The notes under the pieces: generated by a model
Seen by the model: only the letters and a program-made list of their open reading frames with translations
Database searches by the model: none
What the model was told of the DNA's origin: nothing
DNA from: Lachnospiraceae bacterium
Lineage (GTDB): Bacteria; Bacillota; Clostridia; Lachnospirales; Lachnospiraceae
Length of the DNA: 53,783 nucleotides
Assembly (NCBI GenBank): GCA_024691125.1
Contig: JAILNV010000227.1
Location: 1-53,783 of the forward strand
Reading direction: 5' to 3'
In this document: one piece after another, positions 1 through 53,783 of the stretch
Numbering within the stretch: position 1 is the stretch's first letter
Layout of the letters: each line of letters starts with the position of its first letter
Translations under genes and position numbers: made by a program

Positions 1-1277
1 AGGCCGGTTACCGAGGTTATTTCGAAATGCCCCTTATGCTTATCCACGATCCATTTGGCTATCGAAAGGCCCAGTCCGGTACCCTGTGTATTACGGGCCT
101 CATCCGCACGGTAGAAGCGTTCAAACATATGCTCCATATCCCTCTCCTCCATGCCTATTCCGGTATCCTGAACACGAAGATACGGCCTGCCCGAATCCAC
201 TCTTCCCGTTGACAGGATAATCTCATCACCCTTATTGGTATATTTCGCAGCGTTATCTATAAGAATCCTTACAGCCTGCTTCAGCATGCCCTCATCAGCC
301 TGCACGGTAAGCTCCTCATCGCACGGTTTAAACCTGTAGGGATGATCCTCATCGATCATCAGAGACTCCTCATATATTTCCTGCATCATGGAATTAAGAG
401 AGACTTCCTTCATCTCAAGCACTGTCTTGCCGCTGTCGCCACGGGCAAGGAATAGAAGCTGCTCCACCAGATGTTTCATATGCTCCGATTCATGAGAGAT
501 TGCCGTGATCGACTCCTCCAGCACCTTCTCATCATCCTTTCCCCAGCGCTTGAGCATGTTGGCATAGCCCTCGATCACGGCGATAGGCGTACGAAGCTCA
601 TGTGAGGCGTCATTTACAAACCTTGCCTGCTGCCGATAGCTCTCCCTCATCCGCACAAGAAGATTGTTCATAGCCGCTTCCACACCTTTAAGATCCGAAT
701 TGTTGAAGCTTAGCTTCTCATCATCACCCGGCTCCAGATTATCTATAGCCGCTTCAATGATCCTGTATTTATCTTCATCATTAAAGCTCATGCGCGACAG
801 TTCATCAGCTCTTAACGCAATTTCATTTATGGGTCTCAGAATTTTACTTATTCTCCTGTTTTCGAACGGATAGCTTAGGATAAGCCCTATGGCCTGAACG
901 ATCAGAACAGCTCCGAGAGCGATACACATATATCTGTAGAACACAGCCATTGATGCCGAGTTTGCCCCATATAGCTCAGCAAAAAAGGATATCACTTCTT
1001 CCTTATCAGCAGATCCTGAAGTAATTCTCTGCCATCTGTCTGCATATCTTGAAACAAATCTGTCCCCATAGCTTATATAAGCGTTAGAGATCAGGAAAAT
1101 TATATGCATGATAACAGCGATAAGAACATCTTCCCAGAATATGCGCCTTATCTTTTCACGCAGCCACAGACCATGTATCTTTCTGCGTATTGAAGTAATA
1201 CCTCCGGCCTGAGTACCCGCAAATGAATTGGATGAACGGGATTTATTCGGTTGTGCATCATTCCGATTTGATGACAT
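1..1277 (-). CDS. Two-component sensor histidine kinase (3' end cut by window edge)
   Basis: Membrane sensor kinase that would phosphorylate the adjacent response regulator. I read 425 residues with no stop before the window edge. Membrane segments lie at about residues 52-69 and 114-136 with a short outside loop of about 44 residues. A HAMP-like stretch follows, then the phospho-acceptor box NDASHELRTP with His226, the N box DNAAKY (341-346), the G1 box DTGIGM (371-376) and the G2 box GTGLGLS (399-405). Probably only a few tens of residues are missing. The chosen ATG overlaps the last 20 bases of the regulator gene, which implies translational coupling. The first 35 or so residues are Ser/Asn-rich and unconserved-looking. 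The signal sensed is unknown. Confidence 0.93.
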   Translation of the reverse strand, partial: MSSNRNDAQPNKSRSSNSFAGTQAGGITSIRRKIHGLWLREKIRRIFWEDVLIAVIMHIIFLISNAYISYGDRFVSRYADRWQRITSGSADKEEVISFFAELYGANSASMAVFYRYMCIALGAVLIVQAIGLILSYPFENRRISKILRPINEIALRADELSRMSFNDEDKYRIIEAAIDNLEPGDDEKLSFNNSDLKGVEAAMNNLLVRMRESYRQQARFVNDASHELRTPIAVIEGYANMLKRWGKDDEKVLEESITAISHESEHMKHLVEQLLFLARGDSGKTVLEMKEVSLNSMMQEIYEESLMIDEDHPYRFKPCDEELTVQADEGMLKQAVRILIDNAAKYTNKGDEIILSTGRVDSGRPYLRVQDTGIGMEERDMEHMFERFYRADEARNTQGTGLGLSIAKWIVDKHKGHFEITSVTG

Positions 1278-2136
1278 ACCCTACGCCTCTCACTGTCTGG
1301 ATCATCTTGATCCCGAAAACCTCATCTATCTTGGAACGGAGGAAACGGATATAAACATCCACGACATTTGTCTCCCCAACATAATCATAACCGCATACCT
1401 TCTCAAGAAGTGTATCCCTGCTGAGTACTATGTCCTGATTGGCAAGCAAAGTCATCAGCATCAGGAACTCCCTGTTTGTAAGATTGATCTCGTGTCCTTC
1501 ATAGGTAACAGTACGCTTTTTCTCATTAAGCTCAAGATTTTTCCAGATATAAACACCCTCCTCCGGATTTGTTCGGGAAGTAACCGATCCTTGTACAGAA
1601 TCTGCTCCGAAGGATTCTCCCTGTACAGACGCAGTATTATTAAAAGTCCCGTAATTGGTACCATTTTCATTACCGCCGGGCTGATAACCTCCCGCTGCGC
1701 CTCCCTGATACACTTCTCTCTTACTGTGAAGCTTGAGGGCTACTCTTATCCTTGCCAAAAGCTCTTCTATAGCAAAGGGTTTGGTGATATAATCAACCGC
1801 TCCCTGATCAAGTCCCGAAACTTTATCCATAACCGCATCTCTTGCGGTAACAAGGATGACGGGTGTATCCTGTACACCCGCCCCCATATTCACGGAAGCA
1901 TCACCCTCTGCGCTATATGATCCGGCATTTTTAAGCCTTCTTAACACCTCAAGTCCGTTAAGTCCCGGAAGCATTATATCCAGAAGGATAAGGTCATACT
2001 GCCCTTCCGATGCCATCGACAACGCGGTACGTCCGTCAAATGCCTTACTCACCTCATAGCCTTCATGCATCAGCTCAAGCTCAATAAACCTTGCCAGCTT
2101 CTCTTCATCCTCCACAACAAGAATGCGTGTTTTCAT
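1258..2136 (-). CDS. OmpR/PhoB-family response regulator with two unusual insertions
   Basis: DNA-binding transcription factor controlled by phosphorylation from the overlapping downstream kinase. The receiver domain (about 1-125) shows the acidic pair near residues 9-11, the phospho-acceptor Asp53 in LLDIMLPG, and Lys119 in YITKPF. The winged-helix domain occupies about 205-292 and ends in a typical RGVGYVIK. At 292 residues it is about 60 longer than most family members. One extra segment of about 16 residues (roughly 72-90) sits between alpha-3 and beta-4 of the receiver. A Gly/Asn/Ser-rich linker of about 60 residues (about 142-200) joins the domains. Start ATG has AAGGAG upstream. Target genes are unknown. 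Confidence 0.93.
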   Translation of the reverse strand: MKTRILVVEDEEKLARFIELELMHEGYEVSKAFDGRTALSMASEGQYDLILLDIMLPGLNGLEVLRRLKNAGSYSAEGDASVNMGAGVQDTPVILVTARDAVMDKVSGLDQGAVDYITKPFAIEELLARIRVALKLHSKREVYQGGAAGGYQPGGNENGTNYGTFNNTASVQGESFGADSVQGSVTSRTNPEEGVYIWKNLELNEKKRTVTYEGHEINLTNREFLMLMTLLANQDIVLSRDTLLEKVCGYDYVGETNVVDVYIRFLRSKIDEVFGIKMIQTVRGVGYVIKSE

Positions 2137-2193
2137 GCGTTACTCCTTTTCGGACAGATCTAAATGTTTCGTCCATATTTCACTGCATAACTA

Positions 2194-2721
2194 TTACAGT
2201 TTTTCTATCTCGTCCTTTACCTTATCGACTACATCCCCCGCCTTATCAAGGGTCTCATTTACGAAACTGAGATCATCGGGACCTACTATTTCATATCTGC
2301 AGTTAAAGAACAGCCCTATAACCATCACTATTCCAACAGTCCAGAAGGAAATTATCAGCGCAAGGATCAATATCCATACCGGCAGTGTTACGATCCTGCT
2401 TCCGTTTCGTTCAACAACGAATTTGTTCTCCTTGCATTTTATCCATATAAGATGGCATAGATATTTGATCTTCTGTCCGAGAGTCCTCTCGCTCTTCTTA
2501 CTCTCCTTCTCTACCGTATCCTGAACGCTTATATAATCCTTCTGATCCTCGTAGCTTGTTGATCTGGTCGTCTGCTCAGTCTTTACGGTCTTACCCTGAT
2601 TCTCAAGCCAGATAACGGCATCAAGCAGATCTCCGTCAGCCTGCTTAAGAGCTTCCTTAGCCTCTTCATATGTAACATCAACTCTCTGTTTTAACTTTTC
2701 AACCTTTTCAAATTCATCCAT
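2194..2721 (-). CDS. DUF4342-type membrane protein with UBA-like N-terminus
   Basis: 175-residue protein of unknown role. The N-terminal 45 residues (VTYEEAKEALKQADGDLLDA) match the UBA/TS-N-like DUF4342 fold. A charged linker follows, then one long or two short membrane segments at about 114-145. The start at 2721 is preferred over more upstream codons because AGGAG lies 8 bases before this ATG. It sits 57 bp upstream of the response regulator in the same direction, so the three genes may be co-transcribed. Family recognition is from memory of the motif. No function can be assigned. Confidence 0.8.
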   Translation of the reverse strand: MDEFEKVEKLKQRVDVTYEEAKEALKQADGDLLDAVIWLENQGKTVKTEQTTRSTSYEDQKDYISVQDTVEKESKKSERTLGQKIKYLCHLIWIKCKENKFVVERNGSRIVTLPVWILILALIISFWTVGIVMVIGLFFNCRYEIVGPDDLSFVNETLDKAGDVVDKVKDEIEKL

Positions 2722-2912
2722 TTTTTCTTCTCCTCTTTTCTCATATCCTAATACAACTTTTTTTCGCAGCTGCAGAGGGTTTCTTCTCTGTTTCCCTCCT
2801 GACAACTAAAAATATAAGTTTAATTAATTAATACATCTTTGAGAAAAGATTAAAATCAGATTAATTATAGCTTACCACATAAGCCACTGTCTTACGATAT
2901 AATTTATGTGAC

Positions 2913-2942
2913 TTTACTGTTTTATGAAAACTGTGGTATACT
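2913..2942 (+). promoter_or_regulatory. Promoter of the methyltransferase-STAS gene
   Basis: TTTACT, an 18-base spacer, then TATACT (2937-2942) preceded by an extended -10 TG. It lies about 55 bases before the start codon at 2996 and is the only good match in this AT-rich divergent gap. Confidence 0.6.
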
Positions 2943-2995
2943 TTCAGCAATGAAATATCAGTTAATTTAAATTCATAAATCAGAGGATTATAATT

Positions 2996-4237
2996 ATGGA
3001 TAACGATCAGTTGGCACGTATTAATCCATTGTATTTAAGAGAACAGGAGTATCTGAAGCATCTTGCGGATGCCGGAGTGGAGTCGGCGGCAGATCTGTAT
3101 AACAGCCTTGACTATAATGAGCTTATCGGTGATCCTTCATCCGATACAATACCGGGGCAGCCTCCTCTTACTCAGAAATGCTTGAGGATAGCTGATGAAG
3201 CGCGATACCTTATGACCAATGAAATGATTCGTGGATATGAAGCTACCAATGTCATCGAGCTTCCGTGCGGATATACACCAAGAGGACTGCTGCTTTCCAA
3301 CGAAGGTTATAAATATGTCGGTCTTGATTATCCCATAGTAATTTCGGATCTGGCTCCCGCAGTCCGGGCAATGTGCGACAAATACTCACACCGTGTCAGC
3401 TATGAGGCAATGGATGCGACCAATTTCGGCAGCATCGCGCATGCCCTTGAGAACGTAACAGGCGAGCTCACGATAGTATCCGAGCTGCTTCTTTCCTATT
3501 TAACAGAATTCGAGCTTACCTCGGTCTGCGATAACATATATAAAATTCTTTCACAAAGAGGCGGATGCTGGATAACCATGGATGTAGGGTGCTGCGATCT
3601 GTATAAGAATACAATGCGTGCCGCAGGCGATAATGAGAATCTTACATCCTTTGAAGAATATATAAAAAGCAGCGGGGCAGGCATTGTACTGTTCGAAAAC
3701 AGTCTTTACACCAATGGAATGGAGGGTGCGGAGCAGTTCCTTAAATTCAGAGGCTTCGATATAGAAAAGATCAATGTATCAGAAGTCTTCCCTGAGCTTT
3801 CTTCCATAAAGGATATGCCCGGAATGGAGGCTAAGCTTAAGGATGCATATAAGGACATGGAGTATTGGACACTTACCGTAAACAAACGTCGGGGAAACCG
3901 TATCATCAATACAAATGCAAAAGCGTGCACAATAGATAAGAAGAACGGTAACGGCTTCCTGTACTTAAGCATTTCAGGACGTATAGATACGATCACCGCT
4001 CCGGATCTTCTGTCAGCCTTCGAAGAGTCGGCTTCAGAAGACAATCTTGAAAAGATAACCATAGACTGTAAGAACCTTGAGTATATATCTTCGGCAGGAC
4101 TGAGAGTCATTCTTATAATGATAAAGCATTTAAAGAACAAAAGCGGAATGACACTCAGGAATGTTTCTCCTGCGGTTATGGATATTCTTGAGACTACAGG
4201 ATTTACAGATCTTATAGGAAATATAACAAGTGCATGA
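2996..4237 (+). CDS. LCM/PPM-like methyltransferase fused to a C-terminal STAS domain
   Basis: 413 residues in two parts. Residues about 15-297 resemble leucine-carboxyl-methyltransferase-type SAM enzymes. The SAM-binding loop is VIELPCGYTPRG (86-97), followed by an acidic GLDYP (109-113) and a second motif around AMDATNFG (138-145). Residues about 310-413 are a STAS domain of the anti-sigma-antagonist type, with SGRIDT (327-332) and the signature DCKNLEYISSAGLR (357-370). Ser365 and Ser366 are the candidate phosphorylation positions. It is monocistronic, with its own promoter and an AGAGG site. The fusion suggests a methyltransferase whose partners are set by a phosphorylatable protein-interaction module. 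The methyl acceptor is unknown. Confidence 0.82.
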   Translation: MDNDQLARINPLYLREQEYLKHLADAGVESAADLYNSLDYNELIGDPSSDTIPGQPPLTQKCLRIADEARYLMTNEMIRGYEATNVIELPCGYTPRGLLLSNEGYKYVGLDYPIVISDLAPAVRAMCDKYSHRVSYEAMDATNFGSIAHALENVTGELTIVSELLLSYLTEFELTSVCDNIYKILSQRGGCWITMDVGCCDLYKNTMRAAGDNENLTSFEEYIKSSGAGIVLFENSLYTNGMEGAEQFLKFRGFDIEKINVSEVFPELSSIKDMPGMEAKLKDAYKDMEYWTLTVNKRRGNRIINTNAKACTIDKKNGNGFLYLSISGRIDTITAPDLLSAFEESASEDNLEKITIDCKNLEYISSAGLRVILIMIKHLKNKSGMTLRNVSPAVMDILETTGFTDLIGNITSA

Positions 4238-4259
4238 TATTTAATTCATGACCTGCATA

Positions 4260-5288
4260 TCAGCAAAACAAAGTAACTATCGGGATAGTGATGAGCGACA
4301 ATACTGTTGTGAGCACTATCCCGTTTGCTAATTCACGGGCCTCGAGCCTGTGCTGTGTAGCCATGATAAGAGGCATATTTCCGGCCGGTACGGCAAGCAT
4401 AAGAGCAGATGTATTAACTATCATGGGATCATTTATGAACAGCTTAAGAACCATAAGAATGAGCACAGGAATGGCAATAAGCCTTATTGCCGAAAATACT
4501 ATTAGCCTGACATCCGAGAGAGCTTTCTTCACATTCATTCTTGCTACTGCAGCCCCAAGGATCATCATAGACAGAAAGGTCGTTGCCCGTCCGGCATAAT
4601 CGCACGTTGCCATCAGTACTTCCGGAAGCTCCCAACCTGCCACATAAAATATAAGAGCCGCTACGGCTGACACGGTACCTGCATTTATTATCCGTCTGAC
4701 TGTATATAGAACACCGTTCTTTCTCTTACCTTCAGCTTCTTTTATTACATTTCCTTTTACCGCATACTTCTTAACCGGATCTTTCTTAACGTCCTCTCCG
4801 TTAATCTCATCACCTGTTCTTTCCTTATCCGCTTCCCTCCTGATCTTTGACATTCCCACAGTATATATGAGCAGACAGAATATGAGATTGTGGAAGCATA
4901 CATATACAAGAGCATCCGCACCCAGAACCGCCTCTGTAAGCGGTATTCCTATAAATCCGATATTTCCGAACACACACAGCATCCAATAGCAGTATCTTTG
5001 AGACAGCTTAACTCCAAGAAGCCTCGGCACAAGCTCTGCCAGGACTATAAGAAGCATATAAGTCACGACCGCTGACAGCAGTCCTGTGAGCAGGAGCCTG
5101 CCGCTTACTCTTGTCTCCGAGCTCAGCATGGAATATATCATAAGACACGGATTCGTGAAATTCACGATCAGTGCAGACATGCCTCTGGTGGCATCATCAT
5201 TTATCATCTTCCTCTTATATGAATAGAAGCCCAGCGATATCAGCAGGGCTATCATTATCATCTGTTTTACAACTACTGCAGCACTCAT
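4260..5288 (-). CDS. AEC-family (auxin efflux carrier-like) permease
   Basis: 342-residue inner membrane transporter of the AEC family, whose bacterial members export or exchange organic acids. The characteristic early motif NFTNPCLMIYSML lies at about residues 43-55. Two blocks of about five membrane segments are separated by a very hydrophilic Lys/Glu-rich loop (about 147-190). The C-terminal half has the usual AVPAGNMPL near 298-306. The substrate cannot be predicted. It starts 10 bp downstream of the carboxypeptidase stop, so it is probably translated from the same mRNA. It converges on the methyltransferase-STAS gene with only 22 bp between stops. Confidence 0.88.
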   Translation of the reverse strand: MSAAVVVKQMIMIALLISLGFYSYKRKMINDDATRGMSALIVNFTNPCLMIYSMLSSETRVSGRLLLTGLLSAVVTYMLLIVLAELVPRLLGVKLSQRYCYWMLCVFGNIGFIGIPLTEAVLGADALVYVCFHNLIFCLLIYTVGMSKIRREADKERTGDEINGEDVKKDPVKKYAVKGNVIKEAEGKRKNGVLYTVRRIINAGTVSAVAALIFYVAGWELPEVLMATCDYAGRATTFLSMMILGAAVARMNVKKALSDVRLIVFSAIRLIAIPVLILMVLKLFINDPMIVNTSALMLAVPAGNMPLIMATQHRLEARELANGIVLTTVLSLITIPIVTLFC

Positions 5289-5298
5289 ATCTTTCCGT

Positions 5299-6762
5299 TT
5301 ATTTCCTCAATGCATGATCAACCACAAGCCTCACTATCGACTCGGAAGTGATCTTCTCTTCTTTATTCTCGTCATTTTCTGTCATTGAATAGCTGATCTT
5401 AGCCGCCTCTCCCTTAAGAACCTTCATCCCGTATCTTGCCATAAGCTCGGAAACCTGCAGCCTTGCCTGGGAGTTCTCGGCGCCTAGAGCCACCACCAGA
5501 AGATCATGAGGTCCGTCTGAAGCCGGTACGGTTAATGACGTGATAAGGCAGGCTCCGGATCTGTCGGTGGTTCCCGTCTTAAGACCGTTTACTTCAGGCA
5601 TATTATAAAGAAGGCCGTTGGTATTCTTAAGTTCCTTTTTCAGAGTATCCATTCTGGCCGTCTTAAGCGATGTGATCTCCTTAACCTGAGGATAGGTATT
5701 AAGTATATGTGCACACATCCTGAACATATCATATCCGCTCATTTTGTTCTGGGTCTTTGCCGGTATCACTGTATCCGAAAATATCGGCAGACCGTTGGGA
5801 TTATGGAATATAGCAGTTTTCAGTCCCAGCCCGGCAGCCTTCTCATTCATCATTTTGACGAAGGCGTCTTCCGACCCGCCAATATACTCACCAAGCGCAA
5901 GTGCACATTCATTACTTGAAGGCAGCAAGGCTCCAAGTATCAATTCCGATACAGGTACCTCCCACCCCGAAGACATCGCAACAAAGCCGTCAGATGAAGC
6001 TGAAATATCTGCCGCCTTCTGTGAGATGACCACCTTATCATCCATCGTTATCTTTCCCGAGGATATGGCATCCATCGTCAGAAGATATGTCATAAGCTTA
6101 GTCGTGCTGGCGATGGGAAAGGGCTGCTCATAATTGTATCCGTAAAATACCTCTCCCGTGGTCGCATCTCCGACAACCACAGTGTTAAAACCATCGAAGT
6201 AATCAAAGCTCTCCATTCTGGCCGGATTGATCGTAAATCCACGGGACGGATCTATGGCGATATCCCCGTTTTCATCGCATTCCATTTCGATATCCAGTAT
6301 CATTGCCAGATCCGAAGGAGAAATGAAACAGTCATAGGCACCGCCTATGTCAAGTATAAATGTATAGTATCGTCTCTCATCCTCATTGACAAACAGTGCC
6401 GAGCTTCCGGGATCTCCTCCCGGAGCCTGTTTAAGCTGCTCCTCAGTAAAACCTGAATGATCCAGCTCATCCGAATACGGCTCACCTGTTATGATCTTAG
6501 CAGATCCACCGTTTATATCAAGATTTATCGGGCACTGTGTTCCCGCAAGAAGGACTGCCGTATCCCGAAGCGAAATATATATATTATTATCATATCCGGC
6601 ATTCAGCGCGCGTACTGTTCCTTCCGCTCCTCCTATAACACTCACCCTTATATTCTCGGGCATCCTGGTCGATGCACTTACTCTGGTACCCTCGGGCAGT
6701 ATAGTCGCGATCGCACAGCAAACGCAAATAATTCCGATAATAATTCTTTTTATGGCTTTCAT
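5299..6762 (-). CDS. dacA: D-alanyl-D-alanine carboxypeptidase (peptidase S11, PBP5 type)
   Basis: Trims the terminal D-Ala from peptidoglycan stem peptides outside the membrane. The signal peptide is about residues 1-30. Catalytic motifs are SxxK at 219-222 (STTK), SxN at 282-284 (SSN) and KTG at 395-397. Ahead of the enzyme, residues about 38-175 form a beta-rich region with ISLRDTAVLL that resembles a copper-amine-oxidase N-terminal-like domain, probably a wall- or substrate-interacting module. At 487 residues it is longer than classic PBP5 because of this extension. GGAGAG lies upstream of ATG. A copy of the 17-bp near-palindrome (6783-6799) lies 20 bases before the start. Confidence 0.93.
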   Translation of the reverse strand: MKAIKRIIIGIICVCCAIATILPEGTRVSASTRMPENIRVSVIGGAEGTVRALNAGYDNNIYISLRDTAVLLAGTQCPINLDINGGSAKIITGEPYSDELDHSGFTEEQLKQAPGGDPGSSALFVNEDERRYYTFILDIGGAYDCFISPSDLAMILDIEMECDENGDIAIDPSRGFTINPARMESFDYFDGFNTVVVGDATTGEVFYGYNYEQPFPIASTTKLMTYLLTMDAISSGKITMDDKVVISQKAADISASSDGFVAMSSGWEVPVSELILGALLPSSNECALALGEYIGGSEDAFVKMMNEKAAGLGLKTAIFHNPNGLPIFSDTVIPAKTQNKMSGYDMFRMCAHILNTYPQVKEITSLKTARMDTLKKELKNTNGLLYNMPEVNGLKTGTTDRSGACLITSLTVPASDGPHDLLVVALGAENSQARLQVSELMARYGMKVLKGEAAKISYSMTENDENKEEKITSESIVRLVVDHALRK

Positions 6763-6782
6763 AATCTGTTTATACTCTCCGA

Positions 6783-6799
6783 CTGTTCTGAATAGTTAC
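6783..6799 (-). repeat. 17-bp dispersed near-palindrome, copy 1 (before dacA)
   Basis: CTGTTCTGAATAGTTAC, identical to the copy at 51411-51427 on the other strand, one base different from 11297-11313 and three from 31861-31877. It lies 20 bases upstream of the dacA start. A transcription-factor operator is the simplest reading. Confidence 0.6.
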
Positions 6800-6827
6800 T
6801 ACCATATTTAATGCGTTTACTTTATAT

Positions 6828-7562
6828 CTACCGGCTTCGCTCATATATATATCCGGGTTCTACTATTATAAGTGTATCACCGGCAGTCTTGAAGGTGTCG
6901 GTTATATCCTCCCCTGACCTTGTCCATTCAATTGTCATCTTTTTGATACTGTAATCTCCGGTTCGTGTTAGCTCATTTGCCAGTTTATTATGATCAGGCA
7001 TTATTTTTATATCTGCGTTTTTAATGTAGCTGTCAAGCGTCATGCCAAGCGCCTCTGTAATAAGCGCATCCGCTTCTTCATCGCTTAATGACTCCGCATA
7101 TCCTATCAGTGTCAGCCGTTTGATAATGAGCTCTTTAAGACACTCTGCCGTAAGTACATATGCTTTTTCCGAGCACTCACTGTAGGAAGGTTCGTTAAGC
7201 TCCTCTGTAAAGCTTCCCTTCTTTAATCCCTGAGGATCAAAGCTTAAGGTCGTCGTAAGGATAAAAGGATCCGTCCTGCTCTTTACCCAATCAGCATTCA
7301 CATCAGCGCCCTCGACATCCTTAAGCCACACGGCTATGTTTGATACCACTCTGTCGGTCACATCCATCGTCCTTGTGTAATCACCTTTAAATGCCTGCAG
7401 GGTCCTTAACCTTAACACGGACATAAGAATAATAACAGTCAGTGCCACAGCCAGTAGTGCAATGACTGTCGTAGTAATGATACGTCTCCTCTTTCGCTTC
7501 TTCCTTCTCTGTTCCCTTAGTAACCGCTCTGTTGTACGTCTGTCTCTTCTGTCCAAATCCAC
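6828..7562 (-). CDS. Uncharacterised single-pass membrane protein
   Basis: 244 residues, not recognised. The first 28 residues are extremely Arg/Lys-rich, followed by one membrane segment (about 29-50) and a soluble, probably external domain of about 190 residues. The charge pattern puts the N-terminus inside. The C-terminal part (about 200-240) is beta-rich. The frame opens with GTG at 7562, but GGGGG is better spaced for a TTG two codons later (7556), which may be the true start. It precedes dacA in the same direction, 65 bp away, so a cell-envelope role is possible but unproven. Confidence 0.7.
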   Translation of the reverse strand: MDLDRRDRRTTERLLREQRRKKRKRRRIITTTVIALLAVALTVIILMSVLRLRTLQAFKGDYTRTMDVTDRVVSNIAVWLKDVEGADVNADWVKSRTDPFILTTTLSFDPQGLKKGSFTEELNEPSYSECSEKAYVLTAECLKELIIKRLTLIGYAESLSDEEADALITEALGMTLDSYIKNADIKIMPDHNKLANELTRTGDYSIKKMTIEWTRSGEDITDTFKTAGDTLIIVEPGYIYERSR

Positions 7563-7589
7563 TCCCCCGACTGTCCATAAGTCAAAGAA

Positions 7590-7627
7590 CTCCGCAAATC
7601 ATGGAGTCAGCACCATAATCTGCGGAG
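7590..7627 (-). terminator. Hairpin after the OFA transporter gene
   Basis: CTCCGCA at 7590-7596 pairs with TGCGGAG at 7621-7627, with further pairing inside (ATGG with CCAT). A T-rich stretch follows on the minus strand and a run of six T on the plus strand, so it may work in both directions. Confidence 0.7.
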
Positions 7628-7660
7628 CTTATCATTTTTTCTGTTAAATCTTTACTGTAA

Positions 7661-8992
7661 TCATTTCTTATTGGCTGCAGCCTTGCCGCTCGGCTTAACC
7701 AGCACAAGGCACAAAACAAGAGCAACAATATATAATGCTATCGTAAAGAAAAGAACATTCTGATAACCTGTAGGGTTAACCTCTATTCCGTCATGCATTA
7801 CCTTCTCACCGGTATGATTTACGATATAGGTTGCCACCTGATTTCCCGTAAGTCCGGCAAAAGCCCATGCTGACAGTGTAATACCGTGAATTGCCGAGAT
7901 CGACCCCATTCCGTAATGATCAGAAAGCAGTGTGGGTACATTGGAGAAACCGCCGCCGTATCCTGCATTAACAACGAAAATAAGCGCAAGTACAAGGAAT
8001 ATAAGCAGTCCGTTACCCTCTCCGTTCTTTATACCTCCTGTAAGCATTACCAGTCCGGTAAATGCGATCGAAAGGATAAATATCATCTTATATATCGTAT
8101 TCCTGTCCTTCATGGTATCAGCCCATGCCGAAAATCCAAGTCGTCCTCCGGCATTGAAGATTGCGGATACCGTTGAAATAATACCAACCGAAGCTGCAAG
8201 GCCTACACACTTTACAATCATCTTTTCCTGAGATATAAGAGCAAGTCCACAGGTGATGTTGATATAAAACATTACCCAGATTCCGATGTAATTGGTAATG
8301 GGCTTAGTCTTAAGAACATCCATGATCTTGGGCTTCTCGGCATCATTCTGAGGTTCATGCCAGTCAGCGGGCTTGGCAAGAAGGAGATGGCCCACGAACA
8401 TCATTACGAAATATACAACCGCAAGGATCATAAACATCTTCCAGATACCGTCATCGCCAAGGTTTTCAAGCATGCTCTGCATTATCGGACTCGCTATAGC
8501 CTTAGCTGCACCAAAGCCTGCAACCGCAAGTCCTGTTGCAAGTCCTTTTCTGTCCTGGAACCAGAGCATAAGGGTCTTAACCGGAGAAAGATAACCTGTA
8601 CCGAGACCTATACCCATTATGAAACCGTAGCTTATGTATATTCCGATAAGTGCTACCGGATTACCCTGATGGGTTCCGCCGAACTTGATAAATACACCTG
8701 TAAGCAGCATACCTACGGAAAAACATATTGTTGCGATAAGAGATGACTTATGTATATCCTTCTCAACAATATTTCCTAAAAAAGCTGCCGACATACCAAG
8801 GAAAAAGATGGCAAATGAAAATGCCCATTCCGTAGCTCCCTTGGAAAAACCAATGTAATCAGCAATCTCCTGGCTAAAAATGGACCAGCAGTAAACAGTA
8901 CCGATACTGCAGTGAAGCAGCAACGCCGGAATAGCTGCGCGCACCCATTTGTTAGCACGCCAACCGCCTGAATTGGATTTTGAATCACTCAT
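7661..8992 (-). CDS. OFA-family MFS transporter (oxalate/formate antiporter-like)
   Basis: 443-residue, twelve-segment major facilitator. The opening LLHCSIGTVYCWSIFSQ and the following FSFAIFFLGMSAAFLG are typical of the OFA subfamily, which includes oxalate/formate exchangers and pyruvate-responsive YhjX-like carriers. LGTGYLSPVKTLMLWFQDRKG, near the fourth and fifth segments, is the usual OFA loop. The substrate is probably a small carboxylate, but no enzyme of oxalate or formate metabolism is next to it. AAGGAAG precedes the ATG. It is transcribed alone from the promoter at 9044-9072 and ends at a hairpin. Confidence 0.9.
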   Translation of the reverse strand: MSDSKSNSGGWRANKWVRAAIPALLLHCSIGTVYCWSIFSQEIADYIGFSKGATEWAFSFAIFFLGMSAAFLGNIVEKDIHKSSLIATICFSVGMLLTGVFIKFGGTHQGNPVALIGIYISYGFIMGIGLGTGYLSPVKTLMLWFQDRKGLATGLAVAGFGAAKAIASPIMQSMLENLGDDGIWKMFMILAVVYFVMMFVGHLLLAKPADWHEPQNDAEKPKIMDVLKTKPITNYIGIWVMFYINITCGLALISQEKMIVKCVGLAASVGIISTVSAIFNAGGRLGFSAWADTMKDRNTIYKMIFILSIAFTGLVMLTGGIKNGEGNGLLIFLVLALIFVVNAGYGGGFSNVPTLLSDHYGMGSISAIHGITLSAWAFAGLTGNQVATYIVNHTGEKVMHDGIEVNPTGYQNVLFFTIALYIVALVLCLVLVKPSGKAAANKK

Positions 8993-9043
8993 TTTGATAC
9001 TTCCTTTCGTAATCTTTGTTATAACTTTGTCAATCTTCCCATT

Positions 9044-9072
9044 ATGATAACACTTTAGTAATTTTTTAACAA
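9044..9072 (-). promoter_or_regulatory. Promoter of the OFA transporter
   Basis: On the minus strand TTGTTA (9067-9072), 17 bases, then TATCAT (9044-9049), about 50 bases before the start codon. Confidence 0.6.
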
Positions 9073-9081
9073 GGGATAGAC

Positions 9082-9110
9082 TTGTATTTCTGCGTTTTCT
9101 TAGGTATATT
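9082..9110 (+). promoter_or_regulatory. Promoter of the small-gene island
   Basis: TTGTAT (9082-9087), 17 bases, TATATT (9105-9110), about 90 bases before the gene at 9201. It is back to back with the OFA promoter. Confidence 0.55.
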
Positions 9111-9200
9111 ACTATCAGAGTGCCGCATAAGCATTATACAGGATATATTTATCCTGCAAATCTTTAAGGCAGAGGAGTTAATAAACAGGGGAAATATAAT

Positions 9201-9500
9201 ATGGGGATTCTTACCAATACCGTATCCAAAGAATGTAAGCGCATTGAATTCATGATAGGCGAGTACCGCAAGGTTAAGGACTCTCTTCCCAAGGGGACCC
9301 TGAGTCCCAAGAAAATAGGCAATCAGACTTATTACTATCTTAAATACAGAGACGGAGACCGGATCGTATCGGATTATGTTCATAAAGAAGATCTTGAGAA
9401 CCTTACCGAGCTTATAGAACACCGAAAACATACTGAGGTTATGATACGTTCGCTCAAGGATGAATTAAAAAAAGCTAAATCACTTCTGAAAAGCAGATAA
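9201..9500 (+). CDS. Small DUF6788-like protein
   Basis: 99 residues. Residues about 27-60 (LPKGTLSPKKIGNQTYYYLKY, followed by a DG pair and SDYV) look like the short beta module of DUF6788 proteins, often found in mobile or accessory gene neighbourhoods. The rest is charged helix, ending in a Lys-rich coiled stretch. AGGGG lies 9 bases before ATG. It is the first gene of a three-gene island and is followed after 32 bp by the 70-residue gene. The family match is from memory of the KG-S-KK-YYY pattern. Function unknown. Confidence 0.7.
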   Translation: MGILTNTVSKECKRIEFMIGEYRKVKDSLPKGTLSPKKIGNQTYYYLKYRDGDRIVSDYVHKEDLENLTELIEHRKHTEVMIRSLKDELKKAKSLLKSR

Positions 9501-9532
9501 TGGCTGAAGATGTATTAAAAGAGGGAATATAA

Positions 9533-9745
9533 ATGAACAGGGAAAGCTACCGTGTAATAAGAATATTACTTGTTCCCAAGGTGGTGGGACTTATTGCAGA
9601 AACATTTGACTGGGATGAGATAAAAGCATGTACCGCCTTCTATAACTCGAAGCTTAACGAACAGCTCGAACAGGACGACAACGATCTGTGGACCTACAGC
9701 GAGTACAAGCTTCTTGAACTGTTCCGCAAGGAAATTATAGAATAG
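9533..9745 (+). CDS. 70-residue protein, possible partner of DUF3791
   Basis: Small acidic protein not firmly recognised. The pattern LLVPKVVGLIAETFDWDEI followed by FYNSKLNEQL and WTYSEYKLLELF is one I associate with short proteins encoded beside DUF3791/DUF3990 genes, but I cannot verify this here. GAGGG is well placed before ATG. Its last three codons (Ile-Glu-stop) are supplied by the 134-bp repeat that starts at 9737, so the original C-terminus may have been longer. It could be an antitoxin-like or regulatory component, which is inference only. Confidence 0.7.
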   Translation: MNRESYRVIRILLVPKVVGLIAETFDWDEIKACTAFYNSKLNEQLEQDDNDLWTYSEYKLLELFRKEIIE

Positions 9746-9870
9746 CGAATTTCATCAGAAATTCGGTATTCGTACTGGACTAGGCTCTGCTGAAAGCAGA
9801 GGCGTGTCATGCGGAACGCATGATTTCTGAATGCATTTCCTTGTTTGCATTCAGAAAGTCATACAGTGAT
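9737..9870 (+). repeat. 134-bp four-hairpin repeat, copy 1
   Basis: Matches 48772-48905 (inverted in the window) with only three differences in 134 positions. It contains four perfect stem-loops in a row: 9747-9764 (7-bp stem, ATCA loop), 9785-9801 (7-bp stem, GAA loop), 9808-9822 (6-bp stem, GAA loop) and 9824-9857 (12-bp stem, 10-base loop). It begins inside the last codons of the 70-residue gene and ends about 60 bases before the DUF3791 start. It has no transposase and no clear terminal inverted repeats. A structured RNA or a small non-autonomous mobile element are the two main readings. Confidence 0.88.
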
Positions 9871-9933
9871 AACAGGCTTCTGATTTACAGCACGATCAAA
9901 AACTCTCTATGGTTCCGGGAGAATATTTCGCAT

Positions 9934-10143
9934 ATGACCAACGAAGGTAATTTTCTGACCTATTGCATAGAACAGTATAAATACGAAAAAAAAATGAGCG
10001 GAAGACAGGTGATGGATCTGTTCTCTAAGTACAATGTACTCGAATACATATACAACTCCTGTGATCCGCTTCATGAAAATAAGGCAAAATTCATAGTCGA
10101 GGATATCGATATCTATATAAAAGCCTGCAGGCACTGCTCTTGA
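9934..10143 (+). CDS. DUF3791-family small protein
   Basis: 69 residues. LTYCIEQYKYEKKMSGRQ, then LFSKYNVLEYI and a final IVEDIDIYI match the compact helical DUF3791 domain (CIE-YK-SG-EVF-LF-YG-DYI). The start at 9934 is chosen because the domain begins there and GGGAG lies 12 bases upstream. The frame is also open back to an ATG inside the repeat at 9820, which would add 38 residues. DUF3791 genes are commonly paired with a DUF3990 gene, but none follows here: the next gene is on the other strand. The locus may be a remnant of a larger cassette. Confidence 0.72.
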   Translation: MTNEGNFLTYCIEQYKYEKKMSGRQVMDLFSKYNVLEYIYNSCDPLHENKAKFIVEDIDIYIKACRHCS

Positions 10144-10201
10144 CCTTGTAGTCATAATCCTCTCAGCAAACCGTTATTCTGTTCTCTTTTAGAACGTCAG
10201 A

Positions 10202-11272
10202 CTATCGTACCGGCTTTCCGTTTATCTCTTTAACATTTCCGTTCTGTACTATAATATCCACACCCTCTCCGACCTTAAGGCTTTCCCACGTATCAAGATC
10301 TGTTTCGATGGTGTATGACTTATTCTTATCAGTTGTGAAAACAACCTTATAGTGCTCAGCTCTTCCGTTTTCCCTCTCATTCTCTGCAAGTCCCGAATCA
10401 TCCCAATATGGCTCATTATCACTACCCGACGTTTCGAGAGTATGATCCTGAACCCATTTATCTATATCATAATAGTATTTGGTTGCATATCTGGGAACCT
10501 GAACATAGACCGGCTGTTCTTCCTCTTCCGTATAATACTCAGTGGTATAACGCGGTGTCTCATAGGTATGCTCCGTAAAGGTTCCGTCACCGTTATCTAT
10601 ATAATCTGTATGGGTATCATATCCGTCCTGAACCTGTCTGGATTTCTGTACTTCAACAGTCTCGTAATGATCCAGTACGCTGTCATAATGGTGGATCTCA
10701 TTCCGTTCTTCCCTTACCCGACCTCCGTCCGGTACTTTCCAGTCCGACTCCTGAACCGTTTTATAAGCCTCTACCGAGATAACCCGTCCCCAGGTCTTGG
10801 CGGTTACCGATGCCGCATAATCCCTGGGTCTGCAGGCAAATGCAATTATTGCAATCAGAAGCGCAAGGCCTATTATTAAAGGCAGCCTTTTCTTAAGCCC
10901 ACCACTCTGCTTTGGTCCTGACAGCTGTTCGTGAAGCTCCTCGTCTGCCTTCTTCTTCGCTTCAGCTTTCTTCTGCTGGGTCTCCACGTTGTGGTAATAA
11001 TCTCCGCTGCTCTCCTCCCTGTCGGCGCCGCAGCCTACGCACACTACGGCATCATGCCTGTTAAGAGAACCGCAGTAACTGCAGGTCCAGTCCGCACCCT
11101 TGCCGTAAGCTTTAGCCTTGTCAGCGTCAACATACTCCTTTTCCTGTTTGAGGTAGAACTTTGTCCCCTCATCCTGAGGATGGCCGCAATTGGTACAACG
11201 TTTTTCAAGGCCACTCATTCCCTTATTTCCGCAATAAGGACAGTCCCAATATCCCTTAACTATTTTGTCCAT
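10202..11272 (-). CDS. Double zinc-ribbon membrane-anchored protein
   Basis: 356 residues. Two zinc ribbons occupy the N-terminus: CPYC...CTNC at about 12-32 and CSYC...CVGC at about 64-82. A charged coiled stretch (about 95-125) leads to one membrane segment (about 130-147, LPLIIGLALLIAIIAF). The remaining 200 residues are external and full of Tyr, Glu and Thr, with an OB-like C-terminal strand set. This is a cytoplasmic zinc-finger, single membrane pass, outside domain layout. The role is unknown. GGAGG precedes ATG, and a 17-bp near-palindrome copy lies 24 bases upstream. Confidence 0.82.
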   Translation of the reverse strand: MDKIVKGYWDCPYCGNKGMSGLEKRCTNCGHPQDEGTKFYLKQEKEYVDADKAKAYGKGADWTCSYCGSLNRHDAVVCVGCGADREESSGDYYHNVETQQKKAEAKKKADEELHEQLSGPKQSGGLKKRLPLIIGLALLIAIIAFACRPRDYAASVTAKTWGRVISVEAYKTVQESDWKVPDGGRVREERNEIHHYDSVLDHYETVEVQKSRQVQDGYDTHTDYIDNGDGTFTEHTYETPRYTTEYYTEEEEQPVYVQVPRYATKYYYDIDKWVQDHTLETSGSDNEPYWDDSGLAENERENGRAEHYKVVFTTDKNKSYTIETDLDTWESLKVGEGVDIIVQNGNVKEINGKPVR

Positions 11273-11296
11273 GCATAGCCCTCCTTATTTCTTTAC

Positions 11297-11313
11297 CTGT
11301 TCTGAACAGTTAC
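11297..11313 (-). repeat. 17-bp dispersed near-palindrome, copy 2
   Basis: CTGTTCTGAACAGTTAC. Its 13-base core CTGTTCTGAACAG is a perfect odd palindrome. A related half-site (CTGTAACAGTTC) follows at about 11319-11330. It lies between the methyltransferase stop and the zinc-ribbon gene start. Confidence 0.6.
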
Positions 11314-11330
11314 CATTCTGTAACAGTTCT

Positions 11331-12521
11331 TTATTTCTTAATAATCAGCCTGCACAGTGCAGGGCTTATCTTCATCTCTCTCAGCATTTCCCTGAGGCCC
11401 TCCGGCATAGCTTCCGGATCTATCCTGTCGTTTGCCTTTTCGGATTTCCTTACAGCCCTTATCATTATATTCTTGGGTGTATGTTCCATATCTATGAATT
11501 CAAGCAGCCGGACATCATATCCGCAGGCTGTCAGAATCTCTGCCCTTATACCGTCTGTTATAAGCGCGGACATCCTTTCTTTTATTATACCGTATTTCAT
11601 CACCGGTTTAAGAAAATCCGAATCGATCTGTCCGTTTATTTCATGCTGGCAGCAGGGCACGGAAAGGATTACGCCCGCATTCCACCTGACTGCATTATAC
11701 AGCGCATAATCTGTGGCTGTATCGCAGGCATGCAGTGTGATCACCATATCCACAGTGCGATCCCCGTCATCAGGTTCATAGCCTGATATATCTCCGCAGA
11801 TGAATCTAAGCTTATCATATCCGTACTTCCAGCTCAAATCATTACATTTCTTAATTACATCTTCCTTAAGATCGAGTCCGGTGATCCTTACATCCATTCC
11901 CCTTATTATGCTCAGATAGTGATAGACTGCAAAGGTAAGGTAGGACTTTCCGCATCCGAAATCTATTATCTGTATTTCTCTTCCTTCAGGCAGACTTATC
12001 GTCACGTCTTCTATGTATTCAAGGAATCTGTTGATCTGCCTGAACTTATCATACCGGCTGTTTATGATCTTACCCTCAGCTGTCATAACTCCGAGATCAA
12101 CAAGATAGTCAACCGGTTCACCTTCTCTTAAGATATAGTTCTTACTCCTGTTATGCATTAGCCGTGGAGAATTATCTGAAGCTTTGTTTTTTTCATCTTT
12201 ATTTTTTATCTTCAGATTAACGTTCCCTTTTCTGTTTATAAGTGCTGCGGCAGTCATATTCTCCGTTTCCATATCAAGCTGGGCATAATCTTCGGACAGA
12301 ATGTTAAACAGAACGTCAATAAGCATTTCCTTCTTAAGATTCTCGTGTATGACCTTAGTACCCCTGTAGGATGTAAGCTGGAAATACAGCTCCTTCTTTA
12401 ACATAATGGGTCTTACCTTCATCTTTTTTACGGGGTTGTCCTTATTCCTCGGTCTGCTTACGGTTATGCTTTTTAATTCTTCACTCAGATTATCTGCGAG
12501 TATTTTTTTTAGCCTGTCCAT
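11331..12521 (-). CDS. SAM-dependent methyltransferase (Methyltransf_32 / METTL25-like)
   Basis: 396 residues. A divergent basic N-terminal region of about 170 residues precedes a class I SAM fold. IQIIDFGCGKSYLTFAVYHY is the motif I loop (about 184-203), TGLDLKED the ribose-binding acidic motif, and VITLHACDTATDYAL motif IV. VPCCQHE is the conserved Pro-Cys-Cys segment of this family. Members are thought to modify RNA or protein, but the bacterial substrate is not established. It ends just before the zinc-ribbon gene and follows the 845-residue gene by 28 bp. Confidence 0.85.
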   Translation of the reverse strand: MDRLKKILADNLSEELKSITVSRPRNKDNPVKKMKVRPIMLKKELYFQLTSYRGTKVIHENLKKEMLIDVLFNILSEDYAQLDMETENMTAAALINRKGNVNLKIKNKDEKNKASDNSPRLMHNRSKNYILREGEPVDYLVDLGVMTAEGKIINSRYDKFRQINRFLEYIEDVTISLPEGREIQIIDFGCGKSYLTFAVYHYLSIIRGMDVRITGLDLKEDVIKKCNDLSWKYGYDKLRFICGDISGYEPDDGDRTVDMVITLHACDTATDYALYNAVRWNAGVILSVPCCQHEINGQIDSDFLKPVMKYGIIKERMSALITDGIRAEILTACGYDVRLLEFIDMEHTPKNIMIRAVRKSEKANDRIDPEAMPEGLREMLREMKISPALCRLIIKK

Positions 12522-12549
12522 TGTATACGAAGACCTTTCTTTTCACATT

Positions 12550-15087
12550 CTACCTGGCATATGTCAGGAAACGGTTACCGTTTGCGGCAAACCAGCCGGT
12601 CGAATCTTTTATGCCTCTTTTACCTATTGAGCCTTCTCTGGGATCATAAATTGTCAGATTATTATTATCATATCCGATTATCAGCACTGCCATATCATCC
12701 TCTACAATTGCGATAACCGGGCTTCCTATACCCACATAATACATCATTGCGTCCGTAGAGCAGCCGGAAAGTGCAAGCGCAGTTGTATTCGTCATGTTTT
12801 CCTTCATGATATCAAGCGTTGATTTTCCCTCCGCCAGAAGCTCTGTGGCATCAATATATACTCCCGCAGTCTTCATCATCTCCTCGAGGCATACCGCCAG
12901 AGTCGATCTGGAGGTCGGAACCTCATCCTGCATCTGGGCCGGCTCAATATCCGGAATCATATATTTAGGCTTCCTGTCGTTACTCTTCCATATGTAGCTG
13001 CACTTCTTGTCGACAACTGTACCCTTAACCTCTTCAGCCGTAAATACCGCATCTGCGGCATCTGTATACACAGCCACGATCTCACCCTTTGAATATACAT
13101 AGTAGCGATCCAGAACATCCTTGACATTCAGATAGTAATACCGATTGCCCTCATAGAGAACCTCCTTGGTATTAAGCTTCCTTATATTCTCCCCGGCTTT
13201 AATGTTCTTAAGCTCAGTCTGCCATATTGTTTCCATTTCCTCTGTAACAACACTGGTATATTTATTGACCGAAGCTTCCTTCGTTTCATTGTTCATTATC
13301 TGGTCATCACCTGTCTGATAGATAATATCCGTCTCACTGTCTATCATAACCCTGGTAAGATTCATCAGATTGTCTTCGAACTCTACATCTGTAACATAGA
13401 TACCGTCATGATGATAAGTCTTAAGGATCTCACCCTGTATGTTCTGAATATAAATATAGTCCATGGGAAGCACAGTACGTCCTGTTGAATCAAGCCGGAT
13501 ATCCTTTACCCCTACGCTACCGTAGACAAAATCATGATTAAAAAATCCCAGAGGTATCAGAAGATGCCCTGCTGCAGCATCTATCTTAACAGGCTGCGTC
13601 TCATTAAGCGACATAAAGCTTAATGAATTATATTCATACAGACTGTCCGCCGGTTGCCATCCGATCATACTGTTATCTTCCGAAGAAACAAATCTCGTCT
13701 CATTAAGTCCGCTTGCAAGGAGCTCTGCCTTTGTTGTCTCTATGTTTATCCTGTATATGGTTCCGTTATACAGTAGATACAGGATCCCGTTCCTGTTTAC
13801 ATAGCACAGGTTCTCTACATCATGCTTAAGAATCTCATATGATTTGGTATAAGGAATAAACAGATTCTCTTCAACTGTATTATAGACTGAATCGTAATAA
13901 TATATCGCTATTCCGGTCTCACCTTCATGTGTACCCCTGTTCATATACCCATAGACTGCAAAATACGTATTACCCGTATCATCTACATACAGTATCTTGA
14001 TATTATGCATCTTATATGCTGTCCTGACATCATCATTCTCTTTATCACGGAATGAATATATCCTTGTCAGAGAATCTGTAGCCGATGCATAGCCATATAG
14101 ACTCCTTTCCTGAACAAAACAAAAATAACCTGCATCTTCACTTTCTTTGTAATCTATAGGCGAAGAAAGTATACCATGGAAAATCTTACCGTTTCCCACA
14201 ACAACATTATCCTCATTTATTATCTTATCCATCGTACGCTCATAATCTATCAGATACATCCTCTCGGAACCTCTGGTCAGGTAAAAATATTCCTCCACGT
14301 CATACATTTCGCCTTTGGATGATACCGTATAATTTAGAAGAATACTGGCATCATAGGTGTTGATATCCAATATCCTGAGTTCCTTGTCACTCTCCAGAAC
14401 AGGCTCCATTTCGCCCCAGGTAAGCTGCTCAAAATTTGAATGTATGTTTACATATCCGAAGCTTGAATTATCTCCTTCGGAATTGGATTCCATATACATT
14501 TTAAGCTCCTCAGCCGCCACCTTATCGAAGGTTTTGGAACTGAAATTACGCACGAATTCAAGCTTCTCGGTAAGATAAAGCTCAGGTCTGTCAATAAATC
14601 TGCAGTAATAGGATGCCATTCTGCCGTCTGACAATGCAAGCTTTATTACAAGCATATATTCCTTTTCTTCGGTGATAAGATCCTTTACCGGAATGACAGC
14701 ACTTATTTCTTCGTTATGAAACTGCTGCTCCGGAATATCGGCATTCTCAAGCAGACGCTCCATATCAAGTGTCCTTACTTCGTAAGAAGCACCGGTAACA
14801 ATGCTTCCGAATGTCTTGATTTTAATCGGAATAGTCCTGTCGGCAGACATCGGGGTGATTGTTCCACGCAAATAACTGCCTTCCATTTCACTGACGTAGC
14901 CATGGAGACAGTTAATATATTCACCGTTAACGTTAACATATATAACCGGAAGTCCGGCCTTCTTCATTTCGGCAGTCATATCAGTGTTACCCTGATTTAT
15001 CACATTCGATGTGACAAGAACCGATATTATGAAAACGGTGAAAAGGATCGCTATTCTTATTAATGCTTTTAACAGCTTCTTTCTCAT
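12550..15087 (-). CDS. Large membrane-anchored extracellular protein with degenerate C39-like end
   Basis: 845 residues, not recognised as a whole. An N-terminal membrane anchor (about 8-28) is followed by a long beta-rich external region, in which short YxxYN/YRI strands suggest a propeller-like fold. The last 122 residues (from 724) resemble a papain-like C39 family fold: GIGSPVIAIVEDD, then IIGYDNNNLTIYDP. The expected catalytic Cys position reads Ser/Thr (TSRSTLAV) and the His position reads Met799-Ala, while Asp815 of YDP remains. It is therefore probably a binding rather than a cleaving domain. The ribosome binding site is weak. Confidence 0.75.
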   Translation of the reverse strand: MRKKLLKALIRIAILFTVFIISVLVTSNVINQGNTDMTAEMKKAGLPVIYVNVNGEYINCLHGYVSEMEGSYLRGTITPMSADRTIPIKIKTFGSIVTGASYEVRTLDMERLLENADIPEQQFHNEEISAVIPVKDLITEEKEYMLVIKLALSDGRMASYYCRFIDRPELYLTEKLEFVRNFSSKTFDKVAAEELKMYMESNSEGDNSSFGYVNIHSNFEQLTWGEMEPVLESDKELRILDINTYDASILLNYTVSSKGEMYDVEEYFYLTRGSERMYLIDYERTMDKIINEDNVVVGNGKIFHGILSSPIDYKESEDAGYFCFVQERSLYGYASATDSLTRIYSFRDKENDDVRTAYKMHNIKILYVDDTGNTYFAVYGYMNRGTHEGETGIAIYYYDSVYNTVEENLFIPYTKSYEILKHDVENLCYVNRNGILYLLYNGTIYRINIETTKAELLASGLNETRFVSSEDNSMIGWQPADSLYEYNSLSFMSLNETQPVKIDAAAGHLLIPLGFFNHDFVYGSVGVKDIRLDSTGRTVLPMDYIYIQNIQGEILKTYHHDGIYVTDVEFEDNLMNLTRVMIDSETDIIYQTGDDQIMNNETKEASVNKYTSVVTEEMETIWQTELKNIKAGENIRKLNTKEVLYEGNRYYYLNVKDVLDRYYVYSKGEIVAVYTDAADAVFTAEEVKGTVVDKKCSYIWKSNDRKPKYMIPDIEPAQMQDEVPTSRSTLAVCLEEMMKTAGVYIDATELLAEGKSTLDIMKENMTNTTALALSGCSTDAMMYYVGIGSPVIAIVEDDMAVLIIGYDNNNLTIYDPREGSIGKRGIKDSTGWFAANGNRFLTYAR

Positions 15088-15132
15088 TAGTAAATCTTAA
15101 ATCTCTTATATTTTTTTAGATAATTGTAACAC

Positions 15133-15164
15133 TTAAAAACGGCCGAAGACAATCCCCGGCCGTT
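15133..15164 (-). terminator. Terminator of the ATP synthase operon
   Basis: AACGGCCG (15138-15145) pairs with CGGCCGTT (15157-15164). On the minus strand the stem is followed by TTTTTAAG. It is placed just after atpC. Confidence 0.85.
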
Positions 15165-15219
15165 ATCGATCTGTGTTTTGATTATCCGAAGTGATCACTC
15201 CGGATCTACTCTGAGACTC

Positions 15220-15630
15220 TTATTTTTTTGCGGCTTCAATACGGGCTATCGATCTCTGAAGTGCACACTCGGCACGCCTCATATCGGTGTCATCCGCCTT
15301 CTCCATGATACGCTTCTCAGCACGTTCCTTTGCTTCCTCCGCTCTGGCAAGGTCAATCTCATCAGACCACTCAACCACTTCGGCAAGGATAGTCATGCTG
15401 TCCTGCAATATTTCAACAAAACCACTTATTAACGCCGCAACCTTTGTCTCTTTATCAGATTCCCTGATCCTCAATAATCCCGGAGCCACAACGCAGGTAA
15501 GAGGAATGTGATTCTTAAAAACACCTATCTCGCCCTCCGTTGTACGAAGCTCAACCATTATGGCGTCACCCTCGTAGAAGATCCTGTCCGGTGTGATGAT
15601 CTTTAATGCAAAAGCTCTTTCATCAGCCAT
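15220..15630 (-). CDS. atpC: F1F0 ATP synthase subunit epsilon
   Basis: 136-residue central-stalk subunit of F1 that binds gamma and can inhibit rotation. The N-terminal beta sandwich (about 1-85) includes the family-typical EVVMVELRTTEGEIG-like stretch and a GVFKNHIP loop. The C-terminal two-helix hairpin is rich in Ala, Glu and Arg. It is the last gene of the operon, starting 24 bp after atpD stops, with GAGGC upstream of ATG and a terminator beyond the stop. Confidence 0.97.
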   Translation of the reverse strand: MADERAFALKIITPDRIFYEGDAIMVELRTTEGEIGVFKNHIPLTCVVAPGLLRIRESDKETKVAALISGFVEILQDSMTILAEVVEWSDEIDLARAEEAKERAEKRIMEKADDTDMRRAECALQRSIARIEAAKK

Positions 15631-15654
15631 CTGTTATGCCTCATTCTTCAATAC

Positions 15655-17115
<1,461 letters not shown>

Positions 17116-17165
17116 TTATAGCATTTACCGGTATAAGCTGTTCCGTTTACTTTAACAGACCGGAA

Positions 17166-18065
17166 TTAACTGCTGAGAGCCTCCGCACCGCCTATGATCT
17201 CTGTAAGCTCCTGAGTGATATGACCCTGTCTTGCCCTGTTATACTGAAGCTCCAGACTGGATATCATTTCCTCCGCATTGCTCGTTGCCGAATCCATTGC
17301 CTGCATCCTGGCCCCGTTCTCACTGGCTACAGCTTCTATGAGAGCTCCATAAATGATGCTTGCAATATACTTGGGTATGATAAGCTCAAGTGCCTCCGAT
17401 TCCTCCGGTTCGTAGTTCATCTTGGCACGGAAATCAGCTTCATCTGTATCTTTTACGTCACCCGATCCTGCTTCATCATCCGCACTCTTTGTTATTTCCT
17501 CATCCACCGGAAGCAGCTTTATCAGCGTAGGGATATGACTTACGGTATTCTTAAAACCTGTATATGCCAGCCATATCTCACCTATCTCACCTGCACTGTA
17601 ATCTGCAAGAAGAGCATCTGCTATCTCTTTTGCATCTGCGTACAGAGGTTCATTTATCACCTCGGAAAAATCACTCTTGACTGTATATCCATGACGCTTA
17701 AGAGCGTCGCGGCCTTTCTTTCCCACAGAATAAACGAGAATATCTCCCGTCTTCCATTCCGAACCTGTAACAAGCTTTACGATATTGGAATTATATCCGC
17801 CTGCAAGACCCCTGTTCGAGGTGATCACAACAACCGCCTTCTTATCCGAGCCTCCCCTGACAAGATACGGATGATCAAGCTGTCCGGTTCTCCGGATTAT
17901 ACTCTTTATGGTCTCATACATGCAGTTAAAATATGCCTTGGATCTCTCTGCTCTGGTCTTTGCCCTCTGCAGCTTGACCGTTGAAACTAGCTTCATGGCC
18001 TTGGTAATCTGCTGTGTACTCTGTATACTGGTCTTACGCCTTTTTATATCTCTCATCGAGGCCAT
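17166..18065 (-). CDS. atpG: F1F0 ATP synthase subunit gamma
   Basis: 299-residue rotor shaft. The N-terminal helix carries the conserved MRDIKRRKTSIQSTQQITKA-type start, the middle has TSNRGLAGGYN, and the C-terminal helix has the family signature EMISSLELQYNRARQGHITQ. An acidic insertion of about 25 residues (191-215, rich in Asp and Glu) lies in the Rossmann-like domain and is longer than usual. AGGTGA precedes the ATG. It is 22 bp downstream of atpA. Confidence 0.97.
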   Translation of the reverse strand: MASMRDIKRRKTSIQSTQQITKAMKLVSTVKLQRAKTRAERSKAYFNCMYETIKSIIRRTGQLDHPYLVRGGSDKKAVVVITSNRGLAGGYNSNIVKLVTGSEWKTGDILVYSVGKKGRDALKRHGYTVKSDFSEVINEPLYADAKEIADALLADYSAGEIGEIWLAYTGFKNTVSHIPTLIKLLPVDEEITKSADDEAGSGDVKDTDEADFRAKMNYEPEESEALELIIPKYIASIIYGALIEAVASENGARMQAMDSATSNAEEMISSLELQYNRARQGHITQELTEIIGGAEALSS

Positions 18066-18087
18066 AAATTTTCACCTGCCTATATAC

Positions 18088-19599
18088 TTAATTCTTTAAG
18101 AATTCTTCCTTGAAGTCTGCAATTGCTTTCCTGAGCTTCTCCTCCGCCTCATCGGAAACCACCTTGGTATCCTTAATGGAATCCGGAATCTCGGGATAAT
18201 TCGTCTTTAAGTACTCGAAGAATTCCTTTTCAAAATCAACAACCTTTGAAACGGGTACATCAAGTAGATATTTATTTACCGCAACAAAGATAATGATAAC
18301 CTGATATTCAACCGGCATCGGCTGATACTGAGGCTGCTTAAGTATCTCCTTAAGCCTCTCGCCCTGCGCCAGCTTCTCCTTGGTATCCGCATCAAGCTCT
18401 GATCCGAACTGTGCAAACGCAGCCAGCTCTCTGTACTGTGCAAGCTCTGTACGGATGGGAGCCGAAATCTTCTTCATGGCCTTTATCTGAGCCGCACCAC
18501 CGACACGGGATACCGACAAACCGGCATTAACTGCGGGACGGAAGCCTGCGTTAAACATCTCGGTCTCAAGATATATCTGTCCGTCCGTTATAGAGATAAC
18601 GTTAGTCGGGATATAAGCAGATACATCGCCTGCCTGTGTTTCGATAATGGGCAGAGCCGTAAGTGATCCGCCGCCGTACTCTTCGCTCATCCTGGCAGCA
18701 CGCTCAAGAAGCCTTGAATGAAGATAGAATACATCACCGGGATATGCCTCACGCCCTGGCGGACGACGAAGCAGAAGCGAGAGTGTACGGTATGCAACCG
18801 CATGCTTGCTCAGATCATCATATATTACGAGAACATCTTCACCGTTCTCCATCCACTCCTCACCGATAGCGCATCCCGAATAAGGAGCTATATACTGAAG
18901 GGGAGCCATTTCCGAGGCTGTAGCCGCAACAACCGTTGTATATGCCATTGCGTTATATTCCTCAAGTGTTTTAACTATCGAAGCAACCGTCGAAGCCTTC
19001 TGTCCGATAGCTACGTAAATACACTTAACACCCTGACCCTTCTGGTTTATTATGGTATCCACGGCGATGGCAGTCTTACCTGTCTGTCTGTCACCGATTA
19101 TAAGCTCTCTCTGACCCCTTCCTATAGGAATCATCGAATCTATAGCCTTGATACCTGTCTGCAGCGGAGTATCTACCGATTTTCTCGTGATAACGCCCGA
19201 TGCGACACGTTCTATCTGACGATATTTATCAGTCTGTATGGGACCTTTGCCATCTATGGGCTGGCCAAGAGAATTAACAACACGGCCGAGCATAGCATCT
19301 CCGACGGGAACCTCAACAACACGACCGGTTGTCTTAACGGTATCACCCTCATTGATGTTCTTGTCAGCTCCAAGCAGAACCGCACCGACGTTATCCTCTT
19401 CCAGGTTGAGCACCATTCCGAATACTCCGCCCGGGAACTCAAGAAGCTCGTTCATCATTGCCTTCTCCAGTCCGTGAACACGTGCGATACCGTCTGCGAC
19501 CTGGATAACGGTACCTACCTCGGATACCTCCAGCTCACCGGCATATCTCTTTATCTGATCCTTGATTACAGAACTTATTTCTTCCGGTCTTAAATTCAT
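18088..19599 (-). CDS. atpA: F1F0 ATP synthase subunit alpha
   Basis: 503-residue non-catalytic nucleotide-binding subunit. It has GDRQTGKT at 169-176, [13 protein letters not shown] just before it, and the [13 protein letters not shown] arginine-finger segment near 365-380. Length and domain order are those of standard bacterial alpha. AAGGTG lies upstream of ATG. It follows atpH after 47 bp. Confidence 0.99.
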
Positions 19600-19646
19600 G
19601 GATCTATACGCACCTTTCTATAGTTTTTTAACCTTTTCTTTTATGC

Positions 19647-20201
19647 TTACGCACTGCCCAGCTGTATGCCCATAAGGTCCCTTTTGAGCCCTTCAAGCTT
19701 CGTTCTTATACTTGAATCCACTACTCTGTCACCTATCCTTATCACCATTCCTCCGATAAGGGACTCATCTATGCTGTAATTCATTTCCATGGTAACATAG
19801 TCCGTGGTATCAAGAAGCTTAAGTCTGACAGCTTCCTTCTGGCTGTCCGAAAGCTCAAGCGGTGTTGTGACATACGCTATTCCGATCTTCCTGTATTCCT
19901 TAACCCTTAGTGTGAAATAATTAAGGATACCGTCAATGTCCGCATATCGCTTATTGGTTACGATAAGCTTAAGGAATCCGGTAAGTACATCACTTAAACG
20001 GCCCTTGAACACCGACTCAATGATCTGTTCCTTATCCTCCCTCAGTATCTTGGGGTGATTCATGAGACGATAGAAATCGGGATTCTCTTTAAGTATCTCC
20101 TGAACCGAACAGACTTCTTCATACAGAGTATCAAGAGTTCCGTCCTCTATCCCGGTTTCGAACAGCGCATCCGCATAGGTGGTGGAAACTAGCTTTGCCA
20201 T
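19647..20201 (-). CDS. atpH: F1F0 ATP synthase subunit delta
   Basis: 184-residue stator subunit that caps F1 and binds the b dimer. The N-terminal six-helix domain (about 1-105) begins STTYADALFETG, and the C-terminal region carries the conserved DESLIGGMVIRIGDRVVDSS. The start overlaps the end of atpF by 13 bases, so the two are translationally coupled. Confidence 0.96.
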   Translation of the reverse strand: MAKLVSTTYADALFETGIEDGTLDTLYEEVCSVQEILKENPDFYRLMNHPKILREDKEQIIESVFKGRLSDVLTGFLKLIVTNKRYADIDGILNYFTLRVKEYRKIGIAYVTTPLELSDSQKEAVRLKLLDTTDYVTMEMNYSIDESLIGGMVIRIGDRVVDSSIRTKLEGLKRDLMGIQLGSA

Positions 20202-20704
20202 GTTTTATCACCTACTTCTTTCAATGTCTCTTCAACAAGAGCATCCTGTACAGTAGTATCCATCCTGCTGCCGACAACCTTGCCTGCCATAAGCGCCGCT
20301 ATATCGATCATTTCCTTCTTTATCTCATCCTTTGCCTTCTCTTTTTCGAGTTCAGCTTCCGTATGAGCCTGTTTAATGATCCTGGCAGCCTCTTCCTTGG
20401 CCTCGGCTATGATATGGTTCTCATTGGTCGTCGCACGCTTTCTTGCATCTGCAAGTATCTCGTCCGCTTCGGCACCTGCATTCTTAAGCTTCTCTTCATA
20501 CTCAGCCTTAAGAGCGCCTGCGTCCTCCTTGTCCTTCTTTGCCGTATCTATGTCATTCTGTATCTTTTCCCTGCGCTTCTTAAGCATTTCATGCACAGGG
20601 TCAAAAAGCAGATAGGACAACAGCATGAACAGAAAGAACACCGATACTGCAGTCAGAACCGCATCATGCAGCAGTTGGAAATCAAGATTAAATAATCTTT
20701 CCAT
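20189..20704 (-). CDS. atpF: F1F0 ATP synthase subunit b
   Basis: 171-residue peripheral stalk. It has one N-terminal membrane segment (about 11-33) followed by a long uninterrupted charged coiled coil rich in Ala, Lys and Glu. FLLFMLLSYLLFDPVHEMLKKRR-like topology at the membrane exit is typical. AGGAGG is present upstream of ATG. It overlaps atpH. Confidence 0.95.
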   Translation of the reverse strand: MERLFNLDFQLLHDAVLTAVSVFFLFMLLSYLLFDPVHEMLKKRREKIQNDIDTAKKDKEDAGALKAEYEEKLKNAGAEADEILADARKRATTNENHIIAEAKEEAARIIKQAHTEAELEKEKAKDEIKKEMIDIAALMAGKVVGSRMDTTVQDALVEETLKEVGDKTWQS

Positions 20705-20751
20705 CCAAATATTTGCCTCCTTCCGGTTTGTTAAACATTCCTACACAAATC

Positions 20752-21024
<273 letters not shown>

Positions 21025-21088
21025 TCATTTATAGTAAATTATTATTACTTTCCTCATTTATGCAGATGATCATATGGATCTGCCTGTC

Positions 21089-21814
21089 TTAATTATCACC
21101 TATCGCATCGGTCACATAAGTCATGGTCAGCATACAGAATACATATGTCTGTATAGCACCGCTGAACAGATCGAAATATATGTGCAGCACAGCCGGAATA
21201 CCTATCTTTACAAAGACCGGCAACAGACCGTAATACAATGCCATCATAACCGTTCCCGACAGGACGTTGGCGAAAAGACGCAGCGACAGTGAAACAGGTA
21301 CCGCAAAATCACCGATTAGATTTATCGGCAGCCAGAATACCCACGGATCGCACAGACCCTTGATAACCCCGCTTACCTTCTGATGTTTGAATTTATTAAA
21401 TGTGATCAGGCTGAAGGTAATGACACCGAGAGGGAAGGTCACGCCGTAATCTGCTGTAGGCGGCCTGAGTCCCAGCAGACCTGATATGTTGCTTATGAAG
21501 ATAAAGAAGAACAGTGTCAGAATATAGTTAACGAATTTCGTGGCATTCTTCCCCATTACGCTGTTAACAACGCCGTCGAGAAACTCTATTATAAGTTCAA
21601 CAATGTTAAGGAAGGTGCCGGGAGCCTCATCCTCATTCGCTTTCTTTATTGCCTTGCCGGCCAGAGCCGCAAATGCAACAAGCAATACCATAACTATAAG
21701 CGTGCAGACATGAGTGGTTGTGATCCAAACCTCGTGCCCAAAGCAGTTATATGAGAATATTCCCTTGATCATGAAATCTACATCGCCCGATAAGAGGAGC
21801 GTATAATTACCCAT
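21089..21814 (-). CDS. atpB: F1F0 ATP synthase subunit a
   Basis: 241-residue membrane stator channel. The essential Arg is Arg179 in SLSLRLFANVLSG. The N-terminal half has several membrane segments and the family-typical SNISGLLGLRPPTADYG at about 108-124. GAGGTG precedes the ATG. It works with the c ring to pass the coupling ion. Confidence 0.97.
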   Translation of the reverse strand: MGNYTLLLSGDVDFMIKGIFSYNCFGHEVWITTTHVCTLIVMVLLVAFAALAGKAIKKANEDEAPGTFLNIVELIIEFLDGVVNSVMGKNATKFVNYILTLFFFIFISNISGLLGLRPPTADYGVTFPLGVITFSLITFNKFKHQKVSGVIKGLCDPWVFWLPINLIGDFAVPVSLSLRLFANVLSGTVMMALYYGLLPVFVKIGIPAVLHIYFDLFSGAIQTYVFCMLTMTYVTDAIGDN

Positions 21815-21822
21815 GCTTCAAT

Positions 21823-22359
21823 TCACCTCACTAAATTGTTTTCTGTATTTCCTTCTGTATGGTTTTCCGTATCGTTATTTCCGGTATTTTTCACCGCATC
21901 ATACTCCGCGGTCTTCCCACAATCCGGTACCTGAATGCTGTCTTGAGCATCATTTGCTTCCTGTCTGCCTGTTATACGACATATCACCGCATGTGTAAGC
22001 GGCTGCATATAAGCGCCTATCTTAAGCCCCATAATGCCCGCAAAGAACGTCAACGGATTTCCAATATGAGTAAATGCAATTATAAGTATAGATATGCAGG
22101 CTATTGCATATCTTAACGAAGCCTTCTTCTGCAGATATGCCCTGGCGCTCTTCTCATCAAGGTCAACCGCCACATCTATAGAATCCGCCATTCCCATGGC
22201 AAGCACGGCACATACGATAAAGCCTGCAGCAAGCCCCAACGAATGATAAAGCCTGCTCTTTGTAAAAATGATCAAAGCGGCTTCCCATAAAATACAATAT
22301 ATAAAGGCGCCGGTTATCAGCTCTCTGAGCGTCCTGTTGGTGCGAAGCTGGTCTATCAT
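21823..22359 (-). CDS. atpI: ATP synthase subunit I-like membrane protein
   Basis: 178 residues. Four predicted membrane segments lie in the first 125 residues, including pairs at about 15-50 and 83-120, followed by a hydrophilic Asn/Thr-rich tail. Position and topology match the AtpI/subunit I family, which helps assemble the c ring in some bacteria. Sequence conservation is low, so the assignment rests on topology and position. Its start overlaps the stop of the upstream atpZ-like gene by 4 bases (ATGA). Confidence 0.75.
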   Translation of the reverse strand: MIDQLRTNRTLRELITGAFIYCILWEAALIIFTKSRLYHSLGLAAGFIVCAVLAMGMADSIDVAVDLDEKSARAYLQKKASLRYAIACISILIIAFTHIGNPLTFFAGIMGLKIGAYMQPLTHAVICRITGRQEANDAQDSIQVPDCGKTAEYDAVKNTGNNDTENHTEGNTENNLVR

Positions 22360-22718
22360 ATCCCATGGCCTTCCGTATCCGGTACATCTTCTATATCTGT
22401 CTCCGCGCCTTTTTCCGGTTCCGTTGCTCTATCGTAATGAGGAGAGGCTATCCTCTTGGATTCGTCAAAATCAGAGGTGTGCACCTTTACTTCATCATGT
22501 ACGGGTGGCTTCCCGAATATCTGACGCGCAAAAATATAAACATTGCGCCCGCCAGCGGCCGCACCGATAAAAAACATAATTATTACAAGAAAGGATGTGT
22601 GAAAGAATCTGTCAAGATAAATACCCAAGAATGTACACAAAAGAATGGGAACAATCATATTGATCCCAAACTGCAAAATCTGTGTCAGAGAACGGTATAC
22701 TCCTTTATCATAATTCAC
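22356..22718 (-). CDS. atpZ: AtpZ/AtpI-family small membrane protein, first gene of the ATPase operon
   Basis: 120 residues with two membrane segments (about 13-30 and 40-58) joined by GIYLDRFFHTSF, as in the AtpZ (F0F1-ATPase gene 1) family. A long soluble tail rich in Asp, Glu and His follows. The start is GTG at 22718 with AAAGG 8 bases upstream. AtpZ proteins have been linked to ion supply or assembly of the F0 sector. It is the first gene after the operon promoter at 22802-22830. Confidence 0.82.
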   Translation of the reverse strand: MNYDKGVYRSLTQILQFGINMIVPILLCTFLGIYLDRFFHTSFLVIIMFFIGAAAGGRNVYIFARQIFGKPPVHDEVKVHTSDFDESKRIASPHYDRATEPEKGAETDIEDVPDTEGHGI

Positions 22719-22750
22719 AACTGTTACCTTTCAACATCTGCACTTCCAAT

Positions 22751-22781
22751 ATCCTCCCCCGACAATATACCGGAGGAGGAT
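22751..22781 (-). promoter_or_regulatory. Hairpin in the atp operon leader
   Basis: ATCCTCC at 22751-22757 pairs with GGAGGAT at 22775-22781, with extra CCG/CGG pairing inside. It has no U-run, so it is more likely a leader structure or stability element than a terminator. It lies between the promoter and the GTG start of atpZ. Confidence 0.55.
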
Positions 22782-22801
22782 TCAGACAGTCATCATAGAT
22801 A

Positions 22802-22830
22802 AATATACCAATTTTTTTGCAGGATGTCCA
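22802..22830 (-). promoter_or_regulatory. Promoter of the ATP synthase operon
   Basis: On the minus strand TGGACA (22825-22830), 17 bases, TATATT (22802-22807). Each hexamer has one mismatch to consensus. The leader to atpZ would be about 75 bases. Confidence 0.65.
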
Positions 22831-22848
22831 TAACAATTGTTGTTATTA

Positions 22849-23100
22849 TTATGCCCACTCCCATTTTTTGCCAAATTTCTTTTCATATTCCTCGGGAGTT
22901 ATCATCTCGGTACTTACGCCGAGCTTATTGGCCTCATGCAGCACTGCCCTGTTGGCAAAAGCCCTGTACAGTACATCACCGGTGGTATCGTCTACTACTG
23001 CACTGTCGTAATTGGCTCCACCATCAATGATCAGTCCCCCTGAAATATTTTTAAGATCTTCAATAGTAAGCTCTCTGCGCTCTTTGTTTTTATCTGCCAT
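22849..23100 (-). CDS. Small peptide with double-glycine leader motif
   Basis: 83 residues. The N-terminal third ends in LTIEDLKNISGG (about 11-22), the pattern of double-glycine leaders of bacteriocins and other peptides exported by C39-peptidase ABC transporters. The predicted product after the Gly-Gly is about 61 residues, with no Cys, few Gly, and a charged C-terminus ending in aromatic WEW. It is thus not a lanthipeptide or a typical class II bacteriocin. A strong promoter (23143-23171) and AGGAGG drive it alone. No transporter, modifying enzyme or immunity gene is adjacent. It could be a signalling peptide or simply a cytosolic protein with a chance motif. Confidence 0.7.
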   Translation of the reverse strand: MADKNKERRELTIEDLKNISGGLIIDGGANYDSAVVDDTTGDVLYRAFANRAVLHEANKLGVSTEMITPEEYEKKFGKKWEWA

Positions 23101-23142
23101 GTTTTTATCCTCCTTATATTCAACAAATTGTTTTTCTATTTA

Positions 23143-23171
23143 TTTATACGAAAACAAAAAAAATAAGTCAA
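23143..23171 (-). promoter_or_regulatory. Promoter of the GG-leader peptide gene
   Basis: On the minus strand TTGACT (23166-23171), 17 bases, TATAAA (23143-23148), about 42 bases before the ATG. It is a near-consensus match. Confidence 0.75.
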
Positions 23172-23196
23172 TTAAAAGAGTAATTTTATTAAATGT

Positions 23197-23225
23197 TAGA
23201 CATTTTACTATTTTACTGCTATACT
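23197..23225 (+). promoter_or_regulatory. Promoter of the DUF402 gene
   Basis: TAGACA (23197-23202), 17 bases, TATACT (23220-23225), back to back with the GG-peptide promoter and about 48 bases before the ATG. Confidence 0.7.
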
Positions 23226-23272
23226 TACTGACAAAAGTATCTGTTCTTCTTATTATTTATTGGAGGTATGCC

Positions 23273-23758
23273 ATGGATACTCCGCAATTCTATCGCAAAA
23301 GGATCATTCCCGAAGAATGTGTTCCCTTAAAGGACGATATCATCCTGGAAATGAACGAAGATATCATCATCACCAAATGGAATACCCTTCGTCCAAAGAA
23401 AAATATGCATCACGGTTATTCCTGCTATTTTCCAAAGGAAGGTTATAAGATAAGCAAGTTTCTCCGGGAAGACGATTCCCTGCTGTACTGGTACTGTGAC
23501 ATAATTAAGACCGATTACAACGCGGAAACCAATACCTATGTTTTTACCGATCTTCTGGCTGATGTGATCATGTATCCCGACGGCTTTGTCAAGGTGGTGG
23601 ATATCGATGAGATAGCCCTCGCACTTAAAAAGGGCAAGATTCCGGTTGAGGATATAATCACCCTGCTCACCAATCTCGACAAGCTGCTTAAAATAGTATA
23701 CAGCGAGGATTTCGAACGTTATAAGCATATGATAAACGCCTATGCGCTCAATCAGTAA
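23273..23758 (+). CDS. DUF402-domain protein
   Basis: 161 residues. The DUF402 core is seen in YWYCDIIKTDYNAET, VFTDLLADVIMYPDG and VKVVDIDEIALALKKGKI (about 72-127). Related proteins include nucleoside di/triphosphatase NtdP of staphylococci and archaeal FAU-1-type RNA-binding proteins, so a nucleotide- or RNA-related activity is plausible. The start at 23273 has GGAGG well placed, although the frame is open further upstream. The gene converges on the SleB-type hydrolase, and the two stop regions overlap by 7 bases. Confidence 0.85.
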   Translation: MDTPQFYRKRIIPEECVPLKDDIILEMNEDIIITKWNTLRPKKNMHHGYSCYFPKEGYKISKFLREDDSLLYWYCDIIKTDYNAETNTYVFTDLLADVIMYPDGFVKVVDIDEIALALKKGKIPVEDIITLLTNLDKLLKIVYSEDFERYKHMINAYALNQ

Positions 23759-24918
23759 AATACATGCCCCCCGATAATGATTCCCTTTATCTGGGGGATT
23801 TTTGTTCTGAAATACAGGCAGTTGCCCACCGGCTGTGCTCCCGCCATCGCTTCGTCCGCAGCGCGGTAACAGGATTCCGTGGCGCCCAGTGACAATCTTG
23901 TTGCAAGACGTCCGCTCCTTGCCGGCGTAAATTGTCCCTTCTGATATATTACACCCACCATAGTATTGGGATATGCGGCGCTTCTCATACGGTTTATGAC
24001 TACCGATCCGACCGCAACCTGGCCGGTATAGGGTTCACCTCCGGCCTCACAGTATATAAGACATGCCAGCAGCTCCCTGTCACTGACATTAAATCCCAGC
24101 TCTCCCGTACTGCTCCATGCCATCTGACCTGCTTTCCTTGACATGGCTTTTTCCTCTTCAAGCTTTTTATTAAGGGCGCTGATATTTGCTTCCTGCTGCT
24201 TTAGTTCCGATTCGTATTCCTTCTGCTCTATCTCAGCAGCACTTATTGCTCCGCTGGTAGCCGCTATCGTTCCGGAGGTTGAATTGACCAAAGTGCTTAC
24301 CTTATTGCGTTCAGCCTGCGAATCTTCCAGAAGCTCATTCAGCTGATCCACCTCCTGCTCAAGTATGCTCTCCTTCTCCTCAACTGCTTCTCTTTGAGCT
24401 TTTAACATATCAAACATTTTCCGGTCGTATTCCTCAAGCTTCCCAAGATATTCCGATTTATTAAGAAAATCAGAATAATTTGATGTATGAAGAAAAGTTT
24501 CAAACAGAGTGGTGTCACCGCGTTCATAAATAGCCCTGAGCCTTCTTTTCATCAGGTCATACTGTCTCTTTTCCTCAAGCTTTGCATCTTCTATATCCAG
24601 CTTGGCCTTCACTATCTCGTATTCTTTATTATGTATTTTTTCTTCAATCAGTTCAAGATTGTCACTTATTTCCTGAAGCTCACCATTCAACCTGTCAAGG
24701 TAATCCTGGAGCTGTTTTTTTGTATCCTCAAGGTCTTCTTTTTTTTCGTCTACCGCCTTTTTCTGTTCTTCGGTTTCCTTCTTCAGCTCTTCTGCCTTTT
24801 TTATCTTTTCGGATGTGGTCTCACCTTTAACAGGGTTTTTCATGGAATTCAGCGTCACGGCACATACAAGAACCGTACATGTGATAACCCTTACCAATAC
24901 ACTCCTGCATCTTCTCAC
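23752..24918 (-). CDS. Coiled-coil cell wall hydrolase with SleB-like domain
   Basis: 388 residues. An N-terminal signal or anchor (about 8-24) is followed by about 210 residues of Lys/Glu-rich coiled coil, like the N-terminal part of PcsB/CwlO proteins. A C-terminal Hydrolase_2 (SleB) domain starts near 278, with CEAGGEPYTGQVAVG and VINRM; the Glu of CEAGGE is the expected catalytic residue. It would cut peptidoglycan in growth or division, with the coil holding it inactive until activated. The start is GTG at 24918, overlapping the comEB stop by 4 bases and retaining the signal peptide. Confidence 0.88.
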   Translation of the reverse strand: MRRCRSVLVRVITCTVLVCAVTLNSMKNPVKGETTSEKIKKAEELKKETEEQKKAVDEKKEDLEDTKKQLQDYLDRLNGELQEISDNLELIEEKIHNKEYEIVKAKLDIEDAKLEEKRQYDLMKRRLRAIYERGDTTLFETFLHTSNYSDFLNKSEYLGKLEEYDRKMFDMLKAQREAVEEKESILEQEVDQLNELLEDSQAERNKVSTLVNSTSGTIAATSGAISAAEIEQKEYESELKQQEANISALNKKLEEEKAMSRKAGQMAWSSTGELGFNVSDRELLACLIYCEAGGEPYTGQVAVGSVVINRMRSAAYPNTMVGVIYQKGQFTPARSGRLATRLSLGATESCYRAADEAMAGAQPVGNCLYFRTKIPQIKGIIIGGHVFY

Positions 24919-25400
24919 AGTGTAAGCTCAACCTTTCTGTCCGTGTGTTTGTACTGATAATATCTCACTCCTGCGGCATCAAGCATACGTCTTGATGCAA
25001 TGGTGCTCTGCTCGTTCTCATATTTATTACAGTCATATACTATGGTCTTGATCCCTGCCTGTATTATGGCCTTGGCGCACTCATTGCACGGAAACAGCGT
25101 TACATAGAGCTTGGCTCCCTCAAGAGTTCCTCCTCGGTAGTTAAGTATAGCATTAAGCTCACTGTGTGTTGTGTAAAAATACTTATTATTAAGGGGTTCT
25201 CCTACCCTGCACCATGGAAATTCATCATCCGAGCATCCCTTGGGAAACCCGTTATAACCCATTGAAAGAATCTTATTATCCGCGCTTACTATACATGCGC
25301 CTACCTGAGTGTTGGGATCCTTGGACCTCATGCCCGACAATATGGCAACACCCATAAAATATTCATCCCAGGAAATATAATCCTCTCGCTTATCGCTCAT
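24915..25400 (-). CDS. comEB: dCMP/cytidine deaminase family (ComEB)
   Basis: 161-residue zinc deaminase that converts dCMP to dUMP for dTTP synthesis. The zinc site is HSELNAI (His and catalytic Glu) and PCNECAK (two Cys). It has GACIVSADNKILSMGYNGFP, the substrate-binding segment of dCMP deaminases, and DCNKYENEQST near the end. GGGGAGGAG precedes the ATG. It is co-transcribed with the downstream hydrolase, with a 4-base overlap. Confidence 0.93.
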   Translation of the reverse strand: MSDKREDYISWDEYFMGVAILSGMRSKDPNTQVGACIVSADNKILSMGYNGFPKGCSDDEFPWCRVGEPLNNKYFYTTHSELNAILNYRGGTLEGAKLYVTLFPCNECAKAIIQAGIKTIVYDCNKYENEQSTIASRRMLDAAGVRYYQYKHTDRKVELTL

Positions 25401-25467
25401 TGTACTCCTCCCCTGTTATATACCTCTGACAGATCATCTCGGTGTTTCAGCACCTGATACAAATACA

Positions 25468-25920
25468 CTATTTATACATCTCACCTTCGATCCCTGCTAC
25501 CTGCGACAGCCTGCGCACATGCTTTTCCTCACCGGAGAATTCCGTTGAAAAGAATATATCAACTATATCAAGCGCAAGATTGGGACCAATAACTCCTCCG
25601 CCCAAAGCCAGCACATTTGCATCATTATGCATTCTTGTTAACCTCGCGCTTGTGCAGTCGTTGCAAAGAGCAGCTCTTATACCCTTAACTTTGTTGGCAA
25701 CTATGGATATGCCTATTCCGGTAGTGCAAAGTACAATACCCTTCTCGCATTCGCCGCTTGCAACCGCCTCTGCCGTTGCCCTGCCTATGGCAGGATAGTC
25801 AATGGAATTCTTATCGTAGCTTCCGAAATCCACAAGCTCATGTCCCTGCTCCTTAAGATGCTCCATAATAAGAAGCTTCATATCAAATGCGCCATGATCA
25901 CAACCGATTGCTATCTTCAT
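25468..25920 (-). CDS. rpiB: Ribose-5-phosphate isomerase B
   Basis: 150 residues. It interconverts ribose-5-phosphate and ribulose-5-phosphate in the pentose phosphate pathway. It begins MKIAIGCDHGAFDMK, has DYPAIGRATAEAVASGE, then CTTGIGISIVANKVKGIRAA with the catalytic Cys, and MHNDANVLALGGGVIG. The start at 25920 has GGAGGT 7 bases upstream. It lies between the Sua5 gene and comEB, all on the minus strand. Confidence 0.96.
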   Translation of the reverse strand: MKIAIGCDHGAFDMKLLIMEHLKEQGHELVDFGSYDKNSIDYPAIGRATAEAVASGECEKGIVLCTTGIGISIVANKVKGIRAALCNDCTSARLTRMHNDANVLALGGGVIGPNLALDIVDIFFSTEFSGEEKHVRRLSQVAGIEGEMYK

Positions 25921-26012
25921 CTGAAATACCTCCAAATTTGTGTAAATATTTTTACATCATAAAATATATCTTATCCGAAACAGTCGCGCAAGTCCAACCT
26001 GCTTATTTAGGA

Positions 26013-27137
26013 TTATACCTCAACCACCCGGTGGCCTGCTGCCTTGATAAGTCTGTTCATTATTGCCTGTCCTATTCTCGGCGTCGAGAAATCCTCCGAG
26101 TATATAATATCAATATCCTGTTTATCGCATTCCCTGAGCACATCATATAAATGTCTGGCTATCGAATACTCATCCTCCAGATCACCGATATTCATTATAA
26201 ATAATTCTTTGCCGTAACGATTATCCTTCGGACTGACCGGGAAATCCTGTGCTCCACTCTGTGTTCCTTTCTCTGTTCCGGATCCCCTTTTCGTTTCAGG
26301 GGAAGCCGATATAACCCCGACTTTTTTTCCATCCTTAACGGCTTCAGCGGCGCCCTGCCTTATATATGAGATTACGGCATCTCTCTCACCTTTTACTATA
26401 GTAAGCTCGCCCTTGGGTGCATAGTGTCTGTATTTCATTCCCGGCGCCTTTGGGTGCAGTCCCTTCGTCTCCTCACCAAATACGGCCGGATCATACGAAA
26501 CATCACCGAGGACATCTTTTATCATCTCTCCGTTTATATATCCCGGTCTTAATATCATGGGCCTGCTGCCCGTCATGTCAACTATGGTCGACTCCAGACC
26601 GATAACGGAGGATCCTCCGTCAATGATCATATCTATACGTCCGTCCATATCTTCAATAACATGCTCTGCCGTCGTAGTGCTGGGCCTTCCGGACAGATTA
26701 GCCGAGGGAGCTGCGATAAATCCGCCGGCTGCCTCTATGAAGCTCAGGGCTATCCGGTTATCCGGCATCCTGACGGCCACCGTATCAAGTCCTCCCGTAG
26801 TCTGGTCCGGAACGATCTTTTTCTTTTTAAATATCATAGTAAGCGGACCCGGCCAGTATTTTTCAGCCAGCTTCAGGACACCGTCACCTACCTCGTCAGC
26901 AATCCTGTACAGATCCTCCATCCTGTATATATGGACTATCAGCGGATTGTCTGACGGCCTTCCTTTGGCGGCATAGATCTTCCGTGAAGCCTCCGGATTC
27001 ATTGCATCGCCCCCAAGTCCGTAAACCGTCTCCGTAGGGAACGCAACCAGCCCTCCGTTCTTAATGATATCCCCCGCAGCCTTCATATCTGCTGCGGTTA
27101 TGTTGTTTTCATCTGCTTTAAGCAAAATTGTTTTCAT
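26013..27137 (-). CDS. L-threonylcarbamoyladenylate synthase (Sua5/TsaC type)
   Basis: 374 residues. It makes threonylcarbamoyl-AMP from threonine, bicarbonate and ATP for the t6A37 tRNA modification. The N-terminal YrdC domain contains VAFPTETVYGLGGDA, the KGRPSDNPL loop and SANLSGRPSTT. A C-terminal Sua5 domain follows from about 245, linked by KAPGMKYRHYAP. It is thus the long form rather than a lone YrdC domain. The start is taken at the MKTILLKAD codon. An ATG 24 bases upstream (27161) is in frame and neither has a clear ribosome binding site. The region about 280-315 is a variable Ser/Gly/Lys-rich loop. Confidence 0.93.
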   Translation of the reverse strand: MKTILLKADENNITAADMKAAGDIIKNGGLVAFPTETVYGLGGDAMNPEASRKIYAAKGRPSDNPLIVHIYRMEDLYRIADEVGDGVLKLAEKYWPGPLTMIFKKKKIVPDQTTGGLDTVAVRMPDNRIALSFIEAAGGFIAAPSANLSGRPSTTTAEHVIEDMDGRIDMIIDGGSSVIGLESTIVDMTGSRPMILRPGYINGEMIKDVLGDVSYDPAVFGEETKGLHPKAPGMKYRHYAPKGELTIVKGERDAVISYIRQGAAEAVKDGKKVGVISASPETKRGSGTEKGTQSGAQDFPVSPKDNRYGKELFIMNIGDLEDEYSIARHLYDVLRECDKQDIDIIYSEDFSTPRIGQAIMNRLIKAAGHRVVEV

Positions 27138-27177
27138 ATTCCATGTTTCACCATCTGTCATTTATCGCATAGTCAAG

Positions 27178-27207
27178 ATTCTAACATAGCAAACAGGTAA
27201 AATACAA
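27178..27207 (-). promoter_or_regulatory. Promoter of the Sua5/rpiB/comEB group
   Basis: On the minus strand TTGTAT (27202-27207), 18 bases, TAGAAT (27178-27183) with an extended -10 TG. Confidence 0.5.
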
Positions 27208-27227
27208 TAGCCCTAAACCCATGTATA

Positions 27228-27236
27228 TGATATAAT
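27228..27236 (+). promoter_or_regulatory. Extended -10 promoter for the UDP-xylose-synthase-like gene
   Basis: TGATATAAT gives a perfect TATAAT (27231-27236) with the extended TG, but no good -35. The resulting leader of about 150 bases is AT-rich with no clear structure. Confidence 0.45.
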
Positions 27237-27389
27237 GTTATCTATTCGGGCACATATTTGCTAATACGAAAGCGGAATATATTTCTTAATGAATGTATTT
27301 AAACAGTTCACTAAATATTCCCAATAGCAAAAGCATGAAATATTTTATACATGTCCTGAATGACAATAATTTATGCAGGAGACGATAAA

Positions 27390-28328
27390 ATGCGCAGAAA
27401 AAGAGTATTGGTAACAGGTGGAGCAGGTTTCCTCGGATCAAACCTGTGTGACAGGCTTATTGCCGACGGAAATGATGTTATATGTGTGGACAATCTGTTC
27501 ACAGGAAGCAAGGATAACATCCGCCACCTTCTCGGAAATCCCTATTTCGAATTCATAAGACATGATGTGATACAGCCTATATTTGTGGAATGCGACCAGA
27601 TATATAATCTCGCATGTCCCGCAAGCCCTCTGTGGTATCAGAAGGATCCGATCTACACAACCAAAACATCCATTTACGGAGCCTTTAACACCCTGGGACT
27701 TGCCAAGAGAACAGGCGCCCGTATCCTTCAGACCTCCACTTCGGAGATATATGGAGATCCGGAATGCAATCCTCAGCCGGAAAGCTACAGGGGCTGCGTA
27801 AATACCATAGGTCCCCGTTCCTGCTATGACGAAGGAAAAAGAGTGGCGGAGACCCTTTTCTTTGATTATCACAGACAGCATAATGTTGATATAAAGGTTA
27901 TGAGGATATTCAATACATACGGTCCCCGAATGGATATTGGCGATGGGCGTGTTGTATCCAATTTCATAGTTCAGGCACTTAAAGGCGAGGACATAACGAT
28001 CTACGGGGACGGTTCGCAGACAAGGAGCTTCTGCTATGTAGACGACCTCATCGAAGGAATGGTTCGCCTTATGAACAGCCGCGATGGCTTCACCGGACCT
28101 GTTAATATCGGTAATCCCGGCGAGTTCACAATAAAGGAACTGGCCGAAATAGTGATCGAGCTTACGGGATCGGAATCAAAGCTCGTCTACAGGGATCTTC
28201 CTGTCGACGATCCCACCCAGAGACGTCCCGACATCACTTTGGCCAAGAAGGAACTTAACTGGGAGCCTACCGTTCATCTTAAAAAGGGACTGGTTTCCAC
28301 GATCGCTTATTTCAGAGAGCTGCTTTAA
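27390..28328 (+). CDS. NAD-dependent UDP-glucuronate decarboxylase (UDP-xylose synthase)-like
   Basis: 312-residue short-chain dehydrogenase-type sugar-nucleotide enzyme. It has an N-terminal [16 protein letters not shown], a [10 protein letters not shown] serine motif, and a catalytic Tyr-Lys in SCYDEGKR, which is the UXS-specific form. [17 protein letters not shown] and [11 protein letters not shown] also fit UXS. The expected product is UDP-xylose from UDP-glucuronate, for a surface polysaccharide. The start at 27390 is chosen for AGGAG 8 bases upstream and because the family begins there. It is monocistronic or shared with the next gene. Confidence 0.9.
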
Positions 28329-28404
28329 AGTTCGATACAGCCCGGAGAGCCGGCTTATCTGATTTTTCATTATAAAATATTACTGCAGTTAAGGGAGAGG
28401 CACT

Positions 28405-29283
28405 ATGTGGGTTGCTGATAAATGGACGGATTATGAAGTTATTGATACAGACAGGGGAGAGAAGCTTGAAAGATGGGGAAGCTATCTTCTGATACGCCCC
28501 GATCCGCAGGTCATCTGGGAAACAGGCAGAAATAAACCCGGATGGGAGAAACCCAACGCACATTATCACAGAAGCAGCAAAGGCGGAGGTGAATGGGAAT
28601 TCTTCGATCTTCCGGATCAATGGTCAATAACCTACGGAAGCCTTACCTTCAACCTTAAGCCATTCTCTTTTAAACATACCGGACTCTTTCCGGAACAGGC
28701 CGCTAACTGGGACTGGTTTTCAGAAATTATAAGAAATGAAAAAAAGCCGATACGCGTTCTGAATCTGTTTGCCTATACCGGCGGCGCCACTCTGGCTGCG
28801 GCAAATGCCGGTGCACAGGTTACCCATGTTGATGCTTCCAAGGGAATGGTAACGTGGGCAAAAGAAAACGCAGTCAGTTCAGGTCTTAAGGATGCACCTA
28901 TACGCTGGCTTGTCGATGACTGCGTCAAATTCGTGGAACGCGAGATAAGACGGGGAAACAAATATGATGCCATCATAATGGATCCTCCATCCTACGGACG
29001 CGGTCCCAAGGGTGAGATCTGGAAGATAGAGGATTCAATATATCCTTTTATCGGACTGTGTACCCAGATACTTGCCGATAATCCTCTTTTCTTTCTTGTC
29101 AATTCATATACTACAGGATTACAGCCGGCAGTCCTTTCATATATGATGAATACTGCGTTGGTAAAGAAATTCGGGGGGCAGGTAGATGCAGGTGAAATAG
29201 GTCTCCCGGTCACATCCTCCGGACTGATCCTTCCATGCGGAGCCTCGGGAAGATACTGCAGTTCCCGGTGCAATGCTTCTTAA
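28405..29283 (+). CDS. Class I SAM-dependent methyltransferase (rRNA methylase-like)
   Basis: 292 residues. N-terminal beta region to about 100, then a SAM fold: RVLNLFAYTGGATLAAANAG (motif I), THVDAS, and IIMDPPSYGRGPKG (motif IV, the DPPSYG form of RlmI/RlmL-like enzymes). It lacks a PUA domain. Substrate is probably rRNA or another RNA but is not proven. GGGAGAGG lies before ATG. It converges on the DUF2752 gene 23 bp away. Confidence 0.88.
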   Translation: MWVADKWTDYEVIDTDRGEKLERWGSYLLIRPDPQVIWETGRNKPGWEKPNAHYHRSSKGGGEWEFFDLPDQWSITYGSLTFNLKPFSFKHTGLFPEQAANWDWFSEIIRNEKKPIRVLNLFAYTGGATLAAANAGAQVTHVDASKGMVTWAKENAVSSGLKDAPIRWLVDDCVKFVEREIRRGNKYDAIIMDPPSYGRGPKGEIWKIEDSIYPFIGLCTQILADNPLFFLVNSYTTGLQPAVLSYMMNTALVKKFGGQVDAGEIGLPVTSSGLILPCGASGRYCSSRCNAS

Positions 29284-29306
29284 ATCCAATAAATACCTTT
29301 ACCGGC

Positions 29307-29852
29307 TCAGATAAGATGTATATCATATTTAATGAGCAGGACAAGCTTTACGATCCACTGAACTATCGTGAGGGCTATTCCTATATACACAAAGATCAGT
29401 ATCCTTCCGTCCTTATAATCGATTTGCCGCCACGTCATTTTCCGATTTTCTTTACATGTTTGTCCGGCAGTTTTCTTTTTGATTTCAGCGGAGTCTGAAG
29501 CACCCAATCCGGAAATACCCAACAGAGACCGGTCCCGGTGTATCAGGATAAACATCCTGATCATGAAGACAATATATACAGCTGCGGCATACAGTACAGT
29601 CGGATGGCATATGAAGCTCTTTAAGATATGTCCCTGAAATAAGGCTATGGCTGCTCTTGTGCCTCCGCATCCCGGGCAGTATAGTCCGGTCAGCGTTTCA
29701 AAATAGCAGTCGGGAACCCTCGTAAGCCACGAATCACCGAATACCCATATAAATATGGCTGCAGCAACTGCCGCAGCCAATAACCATTTACCGATTTCAT
29801 AAAATGTTTTATCTATAGTTCCGGGCATTTTTATTCTTTGTACGTCTTGCAT
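29307..29852 (-). CDS. DUF2752 membrane protein
   Basis: 181 residues. The hallmark CPGCGGTRAAIALFQGH of DUF2752 is at about 59-75, between a first membrane segment (about 22-41) and others near 87-105 and 155-175. A hydrophilic Lys-rich loop lies at about 120-145. Members of unknown function often sit near other small envelope proteins, as here: the start codon follows directly on the stop of the DUF4190 gene with no gap. A later ATG (codon 9) is possible. Neither has a strong ribosome binding site. Confidence 0.85.
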   Translation of the reverse strand: MQDVQRIKMPGTIDKTFYEIGKWLLAAAVAAAIFIWVFGDSWLTRVPDCYFETLTGLYCPGCGGTRAAIALFQGHILKSFICHPTVLYAAAVYIVFMIRMFILIHRDRSLLGISGLGASDSAEIKKKTAGQTCKENRKMTWRQIDYKDGRILIFVYIGIALTIVQWIVKLVLLIKYDIHLI

Positions 29853-30536
29853 TTACAGATCAAAAACTTCATCAACCGAGTTTCTTATTTCTCCGTCCGA
29901 AAGATATCCCCCCAGCATAACCAGTCCCAGAATAAGGCCAAGACCTCCGGTAATAAGTCCCGCTATAGCCATCCCTTTTCCGTCATAGTGCTTGGTAAGA
30001 GTGATAATACCAAGAACTATCGCCGCTATGCATAAAGGAAGATTTGCGCAGGAGCATATACAGCAAACCATCGAAATGATGCCACATATAAGTGATGCAA
30101 TGGAAAACCCGATATAGCCTCCGCCTTCCGTATATCCGTCATTGTAAGAATATCCGCCCTGATATCCGGCATCATAATAATTACTGCTGTCTGCGGTTCC
30201 CTCCGAACCTGTATCATAGCTTCCCGACGAACCGGAATCTGTATTATTGCTGTTGTCAGACCCCGTATCCCCGGCCATGGTATGGAATGCTTCACTTGCC
30301 GTATTATTAAGATCCTCAGCAGCCTGAACCGCTGATGCCTCAGCTTCCTCAATACCCTGCGAAGTACCGATCGACGCATCTGTTCCCGGAGCATCGGAAC
30401 TAAATCCGGCCGACCCGGAATCCACAGCATTCTCTGTTACCGGAGAAGAAGTATCGTTATCATCATAAAGCCTTGCTCCGCATGATGTACAAAATTTGGT
30501 TCCGCTGTTTTCACTTCCGCACATACTACATTTCAT
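29853..30536 (-). CDS. Zinc-ribbon plus DUF4190 membrane protein
   Basis: 227 residues. An N-terminal zinc ribbon CSMC...CTSC (about 3-19) is followed by a very low-complexity Ser/Asp/Gly/Tyr linker (about 25-140) and a DUF4190-type pair of membrane segments (about 143-215), GFSIASLICGIISM and GMAIAGLITGGLGLILG. A cytosolic finger tethered to the membrane by a flexible linker is the visible architecture. Function unknown. GGGGG precedes the ATG. It forms a two-gene unit with DUF2752. Confidence 0.85.
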   Translation of the reverse strand: MKCSMCGSENSGTKFCTSCGARLYDDNDTSSPVTENAVDSGSAGFSSDAPGTDASIGTSQGIEEAEASAVQAAEDLNNTASEAFHTMAGDTGSDNSNNTDSGSSGSYDTGSEGTADSSNYYDAGYQGGYSYNDGYTEGGGYIGFSIASLICGIISMVCCICSCANLPLCIAAIVLGIITLTKHYDGKGMAIAGLITGGLGLILGLVMLGGYLSDGEIRNSVDEVFDL

Positions 30537-30586
30537 ATTATTTCCCCCGTATTTTCCAAGCTGTATAAAAGGACTGCAATTCCCCT

Positions 30587-30622
30587 TTTAATAAAGTAAA
30601 CGCAGCTGTTACTGCGTTTACT
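30587..30622 (-). terminator. Terminator after dnaJ
   Basis: AGTAAACGCAG (30595-30605) pairs perfectly with CTGCGTTTACT (30612-30622) across a 6-base loop, followed on the minus strand by TTTATTAAAA. Confidence 0.8.
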
Positions 30623-30666
30623 ATATCATAAACCCCACGGGCTTTCAACATTACTGTTATCGGGGA

Positions 30667-31827
30667 TTATTTATTCCAGAATCCCTTCTTCTTTTTATCC
30701 TTCCCTTCAGACTGCTGTTCAACCGCATTAAGCGTATCTCCGCTTACCTTGTCAAATTCCTTAAGCAGCTCCTTCGCCTCATTGCTGAGACGGTCGGGTA
30801 CCTGCACTACCAGTGTTACGTAATGATCGCCTCTTACCTGTTTATTTCTGAGAGATGGCATTCCCTTACCCTTCAGACGCACTCTGGTATCTGTCTGTGT
30901 GCCGGCTTTAACCTCATATATTACCTTGCCGTCTACCGTATCAATGTATATCTCACCACCGAGCGTAGCAACAGCAAAGGAGATGGGAGCCGTAGAATAA
31001 ACATCCATATCGTTTCTCTGGAAGATAGGATGACGCTGGATCACAACCTCGACCAAAAGATCTCCTCTTGGTCCGCCATTCACTCCGGGTTCACCCTTCT
31101 CACGGATACGTACGCTCTGACCGTTATCTATACCTGCCGGAATCGATACCTGTATTTTCTTTCTGCTTGAAATATATCCCGTTCCATGACACTCCGGACA
31201 TTTATCCTTAACCACCTTGCCGCTTCCATGACAATCAGGACAGCTTGACACATTACGCACCATTCCAAACAGTGACTGCTGGGTGTAAACAACCTGGCCC
31301 TTGCCACCACACTTGCTGCAGGTTTCAGGTGATGTACCCGGTCTTGCCCCGGTTCCCTTACAGTTGGTGCAGGGATCCTTAAGCGTAAGCTCGATCTCCT
31401 TATCAACTCCCGTCACAGACTCTTCAAAGGTAATCCTTACACTCGTACGGATATTGGCGCCCTTCATGGGACCGTTACTCGAACCTCCACCCCTAGTTCT
31501 GCCTGCTCCGAACAGATCACCGAAAATATCACCGAAAATATCAGAAAAATCAGCCCCTGTAAAATCAAATCCGCTGCCGAATCCGCCTGATCCTCCGTCA
31601 AAAGCAGCATGTCCGAACTGATCATACTGTCTCCTCTTATCGGGATCGCTAAGTACGGCATATGCTTCGCTTGCTTCCTTGAATTTTTTCTCAGCCTCCT
31701 TATCACCGGGATTTGCATCCGGATGATACTTTTTTGCAAGGGCTCTGTATGCTTTTTTTATCTCAGCCTCATCCGCGCTTTTATTAACGCCTAAGACCTC
31801 ATAGTAATCCCTTTTAGTTTCTGCCAT
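30667..31827 (-). CDS. dnaJ: Chaperone DnaJ
   Basis: 386-residue Hsp40 that delivers substrates to DnaK and stimulates its ATPase. The J domain has HPD at 35-37, then a Gly/Phe-rich region (about 75-115), four CxxCxGxG repeats ([32 protein letters not shown]) binding two zinc ions, and the C-terminal substrate domains. The start at MAETKRDYY is preferred because AGAGG lies just upstream. It is the last gene of the hrcA operon. A copy of the 17-bp near-palindrome lies 33 bases before its start and may give it separate control. Confidence 0.98.
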
Positions 31828-31860
31828 TGGTCTACCTCTTGATTTCCTCAACTAATATAA

Positions 31861-31877
31861 CTGTTCCAAACAGTTAC
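31861..31877 (-). repeat. 17-bp dispersed near-palindrome, copy 3 (before dnaJ)
   Basis: CTGTTCCAAACAGTTAC, three differences from copy 1. On the minus strand it reads straight into TATATT, a possible -10 hexamer. Confidence 0.5.
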
Positions 31878-31916
31878 AAATATGCCTTTCAGGCTCAGTG
31901 CATCATAATAACTACA

Positions 31917-31940
31917 GCCCACTCCCGTCAGAGAGTGGGC
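31917..31940 (-). terminator. Hairpin between dnaK and dnaJ
   Basis: GCCCACTC (31917-31924) pairs with GAGTGGGC (31933-31940) across an 8-base loop. No U-run follows, so it is more likely a processing or stability element that separates dnaK from dnaJ expression than a full terminator. Confidence 0.55.
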
Positions 31941-31966
31941 ATATAGCATATCTTAACCTGTAAATC

Positions 31967-33892
<1,926 letters not shown>

Positions 33893-33997
33893 TTATATTT
33901 TTATGTTAAAAGCTTCCTCTTAACCGAAGAACCTTGTTTTGTATATCATGCAGTCGTCCCGGCTTATCATTCCGAATATATCATATCCGGATCATAT

Positions 33998-34705
33998 CTA
34001 AGGTACCACTGCCACCATCGAATGCCTGACCACGCTGTCACGGTACATGTAACCTTTCTGCATTTCCTGTGCCACATGACCGCTTTCGTACTCTTCACTC
34101 TCAACCTGCATTACCGCATTGTGGAAGTCCGGATTGAACTCTGCTCCCAGAGCTTCTATCGGCTTAACTCCGATATTGTCAAGCTCAGTCATAAGCTGCT
34201 TATAGATCATGCGCATTCCTTCCGTGAACGGAGAATCCGCTTCATCCGCAGGGACTGTATCAAGCCCCCTCTCGAAGTTATCTATAACCGGAAGTATCTT
34301 CTCGATAACTGATTTTGCACCCATCTCATACATGGATGATTTTTCCTTTTCGGTACGCTTGCGGAAATTATCGAACTCAGCCATCTGACGCTTTACCTGA
34401 TCAGTCAGAGCCTCTATCTTTTCATCCTTTTTATCCTTCTTTTCTTTCTTCTTAAATAGCTTTTTCTTTTCCTTTCCTTCAGCTGCTTCGTCGCTTTCTT
34501 CCGTTTCCGCTTCCGTTTCTCCCTCTTTCGTGGTCTCTTCGGCATCTGCATCCGCGTTTACGTTTTCTTCATTCTGTTGTGTTTCCCCGGCAGCTTCTGT
34601 ATTATCAGAGGATTTATTGTCGTTGTCTTTCCCGCTTTCCTCTTCGGTCACGACAGCCTCATCCTCCTGTATGACAGTCTCTTCATTTAAATCTTTTTCA
34701 GCCAT
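33998..34705 (-). CDS. grpE: Nucleotide exchange factor GrpE
   Basis: 235 residues. It releases ADP from DnaK. The conserved part starts near residue 95: a long dimer helix with AEFDNFRKRTEKEK, then the beta wing with GVKPIEALGAEFNPDFHNAV and VAQEMQKGYMYRDSVVRHSMV. The first 95 residues are extremely acidic and repetitive (Glu, Thr, Asp), followed by a Lys-rich block. AAGGAGC lies upstream of ATG. The 86-bp hairpin insertion lies between hrcA and this gene, so it is in the grpE leader. Confidence 0.97.
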   Translation of the reverse strand: MAEKDLNEETVIQEDEAVVTEEESGKDNDNKSSDNTEAAGETQQNEENVNADADAEETTKEGETEAETEESDEAAEGKEKKKLFKKKEKKDKKDEKIEALTDQVKRQMAEFDNFRKRTEKEKSSMYEMGAKSVIEKILPVIDNFERGLDTVPADEADSPFTEGMRMIYKQLMTELDNIGVKPIEALGAEFNPDFHNAVMQVESEEYESGHVAQEMQKGYMYRDSVVRHSMVAVVP

Positions 34706-34745
34706 TTTTCAACAGCTCCTTTCCAAAACTTTATATTATTTATTT

Positions 34746-34863
34746 TTCCCCTTATGATCTTATTATTGTAAGAAGTACTTCGTACTTCTTCTGAATACGC
34801 TCGCCGCTAAGGCATCATAAGGAATCCACCGTCGCTATCGCTTCCGGTTCCCCTTATGATCTT
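34746..34863 (-). repeat. Hairpin insertion flanked by 16-bp direct repeats, hrcA-grpE junction
   Basis: TTCCCCTTATGATCTT occurs at 34746-34761 and 34848-34863. Between them are 86 bases holding a central inverted copy of the repeat core (ATCATAAGG at about 34813-34822) and a perfect hairpin AGAAGTAC-TTC-GTACTTCT (GAA loop on the transcribed strand). The central copy can pair with either flanking copy, giving two mutually exclusive folds. The element supplies the last codons (Asn-Arg-Lys-Arg-stop) of hrcA. Removing one repeat and the insert leaves an open end one residue shorter at most. Confidence 0.72.
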
Positions 34864-35890
34864 TCTTATAAATACTGTCGAGCTGACTGGTTATGGACTT
34901 CAGTGTCTTTACAACCTTATCGTAATCCATTCGTTTCGGACCTATTATACCTATCGTTCCGCGCATTCCTTCATCAAGCTCATAGGTCGCGGTCACAACA
35001 CTGCAGTCTTTCATGTTATGAACCGGTGATTCCTCACCTATATAAACCTGTATCCCCGTACTGTCCACATCCTGATTGGAAAGTGTTTCATACACGATAT
35101 CCGAAAGCTGTTTCTTCTCTTCAAATGCTGTAATGATCTCACTTGCCTTCTCATGATCACTAAGCTCGGGATACTTGAAAATATTATTTGCACCGCTTGT
35201 ATAGATTTCCAGATCTTCATCGGCCTTGATCGCTTCACCGACAGCATCGATAACATCACTTATAACCTCTGAGTGGATACCTGCCTGCTCTTTCATCTTC
35301 TGGATAGCCGCCAAAGATATTTCCTCTATTGACAGACCGTTAAGGTGCGTATTTAAAAGTATGTTCAGCTTAAGTAAAGTCTCGTCATCAAGATACTGCT
35401 GTACATCTATTATCTCGTTCTTGATTATATTCCCTTCCACAACTATGACCGCCACTATCTGATCGTCACCCATCCTGGACAGCTGTATGAATTTAAGCTT
35501 GTTCTGATGATATCTGGGAGCCGATATCATTGCGGCATAATTCGTATTCACCGACAGAGACTTGGCTATCTGCTTAAGCACCTGTTCCATCTTGTCCGCC
35601 TTCTCGATGAGTATTTCCTTCATCTCATCGACTTCCTTCTCCTTGTCGGCCATAAGGTGATCCACATAAAATCTGTAACCTTTATCGGAAGGAATACGAC
35701 CTGCGGAAGTATGAGGCTGCATTATATATCCCATCTCCTCGAGATCTGCCATTTCATTACGGATAGTGGCAGAACTCAGATTAAGGTCTGTATACTTGGA
35801 TATTGTTCTTGAGCCTACCGGTTCACCTGTATCAAGATAAGTCTTGATTATAGCTAACAGGATCGTTTCCTGTCTGCTGCTTAGCTCCAC
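34835..35890 (-). CDS. hrcA: Heat-shock repressor HrcA
   Basis: 351 residues. It binds CIRCE and blocks its own operon until heat stress. An N-terminal winged helix (about 1-75, with PVGSRTISKYTDLNLSSATI and YIMQPHTSAGRIPSDKGYR) is followed by the GAF-like and dimer domains, ending in MRGTIGIIGPKRMDYDKVV. The start is GTG with GGGAGGTG upstream. The final codons come from the hairpin insertion at 34746-34863. Confidence 0.97.
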   Translation of the reverse strand: MELSSRQETILLAIIKTYLDTGEPVGSRTISKYTDLNLSSATIRNEMADLEEMGYIMQPHTSAGRIPSDKGYRFYVDHLMADKEKEVDEMKEILIEKADKMEQVLKQIAKSLSVNTNYAAMISAPRYHQNKLKFIQLSRMGDDQIVAVIVVEGNIIKNEIIDVQQYLDDETLLKLNILLNTHLNGLSIEEISLAAIQKMKEQAGIHSEVISDVIDAVGEAIKADEDLEIYTSGANNIFKYPELSDHEKASEIITAFEEKKQLSDIVYETLSNQDVDSTGIQVYIGEESPVHNMKDCSVVTATYELDEGMRGTIGIIGPKRMDYDKVVKTLKSITSQLDSIYKKDHKGNRKR

Positions 35891-35926
35891 TGAACAACAC
35901 CTCCCTCTTATATCCTTCCGATACTG

Positions 35927-35953
35927 TTAGCACTCATTAAAGAGGAGTGCTAA
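35927..35953 (-). promoter_or_regulatory. CIRCE operator
   Basis: TTAGCACTC, nine bases, GAGTGCTAA: a perfect CIRCE, the HrcA binding site. It lies between the promoter at 35965-35993 and the hrcA start, so the operon is autoregulated. Confidence 0.98.
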
Positions 35954-35964
35954 CATCTATAGAT

Positions 35965-35993
35965 AAGATATCACTCCATTTCTTATATGTCAA
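35965..35993 (-). promoter_or_regulatory. Promoter of the hrcA-grpE-dnaK-dnaJ operon
   Basis: On the minus strand a perfect TTGACA (35988-35993), 17 bases, TATCTT (35965-35970), with CIRCE just downstream around the transcription start. Confidence 0.85.
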
Positions 35994-36022
35994 GTGTAAT
36001 ATTCGCAGTTTTTTAAAAAGAA

Positions 36023-36057
36023 ACAAACAAAAGGCATCGATATTATAACCGATGCCT
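36023..36057 (-). terminator. Terminator of the DUF6465 gene
   Basis: AGGCATCG (36032-36039) pairs with CGATGCCT (36050-36057). A TTTTGTTTG stretch follows on the minus strand. Confidence 0.85.
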
Positions 36058-36096
36058 GTCCGTTTCATATAAATGATTCCTGAATACTATAGGTAA

Positions 36097-36495
36097 TTAA
36101 ACCTCGAAGTCACACTTAGCTTCTCCATTAACTGTGCAATATACCTTTCCTTCATTTGCGTTGAAGTATGCAACTGCACCTTCGCCTGCCTTCTTGGCAA
36201 CCTCTGCCTTGAGCCAGTCAAGATCAACCTCGTTTCCGTTGAACTGAATTTTAACTGCTACTTCAGCAGCCTTCTTAGCTGCCTTAGGTGCTACTTCCTT
36301 CTTGGGAGCTGCTGCCTTCTTAGCTGCCTTGGGTGCTGCTTCCTTCTTGGGAGCTGCTGCCTTCTTAGCTACTGCTGTTGTCTTCTTGGGAGCTGCTGCC
36401 TTCTTAGCTGCTGCTGTCTTGGTCTCTACTGCTGCATCTGCTTTAACTTCCTCAGCCTTCTTGGGTACAGCTGTAGGTTTCTTAACTTCTGCCAT
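36097..36495 (-). CDS. Lys/Ala-rich histone H1-like protein with DUF6465 domain
   Basis: 132 residues. The first 80 are tandem Ala-Ala-Pro-Lys-Lys units (AAKKAAAPKKE-type), resembling histone H1 tails and bacterial Hc1/AlgP-like DNA-binding proteins. The last 50 residues (VKIQFNGNEVDLDWLKAEV to the end) form a compact acidic DUF6465-type domain found in Lachnospiraceae. The DNA repeats are visible too, with near-identical blocks inside 36290-36420. AGGAG precedes the ATG. A near-perfect promoter suggests very high expression, fitting a nucleoid or polyanion-binding role, which is inference. Confidence 0.85.
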   Translation of the reverse strand: MAEVKKPTAVPKKAEEVKADAAVETKTAAAKKAAAPKKTTAVAKKAAAPKKEAAPKAAKKAAAPKKEVAPKAAKKAAEVAVKIQFNGNEVDLDWLKAEVAKKAGEGAVAYFNANEGKVYCTVNGEAKCDFEV

Positions 36496-36574
36496 GATGA
36501 TCTCCTTTCCTTTTCCCACGACAAGTATAAACTTATGATAAAAAAATTATAAACATTTGTATATAACAATAGGT

Positions 36575-36602
36575 ATTATATCGTATTTTCATGAAATGTC
36601 AA
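36575..36602 (-). promoter_or_regulatory. Near-perfect promoter of the DUF6465 gene
   Basis: On the minus strand TTGACA (36597-36602), 16 bases, TATAAT (36575-36580). Both hexamers are consensus. The leader is about 70 bases, AT-rich. Confidence 0.9.
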
Positions 36603-36642
36603 ATTATAAAAACACAAAAATCAAAATTTCATTAAAACCCAC

Positions 36643-36682
36643 AAAAAAACAGGTTCACGGCATGCCTGTTTTGAACCTGTTT
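36643..36682 (-). terminator. Terminator of the transaldolase gene
   Basis: ACAGGTTCA (36649-36657) pairs with TGAACCTGT (36672-36680), followed on the minus strand by a run of T. Confidence 0.88.
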
Positions 36683-36705
36683 TCCATATTCATTTCACAT
36701 AAATT

Positions 36706-37422
36706 TTAAAGTATGGAATATCCAAGACTCTTTCCGTCATTGACAAACATCTGAACTGTCTCAAGTGAAAGCTGTGTGAGATCCTTTCCGAGATTAGGAA
36801 GCTTGGCAAGTATATTGTTTGTTACCGTAATGATATCCGTTCCGCACTGATCAGCCTGAATTATATTGTACAGTTCACGGCAGCTTGCCCACAACGATAA
36901 GGTTCCGGGTTTCGCCTTACAGATCTCCGTTACCTCTTTCATTACCGGAACGGCATCCACCCCGGTATCAAGTATCCTTCCCGCAAAAACAGAGACTACA
37001 TTCTGTGTCCCTTCAGCAAACGCATCAACGACAGAACGTACCTGCTCGAGTGTAAGGATCGCCGTTGCGTTTATTCTGATACCTTTTGAAGATAACTTCT
37101 TTATAAGAGGTACGCTCGATTCTCCCTTTGAATTGGTAATGGGTATTTTAACGTACACATTATCTCCGAGTGCGGATATGAATTCAGCTTCCTTTTCCAT
37201 GGTATCAAAATCATCTGCAAACACCTCGAGAGAAAGCGGCAGATCGGGTATCTCCTTTATCGCTTCTTTGGCAAAGGTCACATAATCCTTAACACCTGCC
37301 TTTTTCATGAGTGTAGGATTGGTAGTGAATCCCTTCACATATCCTTTCCTGTATTCTTCCTTCATAGCTTCTATGTCCGCGCCATCTGCATAAACCGTTA
37401 CTCTAAGATCTTCAAACTTCAT
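36706..37422 (-). CDS. Transaldolase-like enzyme, likely supplies sedoheptulose-7-phosphate
   Basis: 238 residues, class I aldolase barrel of the transaldolase/TalC group. It has FTTNPTLMKKAGV, LSLEVFADD, VYVKIPITNSKG with the Schiff-base Lys, and GIRINATAILTLEQV and FAGRILDTG. Longer than fructose-6-phosphate aldolase (about 220) and much shorter than TalB. It sits directly downstream of the heptose genes, where making or recycling sedoheptulose-7-phosphate would feed the pathway. The second ATG (37422) is preferred because GGGAG is 7 bases before it. Tandem TTACCGTAA sites upstream suggest separate regulation. Confidence 0.88.
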   Translation of the reverse strand: MKFEDLRVTVYADGADIEAMKEEYRKGYVKGFTTNPTLMKKAGVKDYVTFAKEAIKEIPDLPLSLEVFADDFDTMEKEAEFISALGDNVYVKIPITNSKGESSVPLIKKLSSKGIRINATAILTLEQVRSVVDAFAEGTQNVVSVFAGRILDTGVDAVPVMKEVTEICKAKPGTLSLWASCRELYNIIQADQCGTDIITVTNNILAKLPNLGKDLTQLSLETVQMFVNDGKSLGYSIL

Positions 37423-37494
37423 ACTCATACTCCCTTCTGCTATTGCTTCATTAACCCCTTTTGATCAATTACAGTGAACGAATTAATTTATTAT

Positions 37495-37521
37495 ATTTAC
37501 CGTAACTCATTTACCGTAACT
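37495..37521 (-). promoter_or_regulatory. Tandem direct repeats upstream of the transaldolase
   Basis: ATTTACCGTAACT occurs at 37495-37507 and 37509-37521, each holding the odd palindrome TTACCGTAA, 14 bases apart. On the minus strand they overlap the -35 area of a perfect TATAAT (37490-37495). An operator pair is likely. Confidence 0.5.
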
Positions 37522-37542
37522 TCCTATGAACGCGCCCGTCAC

Positions 37543-38106
37543 TTAAGCATTTATGGCGTTGACCATGAGGTGCCATATTACTCCCTGCCATCCTTCGGCA
37601 TGTGGTGTGATCCTTTCATCACTCACAACAGGAATAAGAACACATGCATCACTGACCTGCTTCGAATATCCCCCGGTTCTTGATACGATCGAGATAACCT
37701 TTGCTCCCCTTTCCTTTGAAAGCTTAAGCGCATTTACAATATTAAGGCTTGTCGTTTCCGAACCACCTCCCACAGAGAATACCATGATGCAGTCTTTATC
37801 ATTAACTCTGGATGTCTTAAGCCACTCACTGAAGGTGGTCTCCCATCCCTCATCGTTGGTACGCGCCGTCAGTTCCGATACATTATCTGTCGGAGCATAG
37901 GTCTCAATCTTTCCTATCTTTCTGAAATCATTTACAGCATGTGAAGCATTGGCTGCGCTTCCCCCTACACCCAGAATAAAAAGACGGCCTCCTTTATCCC
38001 TCACTTCTTTAAGGATCTCAATTCCCTTTGCGATCTCATCTCTTGGTATGGTATTGACGATCTGAACCGTCTCCTCCATATACTTGTCAATGTAGCTTGT
38101 ACCCAT
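37543..38106 (-). CDS. gmhA: SIS-domain isomerase, GmhA-like (sedoheptulose-7-phosphate isomerase)
   Basis: 187 residues. It would convert sedoheptulose-7-phosphate to D-glycero-D-manno-heptose-7-phosphate. SIS fold motifs are LFILGVGGSAANASHAVNDF, VFSVGGGSETTSLNIVNAL and VSRTGGY, and the C-terminal ITPHAEGWQGVIWHLMVNAI contains the His expected in GmhA. The start at MGTSYID is favoured by AGGAGG just upstream; the frame is open further but without signal. It lies in one run with the heptose kinase and the HddC-GmhB fusion. Confidence 0.85.
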   Translation of the reverse strand: MGTSYIDKYMEETVQIVNTIPRDEIAKGIEILKEVRDKGGRLFILGVGGSAANASHAVNDFRKIGKIETYAPTDNVSELTARTNDEGWETTFSEWLKTSRVNDKDCIMVFSVGGGSETTSLNIVNALKLSKERGAKVISIVSRTGGYSKQVSDACVLIPVVSDERITPHAEGWQGVIWHLMVNAINA

Positions 38107-38242
38107 TATCTGTAACCTCCTGTTTATATATTTAGCAAACGACAAAGACATCTTTAATTTTTCGTTTGCTATATACTCATTATCGCCGGTCACTCTTTCA
38201 TGTTCCGTTTCCGGCCTGTCCCGCCATATATTTTTCTGATCA

Positions 38243-39640
38243 TCATCTGATCACAGCCTGATTTCGATCCGGTATAATATCCGCCGCCTCAGATACGTTA
38301 TGTACTATATGATCCGGATCTATATCGCACAGCTTCTTGCAGGCGTCACATTTAAGCTCCCCGATATAGACTGTCTTTACTCCCGCAGCCTGACCTGCAA
38401 CAATATCGGTAAAGGAATCTCCTATCATATAGGAATTATCGTAATCTATATTGCAGATATCCTTCGGCTTCAGTAAAAGACCGGGCTTAGGCTTCCGGCA
38501 GTCACAGGTCTTTATCAGGAACTTTTCCTTAGTGTACTCACTCATTTTGGGATAATGAGGACACATAAAGATACCGTCTATATCAATTCCCTTATCGGAA
38601 AGCTGCTCGGCAAAAAGCGTGTTTATGTCATACAGTGTCTTAAGGCTGCTCTTACCCTTGGCTGCTCCCGGCTGGTTGGTGGCAAGGAATACATAATATC
38701 CTTTCTCTTTGATGCGTCTTAATGCATCCTCCGCTTCCGGGAACGGTTTAAATTCGGAAAGCTTCTGAGGAGAATCCATCTGCTCCGTATCATCATTGAA
38801 TACGATTTCGTTAAGCACACCGTCTCTGTCAATAAATACAGCCGGATGGCTCTCATTAAACCTGTGCTTCACATATGACCTGAATTCATTCAGCGATTCA
38901 GGACTGCCTATCTCATAAAAGCGTTTCGTGACTATATGTGCTGTGATCTTCTTATCCAGGCTGAGCTGCTTCTGAAGTACGGCTATATCAAATTTCAACA
39001 CAGTCTTGCCGTCAGTCTGTTCCCTTTCTTTTCCTCCGGAAAGTATGCTCTCCAGATAGTCATCCTCAAACAGCTCTTTACTGTACATGCATACACCGTA
39101 ATCGATATAATCCATCTCGGGTTTTATGTCCCGTTTATCGTACAGTTCTATCTCCCTGCCGTTCATGATAACATTGGACTTATCAAAACGGTTACCGTTC
39201 TTAAGAACAGTCATAAGCGCCTTCATACCGCGCTGCTTGCCTTCAAAATATCGGTAAACGGTTTCTTCATAATCTATGTCCATGAAGGAATCCCCGTACA
39301 TAAGAAGGAAATCATCCTCCAGAAGATCATACGCCCGTTTTACAGCACCCCCTGTTCCGAGAAGCTCCTTTCCGTCATAGCAGTAGGTAATGGATATTCC
39401 GAGCCTGCTGCCATCTCCGTAGTACTCCTCTATCATCTCGGCCCTGTAGCCTATCAGAAAGAGAAACTTACGGAATCCATGATGCATGAGAAGCTTAAGG
39501 GAGTAATCAAAAAACGGCCTGCCTTCCACATCAACCAGAGGCTTGGGACACTCCTTGGTGAATTCCTTTAGCCTTGTTCCCAGGCCACCCATCAAAACCA
39601 CTATCTGTATGTTTTCTGTATCTGTATTATAATCCGACAT
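38243..39640 (-). CDS. Fused heptose-1-phosphate guanylyltransferase (HddC) and heptose bisphosphate phosphatase (GmhB)
   Basis: 465 residues, two enzymes in one chain. The N-terminal nucleotidyltransferase (about 10-240) has LMGGLGTRLKEFTKECPKPL with the signature Gly-rich loop, and MYGDSFMDIDY. The C-terminal HAD phosphatase (about 270-455) begins FIDRDGVLNE with the nucleophile Asp, has LATNQPG, the zinc loop CPHYP...CDCRKPKPG, and MIGDSFTDIVAG. The order of steps would be dephosphorylation at C7, then GMP transfer at C1, giving GDP-heptose. Fusing them implies channelling. The start at MSDYNTD has GGGTG before it. Confidence 0.88.
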   Translation of the reverse strand: MSDYNTDTENIQIVVLMGGLGTRLKEFTKECPKPLVDVEGRPFFDYSLKLLMHHGFRKFLFLIGYRAEMIEEYYGDGSRLGISITYCYDGKELLGTGGAVKRAYDLLEDDFLLMYGDSFMDIDYEETVYRYFEGKQRGMKALMTVLKNGNRFDKSNVIMNGREIELYDKRDIKPEMDYIDYGVCMYSKELFEDDYLESILSGGKEREQTDGKTVLKFDIAVLQKQLSLDKKITAHIVTKRFYEIGSPESLNEFRSYVKHRFNESHPAVFIDRDGVLNEIVFNDDTEQMDSPQKLSEFKPFPEAEDALRRIKEKGYYVFLATNQPGAAKGKSSLKTLYDINTLFAEQLSDKGIDIDGIFMCPHYPKMSEYTKEKFLIKTCDCRKPKPGLLLKPKDICNIDYDNSYMIGDSFTDIVAGQAAGVKTVYIGELKCDACKKLCDIDPDHIVHNVSEAADIIPDRNQAVIR

Positions 39641-39685
39641 TTTTTCACCCGGAAACCAAACCATTAAAACATTCAATACAACTGA

Positions 39686-40660
39686 TCAGAGAATCCTTGC
39701 TCCCTCCATTTCGAAACGGAATCTTACCTCTTCCATTCCGGTTGCTTCCATTGCTTTACGCAGCCTTCTCTTGTCTTCGCAGTAGAACATCAGGAATCCG
39801 CCTCCGCCTGCGCCTATCATTTTACCGCCTTTGGCGCCGTTCTTAAGAGCCAGATCATACCATTCATCGATCTGGGGATTGCTCATACCGCCCGATCGCT
39901 TCTTCTTATATTCCCAATGGACATTCATTATATCCGCAAAAGCATCCAGATCACCGGACTCAAAAGCTTTCTTGCTCTGATACCCCAGATCCTTTACAAA
40001 ATCCAGATTCTTAAGCATATCGGAATTCTTATCCCTGCTCTTGTCATCCTGTTCCTTGAGAATGCTGCCGGCAGAACGCGAGAAACCGGTAAAATACAGG
40101 ATCAGATTGTCCTCAAGATTGTATAAGGTCTCCTTAGATATATTAAGCGGATCAACCCACACATACCCATCCTTGTGAAAGTTCATGCATGTTATCCCGC
40201 CGTAAGCAGCTATATACTGGTCCTGCTTTCCGATAGGCTCCTTAAGACGGTTCATCTCTATCTCACATGCCTCCTCAGCCAGCGTTCTCGTACTTACGAT
40301 ATTTCCCTGCATTGTGTGCAATGCCCTAAGGAGTGCCGTTGTAAAGCTGCTCGACGAGCCGAGTCCTGTACCTGCAGGAATATCGGCCATAGAACAGATC
40401 TCAATATGATTCTTCTTCCAGTCAAGCATTTTCAGAGCTTCACGGATGATAGGATGCTGTATCTCATTTATCTCCTGTACATGCTCGAACTTCGAATACT
40501 TAAGATAATATCCCTTATCAAAGGTCTCATGCAAAGTTATATATACATACTTATCGATCGCCGCCGAAATAAGAAATCCTTCCCTCTGCTGATAATACGA
40601 GGGGAGATCGGTCCCACCGCCTCCAAGTGATATCCTTAACGGACTGCGTGCAACAATCAT
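39686..40660 (-). CDS. hddA: D-glycero-D-manno-heptose-7-phosphate kinase-like (HddA), GHMP family
   Basis: 324 residues. It phosphorylates C1 of heptose-7-phosphate. The N-terminal substrate motif is ARSPLRISLGGGGTDLP, the ATP-binding loop is IPAGTGLGSSSSFTTAL, and the C-terminal motif GAKGGKMIGAGGGGFLMFY closes the GHMP fold. KQDQYIAAYGG is typical of HddA rather than of galactokinase. AGGAG precedes the ATG. Its leader (40661-40919) has two similar hairpins and a terminator, so the enzyme is probably the controlled step. Confidence 0.9.
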   Translation of the reverse strand: MIVARSPLRISLGGGGTDLPSYYQQREGFLISAAIDKYVYITLHETFDKGYYLKYSKFEHVQEINEIQHPIIREALKMLDWKKNHIEICSMADIPAGTGLGSSSSFTTALLRALHTMQGNIVSTRTLAEEACEIEMNRLKEPIGKQDQYIAAYGGITCMNFHKDGYVWVDPLNISKETLYNLEDNLILYFTGFSRSAGSILKEQDDKSRDKNSDMLKNLDFVKDLGYQSKKAFESGDLDAFADIMNVHWEYKKKRSGGMSNPQIDEWYDLALKNGAKGGKMIGAGGGGFLMFYCEDKRRLRKAMEATGMEEVRFRFEMEGARIL

Positions 40661-40684
40661 CTTACTCTTCTCCTTTTGTCAATT

Positions 40685-40728
40685 AAAAAATCCCCATTTG
40701 AATGACGCATACGCGAAATTAAATGAGG
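40685..40728 (-). terminator. Attenuator terminator in the heptose kinase leader
   Basis: On the minus strand CCTCATTT (40721-40728) pairs with AAATGGGG (40692-40699; one G-U), followed by ATTTTTT (40685-40691). It lies 25 bases before the kinase start, leaving no room for a promoter between, so transcripts must read through it. Confidence 0.7.
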
Positions 40729-40753
40729 ACAATACTCTCAATCTGTAAAGATT

Positions 40754-40860
40754 TATTTGCCCATCCTTTTCTCCTCGCGCAAATACTCATTACAATATCA
40801 TGATTTGATCCGGCCTGCCGGCTTTCACATTATCCTATCCTTTTCCCACCAAGATAATGT
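40754..40860 (-). ncRNA. Tandem look-alike hairpins, candidate riboswitch or protein-binding leader
   Basis: Two stem-loops precede the attenuator. The first on the transcript has an 8-bp stem ACATTATC/GATAATGT (40827-40860); the second a 7-bp stem TATTTGC/GCAAATA (40754-40785). Both loops are exactly 18 bases and share GAAAAGGAT in the same position (12 of 18 positions equal). A CCGG-CAGG-CCGG mini-stem lies between them. A duplicate ligand- or protein-binding module controlling the terminator fits best. I know no described riboswitch with this pattern. Confidence 0.6.
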
Positions 40861-40890
40861 ATTCCGAAATCCACCATTGCCGATATATTG

Positions 40891-40919
40891 ATGTTAACAT
40901 AATATATTCTTTTTTTCAA
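40891..40919 (-). promoter_or_regulatory. Promoter of the heptose kinase operon
   Basis: On the minus strand TTGAAA (40914-40919), 17 bases, TAACAT (40891-40896). It gives a leader of about 225 bases. Confidence 0.5.
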
Positions 40920-40948
40920 GTAAAAAAATACGTAATACCTGTGCCCGC

Positions 40949-41908
40949 TTATTCTCGTGCTTCAAACACCCACGGATTAGCCATCAGATATTCAACAGTC
41001 TTAACCACTCCGTCCTCTATAGAAGCCTTCGGAGTCCATCCCAGAGATCGTACCTTCCTTGTATCCAGATAAATGAACGGATTATCACCTATCCATCCCC
41101 TCTCTCCGCCGGCATATGTAAGATCGGGAGTCACTCCGAGCTTACCGCAGATGAAACGTACGGAATCATTTACCTCAACATATTCATCCGTCCCGAGATT
41201 ATAGATATTTACCTTTTCTTTTGCATTCCTGACTACCGTAAGTATTGCTTCCATGCAGTCCTTAACATAAAGGTATGATTTCTTCTGATGACCGTCCCCA
41301 AGAATGTGAAGATGATCGGGATCGTCCTTAAGTCTCTTACAGAAATCAAAAACATGGCCATGTGTATACCGCTCTCCCAAAATGGAAACGAAGCGGAAAA
41401 TATATGCCGTATAATCAAACCCTTCCGCATAAGCGGCAAGCAGACCCTCGCATGCAAGCTTGCTGGCACCGTATAACGATGTCTGGATCGGGAACGGAGC
41501 ATTCTCGGGAGTAGGGATCACTTCAGCTTCGCCATATACAGAACCTGTCGAAGAAAAACCTATTTTCTTTATATCGTTTGCTCTCATTGCTTCGAGCACA
41601 TTATAGGTTGCTATAGTATTCTGCTCAAGATCCTTTCTGGGATGTTCACAGCCCATCCGCACATCAGCATTGGCCGCAAAATGAAATACAAACTCACAAC
41701 CCTTCATTGCATTCGTCAATGCATCGAGATCGAGCGTATCCCCTTCAACCAGAGTAAATCTGTCATTCTTAAGAGCATCCTCAAGAAATTCCTTTCTTCC
41801 CGTCGAAAAATTATCATATGCGATAACTTCATTCTCCGGTTCACTGAGGAGCCTGTCTACCATATTTGATCCGATAAAGCCGGCACCGCCGGTAACAAAA
41901 TACTTCAT
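40949..41908 (-). CDS. NAD-dependent sugar-nucleotide epimerase/dehydratase
   Basis: 319 residues, extended SDR family. It has VTGGAGFIGSNMVDRL at the N-terminus for NAD binding, FHFAANADVR, FSSTGSVYGEAE with the catalytic Ser/Thr, and YGASK with the Tyr-Lys pair. FRFVSILGERYTHG and LHILGDGHQKKSY are substrate-binding segments seen in UDP-glucose 4-epimerase-like enzymes. The substrate cannot be read off. Position upstream of the heptose cluster suggests a modifying step on GDP-heptose or a second surface-sugar precursor. Confidence 0.88.
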   Translation of the reverse strand: MKYFVTGGAGFIGSNMVDRLLSEPENEVIAYDNFSTGRKEFLEDALKNDRFTLVEGDTLDLDALTNAMKGCEFVFHFAANADVRMGCEHPRKDLEQNTIATYNVLEAMRANDIKKIGFSSTGSVYGEAEVIPTPENAPFPIQTSLYGASKLACEGLLAAYAEGFDYTAYIFRFVSILGERYTHGHVFDFCKRLKDDPDHLHILGDGHQKKSYLYVKDCMEAILTVVRNAKEKVNIYNLGTDEYVEVNDSVRFICGKLGVTPDLTYAGGERGWIGDNPFIYLDTRKVRSLGWTPKASIEDGVVKTVEYLMANPWVFEARE

Positions 41909-41962
41909 AACAGCTTATTTTCCTTTTCTTTTATATATCTGCTTTTTCTGTTCCTATAACGG

Positions 41963-43009
41963 TCACAGATCTCTCATGGCTTCCTCTGCCATCTTCTTAA
42001 GCATGATCGCATCTCTGTCAATCTCTTCGTCGTACTGTACGCAGCCCATCATCATCTCCACGCGTATTTCATTATCTTCTTTAACACCTTCATAGAGATC
42101 ATTATCATTCAGCTTATCGGCAAGACGTTCCTCAACCAGTCTTGCACCTGCAAGATCGCAGGTAAGGATTACTCCGAAGCTGCCTTCCGAATCAATTGCA
42201 TATACCCTGTCTTCAAGACGTACCGTATCACATACTGCCTTGGAAAGTCTTATTACAACATCATTGAACTCCTTTTTGACAAGCACTGCCTTAAGTTCAT
42301 TCAGATACTTGGGCCTTAATATCATCAGACAAATATTCTTATTGTTTCTTTCCGCATATGAAATCTGAGTCTGTATATCCATATACATGCTTCGAAGATT
42401 GTACAGCCCCGTAACAGGATCGGTCATGACCAGTTCATTTATCTGCTCCAGCATAACTTCTCTTGTACGTTCAAGTTCTTTCTTTGATTTATCTATAAAC
42501 GAATATCCCAGAACGGTCAGTCCGGGAACCAGTATCCATCCAAGCACCGCCCTGTTATCGGAACCCTGGGAAGACATGACCCTGTATCCGATAAATATAA
42601 CCGTCTGCAACGCTGCCAGTATCATCGCACCGTTTATCACGCGAAAGGCAGCAAGAACTGCTACGCCAAAAGTCACGCCAACCATCGTCAGATTCAGCTT
42701 ATAGACATCACTATCAGAGTTTGCCATAACAATTGAAGCAATTATAAATGCACAGAAAACTATTACAGTTCCCATGTCATACAGCATTTTGTCAGTATAA
42801 CGATCCTTCTTTTTGTCCTTACCGTTATCTGTATCTTCCGATACGGCCGTGCCCCTCTTAAACCTGTCTGCCCGTTTCACACCGGAGAACCTTTTGCCCC
42901 CGGAACTCTTACCGTCTCTCCCGTCATCACCGGCCGTATTCCCTGTCTTACTATTAACAGTTCCGGCAACTTCCTTCGCTGCCTCTTTATCCTTACCCAT
43001 TTTTAACAT
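41963..43009 (-). CDS. Membrane protein with degenerate GGDEF domain
   Basis: 348 residues. A low-complexity Lys/Gly/Asp-rich N-terminus (about 1-75) is followed by four to six membrane segments (about 78-180) and a GGDEF-like domain (about 198-345) starting TDPVTGLYNLRSMYMD. The active site that should read GGDEF is SEGSFGV, so diguanylate cyclase activity is not expected. It may bind a nucleotide or a partner. The start at 43009 is chosen for GGAGGG just upstream, removing 13 residues from the longest frame. Confidence 0.83.
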   Translation of the reverse strand: MLKMGKDKEAAKEVAGTVNSKTGNTAGDDGRDGKSSGGKRFSGVKRADRFKRGTAVSEDTDNGKDKKKDRYTDKMLYDMGTVIVFCAFIIASIVMANSDSDVYKLNLTMVGVTFGVAVLAAFRVINGAMILAALQTVIFIGYRVMSSQGSDNRAVLGWILVPGLTVLGYSFIDKSKKELERTREVMLEQINELVMTDPVTGLYNLRSMYMDIQTQISYAERNNKNICLMILRPKYLNELKAVLVKKEFNDVVIRLSKAVCDTVRLEDRVYAIDSEGSFGVILTCDLAGARLVEERLADKLNDNDLYEGVKEDNEIRVEMMMGCVQYDEEIDRDAIMLKKMAEEAMRDL

Positions 43010-43092
43010 ATATCCCTCCGGAAAAATGCCGTAAAGAAAGTATATCACAGTTCACCGCATATTTCCAGTATTCCTGCCCCTAAAACGGGAGG

Positions 43093-43119
43093 ATGCCGGC
43101 GGACAATGTCCTCCGGCAT
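43093..43119. terminator. Hairpin after the cyclophilin gene / before the GGDEF-like gene
   Basis: ATGCCGG (43093-43099) pairs with CCGGCAT (43113-43119), with GGAC/GTCC inside. Weak T-richness on the plus side. It may end the cyclophilin transcript. Confidence 0.55.
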
Positions 43120-43251
43120 TTATTATGAAAAAGTATTATCTGTTTACTCTGTCTCTCATCAGCTTATGATAAGAGTATAATTCCCATAAATGTATAAAAA
43201 ATGATTCAGGAATTAAGATTCTTTTAAATAAATATGAACATTCTGTAACCA

Positions 43252-43770
43252 CTAACATTTCACCGGTTCAGGGTATTCCTCACCAAATGTTTCAACCGTA
43301 ACGCTTGTCATGATCTGAGGCTCCACAGGCATATCCGAATAATCGGTTCGGCATTCCGCTATGGCATTAACCACATCCATACCCTCTGTTACCTTCCCGA
43401 AAGCAGCATATGCTCCGTCAAGATGCGGCGAATTCTTATGCATGATAAAGAACTGTGAACCAGCCGAATCCGGCATCATTGTTCTTGCCATCGAAAGAAC
43501 ACCCTCATCGTGCTTAAGATCGTTATTAAAACCGTTCTGGGAAAACTCACCTTTAATACAGTAGCCCGGACCGCCTGTTCCTGTGCCCTCAGGACATCCA
43601 CCCTGAATCATAAATCCTTTTATAACTCTGTGAAATGACAGACCGTCATAATAACCCTTCTGTACAAGACTGATAAAATTATTTACTGTATTTGGGGCAA
43701 TGTCGGGATATAATTCTGCTTTGATCACTCCTCCCGAATTCATTGTTATAGTTACTATAGGATTAGCCAT
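43252..43770 (-). CDS. Cyclophilin-type peptidyl-prolyl isomerase
   Basis: 172 residues. It speeds up proline cis-trans isomerisation. Fold and active-site blocks are present: FHRVIKGFMIQGGCPEGTGTGGPGY-like (Arg, Phe, Gln), GVLSMARTMMPDSAGSQFFIM and AAFGKVTEGMDVVN. No signal peptide, so cytosolic. GGGAGG precedes the ATG. It follows crh by 14 bp and is probably the last gene of the carbon-control operon. Confidence 0.95.
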   Translation of the reverse strand: MANPIVTITMNSGGVIKAELYPDIAPNTVNNFISLVQKGYYDGLSFHRVIKGFMIQGGCPEGTGTGGPGYCIKGEFSQNGFNNDLKHDEGVLSMARTMMPDSAGSQFFIMHKNSPHLDGAYAAFGKVTEGMDVVNAIAECRTDYSDMPVEPQIMTSVTVETFGEEYPEPVKC

Positions 43771-43784
43771 TATTTTCCTCCCGT

Positions 43785-44039
43785 TTATTTATTGCTCAAG
43801 TATTCATCTATTGCTTTTATTGCCTCATCCTCATCCTTACCGTCTGCCGATACTGTAATTGTATCGCCTGTCTTAAGGATCAGGGACATCATTCCCATTA
43901 TGCTTTTTGCGTTAACCTTCTTTTCTCCTGTCTCAATGTAGATAGAACTCTCATATCTGCTGGCAACCTGCACAAGCATCGCGATAGGTCTGGCCTCCAG
44001 TCCGTTTTCAAGCTGAATGGTAATGCTTTTTTTCTTCAT
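43785..44039 (-). CDS. crh: Crh-like HPr homologue with Glu in place of His15
   Basis: 84 residues with HPr fold. The position that is His15 in phosphotransferase HPr reads Glu15 (GLEARPIA), so PTS phosphoryl transfer is excluded. Ser46 in AKSIMGMMSL, the HprK target, is intact. This is the state seen in Bacillus Crh, which has Gln15 and acts only in carbon catabolite control through CcpA. Like Bacillus crh it lies just downstream of whiA. HprK, its expected kinase, is encoded in the same run of genes. AGGAG precedes the ATG. Confidence 0.92.
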   Translation of the reverse strand: MKKKSITIQLENGLEARPIAMLVQVASRYESSIYIETGEKKVNAKSIMGMMSLILKTGDTITVSADGKDEDEAIKAIDEYLSNK

Positions 44040-44092
44040 AATAATCTCCTCCCTCCTTATGATAACATATATATGATATGAAATATTTCGTA

Positions 44093-44983
44093 TTATTCAA
44101 GTTTATACATGCTCCCGGCCAGAGCCGATATTTTACGCAGTCTGTGGTTTACTCCGGACTTCCCCAACGGAGGATCGCACATCTGTCCCAGTTCTTTAAG
44201 AGAAGCATCCGGATTATCCAGTCTTAGCTGTGCCAGCTCCCTTAAACCCTGCGGCAGCTTTTTGTATTCAGGCATTCCCATAACCGTTCTTATATCTTCT
44301 GCCTGCTTTACAGCTGCTGTCACTGTCTTGTCAATATTTGCCGTTTCACAATTAACCCGTCTGTTAAGCGAATTACGCATGTCCTTGAGTATCCTGGAAT
44401 TCTCGAATTCCATGAGTGCCACATGCGCTTCCATAACATTAAGCATATCAACTATAGATGAGCCTTCCTTAAGATATACGACCGGACGGTTCTTACGTTC
44501 CACTTCCCTTGCCGATATATCAAAGTGTCTCATTATCTCCGTAATACATTCTGCCTGTTTCAGGTCCCTGCACACTATTTCAAAATGATATGACTTGTTA
44601 GGATCCGAAACAGAACCGGATGCCAGAAATGCACCCCTCAGATAGGCTCTCATACAGCAGGATTTCTGAAGAAGCAAATCTCCCGAAACAGCCTGTCTGA
44701 GCTTCCTTATCTCTTCTTTATCATCAATTGCGAAACCAGCTGCTGAGCCGTTTTTTTCGCTCTTACTTTCATTCTTACATATATTAAATGTTTTTGTCAG
44801 TAATGTAAAGCACTTTTCAGCTACATATCTGTTATCGGAATCAAAGGAAACGAAATCTACGTCATCATTGCAGATATCAATCCCTCCAAAGGAAATAAGC
44901 GCCGAAAGTTCTGCAAGACGGCAATGCCTTGAAGCTCCGATATGCTTAAACAGCTCATCCTTAACCGTTCCTGCGAATGACAT
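44093..44983 (-). CDS. whiA: WhiA
   Basis: 296 residues. N-terminal LAGLIDADG-like domain (about 1-190) without endonuclease residues, with CCMRAYLRGAFLASGSV, followed by a C-terminal helix-turn-helix with LRELAQLRLDNPDASLKEL and KSGVNHRLRKI. In Gram-positives it influences division and chromosome segregation. It keeps its usual place between rapZ and crh, but the YvcK/GlmR gene that normally separates rapZ from whiA is missing here. AGGG is just upstream of ATG. Confidence 0.96.
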   Translation of the reverse strand: MSFAGTVKDELFKHIGASRHCRLAELSALISFGGIDICNDDVDFVSFDSDNRYVAEKCFTLLTKTFNICKNESKSEKNGSAAGFAIDDKEEIRKLRQAVSGDLLLQKSCCMRAYLRGAFLASGSVSDPNKSYHFEIVCRDLKQAECITEIMRHFDISAREVERKNRPVVYLKEGSSIVDMLNVMEAHVALMEFENSRILKDMRNSLNRRVNCETANIDKTVTAAVKQAEDIRTVMGMPEYKKLPQGLRELAQLRLDNPDASLKELGQMCDPPLGKSGVNHRLRKISALAGSMYKLE

Positions 44984-44992
44984 AAAACAACC

Positions 44993-45868
44993 CTACATCT
45001 TTCTCTTGGCATCCTTATCTATATCCCTGTGCTCTATTCTGAACCCGTAGTCCTCATAACTGTTCATACGTTCAAACAGCGCATTGGCCAGGGTAACGCT
45101 CCTGTGCTTTCCGCCTGTACAGCCTATAGCCACAACCAGCTGATTTTTCCCCTCTATTATATAATTGGGAAGGAGGAAAAGCAGCATATCCTTAAGCTTA
45201 TCAAGGAAGATATCCGCATCCTCGAACGACATGACATAGTCCCTGACCTCACGGTCATTACCGTTCTTGTACTTTAATTCTTCAAAATAATAAGGATTAG
45301 GCAAGAACCGTACATCAAATACCAAGTCTGCGTCTATCGGAATTCCATATTTGAATCCAAAGGAAACTATGGTAACATACAGATTCTTATATGCCTTATT
45401 CTCGATAAATATTTTATCGAGCTCCGCCTTGAGCTCTCTCGTCAGCATACGGCTGGTGTCTATTATATAATCGGAACGCTGCTTAATGATCTTAAGTGCC
45501 TCACGCTCCTTTTTTATCCCTACATCCACTCTTCCGTCGCCTGCAAGAGGATGCGATCTTCTTGTTTCCTTGTACCTCTTTATTAAAATCTCATCTCCGG
45601 CTTCAAGAAAAAGTATACTGTAGCTTACGTTATGATCCTTAAGCCCTTCAAGATTTACAAGCAGCTCATCAAAGGAATGAGCTGCTCTTACATCCACTCC
45701 CAATGCCGCCTTTTCTACCTCACTGTCCGGAAGAGCCAACAGTTCGGTGAACTTACCTATAAGCGGAACCGGAAGGTTATCCACACAATAGTATCCGCTG
45801 TCTTCCAAAAACTTTAGTGCAGTACTCTTACCTGCCCCTGACATTCCCGTAACTATTACCAGTCTCAT
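44993..45868 (-). CDS. rapZ: RapZ-type nucleotide-binding protein
   Basis: 291 residues. Walker A is GMSGAGKS at 8-15. The C-terminal domain has the conserved CTGGKHRSV-type loop and NPYYFEELKYKNG. In enterobacteria RapZ controls GlmZ/GlmY RNA and amino-sugar synthesis; in Gram-positives the role is less clear (YvcJ). It begins 3 bp after the murB stop, so the two are coupled, and whiA follows after 9 bp. Confidence 0.96.
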   Translation of the reverse strand: MRLVIVTGMSGAGKSTALKFLEDSGYYCVDNLPVPLIGKFTELLALPDSEVEKAALGVDVRAAHSFDELLVNLEGLKDHNVSYSILFLEAGDEILIKRYKETRRSHPLAGDGRVDVGIKKEREALKIIKQRSDYIIDTSRMLTRELKAELDKIFIENKAYKNLYVTIVSFGFKYGIPIDADLVFDVRFLPNPYYFEELKYKNGNDREVRDYVMSFEDADIFLDKLKDMLLFLLPNYIIEGKNQLVVAIGCTGGKHRSVTLANALFERMNSYEDYGFRIEHRDIDKDAKRKM

Positions 45869-45871
45869 GAC

Positions 45872-46786
45872 CTACTTCCACCCAAGAAAACAAATCTCCG
45901 GTTCCAATTTAACATGGAAACGGTCAAATACTCTTTTCTGAACCTCTATCATCAGCTTAAGGATATCAGATGCAGTTGCATTACCTGTGTTGATAATAAA
46001 TCCGCAGTGCTTGTCCGATACTCGTGCACCACCTATCTGATGTCCTCTTAAGCCGGCATCTTCGATCAGCTTACCTGCATAATGCTTTGCCGGTCTTTTG
46101 AATGTAGATCCTGCACTGGGGTAATCCAGCGGCTGCTTGGCATTGCGCTGCTCCTTGTAATCATCCATTCTCTTCTGGATGATCTCCTCATTGCCCTTCA
46201 TAAGCTCCATTTCCACTTCAAGGACTACGAACGGATGCTCTTTTACCAGACTGTGTCTGTATGAAAAATTCATTTCCGATGAAGCATATTCACATTTCAT
46301 CATATATTTAAGATCAAGCATCCTTACAAGGCGGACTACCTTGACTATTTCAGCTCCATATGCTCCTGCGTTCATTGTTACCGCACCGCCTATTGTACCG
46401 GGAATTCCACTGGCAAACTCCAGTCCCGAAAGTCCCTGTCTGAAGGCTTCATTGGCAGCTCTTACCACCAGAGCGCCTGCCTTTGCAGTCATATTATTTC
46501 CGAACACCGATATCTCACTGTAATTATGATACAGCTGGATAACGCAGCCCCTGTAGCCGGCATCCGAAACCAGCAGATTGGTTCCGTTACCCATTATGAA
46601 ATATTTTTCTTTTTCAGCCCTCAGTGCTTTGATACAGTCTATCAGCTGTCCATCAGTCTGCGGTGTTATAAAGACATCCGCGGGTCCTCCTACCTTAAAT
46701 GATGTATGGCTTTTCATTGGTTCATTCACCTTGATATCTTCTGCCGGCAAAATCCCCTTAAGGGTCGAAATCGTACTCTCTTTCAT
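45872..46786 (-). CDS. murB: UDP-N-acetylenolpyruvoylglucosamine reductase
   Basis: 304 residues. FAD enzyme that reduces UDP-GlcNAc-enolpyruvate to UDP-MurNAc in peptidoglycan synthesis. It has MKSHTSFKVGGPADVF, GNGTNLLVSDAGYRG, ASGIPGTIGGAVTMNAGAYG and FSYRHS, and the active-site Ser in PSAGSTFKRP. Length fits the type II MurB found in Gram-positives. GGGAG precedes the ATG. Confidence 0.98.
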   Translation of the reverse strand: MKESTISTLKGILPAEDIKVNEPMKSHTSFKVGGPADVFITPQTDGQLIDCIKALRAEKEKYFIMGNGTNLLVSDAGYRGCVIQLYHNYSEISVFGNNMTAKAGALVVRAANEAFRQGLSGLEFASGIPGTIGGAVTMNAGAYGAEIVKVVRLVRMLDLKYMMKCEYASSEMNFSYRHSLVKEHPFVVLEVEMELMKGNEEIIQKRMDDYKEQRNAKQPLDYPSAGSTFKRPAKHYAGKLIEDAGLRGHQIGGARVSDKHCGFIINTGNATASDILKLMIEVQKRVFDRFHVKLEPEICFLGWK

Positions 46787-46827
46787 AACTGATCTCCCAC
46801 TTTTGTCATAAGACTATAAATTTATCT

Positions 46828-47775
46828 TTATTCCAAAACAAGCTTAGCCGCGCCATAAATTCCCGCATCATTTCCAAGTGTTGCAAGTTTGAACCTGGCA
46901 TCACGGCTTGCATGGAATACATATTCCTTATAATACTTCTGTATATATTCAAGAAGGATAGGACCTGCCTTGGATACGCCGCCGCCTATAACAAACACCT
47001 CCGGATTGGTGACCGCTGCCACGGTAGCAAGCCCTTTCCCGAGGAATTCACCAAACTGCTCCGCAATTTCCATTGCCAACAGATCGCCCTCTTTAACAGC
47101 GTCAAATACTGTCTTCGCAGTTACTTCTTCTTTCCTTATCAGGCTTTCCATATTATCGGCCTTAAGTCTTCTGTTTGCCAGTCGTACTATACCGGTTGCC
47201 GAAGTATACTGTTCGAGGCAGCCTCTGTTTCCACATCCGCATATCTCGGTTTCATTATCATTTATATGAATATGACCGATCTCTCCGCCTCCGCCAAGGC
47301 TTCCGGTAATGACCTTACCATCAATAATAACGCCTCCACCTACACCTGTTCCGAGAGTTACGACTACAAGATCCTTGAAACCTTCACCGCCTCCCTTCCA
47401 CATTTCTCCAAGAGCTGCTACGTTTGCATCATTGGCAGCTCTTACGGGAAGCTTAAGCAGACGGAACAGTTCCTGCTGCATATTCATAACGCCCCATCCG
47501 AGATTAACGGCTCTGTATATAACTCCGTCCTTATCAACCGGTCCCGGAGCACCTGCCCCCACCCCGATTATATTATCCCTTGTAAGTCCTCTCACTTCCA
47601 TTTCGGACTTAATACTGTCCGCTATATCCTCAAGGATATGTTCTCCCTTGTCTTCCGTTCTTGTAGGAATCTCCCATTTATTAACTACATCGCCGCCGGG
47701 AGTAAACATACCAAGCTTAATAGTTGTTCCTCCGATATCCGCTCCAAAACAGTATCTGTCAATTTCTTTACTCAT
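46828..47775 (-). CDS. glk: ROK-family glucokinase
   Basis: 315 residues. It phosphorylates glucose with ATP at the start of glycolysis. It has GADIGGTTIKLGMF for ATP binding, GVGAGAPGPVDKDG, LGTGVGGGVIIDG, and the ROK zinc cluster CGCGNRGCLEQY. There is no helix-turn-helix, so it is an enzyme and not a repressor. AAGGAG precedes the ATG. It lies between hprK and murB, linking sugar entry to carbon control and wall synthesis. Confidence 0.96.
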   Translation of the reverse strand: MSKEIDRYCFGADIGGTTIKLGMFTPGGDVVNKWEIPTRTEDKGEHILEDIADSIKSEMEVRGLTRDNIIGVGAGAPGPVDKDGVIYRAVNLGWGVMNMQQELFRLLKLPVRAANDANVAALGEMWKGGGEGFKDLVVVTLGTGVGGGVIIDGKVITGSLGGGGEIGHIHINDNETEICGCGNRGCLEQYTSATGIVRLANRRLKADNMESLIRKEEVTAKTVFDAVKEGDLLAMEIAEQFGEFLGKGLATVAAVTNPEVFVIGGGVSKAGPILLEYIQKYYKEYVFHASRDARFKLATLGNDAGIYGAAKLVLE

Positions 47776-47817
47776 AGCAATCTCCTTATAACCTTATCAT
47801 GTATTTAAATATGTATC

Positions 47818-48756
47818 TTATTCATCATCCTCCGACTTCTTCTTAAACTGGTTCTGAAGTCTTGAATACAGCTCCTGTGCCGCATTATATCCCATCTTCT
47901 TCTGACGGTAATTAACAGCCGCCGATTCACATATGATCGCAAGATTTCTTCCGGGTCTTATCGGAATATTATGGCACACTACCCTGTTACCCAGATATTC
48001 GATATAATTCTCCTCCAGGCCTATCCTGTCATAATCCTTATCTTTATCCCACTCTTCAAGTCTTATAACAAGGTCTATAGACTGCGTATCCTTAACACAT
48101 GAAACACCAAAAAGCATCTTAACATCCACGATTCCTATACCTCTGAGCTCTATAAGATGCTTGGTTATGTCAGGCGCTGAACCTATAAGAGTTTCTTCTG
48201 ATACTTTCCTTATTTCAACAACATCATCGGTCACGAGACGGTGTCCTCTCTTTATAAGCTCAAGAGCAGCCTCGGATTTTCCTATTCCGCTCTCACCTGT
48301 TATCAGCACACCCTCACCATACACATCTACCAAGACTCCGTGAACTGAAATACATGGAGCCAGTTCAACATTAAGCCACCTTATTATCTCGGCCATAAAA
48401 TCTGATGTTGCTCTTTTAGTTACCAGTATCGGAACTCCCTTTTCCCTGGCAACATCAACAAAAGTCGGATCCGGCTGTATCTCCCTGCAGAACACAAAAC
48501 ATGGTGTGCTGTGCGAAAGCACATGCTCATATCTTTCCTTTTTATCCTTCGGGTCAAGCCCTTCCATATAAGTCGCCTCAACGAATCCGATGATCTGTAC
48601 ACGGGAAGCCTCATAGTGCTGAAGGTATCCCGCCAGCTGAAGAGCCGGTCTGTTGATATCGGGGATGGTTATCTTCCTTCCCTTGACATCAATATCCGGA
48701 GTGAGGTTCACCAATTCCATTTTTTCAATTAATCTGCTTACCGCTACTGTTGACAT
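47818..48756 (-). CDS. hprK: HPr kinase/phosphorylase
   Basis: 312 residues. It adds and removes phosphate on Ser46 of HPr/Crh in response to glycolytic state. An N-terminal regulatory domain (about 1-130) precedes the kinase domain with Walker A GESGIGKS (154-161), followed by the LVTDDVVEI segment and the ELRGIGIVDVKMLFG family signature. The start at 48756 is preferred: AAGGCGG lies just upstream. The frame is open back through the 134-bp repeat (which would add 78 residues), but the first Met with a ribosome binding site is here. Confidence 0.97.
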   Translation of the reverse strand: MSTVAVSRLIEKMELVNLTPDIDVKGRKITIPDINRPALQLAGYLQHYEASRVQIIGFVEATYMEGLDPKDKKERYEHVLSHSTPCFVFCREIQPDPTFVDVAREKGVPILVTKRATSDFMAEIIRWLNVELAPCISVHGVLVDVYGEGVLITGESGIGKSEAALELIKRGHRLVTDDVVEIRKVSEETLIGSAPDITKHLIELRGIGIVDVKMLFGVSCVKDTQSIDLVIRLEEWDKDKDYDRIGLEENYIEYLGNRVVCHNIPIRPGRNLAIICESAAVNYRQKKMGYNAAQELYSRLQNQFKKKSEDDE

Positions 48757-48771
48757 ATACGTCCGCCTTTC

Positions 48772-48905
48772 ATCTCTGTATGACTTTCTGAATGCAAACA
48801 AGGAAATGCATTCAGAAATCATGCGTTTCGCATGACACGCCTCTGCTTTCAGCAGAGCCTGGTCCAGTACGAATACCGAATTTCTGATGAAATTCGCTAT
48901 TCTAT
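48772..48905 (-). repeat. 134-bp four-hairpin repeat, copy 2 (hprK leader)
   Basis: Reverse complement matches 9737-9870 with three differences. The same four stem-loops are kept, and one loop changes from GAA to AAA. It ends 15 bases before the hprK start, just upstream of its ribosome binding site, and lies downstream of the putative promoter at 48966, so it is in the hprK 5' untranslated region, in the same orientation relative to the following gene as copy 1. Confidence 0.88.
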
Positions 48906-48965
48906 GATACCTCAAATGCAACTGTCTCCTGTGGATCTTATCCAGAGTATTGCATACCATGATAT

Positions 48966-48971
48966 AGTATA
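48966..48971 (-). promoter_or_regulatory. Extended -10 promoter of hprK
   Basis: On the minus strand TATACT preceded by TGTGG (extended -10), the same TGTGGTATACT as at 2932-2942. The -35 is weak. The leader to hprK would be about 205 bases and includes the repeat. Confidence 0.5.
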
Positions 48972-49044
48972 CCACATGTCTTTTAAGCATTCCACTTATA
49001 CTTTCTCAAATTATAACTATTCGGAAAAGTCTCACTCCCCGTTT

Positions 49045-51069
49045 TCACTTCCTGAAAAAATCATAAACACTCCGGGCAGATTTTCTATCCATAGAAGGCA
49101 CTTCCATCAGTCGTTCGATATCTGCGGCTTTTATTTCTTCAATGGAGGCAAAGCTCTTCATAAGTGCACGCCTTCTCTTCTCGCCGATACCTTCTATGTC
49201 ATCAAGTACCGAATGAACCTGACCCTTACTTCGAAGCGATCTGTGGAATTCTATCGCAAAGCGGTGTGCTTCATCCTGTACTCTTGTAATAAGCTTAAAG
49301 GCCTCTGAATTACGTGATATGGGTATTTCGATATTGTTATAATAAAGCCCTCTCGTCCTGTGATTGTCATCCTTCACCATACCGCAAACCGGGATAGACA
49401 GTCCAAGATCATCAAGCACCTGTTCGGCTATATTTACCTGTCCTCTACCTCCGTCCATAAGGATCAGGTCGGGGAATTTCGAGAATCTTCCATACCCTGC
49501 CTGTTCTGCTACCCTTGCTGCTTCCCATTTGGTTTTCCCTGTTGAGTCACGGTTCTCATCCGCTTCTGTCATATACGATCGCTCGGTCAGACCATGCCTG
49601 AATCTCCTTGTAAGCACCTCATTCATACTTGCATAATCATTAGGTCCTTCAACCGACTTGATCCTGAACTTCCGGTAATCATTTTTCTTTGGTCTTCCTT
49701 CTTCGTAAACAACCATCGAACCAACCGAATCATAACCGCTTATATTGGATATATCATATGCCTCCATCCGGCTTATTCCTTCTATATTCAGAAGATCCAT
49801 AAGCTCGTTCATTGCTCCCTCAGTTCTTTCTTTTTCTCTCTTCAGTTTTTCTATATCCTGTCTTAACACTATCTGCGCATTCTTTTCCGCCAGCTCTACA
49901 AGCTTCTCTTTTTTCCCTTTTACAGGAACCGTAAGCTTTACTCTGCTGCCCCTCTTCTCACTCAGCCACTCTGCACACAAATCCATGTCTTCCGTTTCAA
50001 CCGGAATAATAAGCTCCCTGGGTATATAGGGAGTACCTGCATAAAACTGCATAACAAAATTTCTTATTATTTCTTCATTCTCAGTCTGCTCGGTATGCTT
50101 CATATAATAATGCTCCCGGCCTATGATCTTACCGTCACGGACAAAGAACACCTGGATAATAACCGAATCACCTTCTCTTGCCATGGCTATGATATCCTTA
50201 TCCTCTCCGCCCGTATCGGTTATCTTCTGCTTCTGTGCAACAGCACTTACGCTTTCTATAAGATCCCTTGTCGCCGCAGCCTCCTCGAATTCAAGCGCCT
50301 CTGACTGCTCATTCATTTTTGCAGTCAGTTCATTTATAAGCGGTCTGTAATTTCCGTTAAGAAAATCAAGAGCGCCCTGTATTGACTTTCTGTATTCATC
50401 CCTGCTTACAAGCCCCAGACAGGGAGCCTGGCATTGATTTATATGATAATAAAGACAGGCACGCCCGGTTCCGGTTTCACTTATCCCCGTTATATTTGCT
50501 TCAGTATCTTTCTCAGTATTTATTTCTGTTTCTGCGTCTGCATTTGCCTTCATATATGCAGAACCGTTATATACCTCGTCTTCAGTGTATTTATGGCTGC
50601 AGGTTCTGATCTTATATAGCTTGCATAGCAGTTCGATAGTATCCTTCACTGCTCCTGCGGAGGTATAAGGACCGTAATATTTTGCATTATCCTTACGTAC
50701 TTTTCTTGTCAGAAATATCCGCGGATAGTCCTCACCGATAGTTACCTTTATATAGGGATACGTTTTGTCATCCTTAAGCAGAGTATTGTACTTTGGCTGA
50801 TTTTCCTTGATGAGATTATTCTCAAGCACCAATGCTTCCAGTTCAGAATCCGTAACTACGTATTCAAACCATGCAACCTTACTGACCATTGTACTGATCT
50901 TAAGAGTCTTGGTAGTGCTCTCTCGAAAATATGATCTGACACGATTCTTAAGGATGACGGCCTTTCCAACATATATTATCTCGTCATCCTTGTCATGCAT
51001 AATATAAACGCCCGGCTTGGCGGGCAGTTTTTTTAATTCTTCTTCAATATCAAACAGGGCCGAATTCAT
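49045..51069 (-). CDS. uvrC: Excinuclease ABC subunit C
   Basis: 674 residues. It makes both incisions in nucleotide excision repair with UvrAB. The GIY-YIG domain is at 18-95 ([19 protein letters not shown]), then the Cys cluster (RTCS, then [13 protein letters not shown]), UVR motif (about 245-280), the RNase H-like UvrC domain with [11 protein letters not shown], and a C-terminal HhH region with [17 protein letters not shown] roughly 35-residue Ala/Glu/Thr-rich insertion (about 172-205) splits the Cys cluster and is not usual. Its start overlaps the upstream small gene by 20 bases. Confidence 0.97.
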
Positions 51070-51367
51070 CGCTCATTTTCTTCCAAAAATATCCAAACAC
51101 GCATATTGCGACAATTCCTATTATATTCGAAGCAGTCGCACTGACAAAAGACAGACCTGTCATAACCAGGCAGACTGCAGAAAGATACAAAAGAAGCTTC
51201 CCTCCTCTTATCGCATACTGCTCCTTGTTTCTGTATCTGGCATTGTCGTTAATGCTCCTCACAAATCCCGGTCTCTTGGTCTTAACCATAAACATTCCAA
51301 ATCCGAAGCACGCAACGCAGGCGATGATACTGATCCACGTCATGTCGGACAAACCGTATATTTCCAT
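51050..51367 (-). CDS. Small membrane protein of unknown function
   Basis: 105 residues with membrane segments at about 9-28 and two near 57-95, separated by a basic loop (about 28-50). Not recognised. AAGGAG precedes the ATG. It overlaps uvrC by 20 bases and so is co-translated with it. The promoter at 51408-51437 contains a copy of the 17-bp near-palindrome between its -35 and -10, so this gene and uvrC may share a regulator. Confidence 0.7.
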
Positions 51368-51407
51368 GTTGGTTCTCCTTATTGTTTCTGATTTATTATC
51401 TAAGATA

Positions 51408-51437
51408 TTTGTAACTATTCAGAACAGGTAATGTCAA
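51408..51437 (-). promoter_or_regulatory. Promoter with 17-bp near-palindrome, copy 4, in its spacer
   Basis: On the minus strand TTGACA (51432-51437), 18 bases, TACAAA (51408-51413). The near-palindrome (51411-51427) fills most of the spacer, a typical repressor position. Confidence 0.6.
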
Positions 51438-51511
51438 TAGTTACCATTTTATTATAAATACATCATATTGACAACCTTTATATATCCCCCGTCTGATGAT
51501 TTAATTACGAA

Positions 51512-51552
51512 GGGACGGCTACCAACCCGTTACCGGATCAAATAGCCGCCCC
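51512..51552 (-). terminator. Terminator after the sugar permease gene
   Basis: GGGACGGCTA (51512-51521) pairs with TAGCCGCCCC (51543-51552), one mismatch. The U-run is poor (TTCGTAATT). Confidence 0.6.
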
Positions 51553-51619
51553 ATCTATTGGCAAATTAATACCCGTTTTTAACCGGCAAATATAATCTGC
51601 CGCAATTTCAAAATAAGAC

Positions 51620-52783
51620 TTAAGCCTTCTTCCTGTTGTTGAATATCTCAAATACTACTGCAGCAAGAAGAACGACGCCCTTAACAACCTTCTGCCAGTT
51701 GGGATCGATACCCATAAGGCTCATGCCAAGGTTGATAACACCGATAAGTGTCGCACCTACGATCATACCGAATACCGAACCTGATCCGCCGTATGCCGAA
51801 ACACCGCCGACGATACATGCCGAGATGGCATCAAGCTCGAAGTTCATACCTGCATTCGGGTTAGCAGATGTAAGTCTTGCCATTGTCATCCATGCTGCAA
51901 TGATGGTAAGGAACTGCATGTTAAGATATGCAAGGAAGAGTATCTTCCTGGTGTCGATACCTGAAAGTCTCGTTGCCTCAACATTACCACCCATTGTATA
52001 GAAGTAACGTCCTATAACAGTCTTGGATGTGATGAAGTCATAAATAAGTGCTACTACAGCAACCCATACAAGTGTAAGAGGAATACCCTTGTCAATTCCC
52101 AGCTTGTATGTAAAGAGGATTATAACTGCACAGAGGATAACGCATCTTACAATAAGAGCAGTCTGCGTCTCAGCCTCGTAACCCTTCTTGATCTTGGTTG
52201 CCCTTGATCTTACCTGTGTATAAACCAATACAACACATGCGATTATTCCTACCAGAAGGCACATGCCGTTCATTGTATTCTTACCCATAGGAATGCTGAA
52301 CAGTGCCGGTATGGAATTGTTGAAAAGATTGGTGTAGCTCTTGTCTACGCTGACTGAGTTACCACCGAGAACAGCGGTACCGAGTCCACGGAATGCAAGG
52401 AAACCACCCAGTGTTGCGATCCATGGGGGAATATTGATATAAGCGATTATCCAACCCATCAGACAGCCGATTGCAAGTCCTACGATCAGCATGATAAGCA
52501 TAGCCAGAAATACCGGTACACCCTTCTTAACCATAAGAACAGCACCAACGGCATCCGCAAAACATACTACCGAACCTACCGACAGGTCGATGTTACCCTT
52601 TATGAGCATACACATCAGCATACCGGTTGCCAGAATGTACACATAAGCATTCTGATTAATAAGTGCCGAAAAGTTAGCCGGCATCATCATCTTACCCTTG
52701 GTCATAATGTTAAAGAAGATAACTACGAGGACCAGGATAATCTGCATTGTGTGTTCTTTTAATACTTTTCCTACTTTGTTCAT
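51620..52783 (-). CDS. Sugar ABC transporter permease (MglC/XylH/GguB type)
   Basis: 387 residues with about ten membrane segments. The family motif GNIDLSVGSVVCFADAVG is at about 63-80, PPWIATLGGFLAFRGLG follows, and the C-terminus has ACIVGGVSAYGGSGSVFG. These permeases import monosaccharides such as xylose, galactose or ribose with an ATPase and a binding protein, which would lie beyond the window end. A hydrophilic loop of about 45 residues (about 180-225) is larger than usual. AAGGAGG precedes the ATG. It is 21 bp downstream of a paralogue. Confidence 0.92.
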   Translation of the reverse strand: MNKVGKVLKEHTMQIILVLVVIFFNIMTKGKMMMPANFSALINQNAYVYILATGMLMCMLIKGNIDLSVGSVVCFADAVGAVLMVKKGVPVFLAMLIMLIVGLAIGCLMGWIIAYINIPPWIATLGGFLAFRGLGTAVLGGNSVSVDKSYTNLFNNSIPALFSIPMGKNTMNGMCLLVGIIACVVLVYTQVRSRATKIKKGYEAETQTALIVRCVILCAVIILFTYKLGIDKGIPLTLVWVAVVALIYDFITSKTVIGRYFYTMGGNVEATRLSGIDTRKILFLAYLNMQFLTIIAAWMTMARLTSANPNAGMNFELDAISACIVGGVSAYGGSGSVFGMIVGATLIGVINLGMSLMGIDPNWQKVVKGVVLLAAVVFEIFNNRKKA

Positions 52784-52804
52784 ATTATCACCCTTCCTCC
52801 TTAA

Positions 52805-53783
52805 TTATTTCTTCTCATTCTTGGATACAACGTCGAAGATAACGGCTATCAGGAGAACCATACCTTTAACCACCTTCTGGTAGTTGGCGTTGATACCCAT
52901 GATAGACATACCCTGGTTGATAACACCGGTAAGAAGCGCACCGATTATAACTCCGGGAACCGTACCGATTCCACCGTATGCAGAAGCACCACCGATGAAG
53001 CATGCGCCGATAGCGTCCATCTCATAGCCCTGACCATAAGTAGGCTGAGCAGATGTTGCTCTTGCAACTGTCAGGATACCTGCAAGTCCTGCAAGGAATC
53101 CCATATTGATATAAGCAAAGAAGTAAATATACTTTGTATTGATACCGGAAAGTCCTGCCGCCTTGGCATTACCGCCTACTGCGTACAGATGACGTCCGAT
53201 CCTTGTCTTGGTCGTAACATAACCGTATATAAGCACCACCAGAAGGATCCATATAAATGATGTGGGGATACCCTTGTAATTGGCAAGCTTATATGCAACC
53301 CACAGAACAACTATGCTGATAATGGAATCCTTGATCACCTCTGATACGATAGGGGTGGTCTCATAGCCTCTCTTTGTTGCATTCATACGTCCCTTGACAA
53401 CGGAAGCTATAAATATTACAACTGCGATTATGCCCGCAACCATACAGGTCAGATTAATAACTCCGGTCTGGCCGGCATCGGATATCTCGCTTGCACCTCT
53501 TAAGAAATCCTTAACATAACAGTCAGCACCGCCACCGAACATGTTGATGAACTTCGGATCATCAAGCGTAACAACCATACCGTTAAGTACTACATTCGAG
53601 AGACCGCGGAATGCGTACATGCCCGACAGTGTTGCGATAAACGGAGGAACCTTGATATACGCGATCCAGAATCCCTGCCATACACCGATCAGTATACCTA
53701 CAAGAAGCATTACTATAACCGAAATCCCTACGGATACATTGTTATCCATAAGCTTGCCGCCTACAGCACCGCAGAAGCAGACT
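52805..53783 (-). CDS. Sugar ABC transporter permease, paralogue (5' end outside window)
   Basis: The frame is open to the window end, so the N-terminus is missing; about 326 residues are seen. Same family as its neighbour, with PPFIATLSGMYAFRGLS and ACFIGGASAYGGIGTVPG. The two C-termini are clearly related (QKVVKGMVLLIAVIFDV against QKVVKGVVLLAAVVFEI). The pair may form a heterodimeric channel or serve separate binding proteins. It carries the same long loop. Confidence 0.92.
   Translation of the reverse strand, partial: VCFCGAVGGKLMDNNVSVGISVIVMLLVGILIGVWQGFWIAYIKVPPFIATLSGMYAFRGLSNVVLNGMVVTLDDPKFINMFGGGADCYVKDFLRGASEISDAGQTGVINLTCMVAGIIAVVIFIASVVKGRMNATKRGYETTPIVSEVIKDSIISIVVLWVAYKLANYKGIPTSFIWILLVVLIYGYVTTKTRIGRHLYAVGGNAKAAGLSGINTKYIYFFAYINMGFLAGLAGILTVARATSAQPTYGQGYEMDAIGACFIGGASAYGGIGTVPGVIIGALLTGVINQGMSIMGINANYQKVVKGMVLLIAVIFDVVSKNEKK

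Follow-up and report, generated by a model that had tools for sequence, protein, structure and literature searches.

A four-hairpin repeat of Lachnospiraceae with precise, AT-centered insertion and a covarying fold

The 53,783-nucleotide stretch of Lachnospiraceae DNA analyzed here (the window) carries two copies of a small folded repeat. Comparisons of copies, ends and empty sites establish this element, at the level of sequence, as a mobile insertion that is precise and has a symmetric target centered on AT. Covariation among the copies shows that a four-hairpin fold of one strand is maintained, even across genera in which the stems have changed. We consider it probable that the repeat is a non-autonomous mobile DNA element that is moved in trans at AT by a dimeric recombinase or transposase and that needs a folded strand.

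The stretches at positions 9737-9870 (plus strand) and 48772-48905 (read on the minus strand) differ at 3 of 134 positions, as an earlier note on this DNA had reported. The differences fall at 9781 in the linker between hairpins 1 and 2, at 9814 within the loop of hairpin 3 (GAA or AAA), where the note had also placed a loop substitution, and at 9867, outside the right end of the element. Copy comparison gives exact ends of the form Y-AT-[AG...GTC]-AT-R. The element is shorter than the 134 bp first proposed; it ends at 9862 and the last eight of those bases lie outside it. With both AT dinucleotides, copy 1 occupies 9737-9862 (plus strand) and copy 2 occupies 48905-48780 (minus strand). In copy 1 the left AT (9737-9738, plus strand), one copy of a putative 2-bp target duplication, and the right AT (9861-9862, plus strand) enclose a 122-bp core that runs from AG to GTC (9739-9860, plus strand), and covariance model R2 scores 133.9 bits over 9736-9862. 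The same model gives 133.1 bits for copy 2 taken with both AT and the preceding pyrimidine (48780-48906, minus strand); its core (48782-48903, minus strand) lies between the AT at 48905-48904 and the AT at 48781-48780.

Hairpin 1 (9740-9771, plus strand, in copy 1; 48871-48902, minus strand, in copy 2) has a 14-position stem with one G.G mismatch and the loop ATCA, which is conserved across genera. A conserved unpaired linker follows (9772-9782, plus strand, in copy 1) that reads GTACTGGACTA in the window and approximately CGTANNNGACCA in the family. Hairpin 2 (9783-9803, plus strand; 48839-48859, minus strand) has a 9-position stem, with seven perfect inner pairs and a single G.G mismatch close to the base, and the loop GAA. 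Hairpin 3 (9807-9823, plus strand; 48819-48835, minus strand) has seven pairs and the loop GAA in copy 1 or AAA in copy 2, and hairpin 4 (9824-9857, plus strand; 48785-48818, minus strand) has 12 pairs and the 10-nt loop TTTCCTTGTT. The first description of four perfect hairpins thus applies fully to hairpins 3 and 4 and to the inner parts of hairpins 1 and 2, each of which has its one mismatch. The RNA fold of 9717-9860 has a z-score of -7.46, and 0 of 200 shuffled sequences were equally stable.

Copy 1 supplies the stop codon TAG (9743-9745) of the gene upstream of it (9533-9745, plus strand), which has no Pfam family above the cut-off. Downstream lies a DUF3791 gene (9934-10143, plus strand; PF12668, E 2.1e-15), whose start (ATG 9934) was placed by comparison with relatives. 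Copy 2 lies within the leader of hprK, the gene for HPr kinase (47818-48756, minus strand; PF07475, E 4.1e-70; PF02603, E 3.1e-42), 23 bp ahead of the ATG (48756) and, as judged by eye, directly ahead of the ribosome-binding-site-like AAAGGCGG. The two copies do have the same orientation just before the next gene, as first described, when they are read relative to DUF3791 and hprK; the copies themselves are on opposite strands. This placement does not extend to the family as a rule. Co-directional contexts, with crude open frames as gene calls, comprise 36 sense and 44 antisense cases, so a fixed orientation to genes was rejected, and the unbiased orientation makes a fixed cis-regulatory role unlikely. 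Copies are mostly intergenic (7 of 119 fall inside crude ORFs). Elsewhere in the window, a short ORF near ATP synthase genes (22849-23100, minus strand) has by eye the double-glycine-leader-like start LTIEDLKNISGG and is possibly a bacteriocin-type peptide.

Relatives show both window sites without the element. The hprK site was empty in 11 of 11 relatives read, from 34 with a match, and the DUF3791 site was empty in 10 of 10 read, from 17 with a match. Empty hprK sites read TACTATC-AT-ATAAG in genome G008 and TATC-AT-AAA in G005 and G035; the filled site in the window reads TATC-AT-[element]-AT-ACAG, and only a short stretch matches upstream of the junction. AT flanks both ends of the element and is single in the empty hprK sites, a pattern in which a duplicated AT and an element-borne AT are indistinguishable. 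Tandem copies have one AT in common.

The sequences beyond the AT are symmetric as a population. Flank statistics were calculated for 57 copies from g1, the genus of the window, and 39 g154 copies with perfect ends, leaving out the imperfect ones (2 of 59 and 21 of 60, respectively). The base before the left AT is a pyrimidine in 55/57 (g1) and 37/39 (g154) copies, and the base after the right AT is a purine in 54/57 and 38/39. The two flank profiles mirror each other over 12 positions with r = 0.74 for the 57 g1 copies and r = 0.92 for the 39 g154 copies; the best shifted controls reached 0.19 and 0.54. Within single g1 and g154 copies the two flanks show no complementarity (481 matches, with 480 expected), which rules against hairpins as targets and makes the symmetry a property of the consensus.

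The ends of the element resemble its targets. A matrix made from genomic flanks only was scored along the copies, and a mean of 0.1% and 0.1% of internal windows reached the score of the left and right end in g1; the corresponding means for g154 were 2% and 0.3%. Half-sites similar to an end were then removed as a guard against insertion beside older copies, and many g154 flanks are indeed the ends of neighboring copies. Without half-sites at least 9/12 identical to an end, the mirror correlation was 0.68 (g1) and 0.78 (g154), and the left and right ends stood at 0.6 and 1.6% (g1) and at 4.1 and 11.8% (g154). A cut at 8/12 or more lowered the ends to 2.7 and 3.7% (g1) and 14.8 and 15.5% (g154), and a cut at 7/12 or more to 23 and 22% (g1) and 69 and 34% (g154), with the mirror correlation still at least 0.64. 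The end match fades with stricter cuts because the motif itself gets removed. By these measures the likeness of ends and target is firm in g1 and weaker in g154. Both ends fit one 12-bp half-site matrix and, by eye, have no long inverted repeat in common.

The symmetric target and the target-like ends suggest that donor ends and targets are bound by the same dimeric protein around AT. The mover would be a dimeric recombinase or transposase encoded elsewhere that binds a half-site (R...T...GAA in the genus of the window; RnnTTYTTG in Pseudobutyrivibrio) in each of the element's ends as well as in the pseudo-palindromic target. The joining of ends to target would use a 2-bp (AT) stagger and could occur in both orientations. 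A 2-bp core flanked by half-sites that are alike in target and donor ends, as observed here, fits a serine recombinase and may also fit some DDE transposases; serine recombinases and transposases with 2-bp duplications would both be candidates. The folded strand, either RNA or single-stranded DNA, would be needed for spread or for tolerance. A plain double-stranded DNA transposon needs no folded strand, conserved loops or near-fixed length, and would leave part of the biology unexplained.

Covariation supports the fold in each of three alignments. In A1 (35 g1 copies aligned with MAFFT) double changes occur in 8 of 42 pairs, with at least one in every helix, and the 37 double-change cells compare with 10.5 in shuffles and 0 to 9 in slid controls; further pair types show no excess (15 against 15.0 in shuffles). 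In A2 (52 distinct rows from 51 loci, nearly all from the second genus) double changes affect 36 of 42 pairs, with 360 cells against 107. The joint alignment A4 (102 matches, 90 of them distinct, at 100 loci chosen by the analyst) has double changes in 34 of 42 pairs and 96.4% of its cells paired, and its 918 double-change cells compare with 259 after shuffling and at most 218 in slid controls. Both inner helices take part, with double changes in 9/9 pairs of helix 2 and 6/7 pairs of helix 3. A2 and A4 were fitted to the model structure, which favors pairing; the slid controls and A1 agree in direction. The length of the element is nearly fixed, with 98 of the 102 A4 matches at 125-128 nt and 69 at exactly 127, and shorter and a few longer matches appear at a looser threshold. 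One copy (L211:4234-4414) is 181 nt long and seemingly carries an additional hairpin inserted into the hairpin 3 loop. Across the alignments G-U cells are more numerous than A-C cells, by 23 to 10 in A1 (in 6 and 5 columns), 75 to 15 in A2 and 36 to 8 among 35 A4 cluster representatives (in 18 and 4 columns). This excess points to the strand that runs from 5' AT-AG to GTC-AT 3' as the kept fold, as RNA or single-stranded DNA.

The genome of the window (300 contigs, about 89% complete) has 34 BLAST matches at E <= 0.001, of which 13 span at least 126 bases. The dispersed copies are near-identical, have defined ends and no coding capacity and face empty sites in relatives, as interspersed repeats do. 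The earlier note had proposed a conserved structure spread as a mobile non-autonomous element and had tied this proposal to further copies in the genome and to compensatory changes in the stems. Both are present, the latter in all four stems, and the proposal gains further support from the empty sites, the exact ends and the symmetric AT target.

The distribution of the element across the genus of the window is patchy. Matches occur in 8 of 37 genomes, the window's own included, and the other 29 have none. Among the matches listed, four genomes (G000, G005, G008 and G035) have 23 to 25 each, G003 has six, G009 two and G023 one, and G032 has a single match of 33 bases. Covariance model R1, built from 35 sequences, was run over 397 genomes of the family and added one genome, G189. 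The two top copies in it differ clearly in their stems but share the ATCA loop, have the linker GTACTGGACCA and resemble the other copies at their ends. When one of these G189 copies served as a BLAST query, matches appeared in 25 of the 29 genomes of the G189 genus, in some cases as short pieces only. A divergent four-hairpin relative in G189 (L154:1501-1629, minus strand) lies between dnaK and dnaJ and overlaps the dnaK stop, with the genes identified by eye.

Scanning named genomes with a descriptor made of loop, stem length and linker gave at least 114 stretches. Of the 80 with a title listed, 78 are Lachnospiraceae, comprising Pseudobutyrivibrio, Butyrivibrio sp. MB2005 and AC2005, and metagenome-assembled genomes, many from the rumen. 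The two Pseudomonas-type matches (L243 and L269) have no four-hairpin array and were set aside as chance; with the covariance model L243 scores 24.6 bits and L269 is absent at E up to 1. The broader model R2 found the element in at least 3 of the 397 genomes sampled from the family and at least 2 of the 391 sampled from the class, the window's own genome in both, and these counts are lower bounds from eight candidates scored per genome under strict filters. Viral contigs scanned with the descriptor and plasmids and phages searched with BLAST gave no match to the element. Element copies at L191:2656-3501 (minus strand) lie, by eye, among fragments of Hint-domain-like proteins (HCFVAGTLVCTVDG...).

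Partial forms are common. The 115 distinct g1 pieces divide into 60 of at least 115 nt and 55 shorter ones, and the short pieces, which include those cut by contig ends, comprise 28 without the 5' part only, 20 without the 3' part only and 7 without both. Solo hairpin-1 palindromes with AT on both sides occur at L025, L108 and L110 and, in G189, at L383; solo hairpin-4 palindromes occur at L078 and L020. L117 is a 26-base end-to-end form with little beyond the ends.

A third setting was found in genus g179, where 2 of 17 genomes (G214 and G839) carry a shorter form, some 110 nt long, that retains the loop, has a similar linker and is embedded in a different folded repeat of roughly 170 nt. In all 20 of the empty copies examined, which were picked from matches with contiguous outer parts, this host repeat is uninterrupted. 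Of 21 filled loci, 19 were readable and have the element at the identical point and in the identical orientation; the remaining two were not found by a motif search of one strand. This pattern could reflect a single insertion that spread along with its host or repeated insertion at that point. With 50 and 61 BLAST pieces in G214 and G839, the host repeat itself occupies the loop of a longer stem, which is not constant from one copy to another. In the loci inspected (L374, L375, L377, L379 and L417-L436) this outer stem varies per copy, and the surroundings look terminator-like by eye.

Candidate movers were sought near the copies and among known recombinase families. No mobilizing gene was seen by eye in the 40 largest clusters from 3530 open frames around copies, clusters that include non-coding frames, and by eye no neighbor gene is shared in the largest ORF clusters apart from the loci fetched for hprK. 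In G438 and G437, the genes enclosed by copies 0.9 kb apart do not look like mobility genes, and no linked cargo or parent gene was seen in these comparisons. An autonomous parent with the same ends was not found among the neighbors of copies or at 52 Y1 or serine recombinase loci. No element-model match adjoins any of these 52 loci except one chance match of 19.9 bits (L365), which is that RAYT's own palindrome plus terminator. The Y1 loci examined were 19 plus L059-L061, with L060 and L061 also inspected by eye. RAYT-like Y1 genes (L060 at about 840-870 and 1850-1880; L365:2050-2140) have their own palindromes with GGGGACGGTTC, which are unrelated to the element. The Resolvase domain is present in 24 of 37 genomes of the genus, in 7/8 carriers against 17/29 others (one-sided p 0.14), including all four high-copy carriers, and is absent from carrier G009. 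The presence of Resolvase thus does not discriminate carriers, and no specific gene was singled out.

Within the genus, 18 of 37 genomes have Y1_Tnp matches, 7/8 carriers against 11/29 others, an excess with p 0.02 before any correction for relatedness or for the two families tested. This excess favors a REP/RAYT-type or other IS200/IS605-derived element that is moved as single-stranded DNA by a hairpin-recognizing Y1 transposase, a reading that also accommodates the single folded strand and the solo hairpin derivatives. We judge it unlikely. The high-copy carrier G035, with 23 of the matches listed, has no Y1_Tnp match, with a miss possible in a genome that is 82% complete, and the Y1 frames of the carriers differ in length (141-166 aa in G005; 218-281 aa in G000, G003, G008, G009 and G032). 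The symmetric target, the lack of bias in orientation to genes and the lack of a GTAG tag all weigh against this reading, as does the RAYT at L060, which by eye has its own unrelated repeat.

An ordinary MITE of a DDE insertion sequence would explain the fold as a by-product of inverted ends. IS30 is an example of a DDE insertion sequence with 2-bp duplications, and the symmetric target, the AT at both ends and the 26-base derivative are what such an origin would give. This account is improbable given that the inner hairpins 2 and 3 covary as strongly as the outer ones. The conserved loops and linker and the near-fixed length are unexplained by inverted ends alone, the two ends are only weakly alike, and the search described above, which covered the neighbors of copies and the Y1 and serine recombinase loci, found no parent element.

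A folded RNA could instead take part in the insertion as a guide, by splicing or through a reverse-transcribed intermediate. The strand-specific fold with its conserved loops, the intron-like placement at one point in another structured repeat in G214 and G839, and the 28 of 55 partial g1 pieces that lack the 5' part and retain the 3' end are in line with RNA-borne mobility. The 20 of 55 pieces that lack the 3' part instead argue against it, as do the random orientation to genes and a symmetric target with a 2-bp AT of the kind expected for double-stranded DNA, and we find this mode of spread quite improbable. The earlier note had offered a regulatory or processing RNA as its other reading. 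As such an RNA acting in cis on the next gene, the element would have a reason for its strong, covarying fold, and both window copies do precede a gene in the same relative orientation, one of them in the hprK leader. This reading is very unlikely in view of the unbiased orientation in crude gene calls, the lack of a common neighbor gene by eye besides the loci fetched for hprK, and the absence of the element from both loci in every relative read.

The preferred reading thus remains a non-autonomous DNA element moved in trans. A more speculative and rather doubtful proposal is that the repeat represents a new class of RNA-only (or single-stranded-DNA-only) mobile element. Here the 127-nt fold, and not just the ends, would be recognized by a trans-acting recombinase, the folded strand would help to choose or join AT targets, and the element could lodge intron-like in a structured repeat. 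Small structured repeats are common in bacteria, and the mover and the reason for the fold are often unknown. For this element the exact ends, the empty sites, the half-site common to donor and target and the cross-genus covariation model make the mover huntable and the need for the fold testable, and hprK, a core regulatory gene, has one copy in its leader.

No description of this repeat was found among the matches listed from a partial, open-access coverage of the literature, and the available text of a 2010 survey of 104 candidate RNAs names no such motif. The element resembles Rfam families in being structured with covariation, but neither the window nor four G214 loci gave a match above threshold for any family of Rfam release 15; the best permissive match by bits is SpF44 (19.5 against a threshold of 70). 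Like MITEs, as defined in PMC3049150, it is short, non-autonomous and folded, with a putative 2-bp duplication, but it lacks clear terminal inverted repeats of typical length and does have conserved internal hairpins and loops.

The element is nearest in kind to the BOX, RUP and REP-type repeats (PMC3049150, PMC3733652). The BOX, RUP and SPRITE repeats of Streptococcus are likewise small, strongly folded, non-autonomous, interspersed and clustered, and BOX is modular, with boxA and boxC joined by a variable number of boxB modules (PMC3049150). The present element differs from them in host and in being one near-fixed 127-nt unit of four hairpins with cross-genus covariation and an AT target. 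It has neither a tandem middle module nor an A-B-C plan, a separation from BOX that is made by description, and, whereas the ends of BOX and RUP are reported to resemble known insertion sequences (PMC3049150), no such resemblance of the ends was found here. REP and REPIN sequences with their RAYT are likewise palindromic, present in many copies, thought to be mobilized in trans and found in solo and compound forms (PMC3733652, PMC3116915, PMC8266576). Their hairpins are marked at one foot by a GTAG (or CGTC) tag (PMC3733652). Our element ends in AT-AG and GTC-AT with no such tag, and Y1 genes are commoner in its carriers yet were found in none of the contigs of one high-copy genome. In contrast to REP and REPIN, it is a compound of four fixed hairpins with a symmetric AT target (PMC3733652).
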